From Craspedostauros australis (lineage: Eukaryota > Bacillariophyta > Bacillariophyceae > Mastogloiales > Achnanthaceae), in the NCBI GenBank assembly GCA_026770025.1, contig JAMXDE010000017.1, positions 496,001 to 560,000 of the forward strand: DNA of 64,000 nucleotides, in the 5' to 3' direction. The translations under genes were made by a program, and so were the position numbers. Numbering within the stretch: the stretch's first letter is position 1; every line of letters starts with the position of its first letter. The notes beneath the pieces were generated by a model. It searched no databases. It was not told the DNA's origin and was given only the letters and a program-made list of their open reading frames with translations. Of this stretch, positions 1-64,000 are shown piece by piece.

Positions 1-975
1 CAAATTCTCGCCAACGATCTCGGTGAATTCAACGGTTTCGCATTCACGTGCAAAGGTTTTGCACTTTTCGGTGAAGTAGTCCGTGTTGAGCTGGTTGGGT
101 GGCATGTCGACCAAGTCGGCCGCAACCTTGACGAACCTGGACACAACGCTGGCGTGCTTCAACGCGTTGCTGTCAGCGATGAATGCCTGATTGGGTGCAT
201 CGAAGAAGAAAACACTGATGTTTGAGCCATTGATCTCCTCGTCAACTTCAGCTGTGCTCTTGGACGTACCATCGAATAGCGGGAACGATTTGGCGAGAGC
301 CGAGGTTACCGGTCCAATATCCGCATCCGGTGAATCTACAAGCGCCACGACTGTGCAGGACTTCTTCCCATTGCCGCAATTCTTCGCCACCATGTCTGTC
401 ATGGAATGCGCCGCCAATGCATGATTATTGCGCGAGAGCTTGGTGGGCGTCGCGCACAGGACCAGCTGCTGTGCCACGCCGCCGTTCACATCCGCAACAA
501 ACCAGGTGCTTGCCGTGCCGCCTTGATTCGAACTGATAGCATCCAGCAACGATGCCTTGATGGGTTCTGGAACAACGTTCGATGGCTGCGACGACATGGA
601 GGCAAGAATCGCGTCGAGGCTGTCCTCAATCTGCGCCTTCTTGCCCACGATGATAGTGATATCAGCTGCGCCGATGGTGGGTGTCTCGACGACTCTTGCA
701 AACTCCTGTTGTATCCCCAAGCCTCGGAACACGCTGCCACCTGATGCGGATGAAGCGCTGAAGCACAAAGGACTTGGCTTCCTCCCACTCTGGTAAATGC
801 TGCGGCCACCCTTTCCGATATCGCTGACGCGAGAGCAACTGCGGAAGGACTGCCCTGATGAGAATGGTGCAACGAAGGACGATGCCAAGGGAGATGGCTG
901 GAAGATCGCCAGCATCGTGGCAAGCGGCACGAGCGATGCCCTCGTTGAGGCGACGGCTATTCGTTTTGCAATCAT
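1..975 (-). CDS. M17 leucyl aminopeptidase family, N-terminal part (runs off left edge)
   Basis: The minus strand is open from an ATG at 975 to the window edge, giving 325 codons with no stop. The first 60 or so residues are rich in Ser, Arg and Ala (start MIAKRIAVASTRASL) and look like a mitochondrial or other organellar presequence. Then comes an N-terminal domain of the M17 type, ending in VKVAADLVDMPPNQLNTDYF. This matches the family's conserved linker 'aR.Lvn.Ppn.lt', which opens the catalytic domain. The metal-binding catalytic half lies left of position 1, so activity cannot be judged. M17 enzymes are two-metal exopeptidases that release N-terminal residues; hexamers are usual. A second in-frame ATG at 915 is a possible alternative start. 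The call rests on this linker and overall fold order; I am fairly sure of the family and unsure of the subfamily (LAP3 versus NPEPL1-like). Confidence 0.72.
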   Translation of the reverse strand, partial: MIAKRIAVASTRASLVPLATMLAIFQPSPLASSFVAPFSSGQSFRSCSRVSDIGKGGRSIYQSGRKPSPLCFSASSASGGSVFRGLGIQQEFARVVETPTIGAADITIIVGKKAQIEDSLDAILASMSSQPSNVVPEPIKASLLDAISSNQGGTASTWFVADVNGGVAQQLVLCATPTKLSRNNHALAAHSMTDMVAKNCGNGKKSCTVVALVDSPDADIGPVTSALAKSFPLFDGTSKSTAEVDEEINGSNISVFFFDAPNQAFIADSNALKHASVVSRFVKVAADLVDMPPNQLNTDYFTEKCKTFARECETVEFTEIVGENL

Positions 976-1551
976 CGTTGGCACAGAGTATCTGCTGGTC
1001 CTTCCTGACTTTGTGCTTCGTATAATACAATACGATCGAATACGACCTGTTATAGATAATAGAATAGTGTGGTATTGTATTATATTATAGAATGGTAGGT
1101 ATGATGCGGAATGTGACAACACTCCGACTGCATGGTTGTGGTTGATTGATGTGTCGTCCCGCAGATTCTTCTTGGAAAGATCGCGCTCAATTTGAGTCTT
1201 GGATCCGATGAACGACATTCAGTCCCGTCAAATAGCTTGTCTTCCGTGGTATCTAGTTTCGATATCTAGACAATCAAGTCCTCCAGCGACTCTTTTCGAT
1301 GTGCTCGTCCCTTATTCTCGCCAAATCACGGCATGATACCAATACTCTACACCAGCGTACTTCTCTTTGGTTAATTCGTTGCTGTAATGGTATACTCTCT
1401 ATTTCACTAAATTGTGTCGTCCCACATCATGGCTTCGCACCGCAGTGTGTTGCGATGTGGTGCAACGGCCATGCGAAACAAAAGCAGCAAACGCCTTTGC
1501 CTCACGAGCACACGTATGGTGGGACTATTTTCCACCATGCTCTATCAAAAT
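976..1551. other. Intergenic: aminopeptidase promoter side and histidine-kinase 3' side
   Basis: No coding region is supported here. The part next to the aminopeptidase start (about 1020-1094) is very AT-rich and contains TATTATAGAAT, a word seen near other gene starts in this window. The rest should hold the 3' untranslated region of the histidine kinase gene; no clear poly(A) signal was identified. Confidence 0.5.
1020..1094 (-). promoter_or_regulatory. AT-rich putative core promoter of the aminopeptidase
   Basis: An AT-rich block 45-120 nt upstream of the ATG, with repeated TATAATA/TATTATAGAAT words in otherwise balanced-composition DNA. The promoter role is inferred from position and from the same word near other starts (UPRT, CwfJ-like, FHA-Tudor). 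Confidence 0.3.
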
Positions 1552-4500
1552 CTATTCGATACCTTCCCAGCCGTCGTCATCGAACAGCTTTCGGATTTCT
1601 GCCAACTTGAACGGTTTGGGAATGAACCCATCACCTCCGGCCTGCTCGGCCTTGTCTTTGAATTCGTTGAGCGCGTGCGCTGTCAGGAAGATGATCTTGG
1701 GGCAGGCTGGTTGCGCTTGGGTGTGTTGGTCTGCGCTCGTCTTCTCAGTCTGTGCCGATGCTCTGGCCTTGATGATGGTCGTGGCTTCCAAACCATCCAT
1801 GACTGGCATCTGCATGTCCATGAAGATCACATCGTAGTGCTCCCTCTCGGAAAGATCGACAGCTTCGACGCCGTCGTTGGCAAGGTCGATGGATTGGACG
1901 CCCACCCGTTGCAAGGATTTGATGAGAACTGTCAGGCCAAGGGAGGAGGATATGATGAGGCGCCATTAGGAGGAGGTGCGGCGACAAGGAGATTGGGACA
2001 TCGCGTAAGGAGTGAAGTGGGGTGAGTGATGCGCTGGGGACGATACGCCTGCTTCACCATGAAAAGCGTTCACACATGGGACCACCAGAACAAGAATATG
2101 CATCGGTGTTTCGTACCTTTTTGGTTGATCCTGTTGTCTTCGGCAACGAGTACCCTCACATCCTGGATGGATCTGGATCTGGATCTGGATCGATTGGTGG
2201 CGATGTTGGTCGTGCTCGCGCAGTGCTGCAGCGTCCGGTCATGAACAGGGTTTGGCTTGAAATCGGGTGCGAGAGAAAGATGCGAGAATGATGCCTCGTG
2301 CTTTTCGGATCTATCGATGTCGTGTGCTGAGGCATTCATGGTCAGTGTCGTCGCTGTGGTCATCGTCCGCGTGGATGGCAGCTCTGTTTGCAGCGCAGTC
2401 TGGTCCTTCATCAGCTTCGATTCCATCTCAACTATATGATACCTCATGGAGGATATAGATGACGAAAAGTCATTCCCAAACGCAGATTCTGTTGGAAGCT
2501 GCATGAAGCTCCGTCGTAGATGTGCCATGTCAAACCCAGGATCGCTGTCGTATGTATCATCGACAATGCCGGCGGCAGTGGTAGCCGCGGCAACATGATT
2601 TTTCGCCATTGCATCGCATGCTTGATGTTCTGGATTGGATTCCTGAGAAGAAGTGACGTCAACCAACGGCAATCGGACGATGAACTCGGTCCATTTGCCA
2701 ACTTCTGACTCCACGTGGATGGTCCCGTTCAACCTGTGCACCAATCTCGATGTGATTGCCAATCCCAGGCCGGTGCCGCCGTATCCGGGATCGATCACAG
2801 CATGCGACCGTGACTGGGTGACGAAGGAATCTGAGTGGGCCTGCTGGAATGGCTGGAAGATGTGTTCTCGGTTCTCCTCCGATATTCCTGGTCCGAAGTC
2901 TTTGACGGAGAACTGGATGAAGCGGTCAGCGTCTTTTGAGAGCCCCTGGTTTGTTTGGGAGCTGGTGGCTATATCTTCCGATTCCGTCACATGCAGAGAA
3001 TGGAGTGACGATCGTGACAGCACCGATTTGATGGGTGTGCCGCAGTCGGAAGAATCGTCGCAGTTTTCGTCTACGACACTGTTGATGTTTCCATCGCCCG
3101 TGGACACGTGGAACTCCACCCGATCCCCATCTCTGCCGAATTTGATCGCATTGCCAAGCAGATTGTACAGAATTTGCTGCAGCCGGCGGCCATCCATCTC
3201 CACCAACATCGAGGCAAGTTCTTGGCAGTCGCTGTCCTGATCGGTCGTGCATTGCCTGTGCACATGCGAGAGGCTGTCGAGATTGGAGACGATGCGGAGT
3301 GGGCCGCTGCGTTCGTCGCTACGGCGCTCTTCAGACTGCTGGGAAGCCTTGATGCGGATGCTCTCCAGCACCACCTGAACAACTTCAACCACGCTGGTTG
3401 GTGCCACGACTAGCTCCACCTTGCCCGCTGCCAGCTTCGAGTAGTCGAGCACATCGTTGACGATGGCGAGGAGGAGATCGCCAGACTGCGCGATCATCTG
3501 CATGCTCTCTGTGCTGGAGCTGAAATGCTGTTCTAACCGTGCATTGTTGTTGCCGTACGAGTCGGGGAGCTTCTCATTCTCAGCATAGCAGTGTGCGCCG
3601 GTAGAAATGGAGTTGTTGTGCCGTTCCTTCTCTTCTTGCCACAGTTCCAAAAGCACGTTGGACAAACCAACGATGCAATTCAAAGGCGTTCTGTGATTCA
3701 TGTTGCGTTCGTAGAATGTGAGATGGAGGTACAGCAAGGAACGAATGGACGAAGCATGTCAGTACGGTCATTGGTGGGTTGGCGGGTTGCGATGCATTGC
3801 TTGGTTTGGTTTGGCTTCGGTCATGAGGGAACACAAACACACGAGTAGGTTGTGGAGGTATGTGAACTGCACTTACCGAATTTCATGGGACATCATGGCG
3901 AAGTGGGCCAGCTGCAGCTGTGCCTGCTGCTTCACTCGTTGATTGGCCTCTTCCAGCCGTTCGTTGGCCTGTGCCAGTTCTTTTGTCCGATCTCGCACCT
4001 CGTCTTCCAGGTACGTCGTCAGTGTGTGTTGGATGATGTCATGGGTGTGCAGCTGAAGCACCATCTGCAGCGCATTCAAAGACTCATGGATCCGACGGAT
4101 GTGCGACTTGGTGAAGCCACCTCGGCGCTTGGTGCACCACGCAATAGCTCCGTTGAATTCGCCTTTGTGCAGGATCGGCAGTGCCAGGTAGTCCTGGAAG
4201 CCACCATCGATGAACCAAGAGCAACCTGGCGGACAAGATCGTTCACTGCCGTCTTTGTTGGCGTTGGTGGTAGACTTGGTTGTGCTGGGGTCGTAGTCCC
4301 ATTCCATATCATCCCTCGTGATGATCTTAAGGGTATTGGGAGCCGCTGGACTGACATTTGCATCGGCATTCGTGCCAGTTTTCGTCTTGGCGTTGGTGGT
4401 GGTGGTGGTGGTCGTGGTGTGACTGGCCGGGATTATTTTCATGCGAAACTGCTTGGCCCGTCGCTCCATCAATGTGGCAAACGGTTCATTCGGGTCGTAG

Positions 4501-5639
4501 TTGGGTGCAAAGAAGAACTGTCGTGGAATTTCGAACTCCTCCCAGTCATAGTCATTGTTGGTGTTGCTGCTGTCATTGGCGTCGTTGTTGTTGTCGTTGT
4601 TGTTGTTGTCGTTGTCGTTGCCGTTGTGGTTGGCATCCTTCTCACGGTGTTCCCACTTCCATGCGTACGCAGATGACTGAGGATGCAAAAGCATGCCCGC
4701 AATGAACATGCGATCTACTGGGATCATTCCATCATCAGCGTCATCGTTGCTGCTATCAACCTCTGAGGTATTGGCACATGAGGAAGCAGTCGGTGATCTC
4801 GCCATCTTGCAGTAATCGCTGATGAGCGATTCGACGGTCGGCAGTTTGCCACCCTTCAACAACACCCATTTTTGTATGGCGTCCAAGATGGTGTCCATGC
4901 TGCAGTTCGATTGATTGTCATCATCGTCGTCACCATCGGCGTCACCATTGCCAATGGATATGCTGATGCTGGCGTTGCTATCATCAGTGTTGGCAAGCCC
5001 GTCGGCATGACTCTCCTTCGAAGTGCACATGTGATCCCTGGCGCTGCCGTGAATGATGCTCTCAAGTAGTTTACATTGCGAAGTTCGATTCACAAGGCGT
5101 TCCTTCGATTGACCACCGCATGGTTGGTTTTGTTGCTGTTGTTGTTGTTGTTGCTTGCGGCAAAGTTCCGGTTGTCCTTGCTGATTCCAATCACAGGAGT
5201 GCGTCCTCATCGACTCAGGTGTATTCTCAGTCGCCACTTCAGTCTTCTCCAATCGCAGCAATCGAATGGTGTCATCTCGCTCTCTCAATTGCTCTTCCAA
5301 TTGTTTTATCCTTGCCTCGAGACTCTCCACGTGATCATTGCCCGATACCAGCGGTTCATGACTGCGTGATGGACAAGCCGAAGTGCTGTTGAGACATCCG
5401 CATGCACATCCCTGACAACAGTTCTTGCAACAGCAGCATGAAGTTGATGGCGATGGAAGGCGCTGTTCATGCTTCACCAGTATCGCCGTTGTCTTCCTTG
5501 TCGGCTGCCAACACTCATCGAACCTCGTGTTCGAAGATGCCATGAGATCTCCAAGCGAAAAGTTACTGCAGCTGCTGTGGTTGCTTTCGACATCAGTTCT
5601 TGTATTGTACCGTGTGAATTCGAGCGCTGAATCGTTCAT
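1552..5639 (-). CDS. Hybrid histidine kinase (GAF-like, HisKA, HATPase_c, receiver), three exons
   Basis: Exons are 5639-3877, 3690-2117 and 1928-1552 (1237 aa). Introns are 186 nt (GTAAGT...ACAG) and 188 nt (GTACGA...ACAG), and both splices restore conserved motifs. Order: a hydrophilic N-terminus with Cys-rich, poly-Gln and Asn/Asp tracts; a GAF-like region at about 350-560; a coiled-coil leading to the phosphoacceptor motif FAMMSHEIRTPLN (His about 585); an ATPase domain with an N box (NLLGNAIKF), G1 (DFGPGI) and G2 (GTGLGLAI); a long Ser/Thr-rich linker; and a C-terminal receiver with acidic pair EDNRINQ and phosphoacceptor IFMDMQMPVMDG (Asp about 1150). All catalytic residues are present. 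No transmembrane segment is seen, so it is probably a soluble sensor. The first in-frame ATG is 5639; the frame is open further upstream but without an ATG. Ligand and downstream partner are unknown. Confidence 0.88.
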
Positions 5640-8355
5640 GGCTGACGAAGTCTTGTCTCCCTCTTTAGGTATGGTATGTATACTATTATAATACGAGCAG
5701 AACAAGGAAATGTCTCTGACCCAGAGTGAATGATCGTCCTTCAGTTGAGTATAGTACTTGCGTGGTGACTTCTACTCTTGTGTGTGTTCGGATGGTGCGA
5801 ATGTGTACGGCCAAGGCTGATGTGTACAATACGATTATGGTTGAGGCTGAGGCTGAGGCTGAGGCTGTGGTTGCGGGTGAGGAGGTGCGTCTTTTCTTGC
5901 TTCTCTTCGACCTTCATACAACCAATGTACGTATTGGAACGAGGACTCCTGTTCTTCGTCCTTGCAATCGCCCAAACACAGTTGCTTCGCGTTCAGACTT
6001 TTCCGACTTCTTCCGATCCGCGGTTCCTTTGTTTGTATTTCGCCTCGCTCTCTCGCGCTCTTTCTCTGCTTGATTCCTTTGCTTTGCTTTACATCGCTTT
6101 CCTGTCCACGTCAACCGCCATGGATCAACCCCTGAGGTTTGCTACCTTTTGGCGCGCCACGAAGACTACACGTACATATGAGTACCATACGACTACGAGG
6201 AGGACCAGGAGGATGCGCCGGTCGACCAGACCCGCAGCGCAAACCACGGGGAAACACTCCCGCCATTTCGCCATCGTTTGGTAGCATCGCTCCGTAGTAT
6301 TCCCAGATATCATTCGGGGAATGTTGCTGCCCAGTGAGAATGTCGATAGCACCGAAAGAATCCCATGGAACAGCAATATCTCCGAGGCCTTAAAGTTCCT
6401 CAGCTCCTGAACGAACAGATCGGACCATGTAATTCTTCCGTATTCGATATCGTGAACATCAACATACCTTTGACCAACTCGATCATTGGCCTCGGTAGAA
6501 TTGTGGTCGTGATTGTATCATGTGTCCTTAACATCGGAGAATTGATTCGAAATGACCCAGCCGAATGAGCGAATTGGTGCCACCACAACTTTGTCCTTGT
6601 TCGAAGCCGCTTTCTCCGAAGATTCGAGACAACAGGCATTTTTGTTGGGATACCTGAAATGATATATTCGGACACTCTATTCGGAAAATGAAAAGTTGAA
6701 GTCTATACATTTTGTCTAGTTAATATATTGTCCGATATCACTGTTGATAAACGGACAGACGAATCATGTCGAATTGTCCGTGAAACTATTCGGACAAAAC
6801 ATATCAGATGTACAAAGGTCAATGTACCGTGTTTGTGTGTTGGTGTCACACCCCCAATTGGTGTACGCCCCCGAAACTTCTAGGCTGTCATCTAGTGAAT
6901 CATCAACTCTGCCCATCCTGTGGCACCACATGCAACGATGATTTTCACAACCAGGGACGCATGGTTGGGAAGAGCTCATTGATCCATGATACTATGTTGA
7001 AGAGAAGAGAAAAAGAAGAGAAGGTGATCCATCTCACAGTGTTAGAATATTGATGGGAAACCGGCTTTGCAATGACCAATGGTGACGAACATCAGGGTTC
7101 TGGCTAGCGGCGTTGTAACATCTATTGGGTGTGTGCGAATAGGGCAAGCTTCAGGCCAGGACACAGCGAATTCTGAAGTAGCAGATGGCGATATGGACCG
7201 TAACGAGGTGCTTGGCACTGCAGGGTCAGCTGATCGAACGCCAGTCCATGATGTTGATCAGGAAGGCACCTTGTCTGGAATGGGCGAACACAGCGAATTG
7301 ATTTTCATCCGGTTTGATCTAATCCAACAAGTCGATTCGTTGATGTTCGTGAATGCAACCTGGAACGCAACAACAGACAAATCCAGTTCGTATCTTTCCG
7401 CTCGTCTGGCAAACTCTGTGAGAATTCCACCCGATTTGATACAGATCTGCTCTCAAACCCCCCACCACAAGAGAGAGAGAGGGAGAGCCAACGAAGGCAC
7501 AGGAGACGAAGGGCTGCCTCCGTGCACGGTTGTCTCTGGCACCTCTGCAGAGATTGGTGGCAACAAAGAAACCTGAAGGCCGCCAACGAAAACAAGAAAG
7601 ATGTGTTGCTATTGCGGGGAGGCTCGCTCCGCTTTGTAAAGCGGACAGAGATGAAGAGAGTGCCAACCAACACGAGGAACAAGCACGAGCTGCAATTCAA
7701 GTTGATGCTGCAGCCATGCGAGGTGGCTTGGATACCATAGCTCGTACTCGCACAACACTGCGCTCAGAAGCGTGCGGTCATCTCATGATATCATCACAGT
7801 GCTGCTCGTACTTGGAGCCGAGATACCATTTCAGCTAAGACCATGGATGGCAGTTGATGCAGCATGTTTCGGATCCAACAGCAGCGGCTGCGTTGCAAAA
7901 GAGCCTTCGCGTCGGAGCCATGCAATGCGAATGTGGAAGCGCTAGAGGCTCAGCGCTGCGTATTATTGTGCAACGTACTTGGTCGATCGCTGCATGCTAT
8001 CATTCAGGGGATTGCAACAATGACAGAAGAGGCCTGCTCCCATCCATCGATGAAAAGTCGAAAGAGCCAAGTACAGGCTGCGTGTCATCGGAGCCCAGCG
8101 AATGCAACGGCACGGTAGAATAGGGCAATCGTGCAAGCTTCCTGCCTTCCTCGCTTGCGTAGGCGTATCCATCAACTGTACGAAACCAGAAGCCCCATCG
8201 TCTCAATCCACGTCGCAGCTTCGCATGAGTTCACAAGGGCGCTATTATACTCATGAATCATGAAGGCACAAAGTCCCTCCTTCGCGCACAATGCGATTCA
8301 TACGAATCACGGCGCATATATCGCCAAAGTACTGCCACATCACTACATATTTCCC
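5640..8355. other. Gene-poor region between the histidine kinase and the TIR transposon
   Basis: No gene can be supported over these 2.7 kb. A simple GAGGCT repeat lies near 5842-5870. A short plus-strand ORF at 6365-6568 (67 aa) has a hydrophobic end (GRIVVVIVSCVL) and coding-like composition, and a plus-strand stretch near 6190-6340 also reads like old coding sequence, but neither has a recognisable family. Words containing TGTCCG recur around 6665-6800. A degraded gene or old insertion is possible. Confidence 0.4.
5678..5695 (-). promoter_or_regulatory. AT-rich TATAATA element upstream of the histidine kinase
   Basis: TATTATAATAGTATACA on the minus strand lies 39-56 nt upstream of the ATG at 5639, the spacing expected for a core promoter element. 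The role is inferred from position only. Confidence 0.3.
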
Positions 8356-8359
8356 ATAA
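8356..8359. repeat. Left target-site duplication ATAA
   Basis: ATAA directly precedes the left terminal inverted repeat and recurs directly after the right one at 14418-14421, as a transposon target duplication would. Confidence 0.6.
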
Positions 8360-8513
8360 GAGCCCCTCGAGTGAGTCGACCAACACTTTGAAATGGACAT
8401 TCTAACTTTTCATCTGCGATATCCAAACCAAGCACATATTCGTAATACCTATAGTCTCTTTATACATAATTAACCGTTACATTTTTTGTTAGATCCTTAT
8501 TTTAAGTTTTATG
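8360..8513 (+). repeat. Left terminal inverted repeat
   Basis: The outer 35 nt are a perfect inverted match to 14383-14417; inner blocks match with gaps. Probably the transposase-binding end. Confidence 0.85.
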
Positions 8514-8858
8514 GAGTGATCTATGTGTGCATTGCAGTCGCGTTGATCCAACAGCACAAAACCCGTTGTTGTTGGCAGAAGGTTCTATCATGTTCTCATG
8601 TATTTATCGTGAGGTGATCAGTCACGGACTTGCTTCCGAAGGTGTCAGTCGTTTGGTACGCGTTAATTACACGTTAGCATGTGGCACCTGATTCCACATT
8701 CTGCTCGTCACAAAGCACATGACACAAAACACATCACACAAAACACATCATCGCCATCATTTCGCAAATTTGTGCCATGCTTCGGCTCCATTCACAACTT
8801 GCCTCGCCAATGCCCTGCACACTCGCCCTTTCGCTCCATGCTAGTTCTCCTCCTCCTG

Positions 8859-8920
<62 letters not shown>

Positions 8921-8937
8921 TGTTGTTGTTGTTGTTG
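8859..8937 (+). repeat. (GTA)n followed by (TTG)n microsatellite
   Basis: About 20 copies of GTA followed by about six copies of TTG, in the leader between the left TIR and the transposase start. It keeps the upstream frame open as a poly-Val tract, which is not credible protein. Confidence 0.95.
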
Positions 8938-9050
8938 TCAACGAATGGTCGACCATTCATCGTTTGCTCTCCTTCCTCACTTCATCTCAACCTGTGCTGT
9001 TCATCACATCCAACCAGCTAACAACCATACTCAACACCAACAACTACATC

Positions 9051-12000
9051 ATGCCTATCTCGACCCCTACCAAGGCCCTCTCCAAGGATGCTAACCCCTC
9101 TGCCCGTAAGAAACCGCGTTCTGCTCGCCTTGCATCTGCTCCTCCTGCCGACTCCAAGGGAAACTTGCTCCCTACCGCGGAGCAACTGTTGCCTGACAAG
9201 CCATTCGCTGCGTTGAGGAAGCCAACCACCATCACGCGAGTGATCGATGTGAAGCCGATGCTCGCAGCGGATGGCAGCCTCGTCCCGAACGGTACGCATG
9301 CGCACGCTCGCGTGCTGCATGTGTTCGTTCACATCCTCGATGACAACGGAGGCGTCTTCGACGACTCCAACGTCAACGTGCGATCCGAGGGACGAGGTGT
9401 CGGCGATGGAACAGTGGTGAGCGTTGTCGTGAACGCGCCACCCCTGCCTGCTGCAGCTGATGTTGCTCCGCCTGTCGAGCCTACCCCGCCAGCGAGGCTT
9501 CCCCGGCGCTGCAATACTGTTGTTGCTGGGGGCTACGCAGATGCCTCTGGCGACAGCGACAGCACCTACGACGACAACGGCAAGGAGGTACGGGCGCGTG
9601 CCAGCAGGAACAGGAGAGGAGGTCAGTTCGGGTACAATCTGGAAGAGGCGGGAAACTGGAGGCGCGATGCCATCGTTCGTGCGATGGCAGCTCTTGGATC
9701 TAACCTAGATCCAAAACTGTTGCAGCTGATGCCGAAAAAAGGGTTCGTCCTCACAGGCAGCCACGATCGGACCATCTGGAGCTCTGTGAAACAGATGTGG
9801 AATGTTGTCTCATCCGCGCTTTGGACAGTGCTGCTGCCAGAAGAGGACGTGCCAACTCGTCAGATGGAACAGGTGGTTGCATTCGTGCGCGGCAACGTGG
9901 ATCTTCCGCCAATCATGTTGGCGCCCAATCTGTACACCCTGGGCTTGCTCGGAGAAACTCCATCATCCCGCGCGGTGAGAGCTGCTTTGGCCATGTCTGC
10001 GCCACATGCACTGTGTACTTCCATCCTCGAAAAGCGCGCGCAAGAACTGTCCGACGAACAGAAGACTCGTATGCTTCCCAAACGCGACATCATCACACAT
10101 AGCCAGGTATGCACCTTGCGTCGCTACTACGACATGTTGAGCCATGGCGAAACCATCTCACCGCCAGTTCTTCAGTATCGCGTGCGTGCTTGCGACCTGT
10201 CTGGCGTGGTGTCCTTCCTCATGACAACAACAACATACAAGGCAGGGTTAAGTCACAAGGTACAGTATGGTGGAATTGAATTTGAGAATGTCCCGGTGTT
10301 CGATCGTGGCAGCACCACCATCCAAGAATTATTCGACATGTACTCTTCCACTACCAATACTCCGGTTGGGATGCCTGCTTTCACCACCATGACCCACCTC
10401 CTCACACGCAAAAGCAAGATCAAGACAGGCCTCTCTTCCTTCGAAAGCTACTTCTGGATGGCAACGGGGAAACTCAAACAGGCAATTTCGCGCCTAGTAG
10501 ACCTACTGAAGGCTAAGTATGGAGCAGATGGGGAGGAGCAAAATGATGCCGCTGTGGATGCCAATGACGAGTATCAGCACCAGAACAATGAGCCTGATGA
10601 TGTCATCACACAGCATGTGCGCACAGCCGATTCTCTCTTGCATGCACTCGAACTGCTTGTTGTGTTCCTCAAATGGGAGTTCACCGCCTCTCACATGCAG
10701 CTTCAGTGTGACGATCCAATGCACTCGGCCACGTTCGCTCTCACCACCAAAAAGGAGAAGAAGAAGGCATCAACCACATCGACCAATCAACGCAAAGCAC
10801 GAACCAACAAACACAAGCGCAAGAAGAACACCGCTGTCACAAATGACACTTCTCCCACCACTGCAAGCGAACAACCACGTAAAGTATGCAACCGTTGTGG
10901 AGCAGCAATGCGATTTGTGAATGATCGTTTTGTTCCTTTTGTCAAAATGCTTAAGGACAACGAACTCGCAGAACACAATGACGAATTGCAATCAATGCTT
11001 GCAGCGGCCCCGGGATTCGCCAACGAAATTGTTAACTACATGGCTCACAAAGTGCGTGCCAAAGTGCAATTCGGACAAATCGCCTTTTATCAATCCCAGC
11101 TCAATGAAAAGCCTGAAAGAGCCTATGTGGTACTCGACCATAAGCAAAAAATTCTACCGACAGGCCAAGGCGAAGCCCAACAAGAATATTGGGGGAAGAA
11201 GGGGATGTCACTGCTTGGGGCAATGGTCATCACGTGTCGCAACGACATTTTTACTTATCGGTTCATCGACATTGTGGTCGAGGGAAGACCGACGCAAGAC
11301 ACACTTCAAGTTGGTGGACTGCTGGAGATCGTGCAAAAAAAGGTCAAAGACATTCACCCATCCGTGACTGAAATCATCCTACAGAGCGATAACGCGTGTT
11401 GCTTTGCCAGTCACGAGCACATCGCGCTCATCACATCCAAACTCAACAAGAACCTTGTGACACGAAACGCCGCCAAAATCATCGCCTGGATCTACACGGA
11501 GGCCCAAACTGGTAAGAGCATGCTGGACACCCACTTCGCGTACATCACCCGTGTACTGCGAAAATACGTGCAAAGTGGCAAGGACATCAAGACCCCTTTC
11601 CAAGTCTTCCTCGCGCTCCAAGCCGGTAACATCGCAGGTACGACAACGGTACTTGTCAACGCGGCGCTCCTGGCAGGCAACATCACCACGCTGCCTGGTG
11701 CACCAAAACGACGATTCCGCGCAAGTGGGCAACAGGTACGTATGACTCACGAGGTGAAGTACGACGATGACCAGGCGCGGTTGGTGGCTGCATCTGGAAT
11801 CACGGAAGATGTTGTGGTGAAGAGCACCGAATGGGGAGGGTGGATCATCAACGAGTTGGGTGTCATCGCGGACAAAACATTCACGTCCGACAAGCTGCCG
11901 ATCACGTCCGAATCATTCAGGAAGACGGACAAGACGCGAAAACTCGGGCGCACAGCGGCAGAGAGCAAGGGGCTTGCGTTCGGCAAGGCCATCGCAGACG

Positions 12001-12566
12001 GACAACAACATCTACCATCCGATCACACCACAGCGCTACAAGACCAGACCGCAGAAACCGAACACCCACCACTCGCAGTACAAGGCTGGGCCAGCAAAAC
12101 AGCACGGACCAATGCCAAACTACCGGACTACATTGCGGACAAATTGAAGGGCATCTGTGAAGTGTCCGCGAAGGACCCGAAAAACAGACCGTCCGAACAC
12201 GAAGCACACGAGCAATTGATGGACAGTGAAAAAGCCAAAACTGACTGGTACGTACAACTGCACGCTAACCCGATGCGTGTGAAAGCTTCACTGTCAGCAG
12301 CGTACAACGCCAAACAACGCAAGGACAAGAAGCAAGCTGCTCTCAAGGCGGAAACCAACACCAACACCAACCCAACAAGCACAGCAACAGCATCTGTAAT
12401 TGTGGCAACCTCCAATGCACCAGCTGCAACAGAGGAGGAACGAATTGAAGAGGAGTTGCAGAAAGAGGAAGAGGAATTGGACCATCAGATGTGGTGTGAT
12501 GCTCACACCATGAAGGCGAACACAGAAAGTGAGGCTGTGTTGGATGATGAGACGGAAATTTTGTGA
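9051..12566 (+). CDS. Putative DDE-type transposase of the 6-kb TIR element (1171 aa)
   Basis: The ATG at 9051 follows a CA-rich leader. The same frame is open upstream to 8679, but only through a microsatellite, so 9051 is preferred. The first 400 residues are basic and low in complexity. A helical middle region follows, then a short zinc-ribbon-like site (CNRCGAAM, about 613). The likely catalytic core has Asp in VVLDHKQK (about 696) with GKKGMSLLGAMV after it, Asp in LQSDNACC (about 780) and Glu in TEAQTGK (about 817), with an Asp nine residues on. This D..D..E order, and 'SDN-C' plus 'E-Q-GK' words, resemble uncharacterised transposase-like proteins of protists and animals; that resemblance is from memory and not checked. 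The C-terminus is a charged, Thr/Asn/Glu-rich tail. No intron is needed. Confidence 0.75.
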   Translation: MPISTPTKALSKDANPSARKKPRSARLASAPPADSKGNLLPTAEQLLPDKPFAALRKPTTITRVIDVKPMLAADGSLVPNGTHAHARVLHVFVHILDDNGGVFDDSNVNVRSEGRGVGDGTVVSVVVNAPPLPAAADVAPPVEPTPPARLPRRCNTVVAGGYADASGDSDSTYDDNGKEVRARASRNRRGGQFGYNLEEAGNWRRDAIVRAMAALGSNLDPKLLQLMPKKGFVLTGSHDRTIWSSVKQMWNVVSSALWTVLLPEEDVPTRQMEQVVAFVRGNVDLPPIMLAPNLYTLGLLGETPSSRAVRAALAMSAPHALCTSILEKRAQELSDEQKTRMLPKRDIITHSQVCTLRRYYDMLSHGETISPPVLQYRVRACDLSGVVSFLMTTTTYKAGLSHKVQYGGIEFENVPVFDRGSTTIQELFDMYSSTTNTPVGMPAFTTMTHLLTRKSKIKTGLSSFESYFWMATGKLKQAISRLVDLLKAKYGADGEEQNDAAVDANDEYQHQNNEPDDVITQHVRTADSLLHALELLVVFLKWEFTASHMQLQCDDPMHSATFALTTKKEKKKASTTSTNQRKARTNKHKRKKNTAVTNDTSPTTASEQPRKVCNRCGAAMRFVNDRFVPFVKMLKDNELAEHNDELQSMLAAAPGFANEIVNYMAHKVRAKVQFGQIAFYQSQLNEKPERAYVVLDHKQKILPTGQGEAQQEYWGKKGMSLLGAMVITCRNDIFTYRFIDIVVEGRPTQDTLQVGGLLEIVQKKVKDIHPSVTEIILQSDNACCFASHEHIALITSKLNKNLVTRNAAKIIAWIYTEAQTGKSMLDTHFAYITRVLRKYVQSGKDIKTPFQVFLALQAGNIAGTTTVLVNAALLAGNITTLPGAPKRRFRASGQQVRMTHEVKYDDDQARLVAASGITEDVVVKSTEWGGWIINELGVIADKTFTSDKLPITSESFRKTDKTRKLGRTAAESKGLAFGKAIADGQQHLPSDHTTALQDQTAETEHPPLAVQGWASKTARTNAKLPDYIADKLKGICEVSAKDPKNRPSEHEAHEQLMDSEKAKTDWYVQLHANPMRVKASLSAAYNAKQRKDKKQAALKAETNTNTNPTSTATASVIVATSNAPAATEEERIEEELQKEEEELDHQMWCDAHTMKANTESEAVLDDETEIL

Positions 12567-14261
12567 TGGCTGTGCGTCACCGCGATAACACTAGTTGTGG
12601 AGTTTTGTGGGGGCAGACCATGCTACTAAAACGAGTCTAGAGGCCATCCAAAAAGCACATCCAATATCTGCTTGTCATGCTATATCTCAACAACACATTG
12701 TCTACAATTAAATCTAAACAGTGCATTCATACACCTGACTAGTGTTTATACAGAATATCGAAGTTAAATTGACAAAGAAATTATTTTTAGTGTCATGTTG
12801 GTCCATCACACAGTTGTGTGGTGGATTCACAAAATTCTCGACCAAGCAATGTTGCCCTCCAATCAGCACCCATGATCATCATCATCATCCTGGTATTTTG
12901 ATAAACTGCGCACCACAATCGCTCTGTATACCCCCCATCTACCCACTCCATGAAGGATACAACGTTTTGGCCACATTGCATGCCCCAAAGTGTCCATACA
13001 CTGAAAAAGAGTGATTCCAAAAAACGATTTTCAAGCCGGATGCGGTATGGATACGGATCCATACCTCATGCACATGACCCTTTCAGCCCCTCCACGTGCC
13101 CCTCGTGCATTCCCACACTCCCTGGTGACATGATGATGCATCCAGAGGGGGATGGGCATCGATGGTCTTGATGGTACACCTCCATTTGGTGATGCCATCT
13201 CTTTTCGTGGCACCCCACCAAAACATGACCTGTCTGTACTCATTCGAGGCCACAGCCTCTTCCAGACAATATCTGCGGCGCGAACTTCGCGACGTGCATC
13301 TTCCGTTGGTGCCGCACGCATCTTGCATGGGCGACTTGGCGATTGGGTGGCTTGATGATGCTGCCTGTCACAGCCAAAGCCACACCATGGGAACCCCCGC
13401 GATACACCGCCAAAACTCTTGCCCTCCACTGTTTCCTCTGCGCGGACACCTTCTCGGTCGTCCCCGAACCTCAAACTTCGTGTGAATCTTGGTCTTGGCC
13501 TCCTGGAGCCATCCTGCCCATCCATAGGCGTTGGGGTGGGCTGTGGATGGAGTACACCGGCCATATGCAACGAGGCAATCTGGCGCGAAATTGTGACGTT
13601 TGATCTGGGGCCTGCGACGGCCCCAAATCAAGCGCTCTCGCGGCCCCCTCTCGTCCACCCACCAACGGCTGCATCGCGGTGACGGCGATGTGCTTGGATT
13701 TGTCATTGGACCGCTGGTTGGTGCGGCGCAGTGATTGCCGTTGGACAGCCATTGTGGCGTTTTTTGGTGTTCCGCCATTGTCATGTTGTTGTTTTTTGGA
13801 GTCTGGCACTCTCAACCAGTCGGACATACTGGGGGATAAGGTAATTGCAAACACCTAACCAAAATGCACGAAAGAAGCATGACACAAAACACTTCCGGAG
13901 TACCAATGCAACTCGACCATTCCGTCACGACGAAACGTCGCTGATGCTGCTTCACATCGTGCTGTGATTGGTGGCTCATGACGCAGCAGCCAGTCTAGTG
14001 ACGTAGATGACGGATCAGACAGGCACAGGGTAGAATGGATCCAAACGCGCACTCGCCGCTTCTCCCAAAACTCTACAACTAGCGCTATCGTGGACGGGGT
14101 GTTGGATGGTCTGATCGGAACACCTCAAAAAGAGACTAAACAATTCAAAATGGGAACAACGTCGCTGAAACGAAGAACAGCAAAGGGTTAAATTGGATCG
14201 ATGTAGTCGTAGGCGAAAGGCTGAAACCCGAGAGAGATCGAAAATTGCTCATATCCATCGG
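12567..14261. other. Right arm of the TIR transposon, no certain gene
   Basis: This 1.7 kb inside the element carries no ORF I can assign. A minus-strand frame beginning at an ATG at 13827 (MSDWLRVPDSKKQQHDNGG) reads about 119 codons with hydrophilic, coding-like composition. A different minus frame is open across 13570-13031. Neither matches a family I know. They might be exons of a second, convergent gene of the element, or chance. Confidence 0.35.
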
Positions 14262-14417
14262 TCCGTAAAACTTAAAATAGGATCTAACTCAAAAATGTAA
14301 TGGTTAATTATTTGTATTAGACCTACAGGGATTACGAATATGTGCTTGGTTTGGACAACGGAGACAAAAATCCAAGAGGTCTATTTCAAAGTGTTGGTCG
14401 ACTCACTCGAGGGGCTC
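14262..14417 (-). repeat. Right terminal inverted repeat
   Basis: Inverted copy of 8360-8513; the outermost 35 nt (14383-14417) are identical to the left end. Confidence 0.85.
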
Positions 14418-14421
14418 ATAA
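14418..14421. repeat. Right target-site duplication ATAA
   Basis: Second copy of the ATAA found immediately left of the left TIR at 8356-8359. Confidence 0.6.
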
Positions 14422-15730
14422 GCATGGCGAGCATACATTCCGCATGAACCATCAAGGCTGAGAGCTCCTACAGATTGCAATCATAAAATACTTGGACAAC
14501 GATGCGAGTCATCTCAGAAAAGTCACGTCTAAATTAATTGTCGAGACCATACAAGAGAACAGTGGCCAACGTACAAGCACCAATGCACGATACTCACCAT
14601 CATCGCCGTGCCCATACCATTCATCATCCACCACCCAGCACCTCCTGGGGCATATGAGCACAATCATCGCAGTCTGCTTCAATAGCCCAATGCTTAAGTG
14701 TCGAGAGGTGTCTAGCGGTCGGGCGCTGCTCCATCAATTCCAGCATATGACTCTCCGTCTATTCGACTGACCCTCTCTCTTTAGAGAGCCTCATACTCCA
14801 CTCATATCCAACGCGTATGTACGTACTCTACTCTACTCAACGATGCTAATACAAGTGTTATGATGGTACGGCCGCTATTTTCGTAATCGCTCCCCTTACG
14901 AACAAGAAAAATGGAGGTACCAGCGGGCCCCAGTCCAGGCCAGTGGTCATTCTTACCTCACCTGCAACCTGCGCATTCATCCAGCTCCACCCATCCCATT
15001 CTTACTGTCGTATTGTGCGAGTAGCGTACTCGTCGAAACGCCACTCACCAACCTGTCAGAAATGCTTCTATGAGGGTCGTCCCGCACTGATTCCATCGTT
15101 TGTGACACTTGAGATCAGTGCGTACATGTTCGAGTACTGTCGCATGAGCTCGTCTACTACCTCCGAGTCTACCTATGTACGCGGCCGCACTCTGGATGTA
15201 CCGCAGAACACCCATGTTCTGCAAAAGCAGGCAACGCCAAAGATCTCCACGTACGCCAAAGTGCAGATGGAGCACGGACGAGTAGCTTGTACGGTGCAGC
15301 GATCGGACGGACACTCGCAGCGGGAGAGCAGATTGAATGAATGAATCCCCCCAATGCCCTTTGTTCCTGCAGTCGTACGCAATGGGTGAGTGTGGAGCCA
15401 TGACTTGACTGTGATGTGCGAGGATGCGCAGAACCTCATCCCACGGCCAATTCGAACTGTGGCACATGGCATGCAACATCCGTTTCCCATGCCTCTTCCC
15501 CCACAGAGATGTTTTCCTTCCGTCACAAAGACCCCCCACGCGCGTTTCCGAGATCGTCGACTGCACTTGTGCCGAAGGAACCTGATAATCCAACAAGGAT
15601 TCTGGGATGATTGTTTTGTTGGAAGTGATCAAAAGGCGATAAAAACTCGCGCAGAGCAAGGGGGCAGGAAGATAGGCAAAGAAGGCACAACCAGGCCAGT
15701 CGATGGACTGATCGATTGCTTCTGCCGTTT
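14422..15730. other. Intergenic between the transposon and the HSF gene
   Basis: No gene is supported. Simple CTCTACT and GTACGTAC words occur near 14817-14845. An open minus-strand stretch at 15045-15659 has no family resemblance and no convincing start. The 3' untranslated region of the HSF gene should lie at the right end. Confidence 0.45.
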
Positions 15731-18214
15731 TTATGGGTCGCGCTTCTTTATTTTGCCTGCGCCATCACGGCCGAAGCTGCCTGAAACACCGCTGTCAGCT
15801 CCGTCATCTTGCACGGCCTTCTTATTCTGCTCCTCCATGTCGCGGATGATTAGCTGAAGCGCCGCCTGCTGTCGCTGTTCCTGGTGCCGTTGGTCCAGCA
15901 AAGCCAGAAGTATGGGATCGTGGATCGAGCTACTCGTGGGAAATGATGTGGGCAAAGCAGCGCCTCGTTGGAGAGAGAGGCTGCCTGCTGGGATGCTCTG
16001 CAATGCTTGGAGATTCAAAGCAAGCTGGTGATGCTGGTTTTGCTCGAGTGGGGATGGCGAGTGCGTCATGTCCGCTACGTCCGATGTCAGCAATGCACCT
16101 GGAATCGGATTCGGTGCCGACGCCTCTCCAGCAGATGACATGGCTGATGACACCGCCGATGTAGATATTGATGCTGATGATGCATTTTGAACGATTTTCG
16201 ATACTCCTTTTGTGGAGTTGGTGGGAATCGAAGCTGTTGGTACAGATAATAAGGATTTTGATGTGGATACGGACGCCGATGCCGATGCGGGTGTTGATGT
16301 GAACGCTGCACCCAAGATTGCTCTCGACTGTCTACCGAAGTGGCTGCTGGGTATCAACCCCGACAAGGAAGGTGGCGATGATTTGGGAAGAGCTGCTGCC
16401 GGCAATGGTGACGGTCTCGCTCCATCCGCAGACGCCGTGGACTTGGAACGTTTCAGCAGGATTCCACCTTTGCCTTCTTGCGAACCATCGGGCGTGTCCG
16501 TGATGCTGGGGTTGGGACTCTGCTGCTTGGATGTTGCTGTTGCTGCTGCTGCTGCCGCGCCTAGGCCGCTTGTTTTTTGTCGTTTGATGTTTTTGCAGAG
16601 ATCCTTCCGACCTCTCAAGAAGTGTTTGTGATGATATGCACCTTTGGAAGGCCCGTCAGGGATGCGCCGGAAGCCGTAGAGGTTGAGCTGCCTCTGAAAC
16701 GAGGCGAGACGCGTGGTGGTGAAGTATTTGGGCATCACGATCGTTTCGAACTTCTTTGGATCATGTATCATGAAAGTCTGGTTGTTTGGCAGGAACGAGA
16801 TGATATCGAGCTGGTTGTTTGATTCTGCCTCCTCCAGCATTCTGTACAGCTTGAGAGGGAAATTCTCCGACGTTCCAATCTGCTGCTGCTGCTGCTGTCC
16901 TTGAGACATGTCTTCGGTTCTGCTGTCATCCGTGATCATTGGCAGCGATGAGGCGCCACTTTCACCAAAGACACTCCTAGTTGCAGCGAGAGCTGACGTG
17001 GATGGACTGCCGTGAAGGCCACGGCCACGGGCTTGAAACGCAGGAAGTTTCGTTCTGCCGAGCTCTGAATCTGCGGAAGGTGTTATGCTCGGCATTCTTC
17101 CTGGTAGATGCGCCCCAGCGACACCCTCGATGCGCTTGTTGATGACCATTGAGGGTGCTGTCGGTAGGCTTAGCCCTAGCCGCGACAGTGCGTTGCTCGA
17201 TAAAGTCTGCCCAGCTGATCTTTCCGCAGATGGCAAGAGCGCGCCAAGATGCTGCAGAATGTCAGCAGAACCAAGGTCGGCAGGAGCAGGCGCTGCGACC
17301 CCTTGGGTGAAAACCGGGGCATGACCTGCATCTCTTGCGTTGAGAGCTGACAAAAGAGCACCCAGATTGGATGATTCTGAAGCATTCTGCTGGTGAGCCG
17401 CGCTGCTTCGTAAGTCCATGGATCGTTGCAAGCTATCGAGCTGGGCCTGTTGACGCTGTTGTTGACGTAGATGCATTGCTAGCTGGCTGTGCCGCGACAG
17501 GCTCGGTTGGTGACCTCGGGTCATCAAGGCAAGCTGAAGTTGCACGTTATCCCGCTGAGATGCGGCTGTGTTATCCGATAAAGCCTGATCCGCAATATGT
17601 TGCAGTAGATGCTGATGTCTGAGGGTTTCGGATGGCAACGCCGATGCCGATGCCAATGCCGATGGCAGTGCCAGTGCGGAGGGCGTTGTATGATGCCGCT
17701 GCGCGTCAAGAGCCAGAATCTGGAGCAGTTCTTCCCTTTGCTGGCGTTTCTGTTGTTGTTGCCGTTGCTGTTGCTCTTGCGTTAGACGCGCTTGTTCAGC
17801 TGCCACAAGAGATGATATGATGGATGCACGTTCGGGATGGTGAAGCGGATCCTGCTGTTGATGATGGTGATATCTATCCCTCGCGTCGGCTGTAGCGGGC
17901 GCTGTCGTTCCGGGATCACCAGAACTTTGAAACGGCGCCTGTGCCAGCTGCGACAACTGCGCTAACTGCAACGCAGAGGAAGAAGAAGTCGCCAAGGCAG
18001 CTGGTGGTATTTGCTGTGGCAATAACGCACTTGGCAGGCGGCGCGCTCCGATGGAGTCATGCACTCGCAGCGCGTCAACAAGAGATTGGTCAAATCGTAG
18101 ACTCGCCAGTTCATGACCTTGGTGCCTGGTACCACTCTCAGTTTCGACAACGGCATCATTCAGTATTCTGTTCTCGTGATTGATCCCATCGTTGCTATGG
18201 CTGCCATCCTCCAT
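15731..18214 (-). CDS. Heat-shock-factor-type transcription factor with central DNA-binding domain (827 aa)
   Basis: A single uninterrupted ORF starting MEDGSHSNDG. Residues 451-545 form an HSF DNA-binding domain: FPLKLYRMLEEAE at the start, then DPKKFETIVMPKYF, the recognition-helix region TTRLASFQRQLNLYGFRRI, and HHKHFLRGRKDLCKNIKR at the end. This is a winged helix-turn-helix that binds nGAAn repeats. The 450 residues before it are Gln-, Ala- and Leu-rich with several helical Gln runs, and the region after it is Ser/Ala-rich. A C-terminal segment (LALLDQRHQEQRQQAALQLIIRDMEEQ) could form a coiled coil. Canonical HSFs place the DNA-binding domain near the N-terminus with an HR-A/B trimerisation coil after it; here the domain is central and that coil is not obvious. 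HSF-type factors are numerous in diatoms, so many act outside heat shock; the target genes are unknown. Confidence 0.93.
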   Translation of the reverse strand: MEDGSHSNDGINHENRILNDAVVETESGTRHQGHELASLRFDQSLVDALRVHDSIGARRLPSALLPQQIPPAALATSSSSALQLAQLSQLAQAPFQSSGDPGTTAPATADARDRYHHHQQQDPLHHPERASIISSLVAAEQARLTQEQQQRQQQQKRQQREELLQILALDAQRHHTTPSALALPSALASASALPSETLRHQHLLQHIADQALSDNTAASQRDNVQLQLALMTRGHQPSLSRHSQLAMHLRQQQRQQAQLDSLQRSMDLRSSAAHQQNASESSNLGALLSALNARDAGHAPVFTQGVAAPAPADLGSADILQHLGALLPSAERSAGQTLSSNALSRLGLSLPTAPSMVINKRIEGVAGAHLPGRMPSITPSADSELGRTKLPAFQARGRGLHGSPSTSALAATRSVFGESGASSLPMITDDSRTEDMSQGQQQQQQIGTSENFPLKLYRMLEEAESNNQLDIISFLPNNQTFMIHDPKKFETIVMPKYFTTTRLASFQRQLNLYGFRRIPDGPSKGAYHHKHFLRGRKDLCKNIKRQKTSGLGAAAAAATATSKQQSPNPSITDTPDGSQEGKGGILLKRSKSTASADGARPSPLPAAALPKSSPPSLSGLIPSSHFGRQSRAILGAAFTSTPASASASVSTSKSLLSVPTASIPTNSTKGVSKIVQNASSASISTSAVSSAMSSAGEASAPNPIPGALLTSDVADMTHSPSPLEQNQHHQLALNLQALQSIPAGSLSLQRGAALPTSFPTSSSIHDPILLALLDQRHQEQRQQAALQLIIRDMEEQNKKAVQDDGADSGVSGSFGRDGAGKIKKRDP

Positions 18215-21200
18215 CCTATTCTATGTAATTGCGGATGTGGTTGTGGCTGCGACTGTGACTCTCCCTCTCTCTCTCTCTGTGTTGGTGCTGGTACTCCCCC
18301 TTCTGTCTATGCCACCGTGGATCGTGGATTATTTACAGCCCCGCCCAAGCCACTGCCTCCCGTAACGCCTGGGGATCATGCAAGGGTGGAAGGCCTGGCG
18401 CAGTGTGGTAAACTATTGATGCTTTGTTCGTGCACCACCAACAGTACTGATACCAATCGAGAGAGATCCTCAGCACTCTTGCCAACCTGCTCGCCTGCTT
18501 TTGTGTGGGCCTGATGTGGGCCTGCGTGATGATTGATGATTGATGCTCGATGCTTTGTGCTTGATTTGTGTTCCTGGTCTGCGTGCCTGACTTTATGCTT
18601 GTGTCGTGCAAGTGCGGAATGATCCCAGACCGATTGCAAGGCGATGGCCAAATGAGTCACCAACGGCACGTCGATGCCAGAACTGGTGATACCGGCAACT
18701 CGAATGGTGAAGAGCGGCAGTCCTTGTCTGAGATGACGAGACTGTTCCAATAATAGCGACCGCAATGTCAGCCACACCGACAAATTGAGGAAATCGGCAG
18801 ATAAATGTCAGGTTTGGGATGTTGGAGAAGGCAGTAGAATCGCGGTGGAGATGGAATGAAGATGAGGGCACAACCTTGCGGTGCAGAATCTGTTTGGTTC
18901 TTGTTTGGTTTGTGATGCACGAGCATGTGCACAAGAAGGGTAGGGGTGGGAATACGAACAATCGTGCTCGTGCAAGTATCGGTATGGCACGAGCAGCTCG
19001 TTTGTGTGGTTGGGCGCGCTCCTGTTTGAGAGTGTGGACGGTGCCAAACTTCGAAAGCACATTCGTTGTGCCAACTTGGCGCAAATAATTTGAAATCCAG
19101 AAGACTTATCTGTCAGATCCCCTGACAACAACGCCCGGTGAAGGTGCTGTGATGGGAGACCAAGCTCTCGCGATCGCGTTTGTTGCAGAATGGGGATACG
19201 CAGTCTAAGTATGATCACTGTTCAGTGTCGTTACGCTCCTCCAACAAGAACGCCCCGAACAAACCAGCGAGCCACAACATCCAACAATCGTCGCTTATTC
19301 TCCTGCATGTATCTTTGTTCTGAAATGCTGCCGATTCTTCCGTCCACCTACCATCCACAAACGAGATAATCAATGTCGGTGCTGATGCCGATGCCGATGC
19401 TCTGATGCCGATGCTTTTGCCAGTCGTACGAACTACATTCGCATGTACTGCACTGCGGAGTATCACCGTTGGTCTCCTCTCGCGCCCTTCCCTACTCGTA
19501 TCGTGCTGGCACTCACCTATTGAACGACTGACGGGGAGCACTCTCCATGTTGTTGGCCGCCAGCTCTACACGACGAGAAGCGCGCCAAAGCGCCACCATG
19601 CACGGTGCATAGTCGTACTTGTACACTGCCACTACGAGCTACGACCACCTGGACGAAAACGAGCTACGTTACTGTTGCCGTACTTGTCGTACGACGGATC
19701 TGACTTGGCGCTTTTCGGAACAACGATGACGTCGGGATGCAACCACGCAAATCAGCAGCGGGTCTCTGCCTTGGGTGCGCAGGCGCCAGCAGCAAGTTCG
19801 CTGCGAGCTGCCCGTGCACCATGTGGAACAATTGGCTCTTGGTCGGCGAAAGTGTGTTCAACATGTAATTTTGTCTCCAATAAATCGAGCATTGAACTGG
19901 GATACAATGGGCATTGTTGGCACCCGCTCTTTATTCCAGTTATGCGACGTTGAATACCGCTCCGTCTCGTCCTCGTGTCCGCCGTCTCCAACAATATCGA
20001 CGTTCCATTCAACTGTGGTTCTGAATTCGCAACAAGAATTGGCTCGACAAACATGCCCACAACACAAACACAATCCCAACAGGACAACCCCGCTCCGCAA
20101 ACCGACAACACGCCACACTTGTCAAATACCAACATCGACGAACGAGGATTCGCAGAGCACCAACGAAAAAGGTCCACACAGAAGAGGGCCGATGGAGCTT
20201 CTCCACTCCGCAAGCAGTTCATGGAAGTACCGTACCACACGCGAACGAGCTAAGAGAATCAGTGATAGGAGGAGTTGTTGGTGTTCTTCCTTCGTCTCTG
20301 CGCAGGAACTCCGAAAATCCCAAATCATGTGAAGAACAAGAGTGGAGGGTGTGCGCGCACGAGTACGACCTGTGCGAGTGTGACATTCCCTGCTCCGATG
20401 CAGTCTTCGATGAAAGAAGCGAGCGCTGCATCATCAGTTGGGGTAGAGTTGCTGGTGTTACCGTATGGTTACGGACCATCCATAGTAGTACCAGTGGTCA
20501 TACTCCATCGAGTACACACTCTCGGAGCAGCATTAGCAGTCGCGCTCTGTCGATTTGCTACTCCAGACACCAGCGAATAGATCACAGAACAACAGGGGCT
20601 GGCGCAGCGGGGATTTCGCTGCGTTTGCCGCTTGTCGAGAGTTGCCTCCGAGACATGTTGTGGTGGCCTGCAAGATGCCCCCAAAGCGGATGAAAATTGG
20701 ACTTTCCCCTCGCACAACTACCTCAACACAAGACCAAAGGAGATCGCGTCCACGAAGAAACTAGGCAGGTTGCGAACATGGATGTTTGTGGCATGAAAGC
20801 GCAACATTTATATCAATCAGAACTGTATTCGCGTGGCGACGCCGAGGCGTTCTCGTCTCATGCGCGAGGTGGGGTTCGTTTTGTCTCACAATTCAGTTCT
20901 CCTGCTCTTTGCAGAGTATCATTTTGACATCATCCAAAAGCGAAATCCGCCAACGTGCCCCAAGTGGGTGCGAGACACCTGGATGGCACATCATCACACA
21001 CGTCGTGGACCGGCTATGTCCATCTCGAACGCCCCCCACCTCGTCGTCGACGGCAGAACGGAGCAGATCCCGCCCTGGCACCCCTGCTGCCCCTGCTGCA
21101 AGAAGAATGGTTGTCGCTGATGGCAAGGGTACCGACGACCAAGACGAAGACGAAGATGGAGATGGAACTAATGTTGGTGATAGTGATGGTTGTAGTGCCG

Positions 21201-24200
21201 ACATTTTGGCTGGAGTTGCTGTTGCTGTTGCTGTTGCTGTTGTGATTACTGATTCAATTGCACGACCTGGCTTCAACTCGAGATGACAACCACAGAATAT
21301 CGAAGTCGCAATGCTCCCATTTGTCCCCGGTTCGCTATCATCGGCAATACAGTCCCATAGTCGTTGAGGTCTTATCGCAGCGTTGCCGACGCTGAGATTG
21401 CTTTTTCCGTTCCAATTTGTGATGGAAGTGGGAACAGGTACGTACGACCTATTGGCACAAGTAGAAGTGCGCATGCGCATGGCTACATCCACGAGTACGA
21501 CTAGAGGTCTGATTGTATTCTTCAGGGAATCATCTTACGAGTAGGTGCGAGTACACTATCGGAAGGTTGGTTTCTCCACGAGCATGATCAGATTGGAGGC
21601 TATTGCTTGTTTCGTCATTCACATGAACCAAGACAAGTCGAGCGAGATGCCTTCATCGCAGCTCCCGCTTCAACACCACATGACAAATCCTCACGAAAAG
21701 GGCCAAGCTCCTATGTCGAATCTGTTTGTGATCGAGTGGAGTGGAGCAGGGTTGGGCTCTTGGGTTTGACTTCACTCGGCTGGACCTCGCCAGTTGCCAA
21801 GACGAAGACTTGAATGATACAATAGAGTCTTCACAGGTGCTTTGCGTGCTGTCTTGCCCGTGATGTCTGTTCTTCCAAGTTGGTAGCACGAAGCTGTTAG
21901 CACGAAGGCAAGACTCCTCGGATGAGGTCTCGCAGGATGGCCACAGTGGTTGTGTCGGCATCAGTACTACTCTCCAGAGTACTCTCCAGTAAGCGTATTC
22001 CGCATATATTATCAATCTTCAAGAAACAACCCGATCTTTTCTGCTCTACACCACAAACAGTACGCTACTCTGCAATCGTTTCTCTGGATGCTTTCTCTCT
22101 CTCTCTCTCTCGGGCGTAGAATAGTCCGCCATGATGATGAACAAGATACAGGCGGCGGATGCGGGCATGAGGAGAGTGGACAATCATCTTGTTGTGCTCC
22201 TCTCCTGTGCAATCTACTTCCATCTCAACCATCCCCGCCAAACAGATAGAGTATTCATACTTGTATAGAGAAAGGTGTGTACCTACCATTCGTACGGCTA
22301 GATCGTACGCATCCACGAAAACTACTAGAATAGAATACTACACTCCACGATCAGTTTGCGAGATGGCAGGTGTCCTCCACTCATACAGCACCCAAGCGTA
22401 CGATGCAGATCGAGGGAACGCACGAGTATTAGTATAGCACGAGTGCGCACACGTCAACAATAAAACTTGGCAGGTGCTCGCGTAGGAGGCATGTATCTTG
22501 GCAGGAGGAGAGCTGCGAACGCGAACGCGAACGCGCATGTGAATACAGGTAGCACGGCGTTAGCAAAGGTGGGGAGAGGTAGAAGACAGCGGCACTGAAT
22601 ATCTAGTCCACGAGTAGTGATCGTTGTCATGATTAACGCTACAAGGACTGTTTCTGCTGATCCTGTTTTTTGGTGCGAGGCTTTCAGGTTATGAATTGTG
22701 TCACCGGTTTCCTTCCACTCGATGCTGTTCTGCGAGAGAGATCGTGGCTTGTGGTGTTAACCTTCACGGAGTAGAGAGCCCGACACCTTTCCATCAGTTC
22801 TCCGTCCTTCGAGGGAGCCAAGTCCAAATGATGTCGCCCTGTTCTGGCTCAACTTGCACATGTGCTCCAAGAAGGCTTCGACTCGCCTGCAGTACGACTA
22901 TGAACGCAAACAACCACTTGCATGAAACACCGCTCAAAGTCCGATTCTCCTCCAAACCGGTTGTGCTTCACCGGACATCCACATCCCTTGGGCGAACGAC
23001 CAGAAACCAAGACACTTTTCATGTTCTGGGCGACTGGATTTGAAATTGCTGTGGCGACGAGAGGGGAAGCGAGAGGGTAGGACAAGACGCGATGCCTGGT
23101 CTGCTCGCATCGCGATTCCCCACCAACTTTGTCCACAGGATAATGGAGGAATGGAGCAAATGGAGCGGGTGGATGTGAACAAACAGAACAAGAACGCTCT
23201 TGGTTTGCTCTGTTCGCGGGTACCGCACTCGCATTATGTAATCACATGGTCCACCCCGCAACTGATGAAGGAGAGGGAGACGATGCAAAGAACAAAGAAG
23301 CAACGAATCAATCGCCGTTCTTGGTTGAAACCGTTTGACACAACCAAAGAGTCCCCGTGTTGGTGCGGAGAGACACAACAATGATCCATTCTTCCTTGTT
23401 TCACACAGAGTTCGGGGTGCCAAGCAAACATCTCACATCAAACATCAACAAAGGATGGCATGAAGGTAGCGCCGACTTCATCCTCCACATGGCTCGAGCC
23501 GTGGTTCGCAGTGGTCGCTGCTTACCTGTGTTGGCCGTGGCGTGGTAAGGGGAATTCCGGGTAGAGTTAGATCTAAGCGTCGTTCCCTGTTCCTTGTCGT
23601 CGAGGGTCGAGGGTCATCACGAAGGACAGGTCCCTGGATCCGTTTCGCCACAAGATGGCCGAATCCATCGCTCAGGGTCACAAAAAGTCATTTGCGACCA
23701 TGAGGACAGGTGATGCTGCCGTATTAAAGGACTGAACGAGTACCTTGGATGCGAACCCAACGACCTCGTGATGGACCTCGCATTGTTTTAAAATCAGAAT
23801 TGACCGTTATAATAACGTCCATGGAGAACAAGAACCACGCAAGAAATTCAAACAACAGCCACCATTCGTGGAACCAGGCAACGCGCCACGCCGCGCGAAG
23901 TCAGACGCGAGGATCGTCAACGAGGGCTAATACATGGAGGAGAAGGCTGCACATGGAACAAGCAACGAAGGGGATGGACAGTGCTCAACATGGTCGTACC
24001 TCGACAAAGCGTTCTCGTGTTGCCTCTATTACATTATATTCTATAATACCATTCTATTCTATAATACCATTCTATTCTGCTGGCATCGGCTTGCCAAGAG
24101 CACGAAGGTGGAAGAGAAGCAAGGGAAGAAGCAAGGGAAGAATCATCATCAAGCACGAGCGCGAGCACGAGCACGAGCAGAGCGTCCTTGGCAACGCAAA

Positions 24201-24260
24201 GAGGCTTAGGATACCGCACTGCGGAGGGAACGACAACGATCGTCGCAGATAGCTGATCCA
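18215..24260. other. 6-kb gene-poor region
   Basis: No gene is firmly supported. Contents seen: CT microsatellites near 18261-18278 and 22093-22111; a GATGCC simple repeat near 19380-19415; recurrent CGAGTAC words near 21450-21550 and 22420-22440; short coding-like stretches at about 20053-21290 (described under findings) and 22849-23043; and a tandem AT-rich pair at 24027-24078 just before the next gene. The stretch contrasts with the gene density right of 44.9 kb and may hold decayed genes, a poorly recognisable multi-exon gene or non-coding RNA. Confidence 0.4.
24027..24078 (+). promoter_or_regulatory. Tandem AT-rich TTCTATAATACCA elements upstream of the FHA-Tudor gene
   Basis: ATTCTATAATACCATTCTAT occurs twice in tandem about 185-235 nt upstream of the ATG at 24261. 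Its reverse complement contains TATTATAGAAT, the word seen near other starts. A regulatory role is inferred. Confidence 0.3.
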
Positions 24261-27200
24261 ATGCTATCCACACCAGCGGCACGAGATCAGACTGTGAGCA
24301 TGGACACGCACGCGCAAATCCATGCGAGCGCTCCTGCGAGTGCGACTGTGCCATCAGCCGCAACAGCGCAAGCCGTGTCACAGCCTCCTCTTTCAGCCCA
24401 ATCGAACATCAATCCTGCCAGTGCCTTCAGATCGCCCCCAAGCGCCGCCAGGTCGTTGGATCGCAGATCTGCAAGCGGAGGACCGGGCTCTCCCGCCACG
24501 CCCCATCTGCTGAGAAGCCAGCTGGCGTGGCCCAGTGACAGGAGCCCAAGGCGGAGGCCGAAGATGGGGTTGATACGAATTGATGCACGCGGCCAACCGG
24601 TCCCAAATGCAGCGGTTGTGCTGTTGCGCAACTCTTGCTACATCGGTCGCAGCCCGCAGCAGCGCCCAAGCTTGAAACGAGTCCCGGATGCGAGCCCGCA
24701 GTCGTCGTCGCAGCAAACGGATATGACCAACATCGGCAGCGGTTTAGCACTGGGTTCGACATTGGGGTCGACATCAGGGCGAGCAGTGGGGTCATCACGA
24801 CATCTGCCCCTTGGGATCACCAAGGAAAATGGCGATTGGATTTCTCGAAAGCAGCTCCAGGTGATGAATATCGGGTACGGCTACGTCGGGCTTAGGCTCA
24901 CGGCCAACACGCACAGCCCTTCGTGCGTCTCTGCCGTGCGATACAAGCAACCCTCATCATCATCCGCAGCAGGAGAACCAGAGATCTCCCAACGCCTCGT
25001 ATTTTCGGATTGCATCACCACAAAGCTGCGGACTCATGACGTTATCGAATTTTTGAATGGACGGCAGGAAGCCGATGGCAATATCGCTGCAGAGGCGGTG
25101 TGCCATCGCTTCTTGATCGTCGATGAGAGCACAAACGCAACACCGAATATACCAGACTCGCCGTCACCATTCCCAGTGTCATCCTCAACAGCGAGCAACC
25201 CACAAATGCAGCAGCAGCAGTCGTCCACCGAACACCTCGGTGCTGCCACCGAGACCAGGCGAGACGAAGAAGCCAGAATAGTGGAACGAAGTTCTGATGC
25301 ACCACCTCCAACACCTGACACAGCGAAATCTGCGCCTGAAATGCCCAGGTCAACAAAAAACGCGTCACCAACACCAAACAATAATCACGACCCGCTTAAT
25401 GACACAATGGAGACGTTGCAGGAATCGATCAGTGACGTCGCGCATGAAGCTCCACCAGATGCATCGAAGCAGGCCCCAAAGATACGGACAATGCGACGTT
25501 CTATCAGAGTCACCAAGAAGGTTGCGGCAGCGATGAAACGGAGAAATGGATCTGAATCACCGACACGAAGGAGCACGCGCTTGCATCCCAGCATCAATGA
25601 CGACGCTACTGGTGGTGATAATGCCCCGATCGCCAAAAGAGTGAAGCGTGAGCACGATGCGGCGCGACAAGCAGATGACGCAAGCCCCAAGCAAGCCCGT
25701 GCATCCCGTCGAAGGCATGCATCGGTGACGACGGCAAACACCAAATCCAACAGTCCTACCAATACCACTGCCATCAGCAGCAACGACGGCAAAAAGGATG
25801 AAACAGAAGACGTGCAGAAGACGGGAGGTGTGACAACGCCACAAAGGAGCATGAGTTTGCGACAACGCAACCTCGAGGCCGGTTCTCGAGTCCGGGCATG
25901 GTACAGTTCAGGTACCGACATTTGGGCCGGTGAGGAGAAACGAGAGGCAGCAGGCGGCTGGTACTTCGGAACTATCATCGACAGTTTGGATCACTCTCGG
26001 TCCACAAGAACCCGTAGGGTGGGAGACAAGAAGGTCTCCATCAAGTTTGATGATGGTAGTACCGATGTTTGCTCTGCCAACCAGGTGGAACCGCTGGAGT
26101 ACTGCGAAGTTCAAGTTCACGCACGCAAGCACGACACGATCACGTTGCAAGCTGAACAGGTGGTTGGCACCGAAGAGCGAGCCTACAGGTTGGGATGCGA
26201 GTTGAAACCGAATGAGTGGCACATCGGCGACTTGGTCATGGCCAACTATCAGGACAAGGGCCAATGGTTCCGAGGGCGGGTCGTCCGCATCGCGATTGGT
26301 GGCAAACAGCACACGATCTCGTGGACCTCGAACGTGGCGACCGCCAGCTGCAAGCCTCAGGCAATGTTCTTGGATGTGCTCTACGACGATGGAGACTGGG
26401 AATGCAACATCCCTCTGCTCGTGAATTCCAACGTAAGCTGCGTCCGGTGGTTGGAATCTTGGTCGCACCGCGACTGGATGATCGGGTTGCATGTGCCGCG
26501 CTGGACCAAAATCTCACACATCGATGACAAAACGGACATGGTGTCGTTTCCATCGAAAGCGAAGGCCATGTCTGTCGAGGATGCGTGGCAACGGCTATGG
26601 TCCTCAATGCAACGAAATCTTCACAAGAGCATCGAATGGGCGCGATCGCCAGGCAACTGCGAGATCATGAACAACGATGATGATTCATCCCCAGGAGGAA
26701 CCGAAACGAAGGAGAACGATCCCAGCCAAAGGTCGCATGCAAACGAGGCTCCTGACGTTTGCGTTGAACACGACGTTTGTGATACCGCGATGCAGGAGAA
26801 CAACAAGGATGACGACGGCAATCGCAATAGCGATGTGGTTATGAATCACGTTGACGGTAACGAAGCCAGCGCCAACGAGAATGCCATCCAAAATACCAAC
26901 GGAGACGCCAACGGAGATGTTAATTCACATGCCAATGGTAGCGTCGCCGATAAGGTCAATGAGGGGCAACTCTGCGAATCACCGAAGCGACGGCGCTCAG
27001 CGAGACGTGCGGCTGCGCAACAGGTGTCACCAGATCCTCCAGGTTCGAGGGTGGTGCGGTATGATGGCCCAGCAGATGACACGCCCCTTGTCCAGCCACA
27101 AGAGATCGAGGGTGGTCGTTCCAGCGACTCCGACATCGAGGTGCTGCGCACCATCCAATATCCAAAAACGCAGCCCACGAGTTTGCAAGGCCTACGTTGG

Positions 27201-28481
27201 TCGCCACCGTCCTTCGGTGTTCCATCCATCGGGGCCGACAAGTTGGCCGCCTTCCAGGAGTGGCAAGAGACGAACGAGGAGATGATGAATGAAGAACCAT
27301 CGCATCAAAAGATGAAGATGAGGCAGATGCACGCGACGCTTTCCAACACGTTCCTGCACGCACTGGGAACGTCCGAACCTCACACCGGCATCGACATGTT
27401 CACGTTGATGCTCGAGGAGCACTCGGAGTATCCGCAGGAATCTGCCTGCCGAGACCTGTTGATGATTCTGACGCGCGGGACGATGATGACAGAGGGCAGC
27501 GAACACTACGTCATCGACGTGCAACGCATCGGCATGGTGCGAGCGTACTTTCGCAAGCTGATGAAGGTATGCCGCCACACACCCAAGCGGCTGACCTTTT
27601 ACAGCTGGGAACACATCTTCCACCAGCCATGCTCCTCCCATCGCATCAAATGGTGGCAGTACTGCTTGGAGCGGCTGAACGTCTTGGTGTACTGCACGGA
27701 TGCCGACGAACGAAGCGGCTTCGCGTCCACCGCATCGCTGCGTCGGCTTGCGTATTCCGTTTCCGTCCAGGGCAGTGCCATGGAGATCCTTGCGTCTGTG
27801 CTGGATCACTACTTGAAGCCTCTCGAAGATCAGAGTCAAACTACGAACACTGATGACAACGGTGGCAGCGAAGACAGCGGGAGCGATGATCGCAACGCGG
27901 ACAGCAGCGATGATGAGAGCGCGATGGACGACGCGATGGAAAGCTCGGGGGACGACAAGGAAGAGAAACTTCCAGCACACCGGCGCATTCCGCTAATCCG
28001 CGACATGATCACCATTCACGGGTTGGAAGCCGTGACGAAGCTGCTGATGGAGGCCTACGTGCGGGCATGGTTGAAGTTCGGACAGATCCTGCTCTCAAAG
28101 GCCCGCGTTGCCAACAAGAACGTGCCCTGTGACGTGCAGCAGGTGTTGGTTGATGGCTCGTGGCAGGTGGTGGAGAACTTGGCATGTGCAGTGTCTTGGA
28201 TGTACTGGCTGACGAAGCAGGAGAATGGAGAATCCAACCGACGGCGCCGGCAGCGGCGCATGGACACGACCTTCGCACGCTGCGTCAGCGCATGCTGGCA
28301 CGCCCAGAAACAGCACAGCGCCGATCCGTGGAATTCGAAGTGGTGGAGGGCGACGGTCGACGAACGAGAAATTCAGCTGGAGATGATCGTGCTGCTGGAT
28401 CGCATGGGGCTGGGAGAGGACACGTTGGAACGAATCTCGCAACAACTTCACGTCCAGCAACAGTACAATGCGCTGCGATAA
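24261..28481 (+). CDS. FHA-like and Tudor-like domain protein, putative chromatin or DNA-damage factor (1406 aa)
   Basis: A single ORF with no intron. The Ser/Pro/Ala-rich N-terminus is followed by an FHA-like region at about 100-290: GR at 129-130 (NSCYIGRS) and ISRKQLQV at 194-201, matching the FHA pattern GR...SRxH but with Lys in the usual His position. A basic, Ser/Thr-rich linker contains RRSIRVTKKVAAAMKRR. At about 540-740 there are two Tudor-like barrels: GSRVRAWYSSG...GWYFGTI..KVSIKFDDGSTD and GDLVMANYQDKGQWFRGRVVRI..LDVLYDDGDWE. An Asn/Asp-rich linker leads to a C-terminal mostly helical part (about 1010-1406) that I do not recognise. FHA domains read phosphothreonine and Tudor domains read methylated Lys/Arg or DNA, so a nuclear scaffold role is plausible but inferred. 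A second ATG 13 codons in is an alternative start. Confidence 0.72.
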   Translation: MLSTPAARDQTVSMDTHAQIHASAPASATVPSAATAQAVSQPPLSAQSNINPASAFRSPPSAARSLDRRSASGGPGSPATPHLLRSQLAWPSDRSPRRRPKMGLIRIDARGQPVPNAAVVLLRNSCYIGRSPQQRPSLKRVPDASPQSSSQQTDMTNIGSGLALGSTLGSTSGRAVGSSRHLPLGITKENGDWISRKQLQVMNIGYGYVGLRLTANTHSPSCVSAVRYKQPSSSSAAGEPEISQRLVFSDCITTKLRTHDVIEFLNGRQEADGNIAAEAVCHRFLIVDESTNATPNIPDSPSPFPVSSSTASNPQMQQQQSSTEHLGAATETRRDEEARIVERSSDAPPPTPDTAKSAPEMPRSTKNASPTPNNNHDPLNDTMETLQESISDVAHEAPPDASKQAPKIRTMRRSIRVTKKVAAAMKRRNGSESPTRRSTRLHPSINDDATGGDNAPIAKRVKREHDAARQADDASPKQARASRRRHASVTTANTKSNSPTNTTAISSNDGKKDETEDVQKTGGVTTPQRSMSLRQRNLEAGSRVRAWYSSGTDIWAGEEKREAAGGWYFGTIIDSLDHSRSTRTRRVGDKKVSIKFDDGSTDVCSANQVEPLEYCEVQVHARKHDTITLQAEQVVGTEERAYRLGCELKPNEWHIGDLVMANYQDKGQWFRGRVVRIAIGGKQHTISWTSNVATASCKPQAMFLDVLYDDGDWECNIPLLVNSNVSCVRWLESWSHRDWMIGLHVPRWTKISHIDDKTDMVSFPSKAKAMSVEDAWQRLWSSMQRNLHKSIEWARSPGNCEIMNNDDDSSPGGTETKENDPSQRSHANEAPDVCVEHDVCDTAMQENNKDDDGNRNSDVVMNHVDGNEASANENAIQNTNGDANGDVNSHANGSVADKVNEGQLCESPKRRRSARRAAAQQVSPDPPGSRVVRYDGPADDTPLVQPQEIEGGRSSDSDIEVLRTIQYPKTQPTSLQGLRWSPPSFGVPSIGADKLAAFQEWQETNEEMMNEEPSHQKMKMRQMHATLSNTFLHALGTSEPHTGIDMFTLMLEEHSEYPQESACRDLLMILTRGTMMTEGSEHYVIDVQRIGMVRAYFRKLMKVCRHTPKRLTFYSWEHIFHQPCSSHRIKWWQYCLERLNVLVYCTDADERSGFASTASLRRLAYSVSVQGSAMEILASVLDHYLKPLEDQSQTTNTDDNGGSEDSGSDDRNADSSDDESAMDDAMESSGDDKEEKLPAHRRIPLIRDMITIHGLEAVTKLLMEAYVRAWLKFGQILLSKARVANKNVPCDVQQVLVDGSWQVVENLACAVSWMYWLTKQENGESNRRRRQRRMDTTFARCVSACWHAQKQHSADPWNSKWWRATVDEREIQLEMIVLLDRMGLGEDTLERISQQLHVQQQYNALR

Positions 28482-28826
28482 GAACCCCCGTCTCCGCTCG
28501 CAGGAAGAAAGGCCTGAAGTGAATGATAATGCCAAATGGCCTCGCACTACCCGCGTGTCCAATAGCAATGCCCCGGTCCATAGTGCTACAGTATAAAATA
28601 ATTCTGACTGTCCTGCGTTATTCGATGCTGCGCTGTGCCAATTAAATGGAATGGCCTGCGTTTGAGACATCGACAGGATGCGAGCAATCCAAGCAGAGCA
28701 GAATACGACAGCGTAGAGTCGCACTATACAGAATAGTGATAGTGGGAATATGTAGTTAAAGCAGAATAGTGATAATAGCATGCAATTACGAGTACTCATA
28801 GCAGCGCTTCATGATCCCCAACGCGA
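28482..28826. other. Convergent 3' intergenic space
   Basis: 345 nt between the converging FHA-Tudor and UPRT genes. It contains AT-rich words (CAGTATAAAATAATTCTG near 28589-28608) and repeated GAATAGTGATAGTGGG-like words near 28732-28770. Nothing coding is seen. Confidence 0.5.
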
Positions 28827-29879
28827 TCAGGCGGTGCGCGACCGCTTCGATGGATGCAACAAGGATTCGTCATGATCATCCGGGTCCACGCAACCAAACA
28901 GGCGATCCCCAGCGTCTCCGAGTCCTGGCAAGACAATTCCGTCTTTGGTGAGGATGCTGTCGACCGTCCCGACGGTGATTTGGACATCGGGATGCTGTTC
29001 CTCGATGGTGGCAAGTCCTTCGGAGCTGCCGAGCACGGACACGAGATGGATCTTCGGCACGCCCCACTGCGTGTTGCAACATGATGGAAATAGAGCATGG
29101 AGTCGGGTGAGATGTATGCGGCGATTGTCGTGTGAGAAATGGAATGAATTGAAACGAAGCGAAATGGAAGCGGGTGCAAGCAAGCAAGATGCACGGAAAG
29201 TGGCGTGGCACGATGCTCGCAAGTACATTATAGTATGATGTAATGCCGTATAATACGTTGGAACGCATATGCAGCGACGTACCTTCTTGAGCATGGCGAT
29301 GGCCGCGAGCGAAGTTTGGGCCGAGGCGATGACGGGATCGAGGACGATGGCCGCGTCGGATGCGCACTTGCGAGGCAGACGGTTGAAGTACTGCACGGGG
29401 GCAGATCCCGGTATGCGGTACATGCCGATGTGATAGACGGAGGCCTTGGGCAAGAGCTCCAGCATGCTGTCGGACATGCCCAATCCGGAGCGCAGGATGG
29501 GAACGACGGCGACGCGCTCGATCAGCTTGTCGCCGGTGCAATCCAGATGATCGTTGGGGCTTTCCTTGCCGGCGCTGACGCTGACGGGGATGGGACGCGT
29601 CGTGAGGCCGGCGGTCGCCTCGTACCCGAGGTGGTAAGTGATCTCGCGAAGCACGGAACGGAATTGGCCGGAGGGGGTGTTGGCGGAGCGCAGGATGCTG
29701 ATTTTGTGCAGGAGAACTGGATGCTTCGAGATGTGGACGCTGGGGCCGAAGGTGTGCTTCTCGGTGGCGGCGGTCGCGTCAGTGCTGTCCTCGCTGACTG
29801 CCGTCGCATCCTTCACTTCCTTCGAGGCCTTCAGCGGTGCTTCTGCCATGGTCGTGTCTGTTTCTGGGGCCACCGTCAT
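28827..29879 (-). CDS. Uracil phosphoribosyltransferase, two exons (278 aa)
   Basis: Exons 29879-29283 and 29066-28827; the 216-nt intron (GTACGT...GCAG) removes an insert between AAIAMLKK and WGVPKIHLVSVLGS, which are contiguous in the family. The enzyme salvages uracil: uracil + PRPP to UMP + PPi. Conserved parts visible are VPILRSGLGM (PRPP and pyrophosphate contacts), YHIGMYR, VLDPVIASAQTS at the PRPP loop and the uracil-binding GLGDAGDRLFG near the C-terminus. The PRPP loop is divergent: most members have an ATGGS- or ATAGS-like sequence, here ASAQT. The intron is a multiple of three with no stop, so an unspliced transcript would still be open. The first 50 residues (MTVAPETDTTMAEAPLK...) are acidic and not an obvious targeting signal. 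Confidence 0.93.
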   Translation of the reverse strand: MTVAPETDTTMAEAPLKASKEVKDATAVSEDSTDATAATEKHTFGPSVHISKHPVLLHKISILRSANTPSGQFRSVLREITYHLGYEATAGLTTRPIPVSVSAGKESPNDHLDCTGDKLIERVAVVPILRSGLGMSDSMLELLPKASVYHIGMYRIPGSAPVQYFNRLPRKCASDAAIVLDPVIASAQTSLAAIAMLKKVRRCICVPTYYTALHHTIMYLRASCHATFRASCLLAPASISLRFNSFHFSHDNRRIHLTRLHALFPSCCNTQWGVPKIHLVSVLGSSEGLATIEEQHPDVQITVGTVDSILTKDGIVLPGLGDAGDRLFGCVDPDDHDESLLHPSKRSRTA

Positions 29880-31401
29880 CTTCGTATCGTTTCCTTCTGT
29901 CTGTGGTGGTCGTTCTATTGTTGTGTTGTTGTTGTTCCGTTGTCTATCTATTATAGAATACTTGGATGTCTCTGTCTATCTGCAATGTAATGCTATTCTA
30001 TATAATATTCTACCTGCCTTGGTGATGTTGGTTTGTGTGGAGGTGGAATTGCGGCCGCGGATGATTGATGTTCAAATGAAAACAGAATTGTGTGCCCACA
30101 ACCATGTCGGAAGTTGCTGTCATCGTTGCCGTTGCTCTGGTGTTGTCGACATCGTTGTTGTTGTTGTCGCGTCGTGATGTTCATCGTCATTGCACAGAGA
30201 GAGAGAGTCTTCGCGTCATCTCCCTTCATTTTGTTTCGTTGAAGTTCGTTCTTTTGTTCCGTTCTGATGCAATCGTGCTCCGCGTTGTGCGTTGCGTGTG
30301 GTGCGTCGTGTCCCAAAAGAGACAAGGTCATCATCATCATGTTTCGAACGTGTGTCACCATCAAGAAGAAAAGATTCCTTTTCCAATTTCGGCCGTTCGG
30401 CGAATCGATGTCGCTGTCCTTCTTTGTGACGTCATGCGATTATGAAGATCCTTCTCATCTACTCGACCACATGGATTAAATAGATTCGTTCTATCGATCA
30501 TGTACTCCGTCTGTCGTGTCACGCTATCCGATGAAATATATGATTATTATATCTCCCTCACATCCCAAATTGAGACTAACACAGTATTGTCGACGTCACG
30601 ATCTGTGCATTTGCACTGATTGACACCATGACATCAGTCAACTTCAATTTCCGAAGGATTGGACAGAGTTCGACTTGTCGACGTCAGCAGATTGCAAACG
30701 CCAGGTTTGAAATAAGAACTTGAGAACTTGTGACGTCTGCTTTGCGTGGAATTTGTCCCTGAGACAGCCATGCAGTGCCTGTTGTTGTTGTGCGGCTTGT
30801 GTTTGGGCATCGGAACGATACTCCGGAGTGAAAGTGGAAGCTCGCGGTTCATCTCGTCCACGAGGACACGGAATTGAGGTAGAATTGGCATGATGAATTC
30901 CTTTGTTCGATCCCGGCGCAATGGTGGACTGCGCAGATGGAAATGAGAAAGCACGCAAACGGCCCTCTGCTCACACGAGAATCGGTCGCAGCACGTCGAG
31001 GAGAACACAAGAGCAGCATGAAGATTCGTGGGACAATGGAGTGTTCTCATTCTCAGACTGTGATGGGAGAGATGGCTGTGTGACCGGATGATGGCATTGG
31101 TGATGATGTGTGGCGTCATCAGTGTCGGCAATGAGTCGTGCTGTTGCATTGCGTGAGATGCCCAGAGATTCAGCAGAGCGGACATCCAGTTCCCAACCTG
31201 CTCTGCGTCTGCACCGAAATGGAATTGAGGAGGGTACCTTCTGGACTGTTCTACTGGCGCGCACCTGCATTGTATGAAATGACCCAATCTTTATCGTTTA
31301 ATCATGGCGATGTTCTAGGACATCGACGGTTGATGCCATCGTGCGTCGCCTCCAGTGTTGCGGCTGCTTTACAAGATGTGTGTGTGTGGTGTTCTCCACC
31401 T
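29880..31401. other. UPRT promoter side and thioredoxin 3' side
   Basis: 1.5 kb with no supported gene. AT-rich promoter-like words lie at 29950-30013. A (GTT)n/(TTG)n-like tract and a short GA repeat (30199-30210) follow. A minus-strand open stretch at 30634-31287 lacks an ATG at its head and matches no family I know; it could be an unrecognised exon. Confidence 0.45.
29950..30013 (-). promoter_or_regulatory. AT-rich putative promoter of UPRT
   Basis: Contains TATTATAGAATAC at 29950-29962 and CTATATAATATTC at 29998-30010, about 70-135 nt upstream of the UPRT ATG. The same word recurs near other gene starts. Confidence 0.3.
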
Positions 31402-32355
31402 TCATCGCTCAGCGGTTGCGACTGCCGGCTTGCCACTGGAGTAAGGACAGCTCGCATCACCCACGGCGGACAAGGGGCAGCTCATCTGGACGTGAGATTG
31501 CAGCCGCTGCTCCAGCTCCTTCAGGAAGGGTCGCGTGATGCGCATCTCTTCGACCAATCCACCCTGCGGATGGTAGATGTGGCCGAATGGCAGCGATGGC
31601 ACGCCGAGGCCCTGATGCAGGTTGGTGTTGCGTTCCGTGGCCGGGACATTGACGAACTGCACCTGCGGGTAGCGCTGCGCCAATCGGTAGTAGTACGGCT
31701 CCATGGCCTTGCAGGCCTTGCACCATGGTGCGTAGAACCTCACGCACACCAACCGCGTGGCTTCGTCGCCAACCACCGTCTTGTACTCCGCAAGGGTCTC
31801 GACTTCGCAAACGTTCGCTGGCAGTGATCGGGACAAGGACTGCCGTCTCTGCTGGCGCTGTTGCTCCTGTGCTTCGTCCTGGAAGGCGGCCTGTCGCATG
31901 CGGTCCTGGAAGGTAGGGCTTCCACTGCGTGAGTTCCGCTGGTTCTGCCGTCTGTTGTTGCGGAACGGCGATGTGGATGGCGATGCCCACGATGGTGGCG
32001 ATGAGGCTGTTGTTGGTGTAAGGATGTCTGGATGACTCGCTGCAATCGATGCCTTCTTGGATGTGCTGGTCGCGGCCGTCCGTCTCTGCGATGAGGTCGG
32101 TGATGATCCCTGGAGCTTTCGGACGGAGGTCTGCACCGGAGGCTTGTAGTTCATGGTGGCGGTGAACGCGCAGGTTGATTGGCAGTGTAGTGCGGTGAGA
32201 AGGATGAGGAGGAGCATTGTGGTGGCATTGGTGATGGTGCTTGTGAAGCGAGATGATGATGAAGATGAGGCATCAAAAGACCGCGATGATGGCTGCTGTC
32301 TGCGCGCCATTGGTGCCGCTGTTGTTGATGATGATGGTGATGATGTCTGTCTCAT
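31402..32355 (-). CDS. Thioredoxin-like protein with plastid-type bipartite targeting sequence (317 aa as drawn)
   Basis: The C-terminal 110 residues form a thioredoxin fold: VRFYAPWCKACKAMEPYYYRLAQ carries the redox motif WCKAC, followed by VQFVNVPATERN and the cis-Pro segment GVPSLPFGHIY. A hydrophobic signal segment, MLLLILLTALHCQSTCAF, ends with Phe just after a likely signal-peptidase site; this is the ASAFAP-like context that routes proteins into complex plastids of red origin. A Ser/Thr/Arg-rich transit-peptide-like stretch follows. The signal segment begins at the third in-frame Met (ATG at 32217), so translation may really start there (271 aa) or at 32310 and not at 32355. Predicted role: disulfide exchange in the plastid; partners are unknown. 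Confidence 0.83.
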   Translation of the reverse strand: MRQTSSPSSSTTAAPMARRQQPSSRSFDASSSSSSRFTSTITNATTMLLLILLTALHCQSTCAFTATMNYKPPVQTSVRKLQGSSPTSSQRRTAATSTSKKASIAASHPDILTPTTASSPPSWASPSTSPFRNNRRQNQRNSRSGSPTFQDRMRQAAFQDEAQEQQRQQRRQSLSRSLPANVCEVETLAEYKTVVGDEATRLVCVRFYAPWCKACKAMEPYYYRLAQRYPQVQFVNVPATERNTNLHQGLGVPSLPFGHIYHPQGGLVEEMRITRPFLKELEQRLQSHVQMSCPLSAVGDASCPYSSGKPAVATAER

Positions 32356-34420
32356 TGTGATGGTTGTTCTGTTGCTGCTGTGATTGTCTTGGTTGTTGTG
32401 GATTGTGTGCTTGGTGCTGCGAAATTGTGGGCACGTTGGTGGTGCCGCTGAGCTGGGAGAAACGTTGGTGTGTGCGGTTGTGCTGAACTGTTCGACGGAA
32501 AACTTGTGGCAAAACTGGAATCAACAGAACTCCACTGCAATACACTTCACTACACTACGCTGTCTGGTTCGTGTTGTTCGTGTGGGTCTTGATGGCTTGT
32601 TGGCTGGTTGATGTCTGTGATGATGACGATGACAGCACTGATGCAAGTTATCTGCGTTTGCGTTTGTGGATGTGGCCGTTTCTGATGCAGTTGCAGTATT
32701 CGTGATCGCCTAAGTATTCGTACTCGTGCGAATGGAGGAGTGGAACAACACTGACTTTATTCTGCTTCGTTGGCTGTTGTTGCGCGGACTATTTGCAAAA
32801 CGTGTGCGAAGTCTGTTGTGCGTGGTTTGGATTTTGTGGCTTCTGTCTTGTGTGGACGATTGCCATGGGCTGACCGTGCTGATGACTGTGCTGATGATGG
32901 TGATTGTGATTGTGATTGTGCTGGTGATGGCTTGGCTGATGTGATGGTTGTGACGACGACGATGATGGCTGATGTGATGGTTGTGACGATGATGATGTGA
33001 TGATGTTTGAGGAGGCCGGTTGCTTTGTGAACGACTCTCTTGGACAGTGGCTCGCAGTCTGGCAACAGGTGCGTCGTGGCAGTGTGCACACTTGTGATGT
33101 ACCTGTTACTGCGAGAGTACCGTGTGCTTGTGCCGCGGTTGAACTTGTTCTGGTTCTGCCTCTTGTCCATTGGCTGTCGAAGGCAGTTCTTTTCGTCGTT
33201 GCTCTCTCCGTTCATCGGCAGACGGAAAGGTATCCCCTCGTTCGTTTTCTCCTTTTGGCCTTGAACGGAGGATTCAAACGTGCTTGTTTGCAAAGGCCGC
33301 TCGCGAATCTCTCCGGGTTTCGATGATGGATGCATCGATTGGTTGATTGGTTCCCACGTTGAGGTGGGAATCTCTGCTGGATTGTGCGTGCACGAACTTG
33401 CAGCCCGAGTCTGGCCGTCGTCAGAATAGATTCGATCAACAACAATCGATTGAGTCGACATGGAAGAACGACATCAAGGCATCGGCGACCTCCGTGTGGC
33501 GATGTCTCAATCGTGTGTTCGAGCTAAATTTGTCATGAACCGTTCCAAGATCCAAGATTGTTCGAACGGCTGCATTCCAGAACGTCATCACTCGCAACCA
33601 CAGGAGAACCAGTTAAATCTAGTCTTGGCGAAGATAGAAGTACGAAGTTGTGCATGCAATTGGTCGTAGTAGTAGGCGCAGTTTGATGTTGGCAGCCTCT
33701 CTCTCTCTCTCTCTCCCTATGCACATGAAACAGAGTATAATACTAATCTATTCATGACAGATTTATCAGCTGTCGTTTGCAATGAGGCGGCATGCGGCAT
33801 CAATTCGGCTGGAGGACTGTAGATAGTATAGTACGCTGTGTTGTATGAATGCGCTGCTACCATACTACGAGAGTGGAATCTTGGACAGTGTGGTCCCCGC
33901 GCGACCAATAGTCTGCCCTCTGGTCCATCAGTATTGGTAGATGCCGATGGGACCTCTCAACAAGTTGTTAGGCGTATGCCTACGAGGTTCTATGATATGA
34001 AAGATTCAATAGCCACAGAACATGAAAGCTGCGAGCGTGGTTGCGGTTGCTACACGGTCGGTGTTCATCCTTCGAAGCATGGTTTCAAGGAGTGGATAGT
34101 GCTGATTCGTGCGAGATTGTCCCAGAGAGTCGCGGACTTTGGCACGGCCGATAAAGCGGGTGGTATTCATAGATCGTATTATGTACGCCACTCTGCTCTG
34201 CTTGGCTCTACAAGTACATGGTTGACGACACTGATCGTTCGAGCAAGTGCGGAAGTTACTAGCCTGTGACGTGAAGGATCTATCCTAACCCAAGTTCAAG
34301 CACCAACTCCAGCAGCTGCTCTGTCCACAAGCGGCTCTGCTAATGTGTGATGTCATGGAGTTGCAACATGGCACCATGAGGTGTTGTGTGGTGGTGTGCC
34401 AATTGCATTTCCAATACACC
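32356..34420. other. Gene-poor region between thioredoxin and the LINE
   Basis: 2.1 kb without a supported gene. It holds imperfect GATGGTTGTGAC minisatellite units at about 32935-33003 and a CT microsatellite at 33697-33716. An ATG-started minus ORF at 32757-33461 (234 aa) ends in low-complexity sequence translated from that minisatellite and has no family resemblance. A plus ORF at 33838-34269 is also unrecognised. Confidence 0.4.
33697..33716. repeat. CT microsatellite
   Basis: CT run in the gene-poor region before the LINE. Similar short CT/GA runs occur at 18261-18278, 22093-22111 and 60257-60275. Confidence 0.9.
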
Positions 34421-34436
34421 GTTCTGCCCGAACATA
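34421..34436 (+). repeat. 16-bp direct repeat at the LINE 3' side (target-site duplication)
   Basis: GTTCTGCCCGAACATA is repeated exactly at 43256-43271 and borders the AT-rich tail of the LINE, as expected for target-primed insertion. Confidence 0.75.
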
Positions 34437-34661
34437 ATAATAATAATAACGCACTGATTATCCCCTCCCACGAGGGTCGCCTCGAAAGCTTTAACGTCGC
34501 CGGCCTACAGCGAGCCCTCACGGGCCGACTGCGCTCGAACGACCTACCTAGATCCCTCACATCTTGGTCTACCATGGTTTGCCAACTCCACGGGCCATCA
34601 AACATACCGCACTGGGCACCCAGCTGTCACTGTAGCGCACTTCACACTCATTTTTCTGTTG

Positions 34662-37600
34662 TCACGAAAGTCGTCGTCGCCGGGCCCTGCGACCTGTCGC
34701 ATCCTGCCTTGCTCCGCCGCCTTTCCGCTTGTGATGTCGTGTGGTGTGGCCGAGTGCACGTCGCCGCAACCCTGCTTGCCTGGCCGCCCGTACATGCCGC
34801 ACCCACAACACCTGGTTCTCCGCCGATTGCGCTCGTACCGCTGCCTCCGTTGTGTGAGTCAGCAGGCGAACGTCATCGCCACCGATCCCTTGTACTCCTT
34901 GTCGCCACTCTTCTCGAACTGCTATCGCGGCCTCCTGCCACATCATAGCCGTCGTGGCTGCCTGTTCGCTGTCATGGAGCACCTTGTTGCGTGCCATCCA
35001 CGCCTTCCATCGCACTTCCCACAAACCCACCATTGCTCTTGCGATCCAATTTGCCGGGCGTCCCGGTTGGCCACTGATCTCCATTGTGCTTTCCTGGATT
35101 CGTTGCCACCTCGCGGACCATCGGCCTCGTACCATCATTCCCCACCCTATTTCTTGCTGTTCTGCCATCGCCTGTTGCAGCTGATAACCCGACTCCATTT
35201 GGACTTCCCGTCCTTCACTCCACGCCCAGACTTGCTTCACCATTGCTCTAACCATCAGGCCGTCTCCTCGTGCTGCCATCATCTCAGTTTCCCACTCTTT
35301 CATCGCCGCTCGTCGCACTGACACCGCCAACGGATGCTGGCACTGCATGACATGCTCCGTGGTCTCCTCCTGGTCTTTGCATATTGGACACCTGTCGCTG
35401 CTCCAGAACTTCCACTTCCGCATGTTGCGCCCGACTGGCCCAAAACTGCACGCATGCTTCGCCACCCATTTCCGGCGTGCTGGCTTCAGGTAGGCCATCG
35501 CAATCGCAGCCGCTGTGACATCCACCTTCTTCGCTTCGCCCTTCCGGATCCGGCCCACCGTGCGCTGCCACTGCACTGTCCTTTGTCCTTGGACATACTT
35601 GCGAATCATCGCCGTGGCACTCGTGCAGACCTTCCTGTCGTCGAGCCATATCGCCCACTCGGCCTCGTACCCCTCTTCGTCGGCATACTCTATATCAACC
35701 GAATGTGCTGCCCCTGCCGCCTTGTCAACGTCGTCATTCCATTCTGCAAACTCGTCCCTCGCCACTCCTCGGTCTCGCTCCAGCTGATGGCCGTACACGT
35801 GCCGATACTCCAGAGTCACCGTCAGCCGCCTTTGAATTCGTCGTATCTCGCGAATGACGTCAAAGTGCTGCACTGCCGTGCTGACGTCCCGCGTGTACTG
35901 CACCGCGTGGATTCCAGCCATCTTATTGTCACAAGCGACCACGATGACCTTCCCCGTCACGGCGTGCTTCATGTCGTGGCGTTGAATGATGTCTTCCACG
36001 TTGCGGAGAGCCTGCAAAATGCCACCAAGTTCTGCGCGATAGGCGCTCTGCACTTCGGTCCGGCCCGGCACTGGTCCTGTTGCTGACACTCTGCCTTTCC
36101 GCCGCCCTCGCACGTTGAGCGAGTACGCCGCGGTACTCCTGCCGTTCTTAAACGACCCGTCGGTGCTCACCACTGCCTTCCCTTGTACCACTGCCTCCAG
36201 CCACAACTTCTCCGCATGCCTTGAATTCGTACGGCTTTTTGTCCTGTGCTTCCGCACTCTTCCCCCGATTCCTACCACTCGTAAGCAACCTCCTCGCTCT
36301 CGCACGTGGACCCCTCTCCAATCTGTCGGCGGGTCCTTCGTCACATTCGTCGTACCTGCGTACTCTTCCATGCCCGGCACCGCTCCTGCTTTAGCAACCC
36401 ATTGTCTCCATTCTCGCACGTTCTCTCGAAGCCATATCACCTTGCGATTGTCGCTCATCATGGCGCTGACTTGGTCCACGTCCCATGCCGTACTCGTCCG
36501 TGCTGTCTTCGCCACTTTTCGTAACGCCTGCCTCCACAGCGCCCAGTCCTTCTTGGGGACGTTGCCCTGCCTTGGCCAGCTGACATGTTGCCGTCCTCGC
36601 CATGTGCCTTCATCGCAGGTCCTTTGGTGCGCCGCTACTCCACCGTGCTTCTCGTCCACCACATCTGCCACGCTGACCACCTTCATGATCATTCGGCATC
36701 TGTTCAGTCGAGATCGCTGGGCCCGGCTGTATCCTGCTGCTTGGAATGCCACCGATAGCCACTCATCCTTGTCGTGGACGAGTGCTGCTGTCGCGGTCTT
36801 CTCTCGGATCCGGATATTGCATTCATTGGCCTCTCGCCACACCGTTTTCACCCAGCATGCCGTAGCCAGGAATTCCCATTCGTTGTAGTTGACTTCGAAC
36901 ATGGACGTTCCGGCCCCGACCTCCGTCTTCATCGCTTGTATGCATCCCCGCATCAGTTTGCCTGTCATGGTCGCTCTGTCGCCGTGCTCGAGCATCATCT
37001 TCATATGTTCCACCACTTGTGTGGTGTGAAGCTCGTGAAGGTTCGCCCCTAGCCACTCGTCCGTCGCGTAGGCCATCTCCCTTGGAAACCCCCGGTTGAG
37101 ACCAATCTTTGACATCATCGTCTTCCAGACTGGCTTCATAATCCTGTTGCATTGTTCCCTCGATAGTTGTGCCACTGGCAGCACATATTCCAGCTTTTTC
37201 ATCAGAACTGTCCGTATCGCCGTCTCCGCATCTTCCTGTCGCATACGCCACGACTTCACATTCTCGACCCACTTCTCCGCCTTGCTTCTTAATGTGGCCT
37301 CTATCGCCGACCCGTTGCCATCGGGCGCGAGTTTCACGCCTAATGTTTCGAATGCTTGCTCGCTTCCGCTTCTTGGCATCGCTTGCGGTACTCCCGTAGT
37401 CCCCTTCATCATCAGCTTGGCTGGCGTCTCTGCGTCCGTCGCATATCGCCACGTGCCGTCGCTGTTCCACTTGAAATCGACAGCCCACCACATACATTTC
37501 TCCACTACCAGTGCGCCGCCTGTCGCTCTTGCCAGGCTCTCCCACGATTGTACGCTCCGCTGCATGCGCTGGATCGTTTGTTGTACGTCCTCGCCTTCCC

Positions 37601-40421
37601 GTGCGTTTACCACCAAATCCGTGTCATCCACAAATGCATACCCCACCATCTCCACGTCTTCTCCGCTCGCCGCTGTTCGGAAGTTGGCTGTGTGCCCTTC
37701 TCGTTTCATGATTTCCAGTACTGGCGATGAGATCACTGCCCATATCACCGGCCCTGCTCCATTCCCTTGGTAAATACCCTGCATTGGTACCACCCATCGC
37801 TTGCCTCCGTACGTGAGTCGAGATTCGCCGTACGCAGTCCTGATGTAGTGCTCAAGTTGCTGGAGTGTGCTGAACATACACACCACTTCCGATTGCGCTA
37901 TCCCTTGCCGTTGCAGTCCCAATGATGCCACCGTGTGCACGATTCGATCGTAGCAGCTCTTGAGATCATTGGTGCAAAGCACTGTTGGCACTCGCACCTG
38001 TCTGGCCCAGTCCAACGTGAGCTGCTTGTTCAGCGCGTGGTCGATTGCTCGATGCCGTTTGCGGCTGCCATATTGTTCCTCAGCAAATCCGTTTTGTTGT
38101 TCCGCCTGATGCGCAGCCTTGCGCCCGATGGCCTTGTTCGCAAAATTAAAATCGGCTTCGAATAGCACGATGGTCCTCAGCTTGTCGACTCTGAAGCTGT
38201 TCGCTTTCTTCATCAGCTCCACATCTGTGCCTTGTCGCCATCGCTGGTACGAGTAGCCGCTTACCATCGCGATCGAAGTCATGCTTGCTTCAAACTCCGA
38301 ATTCCTCCGATGGTGCGCTATAGCTTTGAAATGGCCAAAATGCAGCCCCGATGGTCCTGCCGACGTGTCCTCCTTGGCTCTTTTCCATCCTTGTTGGAAC
38401 TCCTTCGTTGTCATTCCTGCTGGTATGCTCCGGCTTGCCACCGATTTCAGCCCTTGTAGGAGCTTCGCGGCGCCTTCATCAACCCATGGTCGTGGTGCGT
38501 AGCTTCCGTTGAGCGTTTGCTCCGCCGCTTCGGTCACCCCGAGATACCCGAATTCTCTCGCCAGCTGGCCGTGCATGAACGGCGTGTTCTCGGTTTGCCG
38601 AAATCGTTTCTTGTTTTCTTCCATGCATCCTTTCTCGATGTCTTCTTTGCTGGTCCGTTCCACCCACTGCCCATTCCCGTCCGGTGCTATCACCATGGAT
38701 ATACCTGCCGTTGCGTTTTCGCCTGTGGCCATCCGTATCCTCCGATATGTTGCTCGCACTCTCTCCTTCATCCTCAGCTGACGTAGTTGCTGCGATGTCG
38801 CTTTTCCAACCTCTCTTTCTTCTCTTCCTCTGTTGTTGCTTCGCTGCTGTTCCCCTCTTCGTCTCATTTCCTCCCCGCCTCTCGCTGCCGCTAGTCCTTC
38901 TAACCAGTTCTCTCTCGCTTTCGTCGCTCTTGTTCTGAACTGCTTGAGGTCCCCAAACGCCGATTCCTGTTCCTTTGCTACCTCCTCGTTGGAACATCTC
39001 ATCAGTTCTTGTACCTTCCGCGTTTCCCCTGCTCTCTTCGCCAGTCTCACGATGGTCTTCGACGAGATGTTGGCTCCTCGTTGCTTTCTCACCACGTTGT
39101 TCCACAGCCCGATGTTGGCTTCAATCCGTTTGTACTCCTTCGAGTACGGTATGCCTCCCATCCTTAATCTGCGGCAAGCCTTGTCGGCTTTCCATATTCC
39201 TTCCACGCGAATTCTGTCAAGTTTCTCTGCCTCCTTTTCCATTTTTGTCGTCCATTCTTCTGATGCCGCTTGTTCCAGCCGAAACGCTCTTGCCCTTGCT
39301 TTGTGTTGTTTCAAGTGCGCTTCGTAGGCGTCGTTGAACTTCTGTACGATCCTTGGGTCTTCCGTCTTCACTCTCCTCGACACCGCCTTGCGCAAGTTGG
39401 GCATTGATTGCCCGAGCACCGCGATCATGCTGACGTCGATCCACAGGCATCGGTGGTCGGCTTGCCTCATTTGTATCCCCTCGTCCCATTCGCTCGCTCC
39501 TGCCCCTTCGATCCGAACTCCTGCTGTAGCGAAGATTCCGTCGATAGGCACTTTTCCTAGTCGATGCGTTGGCAATCGACTGACTTCGTCACCTGCGCAT
39601 TCCATCGTGTTGGTTAGCCCTGTGGCCTCTTGGAATTGCCGCATTGTGGCCGAATTCGTGTCTTCGTTGCAGTCCATTGCCACGATTACATGGTCGCCTT
39701 CCGCTCTCCACGCCTGAATCGCTTTCTGAAGGTCCTCTATCATCGCCGCTCGAGGCTCCTTGTCCATCTTCTTCTCATTGAAGTACCGCCGCTGTTGTGC
39801 GTGTGTGTTCAAGAATCCCTTGCTTCGTGGTCTGCACGGTCTATACGCTGTTACCACTCGGAGCGTTTGCTGATTTGCTCCGCGGTATCGTTGCCACACC
39901 CATCGCCCCAACTTGGTTGGGTCTTCGCCTTGTCCCATGATGCGGATTGCCGCTTGGAATCTGCTGATCATTGCCACTCCTCCCCACTGTTTGCTTTGCG
40001 TGGGTTCGTTGGTCGTGTTATTCGCCGTCTTCGCCACTGCCGTTCCTGTTGGCCACCATTCCTGTATTCGCCCTTTGAGTGTGTGCTCTGTTGATGCCGT
40101 CCTCCAGTCCACATTCACCTCCGTGATCCCGAATACATCGAATTCGCCTTCGTTCATCCACCTCTTCAATCCTTCGTCGACTACTCCTGGTCTCCTTCCG
40201 AGTCCTCCGAAGTTCTGCAACCCTATCCTCAGTTGCCCCGTTCGCTTCCTCAGCATTCTCCTCCTCACCCGTGTCATCCTTCCCCCTTCGTTCGTATCCT
40301 GTCGTCTGCTGCTGTTGGGTTGTTGCGGTATAACCTCCCGATCCGCAGGCGCTTGTTGTGGGCTCTGAGTCGTTCGTCGTGCTGCCACCGACTGTTGCTC
40401 TTGCCCTTCTGGTCTAACCAT
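34662..40421 (-). CDS. LINE ORF2: APE endonuclease, reverse transcriptase, RNase H, zinc knuckle (1919 aa)
   Basis: The ATG at 40421-40419 overlaps the ORF1 stop (ATGGTTAG), so translation by termination-reinitiation is likely, as known for SART-type LINEs. Domains by residue from this ATG: APE-like endonuclease at about 65-330 (IGLQNFGG, ITEVN, MDCNED at about 249-254, QADHRCLWID); reverse transcriptase at about 720-1060 with TNDLKSCYD and the active-site YAFVDDTDL (about 930); RNase H at about 1410-1560 with all carboxylates visible (STDGSF, YRAELGG, ACDNK, YGHQ and NDDVDKAAG); and C-terminal CPICKDQEETTEHVMQC, a CCHC-like knuckle. The frame is open 21 codons further upstream but only from GTG. 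The protein is longer than most LINE polymerases. Confidence 0.92.
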   Translation of the reverse strand: MVRPEGQEQQSVAARRTTQSPQQAPADREVIPQQPNSSRRQDTNEGGRMTRVRRRMLRKRTGQLRIGLQNFGGLGRRPGVVDEGLKRWMNEGEFDVFGITEVNVDWRTASTEHTLKGRIQEWWPTGTAVAKTANNTTNEPTQSKQWGGVAMISRFQAAIRIMGQGEDPTKLGRWVWQRYRGANQQTLRVVTAYRPCRPRSKGFLNTHAQQRRYFNEKKMDKEPRAAMIEDLQKAIQAWRAEGDHVIVAMDCNEDTNSATMRQFQEATGLTNTMECAGDEVSRLPTHRLGKVPIDGIFATAGVRIEGAGASEWDEGIQMRQADHRCLWIDVSMIAVLGQSMPNLRKAVSRRVKTEDPRIVQKFNDAYEAHLKQHKARARAFRLEQAASEEWTTKMEKEAEKLDRIRVEGIWKADKACRRLRMGGIPYSKEYKRIEANIGLWNNVVRKQRGANISSKTIVRLAKRAGETRKVQELMRCSNEEVAKEQESAFGDLKQFRTRATKARENWLEGLAAARGGEEMRRRGEQQRSNNRGREEREVGKATSQQLRQLRMKERVRATYRRIRMATGENATAGISMVIAPDGNGQWVERTSKEDIEKGCMEENKKRFRQTENTPFMHGQLAREFGYLGVTEAAEQTLNGSYAPRPWVDEGAAKLLQGLKSVASRSIPAGMTTKEFQQGWKRAKEDTSAGPSGLHFGHFKAIAHHRRNSEFEASMTSIAMVSGYSYQRWRQGTDVELMKKANSFRVDKLRTIVLFEADFNFANKAIGRKAAHQAEQQNGFAEEQYGSRKRHRAIDHALNKQLTLDWARQVRVPTVLCTNDLKSCYDRIVHTVASLGLQRQGIAQSEVVCMFSTLQQLEHYIRTAYGESRLTYGGKRWVVPMQGIYQGNGAGPVIWAVISSPVLEIMKREGHTANFRTAASGEDVEMVGYAFVDDTDLVVNAREGEDVQQTIQRMQRSVQSWESLARATGGALVVEKCMWWAVDFKWNSDGTWRYATDAETPAKLMMKGTTGVPQAMPRSGSEQAFETLGVKLAPDGNGSAIEATLRSKAEKWVENVKSWRMRQEDAETAIRTVLMKKLEYVLPVAQLSREQCNRIMKPVWKTMMSKIGLNRGFPREMAYATDEWLGANLHELHTTQVVEHMKMMLEHGDRATMTGKLMRGCIQAMKTEVGAGTSMFEVNYNEWEFLATACWVKTVWREANECNIRIREKTATAALVHDKDEWLSVAFQAAGYSRAQRSRLNRCRMIMKVVSVADVVDEKHGGVAAHQRTCDEGTWRGRQHVSWPRQGNVPKKDWALWRQALRKVAKTARTSTAWDVDQVSAMMSDNRKVIWLRENVREWRQWVAKAGAVPGMEEYAGTTNVTKDPPTDWRGVHVRERGGCLRVVGIGGRVRKHRTKSRTNSRHAEKLWLEAVVQGKAVVSTDGSFKNGRSTAAYSLNVRGRRKGRVSATGPVPGRTEVQSAYRAELGGILQALRNVEDIIQRHDMKHAVTGKVIVVACDNKMAGIHAVQYTRDVSTAVQHFDVIREIRRIQRRLTVTLEYRHVYGHQLERDRGVARDEFAEWNDDVDKAAGAAHSVDIEYADEEGYEAEWAIWLDDRKVCTSATAMIRKYVQGQRTVQWQRTVGRIRKGEAKKVDVTAAAIAMAYLKPARRKWVAKHACSFGPVGRNMRKWKFWSSDRCPICKDQEETTEHVMQCQHPLAVSVRRAAMKEWETEMMAARGDGLMVRAMVKQVWAWSEGREVQMESGYQLQQAMAEQQEIGWGMMVRGRWSARWQRIQESTMEISGQPGRPANWIARAMVGLWEVRWKAWMARNKVLHDSEQAATTAMMWQEAAIAVREEWRQGVQGIGGDDVRLLTHTTEAAVRAQSAENQVLWVRHVRAARQAGLRRRALGHTTRHHKRKGGGARQDATGRRARRRRLS

Positions 40422-43140
40422 TCGCCGAGTCCCCTCGCGGTTCCTCGGCTCGTTGCGTCTCGTGCGCCTCTTCCCGGTCGTCACCCGTTCCGATGGTTTG
40501 TGTTGTGCACTGGACCGTCTGTGGCCTTACTCCAATGTTTTTTCGCGGCTTTTCTGCCGCCTTGAGCGCCTCGTTCTCTGCCTTCGTGGTTACCACCAGC
40601 TGTTTCAGTTCTTCCATTTGCTGTTGCATGGCGGCCATCATCGCTCGTGTAGTTCCGGTTGTTCGCCCGGTACTTCCCGACAATGTCGATGTCACTGATC
40701 CCTGTGCCTGCGCTTCCAATATCTTCCCCATCTGCTCTTGAAGTACCGCCATCTTCTCCTTCTGTGTTCCCGACGTGCTTCTGCTCGCCCCTGTGATCGT
40801 TGATCCCGTCGACCCTTCTTCTTCTCTCGCTTGCTGGGCCGCTCGCCTCTTTTCGCTTCGTCTCTCCCGAACTTTTCTCCATGCGCTCGTGTCTCTCATC
40901 GATGGGATTGTATCGTCGTCTCCGTAATCCTTCTCTCTTCTGATTGGAACTCCTCTTTCCTCTTCCTCGTCCTCGTCGTCTTCACCTTCTTCTTTGGTCG
41001 TTTGGAAATGCATGTCCTCGTCGACCTCCATGGCTGCTTCCACTTCCTTGTCTTTTTCGGATATCACTCTTTTCGTGGCCTCATCCCATTTCATCGTCTT
41101 TGCTTCTACCCGTGCCATGGACGTAAACAGTCGTTCCACGTCCTCTCCGTAGTCGGCTGTCAACTTGACCAGCAACCCTTTGACCACCATTCTTGCTTCC
41201 GCTGTCTTCTCTGGGTGGAATTGTAGCACGTAGCCGTTGCCCCTCCATTGCTTGTCTATCGATGTGAAGAGCGGCGTCTTTTCGTTGCCGGTAGTGGACT
41301 TGATCCGCATCACCATCTCTCTGAGTGTGAGATGGGTGCCGTCTGGAATCTCTTGCAAGCACTCCGGGATGATGTCGTAGGTCGTCATCGCTACTGCGTG
41401 TAGGCACCACTCCATTTGGCGTTCGCGTAGCTCAAACCATCCTTTCCTCATGTCTGTGTTGACAATACCGGATAATGGCGTGATGATACGCATTCTCACT
41501 CCCAATGGAAACTTCTTCGACTTCGTGCTGTAGTACACTTCCAGTACTTTGGCCACTAGCGCTCGATCCTCCGTGCTTGATTCCACATGAAGCGCCCTTG
41601 GATCTTTCTTTGTGTCCCTGTTGGGATCGTATTTTTCTCCGTCTGCTATCCGCTTCCATGTGATTGCTACCTGTGTCTTGGCTAGCTTTGTGAGTTCCGC
41701 CTCCAGTGCTTCTGCGTCGATCTGTCGGGTGGAGTATAGGAGCCAACCCAGCGTTGTTGTAGAGTGAGCCTGTATCTTCGCCACTTCGAACCTTCCTCCG
41801 ATGTGTTGGAAGTAGTCCGTCAGCTCTCCTGTGATTTTGCTGATAGGTCCTTTCGCTTCGATCTTGACTTTCAGGTACCCTTTCTCTTTCGCCGCTTTGT
41901 AGATTGGCCGCACTCCTTTGAAGAACCTTTTCAAGTTAGTCATATCTGTTGGGAATGACTCCATTGCGTGCACAATCGTTTGGTCTTCGTAAGGGTTCCA
42001 AGGCAGCAGTTTTGCTGTCGCGTTCACCCGTTGGATTGATCGTAGGAACTCTTTGCATGATGCAATAGCTGCGTCGATCGCCGTGCCTGCGTCGTTGGCG
42101 CCATCTCCTCCTTCGATCATCATCTGTACGTCGCAGTAGCGTGTCTCAATTGCTTCGCTTTCGCGTGCTCGGCTCCTTCCGATCCCGCTCTCGTTGCTTC
42201 CAGCTTGTGTTTCGTCATCACAATCCATTGGTGGGTGGATGTTGTCCCGCCCGATTTCTCCGATTGCCTGTGGTGTCGCTGGTATTGCGTTCGTCGTCTT
42301 TTCCTTGTCCTCCAGTGCTTTCTCCTGCGTCTTTTCCGCCTCTGGTTCTTCATCCCGCAGGTCTGTTCGTTTGGCCGGCAGCTCCACCGCTGTTGAATGT
42401 CGCGGGCTTCTTTCCGTTCTTTTCTTGCTGCCTCCCTGATTCGGTGTCTCTTCTCCCGTCTCCGCTGCCGTGTTGTCCCCTCCGGTTCCTTCCTCCCACG
42501 TGTCCGCCCATTCGTTCTCTTCGTCGCTGCTCGTGTCCTCCCCCCCTTTCGCTGCTTTTGTTTCGTTCGTTCCTCCGCTCGTCCCGTCACGTCGTTGCCC
42601 TGTCTCTTCTCCATCTTGCTTTCCATTGTCCTTATCTTCGTTGCCCTTCGTTGCCTTGATCTCTTTCATCTTGCCCCACTTCTTGCTCAACGCCTTGCGT
42701 ATTGCCTCCGTTGCTGCTCCAACGCTTCGTTGCCCCGCATTCGTTGTCTGTACTGTGATGTTGTCGTTTTCGATGCACTGTGTGCACACCACTGGGAATC
42801 CTCTTGGTGTCACCAAGCCTTCTTCTGGCTTGATCCATGCTCTGCATTCCCTGTGCGCCGGTACGCCGCACATAATACATCGCACAGCTGCTGCTGCCTG
42901 TCCTCTTCCCTTGCAGTACTTGCCTGCGGCGCATTCTACCTTGTGAATGCCTCGTCCTTGCTTTCCATCTTTCTCGCCCTGTTGGCCCCCGTTAGTCGTC
43001 GCGTCTTGCCCTGTCTTCTCCTCTACTCCTCCTGGTCTGTTGTTCTTCGCCTTGTTGCTGTTGATGCCGCCTCTGACATACGCTTCCATCGGCATTTGGC
43101 CCGTTGGACGCGTCATCTTGCTGCTCCTCGTCGTCGTCAT
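40414..43140 (-). CDS. LINE ORF1: PHD-like zinc-finger protein (908 aa)
   Basis: The ATG at 43140 begins MTTTRSSKMTRP. A Cys/His cluster near the N-terminus (CAAGKYC, CIMCGVPAHREC, VVCTQC) looks like a PHD- or RING-type cross-brace finger, as in the ORF1 proteins of some algal and protist LINEs. Then come a long Lys/Glu/Gly-rich disordered part, a folded middle (about 360-680) without a family I can name, and a charged C-terminus with a predicted coiled coil (KAEMAALQEQMG-like and MAAMQQQMEELKQLVVTT) that could mediate multimerisation of the RNP. It overlaps ORF2 by 8 nt at the stop/start junction. Function inferred: RNA binding and particle assembly for retrotransposition. Confidence 0.85.
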   Translation of the reverse strand: MTTTRSSKMTRPTGQMPMEAYVRGGINSNKAKNNRPGGVEEKTGQDATTNGGQQGEKDGKQGRGIHKVECAAGKYCKGRGQAAAAVRCIMCGVPAHRECRAWIKPEEGLVTPRGFPVVCTQCIENDNITVQTTNAGQRSVGAATEAIRKALSKKWGKMKEIKATKGNEDKDNGKQDGEETGQRRDGTSGGTNETKAAKGGEDTSSDEENEWADTWEEGTGGDNTAAETGEETPNQGGSKKRTERSPRHSTAVELPAKRTDLRDEEPEAEKTQEKALEDKEKTTNAIPATPQAIGEIGRDNIHPPMDCDDETQAGSNESGIGRSRARESEAIETRYCDVQMMIEGGDGANDAGTAIDAAIASCKEFLRSIQRVNATAKLLPWNPYEDQTIVHAMESFPTDMTNLKRFFKGVRPIYKAAKEKGYLKVKIEAKGPISKITGELTDYFQHIGGRFEVAKIQAHSTTTLGWLLYSTRQIDAEALEAELTKLAKTQVAITWKRIADGEKYDPNRDTKKDPRALHVESSTEDRALVAKVLEVYYSTKSKKFPLGVRMRIITPLSGIVNTDMRKGWFELRERQMEWCLHAVAMTTYDIIPECLQEIPDGTHLTLREMVMRIKSTTGNEKTPLFTSIDKQWRGNGYVLQFHPEKTAEARMVVKGLLVKLTADYGEDVERLFTSMARVEAKTMKWDEATKRVISEKDKEVEAAMEVDEDMHFQTTKEEGEDDEDEEEERGVPIRREKDYGDDDTIPSMRDTSAWRKVRERRSEKRRAAQQAREEEGSTGSTITGASRSTSGTQKEKMAVLQEQMGKILEAQAQGSVTSTLSGSTGRTTGTTRAMMAAMQQQMEELKQLVVTTKAENEALKAAEKPRKNIGVRPQTVQCTTQTIGTGDDREEAHETQRAEEPRGDSANG

Positions 43141-43255
43141 TTCGTCGTTGTTCTACTGGTTGTTTTTGCTGTTTGGTGTTTGTCTTCAATTTGTTTATTC
43201 GTGGTTTATTTGCTGCGACAATTTCTTCCGGAAGTTGGTTCCATCTGGAAATTGT

Positions 43256-43271
43256 GTTCTGCCCGAACATA
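43256..43271 (+). repeat. 16-bp direct repeat at the LINE 5' side
   Basis: Exact second copy of GTTCTGCCCGAACATA (34421-34436). Confidence 0.75.
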
Positions 43272-43709
43272 CTCGGACACGCACCTCTATCTATCCGCGC
43301 GTCAAGAGGTAGATAGACTGCTGCCCCTGCGTCCATCCATTCGTCCATCAACAGACAGCGGGTCTGCAACAACGTGCGGTTCTGACGCACGTGCTACGAC
43401 GAAAGATTCCAAACAAGATCCAAACCACGCAAACCAAACCCAACAAAATGGAAAAACGAAAACCCGTCGCGAACGAAAAGTGAAACAGATGCATCGTGCA
43501 TCCGATGACGATGACGATGACAATGACAATGACGATGAGAGGACATCACAGACCCACACCAACGCATCCTCTGCTCTGCAAACGAAAGAATCATCTGTTA
43601 TCTCACTCAACAGCGCCCACAGCTCTTCCGTCCCTCCCATGCCCACCAGAAACTAGAGTCCTCATCCGATCCGTGTACCGTACAAAACCATTCTACCATA
43701 CTCACAATA
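43272..43709. other. Flank between the LINE and the next TIR element
   Basis: A plus-strand frame ending at 43656 reads as acidic coding-like sequence (MHRASDDDDDDNDNDDE, then a Ser/Thr-rich tail to a stop). It may be the end of a host gene into which the LINE inserted. No upstream part could be identified with certainty. Confidence 0.3.
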
Positions 43710-44810
43710 GAGGCCTATCGCATTTCACATTGGGAGTCCCACGGTACAAAATAACCTGATAATGACATTTTTAGAGGGGCAACATGCGAACTTCCCCCTC
43801 GGAAAGTAAAACTCGATTGCGTTTTAGGAGCCAAAAACACAATTGAGTTTCACATTGCAGTCCCGGCAAGCCAACCTTCCACGTGTTGGCACGAAACCAA
43901 TGGCCAATCATTTCTCTTCATTTGCAGCAATGTTGAGTCGTCCTTGTCGTGCTGATGATAGTTTTTATGAGATGCTAGTGATGATGAAACTAGCATTCCG
44001 AATGAGGGGTGCATGGAGCGATAGAGAGTGATTACGATGTCGAATATGCCTGTAAGCTTCACATATGATATCTGCGCGCAAGTATCAAAGGCCACCTTCA
44101 TGATCCAGCTGAGAAATCTTTGCTCATTTCCTATTTCACCTGATACAACATCCGCGGCGTGTTCCTGATGCTCTGAGGACTAGTGTAGTCAGATACGACC
44201 AGGGACTTCTACCAACGCGCATTTCGTATCCTTTGGAGATCCTGACTGCCATATCGGAAGTCGTTGGTGGTCTCCAACCAACCCAACATGCAATCGCAAT
44301 AGTTCTGTGTAGACTGCGTGAAGAGCTTCTATTGGACAACAAACTGCTGATCTATCTCCATGATACGGTGATCAAGAGGTCTCTGTCGTCGATATGGGCA
44401 ACAGAGCCTTGAACAAGCCATGAATTATCAGGGACAAAATGCTTGCGCATATGTTACCGGACCTCTGTTAGTGGCAAAGTTGAGACAGAAGAGATGGCAG
44501 CGAAACTCTCACAACACGAAGCTCCTAAGAGGAGAAAGAGGGATGTGCGTTGCGTGCAACTCAGAGCACACCCATTAACGATCCTACCATCCTTTGGTCT
44601 CAACAAGTGATGCGATAACATGCAACGAAGCAATCAGATCATGACAGTCTAAACTCGAACTCTATTCTACAGAAGAGAAGCCGATTCAGTCATGTTGGTC
44701 GTCTTTCTGTGTTGATCACGAACGAGTCACGAGTACCAATGTGAAATCCGAACGTGAGTGCCACATGTGACATGAACACAGGGGTGTGAATGTGAAATGC
44801 GATAGGCCTC
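43710..44810. mobile_element. 1.1-kb TIR element with TA target duplication and decayed coding remnant
   Basis: The outer 22 nt, beginning GAGGCCTATCGCATTTC, are perfectly inverted at the two ends (43710-43731 and 44789-44810). TA flanks both sides (43708-43709 and 44811-44812). The interior contains plus-strand coding-like stretches between about 43880 and 44415, but no intact ORF and no family I recognise, so the copy is broken and non-autonomous. A TA duplication would suit a Tc1/mariner-type element; that is inference, since the short duplication could also arise by chance. Confidence 0.65.
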
Positions 44811-44925
44811 TAATCTCCCATTAACCTCACAAAAAGCCCATCCTCATCACGGATACTCGACACACGTAGTATAGTGTATAATACATCTCATCAACACCCA
44901 ACACCATAGTCGCACATCAACAACC
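44811..44925 (+). promoter_or_regulatory. Promoter and leader of the TenA gene
   Basis: 115 nt between the TIR element and the TenA ATG. AGTATAGTGTATAATACATC lies 40-60 nt upstream of the ATG, followed by a CA-rich leader (CAACAACCATG). The TIR element therefore ends close to or inside the promoter. No TPP-riboswitch-like sequence was recognised. Confidence 0.35.
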
Positions 44926-45830
44926 ATGTCCACCGAAGAATTCTGGAACGTCGCCAAGCCCATGATCGATGTGACAGAGAAGCATCCCTTCCTCGTCGCC
45001 ATGGTCGATGGTACCCTCAAGGAGGAGAACTTCAAGTACTACGTCGTCCAGGACACCCTGTACCTCAAGGAGTTTGCCGACTGCCTGACCCGTCTCTCCA
45101 AGTCGGCCTCAACGCCGGAAGATGCCAAGCAGCTGGAGCACTTCGCCCATGATGCGGAGCATGCCGAGCTGGATCTGCACAATTCTTTCTTCAAGGAATG
45201 GAACATCTCGGCGGAAGGTGCCACCGAGATGCCCAACTGCCTTCTCTACACCTCCTACATGAAGCGCATCGTGGCCACCAAGTCCCACGCACATGGATTG
45301 GCCACCCTCTTGCCATGCTTTTGGGTTTACATGCACGTTGGCAAGTGCATGCTCAAGCTGCGTGAAGAGCTGGGCGATAGGTGAGAGTCGTGTTGCTGTT
45401 CTGTTCTGTCTTCGATTGTGTGCCATGTCGCGCAGTGGCGTGATGTGTCGTACAAGTATTGCGTTGATTTTCTCCATTATGTGTGTTCGACTGAGTGAAT
45501 GCCTTGCCGCACCATCTCATCCCATCTAACACCATACCCACTCCACCTCCATCGACTCCACACGCACTCCGTGTTCACCCATTGCGTCCCACACAACACA
45601 GCGTCAAACGCCCACCTCAGTTCGATGCCTGGATCGACATGTACGGCGGAGAAGAGTTCGAGAAAGAAGTCACCACATACATCGCCATGGTGGAGGCAGC
45701 CATCAAGAAGGCTGATGAGAAGACCGTCAAGGAGATGCAGGACTGCTTCCTCATGTGCTGCAAGTTGGAGCACATGTTCTGGGATCAGGCCGATACCCTC
45801 CTCAAGTGGCCAGATCTGGGTGGTTTGTAG
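44926..45830 (+). CDS. TenA family thiaminase II-like protein, two exons (227 aa)
   Basis: Exons 44926-45380 and 45602-45830. The 221-nt intron (GTGAGA...ACAG) joins REELGD to SVKRPPQFDAWIDMYG. TenA enzymes hydrolyse degraded thiamine (amino-HMP salvage). Visible catalytic positions: Asp43 in YYVVQDTLYL, the nucleophile Cys131 in TLLPCFWVYMHVG and the late Glu208 in CKLEHMFWDQA, all fitting the Cys-type TenA pattern. Length is typical of the family. It stands alone, not next to other thiamine genes. The call is firm for the family; the substrate could be any of the pyrimidine amines the family handles. Confidence 0.92.
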
Positions 45831-46085
45831 GTCAGCAATGCCACAGATCCTTTACCAACAATGGCAGCAATGAATCAATTTTACAATCGTCTTCGGCGTC
45901 CAGCTCATGCGATTCGAATAGTCCCTTTCAGCAACATCAACCATTCTCCTCTCTCGTTATATCAATAGAGACTAGAGTAAGCCAATTGCAATTCTAAAAT
46001 GAACGTCAAGATGTTCAACGACTATGCTAGCTGCACCATCCCACCACTAGACGCCATAACACGGTGCTCTGCAACAACACGCTCT

Positions 46086-47537
46086 TCAGCTCTTCGTTTC
46101 GCGTCGCACGGTCGGAAACGGATTGGTATCATCGTCCGTGTGCATCCGTCTCCAATCGCGTGTCCGCCGCCCATAGGGACAGCTCAACGGCCGCAAGTAC
46201 GTTTTCTGATCATTGATGAGAAGCCGGCACGTGCCTGTCGCTGACGCAGGCAGACGCGGTTGTTCCAATCGCTGCGGCAGCGCGTCGTACCCCAACTGCT
46301 GCAGGATGGACACGCCCTCGTTGTCGAATTCGGATTGCACGGCACGATCCTTCAGCTGCTGGACTTGGTCCACCGTGAATCGTCGCAGCGACTTGCCGAA
46401 TTTGGGACTCACGTTCGTCGCGGATTGGTATCCGTACGTGCCATGTTGCAGGACCTGCGCGATGCGGCGTTGCCAGAGGGCAGCGTCGTCCGCATTGCCA
46501 CAAAATTGCATTATGCGTTCCAACTGTTGCTGCGGTTGCGATATCAGATCTTCGTACCGCACCACCAGCAAGGGGGCCGCATGTTGTTTGCGCAAGTAGA
46601 ATTCATGAAATTGCGTCCAGACTTTCATTTCATTCTGGAACAGCGCCCAATAGAAATCCCAATGGCGCAGGTAGACGTCTTCCGTGACCTTTTCGGTGTG
46701 CGTGTTGGTGACGCACAGATTCCAGTAGGAATCGATGGCATCGTAGGGATTGCGAACCAGCAACACGACGCGGTTGGCGTGGTACTTCTGGCATCCATTG
46801 CGTTCCGGCCAGTGCGTTTTGCAAATTCCAATGGAAGGATACACCACCGTCGTTGTTGACGTTGCTGCAGAATTCCATCGTTTGCGATGGCAAATGCCTT
46901 CTCCCACCAACCCATGCAAGTTCGCCAACGCGAGGGATAGCGTGCGGTCGGGACGCGTGTCGGATCCTGTGACGATGCCGGTGATTTGTTCGAGGTAACT
47001 TCGAACCAAGGAATTGCCAGATCGTGGATAGCTGGCCAGCAAGGTGATGCCGTCTTGGAACATGTGGTCATCGTTGCGTGACAAGAATCGGAGCAAGGCT
47101 GGCAGCGGTGGCAGTCGCGCGGCATCTGCTCGTATGTTCGCAGTGAGAGTTTCCGTGTTGCGCATTGATCCGGAGTCGATCAAGGCCTCGGATTGGGCCA
47201 ATTGAGTGACCGTGAGGTTTGTGGGAGGGCGCCGAGACTGCCGTGATCCTCCAATCGCGTTGCTTCCGGTATCTGCACATCCGCATCGCGCGCACAACGT
47301 CCTCGTATTGCGTTGATCCAACCGCACCGTCGCATCCTGAACGGGAATGGCGATGAACTTGTGACGATTGCGAGCATCATTGCCGGCACCTCTCAATACG
47401 ATATCATCCGGACGCAAGCGGAAGACCGGCAGCAGCTGGAATGCCCAGCGGCGTTGCGTGATGAGCAGACTGCAGCCATCCGCCTCGGAAAGGAAGGACA
47501 GGATCACGGACAGCGCGTATCGTTCGATGGTGTCCAT
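46086..47537 (-). CDS. Sulfotransferase-family protein with F-box-like N-terminus (483 aa)
   Basis: Single exon, ATG at 47537. Residues 1-35 (MDTIERYALSVILSFLSEAD, then CSLLITQRRWA) follow the F-box pattern of hydrophobics and a terminal Trp. The main domain is a PAPS-dependent sulfotransferase: the 5'-phosphosulfate loop LLASYPRSGNSLVRSYL at about 165-182, KTHWPE (likely catalytic His) at about 236, and the 3'-phosphate site VVLLVRNPYDAIDSYWN at about 254-270. ERIMQFCG and YRS/SPKFGKS-like parts follow. It transfers sulfate from PAPS to a hydroxyl, probably of a carbohydrate or small molecule; the acceptor is unknown. No signal peptide or membrane anchor is obvious. It converges on TenA with 255 nt between and diverges from the gene at 48024. 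Confidence 0.85.
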   Translation of the reverse strand: MDTIERYALSVILSFLSEADGCSLLITQRRWAFQLLPVFRLRPDDIVLRGAGNDARNRHKFIAIPVQDATVRLDQRNTRTLCARCGCADTGSNAIGGSRQSRRPPTNLTVTQLAQSEALIDSGSMRNTETLTANIRADAARLPPLPALLRFLSRNDDHMFQDGITLLASYPRSGNSLVRSYLEQITGIVTGSDTRPDRTLSLALANLHGLVGEGICHRKRWNSAATSTTTVVYPSIGICKTHWPERNGCQKYHANRVVLLVRNPYDAIDSYWNLCVTNTHTEKVTEDVYLRHWDFYWALFQNEMKVWTQFHEFYLRKQHAAPLLVVRYEDLISQPQQQLERIMQFCGNADDAALWQRRIAQVLQHGTYGYQSATNVSPKFGKSLRRFTVDQVQQLKDRAVQSEFDNEGVSILQQLGYDALPQRLEQPRLPASATGTCRLLINDQKTYLRPLSCPYGRRTRDWRRMHTDDDTNPFPTVRRETKS

Positions 47538-48023
47538 CCCGGAGATTGTGCGGGTGCGGATGCGGATGGTGAGACTGTGATGATGTCTTTATGAATGAAA
47601 CGGAGGGCTCGGCTGTTGATGTGGAGACAGTACTGTATCCTGTGACCAACCATGATCGTCGCCATCTCCACCCCTCTCTGTCATTCGTTCATTCATTCAT
47701 CATCACGTTGTTGCATGTCCTGCATCGTGTTTCGCACTTGGTTTCGCGCCACAATCGTTCCAATGAGAAGCGACACTGACGGCGGCCAGACTCAGTAGTC
47801 ACACCCAAGTCCCGTGATGGAAACATGAGTCATGAATGGGATCGCCGCTGCGTCCATCGTGGAAACACAACGAACACAGCCAGGTCGTTCGCGTTGGTGG
47901 CATCGTCATGATGACTTCTGTCGCCACGACAAAAAAGAAGCTCACAAACAAATAAAAAGAGAACGACAGATACAGAATTGCAACATTGTTCATACTCGCA
48001 CAACGGAGCAGACAACGTTGAGA
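47538..48023. other. Shared promoter region of two divergent genes
   Basis: 486 nt lie between the head-to-head starts at 47537 (-) and 48024 (+). It contains CATTCATTCATT repeats near 47685-47702 but no clear TATA word. An in-frame ATG at 47832 would add 64 residues to the plus gene. Confidence 0.4.
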
Positions 48024-49769
48024 ATGCCGCCATCATCCGCAGACGCAACGCCGAAGGGACAGGAGGCACAGGTGGACGATGCCGCGGTGGATGCAGGAGT
48101 CCAACGGCTGCTGGTGGGTGCGGATCTGGGCGGCGCCATGATCGATCCGTCCTCCATGAAGGCCCTCCAGGATCTGGTTCGTCAGCGCAAGGCTGCTGCT
48201 GCTGCTGCTGCGGAGACCAGGATGGATGATGTGACGACGTCTGCGGAGGAGGGTGCCGTCGAAGGCGCAGTACAGAGGGACATTCCGAATGAGGAACGCA
48301 AGATGCCACCATTCTCTGACGCCTTGTCGTCCACCACGCCGCCTTCCATGCCGGTGCCTCAGCTTCAGCCTCCACCAGCGAAAGAGGCACCAACAAGGGA
48401 AGCTCCAGATCCACCAGCAGTAGCAACTGATCCATTTGTTGCCTACGATCCACCAACCCCGCCGCCTGCTTACATCCCCAAGACAGCATCGTCAGCGGCA
48501 GTGGCAACAGGGCCGACCAATGTGCTTCCCTCGCAAGCCAGTGCTCATGCCAGTGCTAACCCCAGTGCCAGCCCCAGTGCAAGTGTGAGCAACGTCGGCG
48601 TTGATGCAAATGCCAGACCCAACAACCACGGAAACAGCGAATTCGAGGACCGCATCATGCAGCACATGGAGTATCAAACTAAACTCATTTTGGATCTGCA
48701 CCAACGCATCAATGATCTGCAGCAGCAGGTGCAGGCGCCACCCGCACAGGATCCGTCCAGGACCTACGTCGAATCGACCACAACTCGTGTCTTTCGCACA
48801 GATCAGGATCCACATGCCCATCCTCTGCAGCAACGAATGGAACCAATGCGGGCCCTGATTCCTCCGCAATTGCGTGCACTGGTCCACGATCCCGGTGCAA
48901 TGCAGGCCCAGATGCAGGCGCAAGCGAATGCCATGGGTCCGAATGCAAGAGGCATGCCACAAAATCAGGAGCAGCAACAACAGCAGCAACAGCAACAACA
49001 ACAAGAGGATGCTGTTCCAAGAGAGCCCATCTGGAAAAGGCTCGGCGATACAATTCTCAACCTTCCTCTCGTGCAGTTGACGTACGTCTTCTGGAAGTAC
49101 TGCGTCCCGCCACACATCCGTCTCGTCGATGCTGGTCTCATCTTCAAGGCGTTCTTCATGGCCGTGGTCATGAGCAACCGCTTGGCATCCAAGTTCCATC
49201 ACTACGACGACAACAACAACGGTGACCCCAACAAGCTCACTGCGCATCAAATGCAGCTCTTGGCAGGCTGCACATTCATCTTCCTCGGCGTCTTCTTTCA
49301 TCTCGGTTACATCGCCTACGTTTACCGCTTCGTGGTCCTGGAGAACGTGCCTTTCCGCGTGCTTTACCACGGCGAGAACGCTCTGGAGATATGGAATCCA
49401 AATCGCCCACCGCGCAGACGACGACCGCAGCCGAATGAGCAACCAGATCGCAACAATCAAGATCAGAACAATCCTGCCGTGGCCGCACGCAACGCCATGC
49501 TGCATGCTAACAACAACAATGAAGCATTCGATTGGCGCCAGACCTTTCTGGGTGGACGTATCGCGGTGCCCAATGCCGAGACCAATGTCATTGTCAAAAC
49601 GGCGCAGGATATCTTGTACATCGTGGCGAGCTTCGTCTTTTCCATCTTTCCGATGTGGGATCCGCAGGCCATGGAACGTCAACGGCCGCAGCAAGATGAT
49701 AACAACAACGGGGGTGGCGATGATAACGATAATGGTGACAACGCGCGGGAAGGTGAGGTCCATGGATAG
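48024..49769 (+). CDS. Membrane protein with long disordered N-terminus, function unknown (581 aa)
   Basis: The first half is Pro/Ala/Ser-rich with an Ala run and a poly-Gln tract (near 49,000). A predicted helical segment (MQHMEYQTKLILDLHQRIND) may be a coiled coil. The second half has hydrophobic segments: LVDAGLIFKAFFMAVVMSN, LLAGCTFIFLGVFFHLGYIA with YVYRFVVLE, and a C-terminal ILYIVASFVFSIFPMWDPQ. The last segment ends like the C-terminal hydrophobic hairpin of HERPUD/Usa1-type ER-degradation proteins, but no ubiquitin-like domain is visible, so this is only a hint. The ATG at 48024 is chosen because the sequence upstream looks like a 5' leader; an in-frame ATG at 47832 also exists. Confidence 0.7.
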   Translation: MPPSSADATPKGQEAQVDDAAVDAGVQRLLVGADLGGAMIDPSSMKALQDLVRQRKAAAAAAAETRMDDVTTSAEEGAVEGAVQRDIPNEERKMPPFSDALSSTTPPSMPVPQLQPPPAKEAPTREAPDPPAVATDPFVAYDPPTPPPAYIPKTASSAAVATGPTNVLPSQASAHASANPSASPSASVSNVGVDANARPNNHGNSEFEDRIMQHMEYQTKLILDLHQRINDLQQQVQAPPAQDPSRTYVESTTTRVFRTDQDPHAHPLQQRMEPMRALIPPQLRALVHDPGAMQAQMQAQANAMGPNARGMPQNQEQQQQQQQQQQQEDAVPREPIWKRLGDTILNLPLVQLTYVFWKYCVPPHIRLVDAGLIFKAFFMAVVMSNRLASKFHHYDDNNNGDPNKLTAHQMQLLAGCTFIFLGVFFHLGYIAYVYRFVVLENVPFRVLYHGENALEIWNPNRPPRRRRPQPNEQPDRNNQDQNNPAVAARNAMLHANNNNEAFDWRQTFLGGRIAVPNAETNVIVKTAQDILYIVASFVFSIFPMWDPQAMERQRPQQDDNNNGGGDDNDNGDNAREGEVHG

Positions 49770-50429
49770 AGTGGTCGCAAACAGAAACACATAGTCGTAT
49801 GTACACGTGTACGATACCTTCATGGCTCATCACGTAGCTCGTACCATGGAGAGATGGAAATTTAGAAACAGCGCCGAGCCAGAACCCACTTAGAGCGGAG
49901 CAGACTTTGATGCTACGCCAGTGCATAGTATGACATACGCATTTAATATTGCAGTAAGCTATGGCATGTGTATTGTTAGACAGGAGTGCGAGCTACGAGT
50001 ACAGTAGAGTACAGCAGAGTACAACAACCAACCCATCCAACCACCCTGTGCCAACCAACGAAGGGATCAAAATGGACATTGGTGGGATCGCGCAGGTCGA
50101 GGATATTTGCGCGCACCTTGATCATTGCGTTTTATTCACACTTGAATACAACTGAATGTTCCGAATAAAGGTGAGCACAAAACACTTCACAAAACCGCGG
50201 TGTCACCAGTTCGGAGGGAAAATGGAGGACTGTTCCGTCAACACGGTCATGGGAACACCAAGATCACTTGGCAATGCTTTCTTGGTCGTCGACATAAAAC
50301 TTCATTCACAAGCGCAACATCGACAGTAACAACAGCAGTAGTTGTAGCAGCAGCAGCAGCACAAGAGCAGGCAACCACAAGTCAACGGCAACGATCACGA
50401 TAACGAGCACGACCTGCGACTTCGCCATC
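49770..50429. other. Intergenic before the amino-acid transporter
   Basis: 660 nt with no gene seen. It contains AGAGTACA-type repeats near 49992-50028 and a GCA/GTA-rich leader just before the transporter ATG. Confidence 0.45.
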
Positions 50430-52437
50430 ATGGCATCCCCGGCAGACGCCACAAGCAGCAGCAGCGCATCTGCTGCGCCACAACCCGACTGCATGGACGC
50501 AGTGAACGAGAGCCTTGGGATGGGAGCCGTAGAAGTGGAAGCACCGGCGCATAACCACCCACCGCGGCGCCAGATCTCCAACGTCTCCATGCCCAAGAAG
50601 AAGAGCGGCGTCTGTGGCGCCTCCAGCAACCTCGTCAACAGCATCGTGGGTGCTGGCATCATCGGCATTCCGTACGCTCTGCGGCAGTCGGGTATCGTCG
50701 CGGGAGTCTGTCTTCTTGTTCTTGTGGCGTACTGCACTGGTGAGTAGCCGTGTGTTGATAGTGTGTTGATAGTCGATATTGATGTGGCGTATTGCGTCGC
50801 AATGTACTATTATATAATATTATGTTATATTTTAGAATATAATATTACTTTGCACAGTTGCATTTGCCGATCCATCCACTCATCCAAAACCCCTTCATTC
50901 ATTCATTCATTCATCCAAAAAATCTTCATCCATTCATTCATCTACGTCTCCGTATCGCACCAATCCGTTTCACTTCATAGACAAATCGCTGAGGATGATC
51001 GTCGAGCTGGCCAGCTTCCATCCAACGTTGCAGCACATGGGAGTTCACACCTTCGAAGACCTCATGTCGCTTCCGTTCGGAACCAACGGTCGTCGTTTCA
51101 TCCTTTTCAACATGTTCATATTGGCCTACGGGGCGATGGTGGCATACCTCCTCATCATCAAGGACACCGTGCCCAGCGTGCTTGGCATTGCCTCGGAACC
51201 TGGCGTCGGCTCCTTCCTCGAACGCGAAGTCGTCATGATCATCACGTCGCTCTCCATCATGGTACCCCTGTCCATCCAGCGCGACATGGCCAGCCTGGCA
51301 TTCACCTCCCTCATCAGCGTCACGGCAGACATCTTCCTCGTCATATTCATCGGTGCCTACGCCCCCATCAAATCCACGGTCGGCGATGCGGGTGGCATCA
51401 ACACTGTCATCACGGAGAACATCGTCAACTCGAAGCTATTCATCGGATTGGGCATCCTCAGCACGGCCATGGCATGCCAGCACTCGGCCTTCATCGTCAG
51501 CGGTTCCCTGGACAACCTCACCAGCCATCGATGGGGCACGGTCACCTTCCGTTCCATCAACATGGCAACCTTCCTCTGCGCCATCCTCGGTGTGTGCGGC
51601 TACCTAGGATTCCTCGGTGCGACGCAGGGAGACATCCTCAACAATTTCGACGTCGATGCTCTCGAGGCCAACGCGGCGCGCACCTTGCTCACGATCACCA
51701 TGTTCTTCACGTACCCCATGGAAGCATTCGTGGCGCGTCACGTCCTCATCCAGCTATTCTACGCCGGTGACATGGACGGGCACATCATCGACCCAGCGAC
51801 GGGCACGACGCTGCCGGAACCCAAGACTCTTGGCATCCTCAATCGCCGCCACAAGGTCACCTTGCTCATCTACTTGGCGACCTTGGTCCCTGCCCTGCTC
51901 GTGGATGATTTGGGCCCCGTCCTTTCCATCACGGGATCGTTGGGCGGATCGTTGCTGAGCTACGTCGCACCTGGCATGGTGTACTTGGGCATTCACGGCG
52001 ACGACTTCCTGGCCTACATCGCCAACCTCGTGCATCCGCGTGCGTCGCCACCGAATGCGCAACTCCCCGCGGACGGCGATGCCACAGCGACCATGACAAC
52101 GAACGATGCATCGTCGATCAAACGACGGCCGGATCCGAGCGCGTCCAAACCATGGTGGTGGTATCCAACTCTCATGCCGCTGTGGGTGAAAATCGCCACG
52201 TCCGGCGCCGACGGCATGAACGAACGATTGGCAGCATTCCAGCAGGAGCATGGTCCAATCTCGCCGACGCATCTCAGCCACCCGGACGCGCAACCAACAG
52301 AATCGATCGGTCCTTGCAAACGTGATTTTTTTATCAGCATGTTCTTTATTTCGTTTGGGATCTTGGCCGCCGTCGTTGGATTGGCCTCCAATATTTATGT
52401 CGAAGTCAACGACGTCTTCTTCACGCCGTCGCGGTGA
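50430..52437 (+). CDS. SLC38/Aa_trans-type amino-acid transporter, two exons (588 aa)
   Basis: Exons 50430-50739 and 50981-52437. The 241-nt intron (GTGAGT...CATAG) splits VAYCT and DKSLRMIVELAS. The first transmembrane segment carries the family signature SSNLVNSIVGAGIIGIPYALRQSG. About ten further hydrophobic segments follow (for example ILAYGAMVAYLLIIKDTVPS, DIFLVIFIGAYAPI, ATFLCAILGVCGYLGFLGAT, and a last one FFISMFFISFGILAAVVGLA). A hydrophilic loop of about 110 residues precedes the last helix. It is likely a Na+- or H+-coupled amino-acid carrier in the plasma or vacuolar membrane; substrate cannot be read from sequence. The N-terminal 60 residues are cytosolic and Ser/Ala-rich. Confidence 0.92.
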
Positions 52438-53283
52438 GTGATGGGACTTCCAATTGCTCGAAAAGAGCAAGCTAAGGCACATCCAGTAGAATATACAACT
52501 CGGTGAATGGACATATCCGTATGGTACAACAGCCAAAAAGCTGCGTAGGAACTTTAGGCACTTGCATCTGCCATTGAGTTGAGCTTCTTTTGAGCGTCTT
52601 CTGTTGTGTGTGTGTGATTTGAGCTTTCGCATGTTGGACGAGCACATGCGTGCGTGCGTGCGTATCTGTTGGTTGCTTGTTTGGTTGCTTGTTTGGTTGG
52701 TTGTCGCATCTCCCGTGATCATCGCATGAATGAAGATTCATTCCTCAAATCTGATGATATATGTACGGAGAGCATGTAACTTGCGCACGATGTCGATACG
52801 TGGAGCCTTCGCCGACTTGTTCGTTTGTCCGATGGTATCATGGTGCCTTCTGCGCCAGCTTGAGTTGTGTAGATATTCGCTGCGCACTTGACTATCCAAT
52901 GTGGAGGTTCCAACTCCCCTCCATCCCTTTTCTGCGTGGGTGGCACCTGAGCCCATCTTGCGTTGTCGGGAGAATGGTGTATCGATTTGTCACATTTCAA
53001 TCCAGCCTCGTCGACTCCATTTCATTCATTTGACCTTCTCTCCTTCATTCATATCATACGGAGCACACCGCAAGTCAGACCAAGCCCTGTCCCTGTGAAG
53101 ATGGAATAAATTGAACATCATCTGATACGGTGCAGCATCACCATCTGCGAGACTTTGATTGCAGGGCGAGTGTCCTAAGTTCTGCCACCATCCTTGGCCA
53201 TGTGTTGCCGTACCATGCTTCTAGGATGTCATGCCATGCCATAATCGCGCTTGCACTCCGTTCGTCCGGCATTCTCAAGATTC
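52438..53283. other. Convergent intergenic region
   Basis: 846 nt between the transporter and the converging gene at 53284. A TGCG repeat (52646-52662) and TTGGTTGCTTGT repeats (52668-52704) are present. No gene is seen. Confidence 0.5.
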
Positions 53284-53886
53284 TCATAACGTTGTGGATG
53301 CACCTGCCAAGCCACCCATTTCAAGAAAGTTGGTCTTGACCAGCGTCTTCATACCCCGGAACGTCGGCCGATGCTTGGGAAGGACGGCGACGGCATCGAA
53401 TTCACCGACCTGGATGAGACCTTCGTCGAGGTCCAGCTCCACTGGCTCTTGCGTCCGCGCCTTGTAGCACACCACATCGACATCGACACCTTGCTCCGGC
53501 TTGCCGAACTTGATGACGTAGCCCTCCATCGCTTTGGCCAGCTTGATGAACTGGCACCAGCCCGAAAAGTACTTACGCCGGTTCTGATCGCCGCCCGCGA
53601 TGCCCTTGATCAATTCCACGCGACCGCCGGCCTGGCGGAACTTGAAGCCCTGGATGCTGCGTCCCTTGCCGGAGCAGAAGAAGCCGATGGCGTTGGAGGG
53701 GATGGGTCCCCTGCTGTAGTACAATACCAGCCGTCCGCCCGACGAAGGTTCGAAGGTGAGGTAGCAGCCTTCGGGCCCGTCGTCCGCCAGGATGAAGGCC
53801 TGCTTGCTGGATGATGATGCTGACAGAACGACTCCATCCGCGATGGTCGCGGCCGTATGGGGTGATGTGGGTGAGGAGCTCGTCAT
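53284..53886 (-). CDS. Conserved-looking protein of unknown function (200 aa)
   Basis: ATG at 53886 (MTSSSPTSPHTAATIADG). The frame is open a further 115 codons upstream but that part looks like a leader and has no strong start. The body is a compact beta-rich sequence with alternating hydrophobics: GCYLTFEPSSGGRLVLYYSR, IGFFCSGKGRSIQGFKFRQ, GWCQFIKLAKAMEGYVIKFG and LDLDEGLIQVGEFDAVAVLP. No catalytic signature, signal peptide or membrane segment is seen. I do not recognise the family. Its composition and length make it a convincing real gene. Confidence 0.6.
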   Translation of the reverse strand: MTSSSPTSPHTAATIADGVVLSASSSSKQAFILADDGPEGCYLTFEPSSGGRLVLYYSRGPIPSNAIGFFCSGKGRSIQGFKFRQAGGRVELIKGIAGGDQNRRKYFSGWCQFIKLAKAMEGYVIKFGKPEQGVDVDVVCYKARTQEPVELDLDEGLIQVGEFDAVAVLPKHRPTFRGMKTLVKTNFLEMGGLAGASTTL

Positions 53887-54603
53887 GTCGTTGCTGTTGC
53901 TGGTTGGTGTTGCCTGATCGGATGCGCCGGTATGCCAGTACAGCAGAGCAGAGTCGAGTCGAGTACGAGGTTGGGCTGTTTGTTTGTTGATGCTCCCGAT
54001 GGATGCTCTTTGCAAGTTGCAAGTTGTGAACTGTGAGTTCCTTGTGGCTTGTGAGTAATGCGTTGGCACCACAAAAGAACACAAATCACTTCTTCGGCAA
54101 AACAATGCAAAAGAAGGATACACACGCACCTGGCATCGCCAGAGAGTCCACATCACGGCCACGACCGCGGCAACAGAGAGTAGTAAGTCGAAGGTGCATG
54201 AAGTCTTTGTGGTGGCGCCAAACGAATCCAAAAGCCGCCAACAGGGAGTTTGGATTTGAAAATGACACGGAATCCTGATCCATATAACCGTTATTTACCT
54301 GCCACATGACCACCCGACCGGTTCGACCTATTCCTGGCAGAAATGCTGCCAACAAGTGGTTGGTGGCAAATTTCGACAAACGCTCGCACTCACAACAACA
54401 AATCAAAACCAGGAAAGAGGAATGAAAGAACAAAATTTCGAACCTCTGTTTCCTCCATCTCTGCCTCTTTTGTGATGCATCTCCATCTCACAAAATCAGA
54501 TCATCACTGGATCCAAACAGCAACAGCAACAAAACACAACGACAAGCACACGCATACTCATCTGCACATACTCGCAAAGTATCCATCACAACCGACGTTC
54601 AAA
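53887..54603. other. Divergent promoter region
   Basis: 717 nt between the head-to-head starts at 53886 (-) and 54604 (+). GTCGAGTCGAGTAC repeats lie near 53950-53970, and a CA-rich leader precedes the WGR-protein ATG. No clear ORF. Confidence 0.4.
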
Positions 54604-55338
54604 ATGGCAGCCACAGCCGCAGCAACAATCCGAAACCCATTCCGCATGTCCAGACACAGCACCAAGACAAGCCCCGCAAAGGCCAAGAAGAGCACCATGA
54701 CCAAAAAGAGGATGGGCAAAGCCAAGCATACCACGCGCAACAACAAGGCTCGTGCGGGTGTCGTCATTCAGCAATTGCCTCGCCGTTCCACAAGGCATCG
54801 CAAGCAAACCGAGTTCCTCGCGGACGAGCACGAGTGCACTCAAACAAAGGCAAGTGGGAAGGCCAGCAGCAAGCCAACGGCCACCACCGTTGCCAACAAG
54901 AAGCCCATGCGCGTCAAGCAACCTCAACCCGACGCGGAGCCATCACATTTGCACGAGCACCGTGATGCTAACGACATGTTCGGCCCAGACGAGTACGAAG
55001 TGCTGTGGCACAACGCATCCAGCCAGTACTACGATGCCAACCTGCGCAAGCATCATCGCTGCCACCTGCGCTTCATTCGCCTGCAGTTGCTGCAGCGCAT
55101 TGACGATGACGGTGATGAGAAGAAACGCTTCGTGTTGTGGAAGAAGGTGGGGTTCGTCGGGTCAGAAACCTGCGCCAGGATGATTCCGCGCTTCTTCCAG
55201 CGCAAGTTGGATGCCACGTGCTCCTTCCGCGAGGAGTACAAACTCTTCACCGGCAACGCCTTTGACAGCGTGAAGCAGTTCAAGGAAGGTCAGGGACTGG
55301 GATACCAGCCAAGTCATCTCTGGGCCTGTGATTGGTGA
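54604..55338 (+). CDS. Stand-alone WGR-domain protein with basic N-terminus (244 aa)
   Basis: ATG at 54604. Residues 1-100 are very basic (RMSRHSTKTSPAKAKKSTMT, KKRMGKAKHTTRNNKAR) and look like a nuclear, DNA-binding tail. Residues about 128-232 follow the WGR pattern of PARP1/2/3-type proteins: YEVLWHNAS, HLRFIRLQLLQR (cf. 'NKFYxIQLL'), FVLWKKVGFVG (cf. 'WGRVGexG'), FREEYKLFTGNAF (cf. 'FxxkFxxKTGNxW') and a terminal GLGYQP. The central Trp-Gly-Arg itself is WKK here. WGR domains bind DNA ends and nicks and pass a signal to a catalytic domain; none is present, so this could be an accessory factor or regulator of DNA repair. The fit is by eye and needs a profile search. Confidence 0.72.
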   Translation: MAATAAATIRNPFRMSRHSTKTSPAKAKKSTMTKKRMGKAKHTTRNNKARAGVVIQQLPRRSTRHRKQTEFLADEHECTQTKASGKASSKPTATTVANKKPMRVKQPQPDAEPSHLHEHRDANDMFGPDEYEVLWHNASSQYYDANLRKHHRCHLRFIRLQLLQRIDDDGDEKKRFVLWKKVGFVGSETCARMIPRFFQRKLDATCSFREEYKLFTGNAFDSVKQFKEGQGLGYQPSHLWACDW

Positions 55339-55907
55339 AGACATTCGTGTATGACTGGCACGACATCACTCCAAGTTGCACAACAATACTATATAATACT
55401 TTAATCTATCCCAAAATACACTCATACTAGTATGAAGACCAGAAGTAGCAGCGTGAAAGTAGAATAGTCGAGGAGGGAGGTGTTGCATCCGTCGTGCCAT
55501 TTATGCTCTACTCGGGTGTGTTTGTGTGTGGGTTTGGATCACTGTGTCGATTTCATGGCGAAGAAGTCCGCCGAGTCAATCATGAATTGTCTTGAATTGA
55601 TTCGTTTGACTAAATGTCCCCAACCGTCCACATTTTCGACAACCACCCAAAAAACGAAGCTGTCAACCACTTTCTTTCAACATCGTCGCAACCAACGTTG
55701 CCAACACCACCGCTTCGTACATTGCCCTCGTTGAACGTTGACGCTCCGACCATCCAGGCTCCGACTCACATGCTCACATGCTCACATACCCACATACCCA
55801 CATACTCACAGACTCGCGCATTCACGTCCACACTAATAACTGAAAGGAAGAATACAAAGAGTATTATATTATATTGTATTATATTATATCATAGAATACA
55901 AAACACC
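55339..55907. other. Intergenic between the WGR and CwfJ-like genes
   Basis: 569 nt. AT-rich words at 55386-55412 (ACTATATAATACT) may be 3' processing signals of the WGR gene; CACATACCCACATAC repeats occur near 55775-55805. The promoter block at 55858-55902 is listed separately. Confidence 0.45.
55858..55902 (+). promoter_or_regulatory. AT-rich putative core promoter of the CwfJ-like gene
   Basis: A 45-nt run of TATTATATTATAT-like words ending in ATCATAGAATAC, immediately before the leader AAAACACCATG. It is the strongest example of the recurring AT-rich block. Confidence 0.35.
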
Positions 55908-58670
55908 ATGGGAAAGGCCAAGATATTGCTGGCCGGTTCGGTGCAAGGCAACGCGAGTGTGCTGGTGAAGAAGATCAAGGCGTTGCAGTCCAGCAAGGCT
56001 GGTCCGTTCGATGTCTGCTTCTGCCTCGGTCCATGGCAGAGCCCTGACGTCAAGGTGGACGAAGAGACCTTGCTCAGTCAGGTCAAGGACCTTCCGCTGC
56101 CGGTGTACCTGACGCAGTATCCCGGGTTCCTGTCCGGCGGCACGGATGGCGACGGACCGTCCAAGCCTCTGAAGATTGCGGACAATCTCTTCGTGCTGGG
56201 CGACAAGAACGACAACCAGGCGGGATTATGGGAACTGGAGCTGAGCAGCCACGCCAAGCCGCTCACGGTGGTATCCTGTCCACCGCACTTCCGCATGGAT
56301 GCGGCGCATGCTGCTGGGTTGCACAAATCGCTCGCCGATGCGTCGTTCAAGGGCTGCGACTTCCTCTTCACGCATGACTGGCCGCAAGGGATGGATGACA
56401 TTGTCAACACGGACATCTCCAAGCTCTCCTTCGATGTGTGCGAGATCGCCATGAAGTGCAAGCCGCGGTACCACGCCTCGTTCAGCGACGGCTTTCATCA
56501 GTCGCCCGCATTCCGCCTGCCCGACACGAAGCATCTGGGGCGCTTCCTCTCCATGGGACCCGTGGTGCCGGGCAAGCCAGCCAAGACCAAGAAGTACATC
56601 CATGCGCTGGGGATCGAACCGGTGCAGGCAAATCCAGCACCTCCGACGCCGGACACACCGGCTTTGCCGTGCCCCTACGCCAACGCCGTGGTCAACGATG
56701 ATCTGATGCGCATCGGCGGCGGACCGGGATTTTCGCGCATGTCGGGTCCATCGTCCTTCTCGCGATTTGGCAACAACCCCAAACGCAAGCGCGACAATGA
56801 TCCTCGCAACCAGGGCATGACTCCGCCCAATGACAAAACGTCCACGCTCTTCCTGTATGGCATCCACAACGATCGTTCCGGCGACCTGCAGTCCACCCAA
56901 TCCTTCACCTTGCTGCGCGCCTTCCGCAAGTACAAGGCCAAGCAGGTGCGCCATCTGCCCAACTCCCAGGCCCCCAAGTTCTGCTTCTTGGAATTCGATG
57001 ACCAGCGCGCCGCCATGGAATGTCTCGACGCGTGTCGCGGCGAGGTCTTCATCAACGGCGTCCGATTGACGCTGAAATGGGCGAACGCCAACAACAATGC
57101 CAACAACAAGCGATCCAGGCAGGGTGACGGGCCGTCCAAATCGCAGTACCCGACGCAAGAGGAAGCAGCCACATCGACGACGCTCTTCTTCCATCCACCG
57201 TCCGACAAGAATATTACGCTCATCGATCCCGATCAGGGTGATGGTGCTGGTGCTGACGCTGATGCCGACAAGGACAAGGGCAAGGGCAAGGATAAGGATG
57301 ATGCGGACGCAGACAAGGCCAAGGACGATGCTGCCGATGCCGACAATGCTGACGACGCCAAAAAGGACAAGGACGCAGAGATGGCGGAAGCGAAGAAGGA
57401 GGAAGAAGCAACAGCCGATGGTGATGACAAGGATGAAGACAAGAAGGAGGAGGAGACGGAAGGTGGCGATGGCGACGGCGATGATGCCAAGCTTGCAAAA
57501 GGAGAGGCAAACGAGGAGGTCAAAGAGGGCGATGGCGAAGACGGTGAAAAGAAGCCGGAGAAGCCAGAGCCAAAGAGCAAGTTTGGCGACGCTCTGCGCC
57601 TGTTTGTGGCGGACACTCTGGAGCATGTCATCAACGAGGGTGTGGAGGATCCTGCGGATCGCGTGACCGTGGAGACCGAACCGGCCCTGAAGGTGGAGAT
57701 CCGCATCAAGGAGAAGTACGGCTTCTTGCAGTTCGCATCGCATGCTGCAGCCACCATGGCATTGGCGGCGTTGACCACCAGCACCGACGGCGGCGTGTTG
57801 GTGCCACCGCCTCCCAGCACCGGTGGTAGCGGCGGATCGCCAAAGCCGCCATCAGAGCTGGTCGGAACCACGTTGCGTTGGGCCAAGGGAGAGGAAAAGA
57901 CCGGCAAGGACAGGAAGAAGAAGACCAGCAAGGACTACATGCAGGCGCTGGGGCTGAAGCGCAAGCACTTCCCGGCCGATGCCAGGACTGACTGCTGGTT
58001 CTGCTTGGCGTCTTCGACGTGCGAGAAGCACCTCATCACTGGTGTCTACGAGACCTCCTACTCGACGATGCCCAAGGGTCCCGCCCATCCCGGGCACGTC
58101 CTGCTGGTGCCCGTGGCGCATTCCAGCCAGGGAGCCTGGACCATGGGATCGAAGGGCGGCACGGAGATCCTGGAACTGAAAGACCGCGTCAAGGAGCACG
58201 CCTCAAAGGTGTATGACATGGACCTTTTCGTGTTCGAGCGTGCCATTGATACGCGCGGTGGATACCACACGCACGTGCAGTGCATCCCCATCCCACGTGG
58301 CATCTCGACGGATCTGCAGAAGGTGATGGTGGCGCACGCCAAGGCCAGCGGCTTCGAGCTGCGGCCGATCCAATCCGATCTGGGCATCACCGCCATGCTG
58401 TCCGAGGAGGACAACTACTTTTACGCCGAGGTTGCCACCGATCTCTCGGTGAGCCGGTTCCTGTACAAGGCTGTCGCAGAGGATGGTGATACTGTGGATG
58501 CCAAGACCGGCAAGCGGCGCCCCCGCGTGCCCCTGCAGTTCGGTCGCGAAGTGCTGGCGTCGGTGCTGAAGAAGCCGGAGCTGGCGCATTGGAAGTCCTG
58601 CGTTGTGGATCAAGACAAGGAGGCAGAGATGGCAGCCACGTTGCGCGAGACGCTGTCCGAGCACACGTGA
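55908..58670 (+). CDS. CwfJ/CWF19L1-like splicing or debranching-associated protein with RRM (920 aa)
   Basis: ATG at 55908. Residues 1-240 form the Drn1/CWF19L1 N-terminal domain related to the debranching-enzyme phosphoesterase (KILLAGSVQGN, FDVCFCLGPW, LFVLGDKND, FLFTHDWPQGM). An RNA-recognition motif at about 305-390 (STLFLYGIHN, KFCFLEFDDQRAAMECLDA) follows. The middle (about 440-560) is a repetitive Asp/Lys/Ala/Glu tract. A CwfJ C-terminal part begins at about 690: DCWFCLASSTCEKHLITG and a HIT-like HTHVQCIPIPRG (about 784-796), then a second CwfJ C-terminal region to the end. Family members associate with the spliceosome and the lariat debranching enzyme. HIT-like His residues are present. 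No intron is seen. Confidence 0.92.
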   Translation: MGKAKILLAGSVQGNASVLVKKIKALQSSKAGPFDVCFCLGPWQSPDVKVDEETLLSQVKDLPLPVYLTQYPGFLSGGTDGDGPSKPLKIADNLFVLGDKNDNQAGLWELELSSHAKPLTVVSCPPHFRMDAAHAAGLHKSLADASFKGCDFLFTHDWPQGMDDIVNTDISKLSFDVCEIAMKCKPRYHASFSDGFHQSPAFRLPDTKHLGRFLSMGPVVPGKPAKTKKYIHALGIEPVQANPAPPTPDTPALPCPYANAVVNDDLMRIGGGPGFSRMSGPSSFSRFGNNPKRKRDNDPRNQGMTPPNDKTSTLFLYGIHNDRSGDLQSTQSFTLLRAFRKYKAKQVRHLPNSQAPKFCFLEFDDQRAAMECLDACRGEVFINGVRLTLKWANANNNANNKRSRQGDGPSKSQYPTQEEAATSTTLFFHPPSDKNITLIDPDQGDGAGADADADKDKGKGKDKDDADADKAKDDAADADNADDAKKDKDAEMAEAKKEEEATADGDDKDEDKKEEETEGGDGDGDDAKLAKGEANEEVKEGDGEDGEKKPEKPEPKSKFGDALRLFVADTLEHVINEGVEDPADRVTVETEPALKVEIRIKEKYGFLQFASHAAATMALAALTTSTDGGVLVPPPPSTGGSGGSPKPPSELVGTTLRWAKGEEKTGKDRKKKTSKDYMQALGLKRKHFPADARTDCWFCLASSTCEKHLITGVYETSYSTMPKGPAHPGHVLLVPVAHSSQGAWTMGSKGGTEILELKDRVKEHASKVYDMDLFVFERAIDTRGGYHTHVQCIPIPRGISTDLQKVMVAHAKASGFELRPIQSDLGITAMLSEEDNYFYAEVATDLSVSRFLYKAVAEDGDTVDAKTGKRRPRVPLQFGREVLASVLKKPELAHWKSCVVDQDKEAEMAATLRETLSEHT

Positions 58671-59040
58671 AGGACAAGCTGTGGTGGCGATGCATGAATG
58701 CAGCATTGGCATGGCATAGCTTGAAACGGAATGGAAAATGTAATGCTAATGCAATAGTCGGAAATGATGTGCCCAAACATACACAGAGTACGTACCATAT
58801 GTTACTACAACTGTACGTATGCTCCATGACTGGCATGTGTGCTGGTATTGTATAATACCTGGAGTGTGATAGATTGCTCGGGAGAATACGAGTACATGAA
58901 TGTCACATGCGTCGATAAGCATTCAATCGGGGGACGACGCCAGGAGCCACACCACCAACAAAGCAGGTAGAGCATCCTCACACAGAGATAAAAGTTGATG
59001 GAGGGAACATACCTACGTTAATTAACTTGCGATTCCTGCT
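58671..59040. other. Convergent 3' intergenic space
   Basis: 370 nt between converging genes. GTATTGTATAATACC (58845-58859) is a palindromic AT-rich word; AAAACGGAATGG-like sequence precedes it. No gene is seen. Confidence 0.5.
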
Positions 59041-59826
59041 CTAATATACTTGATCATCGTCGTCACTGTCGTCGCTGCTACTGCTGCTGCTTGAACCATC
59101 GTCCTCGTCGTTTATATTTTGAGTCGACTTGTCACTTGATTTCCTTTCGTTTTCACTTTCAGATGAAGAAGAGCTTGAGTCAGAGTCGCTACTGCTACCA
59201 TCTTCGTCGCCCGCCTTTCCATTCGATTCTGATGTCGACTGCTTCGCCTTCTTCTGTTCCTTCTCACTGCTCCCGTCGGCATCCTTTTTGTTGTCATCGT
59301 CATCGTCGTTGTTGCTGCTATTGTTGTTCTTCTTGTTTGCATTCTTTTCCCACGACCGTCGGATGTGATCATCCACTTCGTGGCTGAACATGCAGTTGGC
59401 CCCCTTCTTGCAGATGCCCTTCTTGACGAAAAAGGCGCACAGCCGATCCTTCTTATCCTTGACCTCCTCATCCACAGGCCGCGCGAAACGACACGGCTCA
59501 TCCGCCTTCTTCTTCATGCAGAAGAAGAAGTACTTGCCGACGGCGCGCGAGTTCTCGTTGACACGGGAATGCTTGACCTTCTTGAGACGCGAGGGGATGC
59601 CGCAGAAGCACCGCGGCGGCTTGATCTTCTGCATGGCGCGGGCACGCTCAATGTCGTCCTGGGAGGGGTCGACGCCGGCCACGGGCGTGTGGCTCGAGTT
59701 GCGCATCTTCTTGCGGCGTTTGGGGCATCTCTGAATCCAGTGGCCGGCGATGTTGCAGTTCTTGCAGACGTAGCCGTCGGAGGGAGTCGACTGCTGTAGC
59801 CGTTTCGACTTCACTTCGTCTACCAT
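59041..59826 (-). CDS. CCHC-GRF-CCCH triple zinc-finger protein (261 aa)
   Basis: ATG at 59826 (MVDEVKSKRLQQ). Three different zinc sites occur in order. A CCHC knuckle has C21, C24, H29, C34 (VCKNCNIAGHWIQRC). A GRF-type finger has C73, C75, C103 and C112 (RCFCGIPSR ... KYFFFCMKKKADEPCRFARP). A CCCH finger has C130, C139, C145, H149 (CAFFVKKGICKKGANCMFSH, spacing 8-5-3). The last 100 residues are a Ser/Asp/Lys-rich disordered tail (poly-Asn and Ser-Asp runs). CCHC and CCCH fingers usually bind single-stranded RNA, and GRF fingers bind single-stranded nucleic acid in repair factors. It is therefore probably an RNA-processing or nucleic-acid-handling protein; the partner is unknown. The frame is open upstream, but only with leader-like sequence. 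Confidence 0.82.
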   Translation of the reverse strand: MVDEVKSKRLQQSTPSDGYVCKNCNIAGHWIQRCPKRRKKMRNSSHTPVAGVDPSQDDIERARAMQKIKPPRCFCGIPSRLKKVKHSRVNENSRAVGKYFFFCMKKKADEPCRFARPVDEEVKDKKDRLCAFFVKKGICKKGANCMFSHEVDDHIRRSWEKNANKKNNNSSNNDDDDDNKKDADGSSEKEQKKAKQSTSESNGKAGDEDGSSSDSDSSSSSSESENERKSSDKSTQNINDEDDGSSSSSSSDDSDDDDQVY

Positions 59827-60379
59827 CGTGTTGACTCGGGCGTCTTTTAATTGTATTGGGAGGGTGATCCAAATGTGTTCTCTGGATCGTAGTCCTTTGC
59901 CAAAGGTTAGGAATCTGAAGAGGAAGAGTGTGTGGAGGATGCAGAATGCAGAATGTGTAAAGTGTTGTTGATCTTCTTGACAGGAGGTTCTCATTGTGTC
60001 AACGAGGCGACACAGCGCCATCATGAAAGACGCACACAAACAGACACAAGATGGTTGGTTGGCGGAGAAAGTTGGCGCCATTACCGGAGTCCATTGAGTC
60101 GAATTGAGAGCAAACAAGAAGTCGTGCATAATTGACCCAATCGGCTCTTGAGAGAGAAACACACAGAAATGGATTGGCCAACGCAGAACAAGTCGGAGAC
60201 GCTGTGGGAGAGATGTGGCAGGCACGGTGCCGTGAAGGTATCCATAGCTCGCACGCAGAGAGAGAGAGAGAGAGACAGCACAGCACCACAACCATAGGCA
60301 CATCCATTGCGAGCGTCACACCGTGATCTGCATACAACAACAGCAGTAGCATCAGCAGCAACAGGCATCCGTGAGAGTC
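59827..60379. other. Divergent promoter region
   Basis: 553 nt between the starts at 59826 (-) and 60380 (+). A GA microsatellite lies at 60257-60275 and a CAACAGCAGTAGCA-type leader just before the plus gene. No gene is seen. Confidence 0.4.
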
Positions 60380-61561
60380 ATGCTGCGCCGTTTGCCTCCT
60401 TCGATGATCGGGCGTTGTCGTCATGTGATGGCATGCAGGCTGCAGACACAACTGCAGCAACGATGCTTTGTATCCAAACCCCGCACATCAGCCGGGGGTG
60501 CTGCAAGTCGCGGCAGGAAGGTTCTGAGCCGCAAGGAGATGCGACGGTTCAAGCAGCAGGAGAAGAAGAAGGAACGCAAGCAACGCAAGGAAGCAGTGCT
60601 GCAGGCCCAGCGCCATCAACAACACCAACAAACTAGCTCTGTTGATCAGACTACTGGCATGGCTCCATCCACTGCACCCACTCAATCTAATACCACCAAC
60701 TCCAGACTCACCAACCTCTGGCACACCCTGCAGCAACGTCTCAACGCGACGTTCACCACCCTTCCGCGTATCCCGGCCACCGATGTGCCCGTCACGACCG
60801 CGCACTACCAATCCCTCGCATACCGCCTGCCATTGTTCCTGCTGATCGGCGGCCTCCTCTACACCGACAGCGAAGACTGGACGCCGATGCCGTACAGTCT
60901 GCGATGCAGCATCGGTCCCAGCATGCTGCCAACCATCCACTTCTTTGGCGATGTCTGGTTGGTGCAGAATTGGGGACGGTCGCATCGCGGCGGCGAGGTC
61001 GTGCTGTGGAAGGATCCGCGCACGCAGCAGATGTCGTGCAAGCGCATCGTGGGCGTGGCGGGCGATCGCGTGCGGCGGTATGGACAGTACGCGCACCTGT
61101 ATCAAGATCGAGACGATCTCGGAATCGTTTGGCCGCGCGATCGTGCTGGCAACAGCGATGAACAGCCAAGGCGCATCTTGGATTCTTCGTGGGATGATGG
61201 CGCCGATAGGAGCAGCGCACCATCGGGTTATGCAGGCCGTGATCACAAGCGGACGATCGAGGTGCCGCCGGGTCATGTTTGGGTGGAGGGGGACTGTCCG
61301 TTGTTTTCTTTGGATTCGCGTCATTACGGTCCCGTACCGTCAGAATGGGTGCGTGGCAATCTGGTGCTGCGACTTTGGCCGCTGAAGCGGGAGCACGATG
61401 AGACGGAGGTCGGCATGAGGCCACGGTGGGTCAAGCAAGAGCGGCCCGTTCCATTCGGTTCCATCGAAGAGTACCTGGGGAGGAAGTTCAGCTTTTACCG
61501 CGTCCCAAAACTTCAGCAGAGAGAGCAACAGCAACAGGATATTCATCCGGCGGAGACATGA
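60380..61561 (+). CDS. Mitochondrial inner-membrane-peptidase-like S26 serine protease (393 aa)
   Basis: ATG at 60380. The Arg-rich start (MLRRLPPSMIGRCRH) is a mitochondrial presequence candidate. A Lys/Arg/Gln-rich stretch, then a membrane anchor (LPLFLLIGGLLYT, about 153-165), precede the catalytic domain. The S26 signature is complete: Ser181 in CSIGPSMLPTIHFFGD, Lys221 in CKRIVGVAGDRV, and the C-terminal VPPGHVWVEGDCPLFSLDSRHYGPVP. IMP1/IMP2-type peptidases cut bipartite presequences at the outer face of the inner membrane. A 60-residue insertion (DDLGIVWPRDRAG to GRDHKRT) separates the Lys motif from VPPGHVW; smaller inserts occur in relatives. The protein is larger than typical IMP subunits, mainly from the N-terminal extension and C-terminal tail. 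Confidence 0.85.
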   Translation: MLRRLPPSMIGRCRHVMACRLQTQLQQRCFVSKPRTSAGGAASRGRKVLSRKEMRRFKQQEKKKERKQRKEAVLQAQRHQQHQQTSSVDQTTGMAPSTAPTQSNTTNSRLTNLWHTLQQRLNATFTTLPRIPATDVPVTTAHYQSLAYRLPLFLLIGGLLYTDSEDWTPMPYSLRCSIGPSMLPTIHFFGDVWLVQNWGRSHRGGEVVLWKDPRTQQMSCKRIVGVAGDRVRRYGQYAHLYQDRDDLGIVWPRDRAGNSDEQPRRILDSSWDDGADRSSAPSGYAGRDHKRTIEVPPGHVWVEGDCPLFSLDSRHYGPVPSEWVRGNLVLRLWPLKREHDETEVGMRPRWVKQERPVPFGSIEEYLGRKFSFYRVPKLQQREQQQQDIHPAET

Positions 61562-61992
61562 GGTGGTGATTGATCACTGCGACGATCACTGCAACTCTCT
61601 CACTGTACTGTACGTGCTATCCCACTCATCGTTGGGTTCAGCTGGAACAAAAAAATCCCTGAATTCAATGAAACATCACACGTTACGTTAGTTCGTTGCT
61701 TCTCTTTTACAATAGACATCGAATTGCCTGGTGTGTGCCTCTTCTTGTGTTGCATTGGATTCTTGACATTGCCGATGTTCATGTCTTTTGCTGCGTGTTG
61801 CGTTGAAGCAGTTGCGAAAGCCCAACCAGTATCAACGAGCAAGGCTCCCGTTGAATTTGCTGGTATCCATCGTTTTGTTCGTTGTGTGAAACAATCTGGA
61901 GAAATCCAAAGTGCATTCTGGCTCGATCGCCATGCCCAGTGAGCGACTAAGCATGGGCATGAGCGTGATCGCGTCACGAATGGTGTTGACTT
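61562..61992. other. Convergent 3' intergenic space
   Basis: 431 nt between the peptidase and citrate synthase genes. Nothing coding is supported. It should hold both 3' untranslated regions. Confidence 0.5.
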
Positions 61993-63860
61993 TTAGTTGT
62001 CCTTGACTTGGGCGGCCAGCCATTCTGGCGTGACGGACTTTGGACGCTCCAGTGGCAATCCCAAGGCACGGTCCCAATACAGCTGGCAGAGTCCGCCGAC
62101 GGCGCGGCTGACGCCGAAGAGGACTGTGTAGTACTGGAACTGCGTGAACCCGTAGTGCCACAAGAGCACGCCGGAGTGGGAATCGACATTTGGGTATGGG
62201 TTGGCGACCTTGCCGTGCTCCTTCAAGATGTCGGGCATGACCTGGTAGATGGTGTCGACGACCTTGAAGAGCTCGTCATCCGGCATGTGCTTCAAGGCAA
62301 ACTCACTGCGAGGAAGAAGAAGATTACGCAAGCGACGATCACCAAGACCATTTTGAAATTGTTGTCGTCGATTGGGTGATGGGATTGAAAAAGAAGAGAC
62401 GACAGATTTTTGTGAGATGATTGCCTTGGATGAGTCCGGACTGGAAGGCTAAGAGGACGCACACACACACACACACACATCCTGTCGTTCTCTCAGTTCT
62501 CAGCGAGATCAAAACATGGAGGAGCAAGATGGAATGCTGTTTGCTCCAAACAGATGTGAAAAGCGTTCGGATGGTTCAGGCGACGTACCGTTGGCATGTG
62601 TAACGCGGATCAGTCTTTCTCAAGACGGCATGTCCGTATCCTGGAATGACCTTTCCGGCATTCAGCGTATCCCATGCAAATTCTGTGATGGTCTCTGGGG
62701 AGACCTCCTTGCCCTGCGAATCCAAAAGCACCTTGAGCTCTTGGATCCACTTGAGGACCTCCTGGTTGGCCAATCCGTGCAGTGGTCCTGCGAGGGCGTT
62801 GAGACCCGCGGAGTAGGACAGGTATGGATCACTGAGCGTGGATCCGACCAAATGGGTGGTGTGAGCGGAGGCGTTTCCACCCTCGTGATCGGTGTGGATG
62901 CAAAGGTAAAGGCGCATCAGCTCATCGAAGCTTGGGTTGTCGTATCCCAGCATGCGGCAGAAGTTGGCGGAATAGTCGAGGCTGGTGTCCTTGGTGACGA
63001 CGCCGTCAAAGTAGACGTTGCGGTAGATTGTGGCGGCGATTTCTGGGAGCTGGGCGATGACCTGCAGGATGTCCTCGAGGACGTATTCGTGGTAGTCCTT
63101 CTTTGGCACACCGTCGGAGTAGGCCTTGGCGAATTTGGAGTCGGTCTGGCAGGCATTGAGTCCGATGGCGAGCTGGGTCATTGGGTGCATGTCCTTTGGC
63201 AAGGAGTTGAGGAGTGGGACGACGTGCGATGGGAGCTCGGCACGTGCGTTGAATTCGGCGGTGAGCGAATCTGCCTGCTCCTTGGTTGGCACCTCGCTGG
63301 TGAGGAGCAGCCAGATGAGTGATTCGAGCAGTGGCTCGCCATCACCCTGCTTCCCGGAGAAGGTCGGCAGGACGGCCTGGCATTCTGGGATGGTCAAACC
63401 GCGGAATCGGATGCCCTCGCTTGGGTCCAGGTTGGAGGTCTCCCAGAGCATGCACTTGACACCACGCGCGCCGCCGATGCACTGGTCGATGGTGACCTCG
63501 CCGATGACCTTGCTGCCGTGCTCCTTCTTGAGGGCGGCCAAAGCCTGCTGCTTCTCCGGCACCTGCGCGAGGAGCGTCTCCTTCAGCGTGGATGCTGATC
63601 GGAAGGAGGTGGAGGTGATGGAGGCTGTCGCATTTGGGATCTGTTGGGCATGGAGAGATGTCGATCGTTTTTGCGGTTGCGGTGGCGTTTGCATTTCCAT
63701 TTGCAATGAGCCCATGCGTGTGTGAATCATTGCATTTGGCAGATACCAGCATAGTCCAACGGCATGTGCATGATTGCACAAAGTGCATTTCCACAAAGCA
63801 GATGCATGTCACGAGTTTGAGACATACAGACGGAGAACCGGAGACCAATCGATGGAACAT
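61993..63860 (-). CDS. Citrate synthase, mitochondrial, three exons (465 aa)
   Basis: Exons 63860-63828, 63640-62589 and 62305-61993. The 33-nt first exon encodes [11 protein letters not shown]; intron 1 is 187 nt (GTATGT...ACAG). Intron 2 is 283 nt (GTACGT...GCAG), contains a CA microsatellite, and its removal joins RYTCQR to EFALKH. The mature part starts at [15 protein letters not shown]. All three catalytic residues are in place: His in [11 protein letters not shown], His in [10 protein letters not shown] and Asp in KTDPRYTCQ. The enzyme condenses acetyl-CoA and oxaloacetate in the TCA cycle. The N-terminus ([11 protein letters not shown] plus [17 protein letters not shown]) is Ser/Arg-rich without acids, as in matrix presequences. 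Length (465 aa) is typical of eukaryotic mitochondrial citrate synthase. Confidence 0.95.
62460..62479. repeat. (CA)10 microsatellite in citrate synthase intron 2
   Basis: An uninterrupted CA run inside the 283-nt intron; likely polymorphic. Confidence 0.95.
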
Positions 63861-64000
63861 GCGGGGGTATCAACGGCACAGATCAATGCAGGAGAGGAGA
63901 GATATCCAGGGTGTGTGGTAGATTGGCATCCACCATCGATTCGTCCATCCATACGACGGTTGATTCGCAAGATATCAATCATATTATACCCGAGAAAGTT
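63861..64000. other. Upstream region of citrate synthase
   Basis: Right-edge 140 nt upstream of the citrate synthase start. Near the edge, AATCATATTATACCC resembles the AT-rich words found before other genes. Promoter role is inferred. Confidence 0.3.

Follow-up and report, generated by a model that had tools for sequence, protein, structure and literature searches.

A family of terminal-inverted-repeat DNA transposons with NTAN target duplications and a putative 1171-residue DDE/D-type transposase in Craspedostauros australis

The window analysed here, a stretch of 64,000 nucleotides from Craspedostauros australis, contains at positions 8360 to 14417 a genuine copy of a transposon. The element is most likely an autonomous DNA transposon with terminal inverted repeats (TIRs) that was mobile very recently, and this copy can perhaps still move. 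The observations as a whole are very probably explained by an autonomous TIR element moved by its own transposase, a protein of 1171 amino acids belonging to the DDE/D type. This transposase displays no match in the libraries searched, and the nearest published description that we found is that of the Sola superfamily.

Architecture of the element and its terminal repeats

The features of the element are given below with their positions in the window, their strand and the basis of each assignment.

8356..8359, unstranded: target site duplication, left copy, ATAA (sequence read)
8360..8531, + strand: left TIR of about 172 nt, the first 35 nt perfect (end-to-end comparison)
8360..8381, + strand: conserved end block 1, GAGCC-(5 variable)-AGTGAGTCGACC (24 ends of 12 copies aligned)
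8435..8448, + strand: conserved end block 2, CATATTCGTAATAC (24 ends of 12 copies aligned)
8499..8515, + strand: conserved end block 3, ATTTTAAGTTTTATGGA (24 ends of 12 copies aligned)
8858..8938, unstranded: (TAG)n(TTG)n compound microsatellite preceding the gene (sequence and comparison of copies)
9051..12566, + strand: putative transposase gene, 1171 aa, single exon (ORF without stop, codon periodicity)
12567..14245, unstranded: probably non-coding 3' region (strong codon periodicity lacking, slight unevenness at 13160-13759)
14246..14417, - strand: right TIR (end-to-end comparison)
14418..14421, unstranded: target site duplication, right copy, ATAA (sequence read)

The initial annotation had described perfect ends of 35 nt followed by block-wise similarity, and this description was borne out: the left and right ends are identical over 35 nt, then similar in blocks, and they pair over 172 nt at 82%. 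The ATAA duplication that it had reported is likewise present at 8356-8359 and 14418-14421. Self-comparison of the window resolves the inverted arms into two segments, 8357-8486 with 14291-14420 (130 nt, 82%) and 8498-8531 with 14246-14279 (34 nt, 79%). A 26-nt stretch of the end, searched with up to 3 mismatches, occurs at each of the two ends and nowhere else in the 64 kb (mean of 0.00 occurrences in 100 shuffles of the window).

From the genome, 33 stretches were fetched (L001-L033). When the 24 ends of 12 copies are aligned, three blocks prove to be conserved. Counted from the left end of the window copy, they occupy positions 1-22, about 76-89 and about 140-156, and they are likely to represent binding sites of the transposase. 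The outermost GAGCC is common to the copies closest to the window copy, and GACCC is found in L024, L027 and L028. In L024, which stands outside the alignment of 24 ends, the GACCC ends are accompanied by an altered order of bases within block 1. The end bases 6 to 10 (8365-8369 in the window) differ between subfamilies, as seen in L005, L006, L008, L010, L012 and L011-L017, and they are sometimes unequal at the two ends of a single copy, for example in L005, L010 and L012.

Target sites

The target sites were read in 28 of the 33 stretches, after leaving out L009, which another copy interrupts, L021-L023, which are pieces surrounding a fragment, and L025, whose ends were not recognised. All 28 readable copies are flanked by perfect 4-bp duplications, every one of them NTAN: ATAG in seven copies, ATAA, ATAC and CTAT in four each, ATAT in three, CTAG in two, and TTAA, TTAT, TTAG and GTAG in one each. 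The flanks of these 28 copies display no strong preference beyond the four duplicated bases. A pattern search for ends preceded by TA recovered at least 115 ends, of which 100 were listed, and none in the reversed control; since this search itself required the TA, only the directly read flanks count for the definition of the target.

Joining the flanks of a copy after removal of one duplication allowed empty sites to be recognised. The 200 nt of joined flanks of L033 align in full with L030, without a gap and at 97%. Those of L006 have an empty-site match of 154 nt at 79%, and those of L007 a match of 117 nt at 97% that is in phase with a 20-nt tandem repeat. These matches support insertion into a site that already existed, with exactly 4 bp being duplicated. 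The perfect duplications in 28 of 28 readable copies, together with the empty-site matches, uphold the earlier proposal of a mobile TIR element.

Copies in the genome and age of the family

The genome was searched for copies over 74.8 Mb in 90 contigs, and the family counts are lower bounds. Many further copies with the same ends were found, as the initial annotation had suggested should be checked. The DNA search detected at least 69 matching pieces; among the matches listed, 20 span the entire element, or miss at most 10 bases per end, with 86-100% identity. The protein search detected at least 39 full-length matches (84-100% identity), and 28 of 39 are free of stops among the matches listed. 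A search with a divergent N-terminus, which displays 33.9% identity to the window protein over 285 residues, recovered at least 137 matches. For the core, 150 of 363 candidates were scored; all 150 matched, and 92 of them fall in frames that run for at least 1150 aa without a stop. L024 and L025 encode proteins with 44.7% identity to the window protein. L024 measures 4865 bp and has GACCC ends, an ATAG duplication and 157-nt arms that are 97% complementary.

The window copy differs from L003 only by the length of the microsatellite, and from L002 by the length of the microsatellite and one extra A in an A-run near 9735. This extra A, which may stem from an error of assembly, disrupts the reading frame. 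The (TAG)n(TTG)n tract at 8858-8938 varies in length by up to 24 bases among otherwise identical copies. The window copy, L002 and L003 are localized on separate contigs and have dissimilar duplications. Near-identity on different contigs therefore indicates very recent movement, which agrees with the ongoing mobility that had been raised as a possibility. Several other copies contain stops or frame breaks, so that intact and decayed copies coexist. Nested insertions were also observed, with family members inside other members of the same family (L009, L033).

The family is large, with many intact genes and copies that differ only in repeat length, which makes movement directly testable; for experiment, the recent expansion and its many intact genes are the most useful feature.

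The gene and its product

The 1171-codon ORF that had been reported as intact extends from 9051 to 12566 with no stop. Its reading frame is already open from 8679. Between about 9260 and 12560 the codon periodicity is strong, and at 8960-9259, where the gene begins, it is weaker; within the element, the strong excess at the third position is confined to 9051-12566. The regions 8360-8959 and 12560-14417 have no periodicity of the gene's strength, with a slight unevenness at 13160-13759. An N-terminal extension from 8679 was considered and discarded because 8360-8959 lacks strong periodicity. An ATG is present at the homologous start in 13 of 13 aligned copies, each row of this alignment having been begun by hand at that ATG.

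The dN/dS ratio of the full gene is 0.20-0.40 (12 comparisons, each against the window copy, synonymous change being saturated for L024 and L025), and the value of the core is below that of the full gene in 12 of 12 comparisons against the window copy. Judged from these substitution ratios, the 1171-residue protein is under purifying selection. Relatives of five ORFs of the 3' region (89-138 and 179 aa) occur in other copies, partly open and partly interrupted by stops, and a small second product from this region appears unlikely. Since strong codon periodicity is found only within 9051-12566, we consider that the element carries a single gene.

The N-termini (9051-9120 in the window; L007, L011, L033) carry either MPISTPTK or MFPSAAAK blocks, which are spread over otherwise differing subfamilies. 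Such block-like sharing suggests recombination between copies.

The putative catalytic core

The features assigned to the protein upstream of and within its core are the following.

10692..10898, + strand: putative zinc-binding segment before the core, H548, C553, H558, C613 and C616 (invariant in 13 of 13 rows)
11118..11690, + strand: putative catalytic core, residues 690-880 (conservation across cores)
11136-11138, + strand: D696 (invariant in 33 of 33 cores)
11388-11390, + strand: D780 (kept in 29 of 33 cores)
11499-11501, + strand: E817, in TEAQTGK (invariant in 33 of 33 cores)
11526-11528, + strand: D826, in the stretch SMLDTHFAYI (invariant in 33 of 33 cores)

The 33 cores consist of the 13 aligned rows and of 20 of the 150 scored places, chosen for variety. 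The segment containing H548, C553, H558, C613 and C616 may possibly bind zinc. Within the core, the hydrophobic stretches follow the order AYVVLD, GMSLLGAMVITC, TYRFIDIVV, a helix-like stretch, EIILQSD, a second helix-like stretch, KIIAWIYTE and then SMLDTHFAYITRVLRKYV. With the strands and helices labelled from our reading of the sequence, this order resembles that of an RNase-H fold in which strands 1 and 4 are each followed by an acid and the third acid sits on the helix that follows strand 5. This RNase-H-like reading points to D826 rather than E817 as the third acid, and we favour the triad D696/D780/D826 (D-83-D-45-D) over one with the equally invariant E817. In the D..D..E pattern initially proposed, the third acid is E817; this place is contested by D826, which is as invariant and, on our reading, better placed for the RNase-H helix, so that the triad may be DDD. 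AlphaFold models of the full protein and of the core alone have mean pLDDT values of 35.8 and 41.9, too low for a fold to be read.

D780 is replaced by N in four of the 33 cores (L092, L099, L101 and L102). Three of these four cores are situated in frames of 1185-1281 aa. The copies with this replacement possibly encode inactive transposases, with elements that would still be moved in trans.

Searches for relatives of the protein

None of the libraries searched (Pfam, NCBIfam, PDB and PHROGs) names the protein, in answer to the profile check proposed at the outset. The window protein has no match in Pfam, NCBIfam or PDB at E values up to 10, and in PHROGs it recovers a single family of unknown function at E 0.19. 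The 13 aligned rows recovered seven Pfam families, with one or two members each (best E 0.11) and no transposase among them; the profile of the 13-row alignment has no match in PDB. No relative of the protein was detected in phages and plasmids at E values up to 1. Viral contigs searched by protein and by alignment gave 4 and 54 pattern stretches, respectively, with no relative, and prokaryote genomes searched by alignment gave 307 stretches, again with no relative. With motif patterns, viral contigs yielded 0 and 4 stretches and prokaryote genomes 46, and the profile search detected a relative in none of these 50 loci. The related motif TETQDGK has no match in the organism's own genome.

The protein was also compared with transposases of the integrase type: of 21 rve loci retrieved, 10 were picked by hand and 7 were used, and the profile contains few effective sequences. 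The score of 18.8 was reached by 24 of 300 column shuffles, with 12.1 in the reversed control, and is not significant. In this non-significant comparison, D780 is aligned onto the second acid of the integrases.

Relationship to known superfamilies

Quite possibly, and slightly short of an even chance, the element is a divergent branch of the Sola superfamily; this would change its classification only, the mechanism being the one preferred below. Sola elements are outlined in PMC10741241 as having a 4-bp target site duplication (TSD), a DDD transposase, a size of mostly 2-9 kb, TIRs of 11-1124 bp and very variable ends, and the account of Sola2 in PMC3627910 gives AT-rich 4-bp TSDs. As far as these two descriptions extend, Sola1, Sola2 and Sola3 share with the window element the 4-bp duplication, the organization as a TIR element of several kb and the possible DDD acids: here the TSD is of 4 bp in 28 of 28 copies, the element measures about 6 kb, its TIRs about 172 nt, and D826 is invariant. 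The shared features are however coarse, and the likeness to Sola is one of description, drawn from the published outline. Moreover, the strict TA centre found in the NTAN targets of all 28 copies is narrower than an AT-rich target, and D826 and E817 are both candidates for the third acid.

It is also conceivable, with somewhat less confidence, that the element represents a separate DDE/D superfamily that has not yet been named. Such a eukaryotic superfamily would tentatively be defined by NTAN duplications, GAGCC or GACCC ends, three TIR blocks, a transposase of about 1170 aa with a D-83-D-45-D triad, and recent expansion in this genome. In its favour, nothing above noise was found in Pfam, NCBIfam or PDB, the target is an NTAN tetranucleotide, and none of the 13 rows has a C/DxxH motif between D780 and D826. 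A search of a limited collection of literature found no paper joining NTAN, target site duplication and transposase. Against it, the missing match carries little weight, the libraries having been compared without eukaryotic reference transposases. For a brown alga, PMC12477816 reports Sola-1 and Sola-2 together with 51 families of DNA transposons left unclassified, which suggests that unassigned families are not rare in protist genomes. If the family is a new superfamily or a deep branch of Sola, it would provide material for structure determination and for assignment of the triad.

An aberrant member of piggyBac, Kolobok, Ginger, Chapaev, Academ or Tc1/mariner appears improbable. Chapaev and Academ have 4-bp or TA-centred targets. 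TTAA falls within NTAN, and a central TA, found in every target read here, is likewise required by Tc1/mariner. Kolobok and piggyBac, for which PMC9587614 gives TTAA duplications of 4 bp, thus resemble the window element by a 4-bp duplication with a TA centre. Unlike them, the family has TTAA in only one of 28 copies, and since the target is not bound to TTAA it is not a standard piggyBac or Kolobok. The duplication is of 4 bp with varied outer bases (28 of 28 copies) rather than the 2-bp TA, which sets the family apart from a standard Tc1/mariner. For none of these three superfamilies is there a Pfam transposase match. According to PMC9587614 and PMC3706591, a C/DxxH motif between the second D and the last acid is present in hAT, P, MuDR, Kolobok and Dada; all 13 rows lack it between D780 and D826, and, given the present assignment of the acids, this argues that the protein is not of this kind.

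The ends of Ginger elements start with TG. The window element resembles Ginger and the integrase type (rve) in its second-acid motif, ILQSDNACCFASHEH, which aligns with LFHSDQGCQYTADRF in the comparison that was not significant, and differs from them by ends starting with GAGCC instead of TG; no rve match to the window protein or to the 13 aligned rows was found in Pfam. The NTAN rule may also link the users of TTAA (piggyBac, Kolobok) and of TA (mariner) through a shared flexible central TA step.

Proposed mechanism of transposition

In the mechanism that we prefer, the 1171-residue protein, in its putative role of DDE/D-type transposase, would recognise the ends of about 172 nt, probably through the three conserved blocks. 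It would then pair both ends and cut at the outer GAGCC. Catalysis would be carried out by an RNase-H fold with the triad D696, D780 and D826, or less likely with E817. The cut ends would be joined, at a 4-bp stagger, to a target centred on TA, and host repair would then generate the NTAN duplication. The route would presumably be of the cut-and-paste type.

That the protein is instead a passenger, the ends being moved in trans by an unrelated transposase, is very improbable: its role as transposase is one that we infer and D780 is N in four of the 33 cores, but its gene is the sole clearly coding stretch of the element and appears to be under purifying selection, and in the 44.7%-identical L024 the protein accompanies related ends and a 4-bp duplication of the same type (no ends were found for L025, a relative of L024).

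Neighbourhood of the element

Nearby genes in the window encode an HSF-type factor and a thioredoxin with a presequence that looks plastid-like. The host may, on this view, be a stramenopile with plastids. A further probable mobile element is also present.

34662-43140, - strand: two large ORFs, probable non-LTR retrotransposon (reverse transcriptase match just below the curated cut-off)
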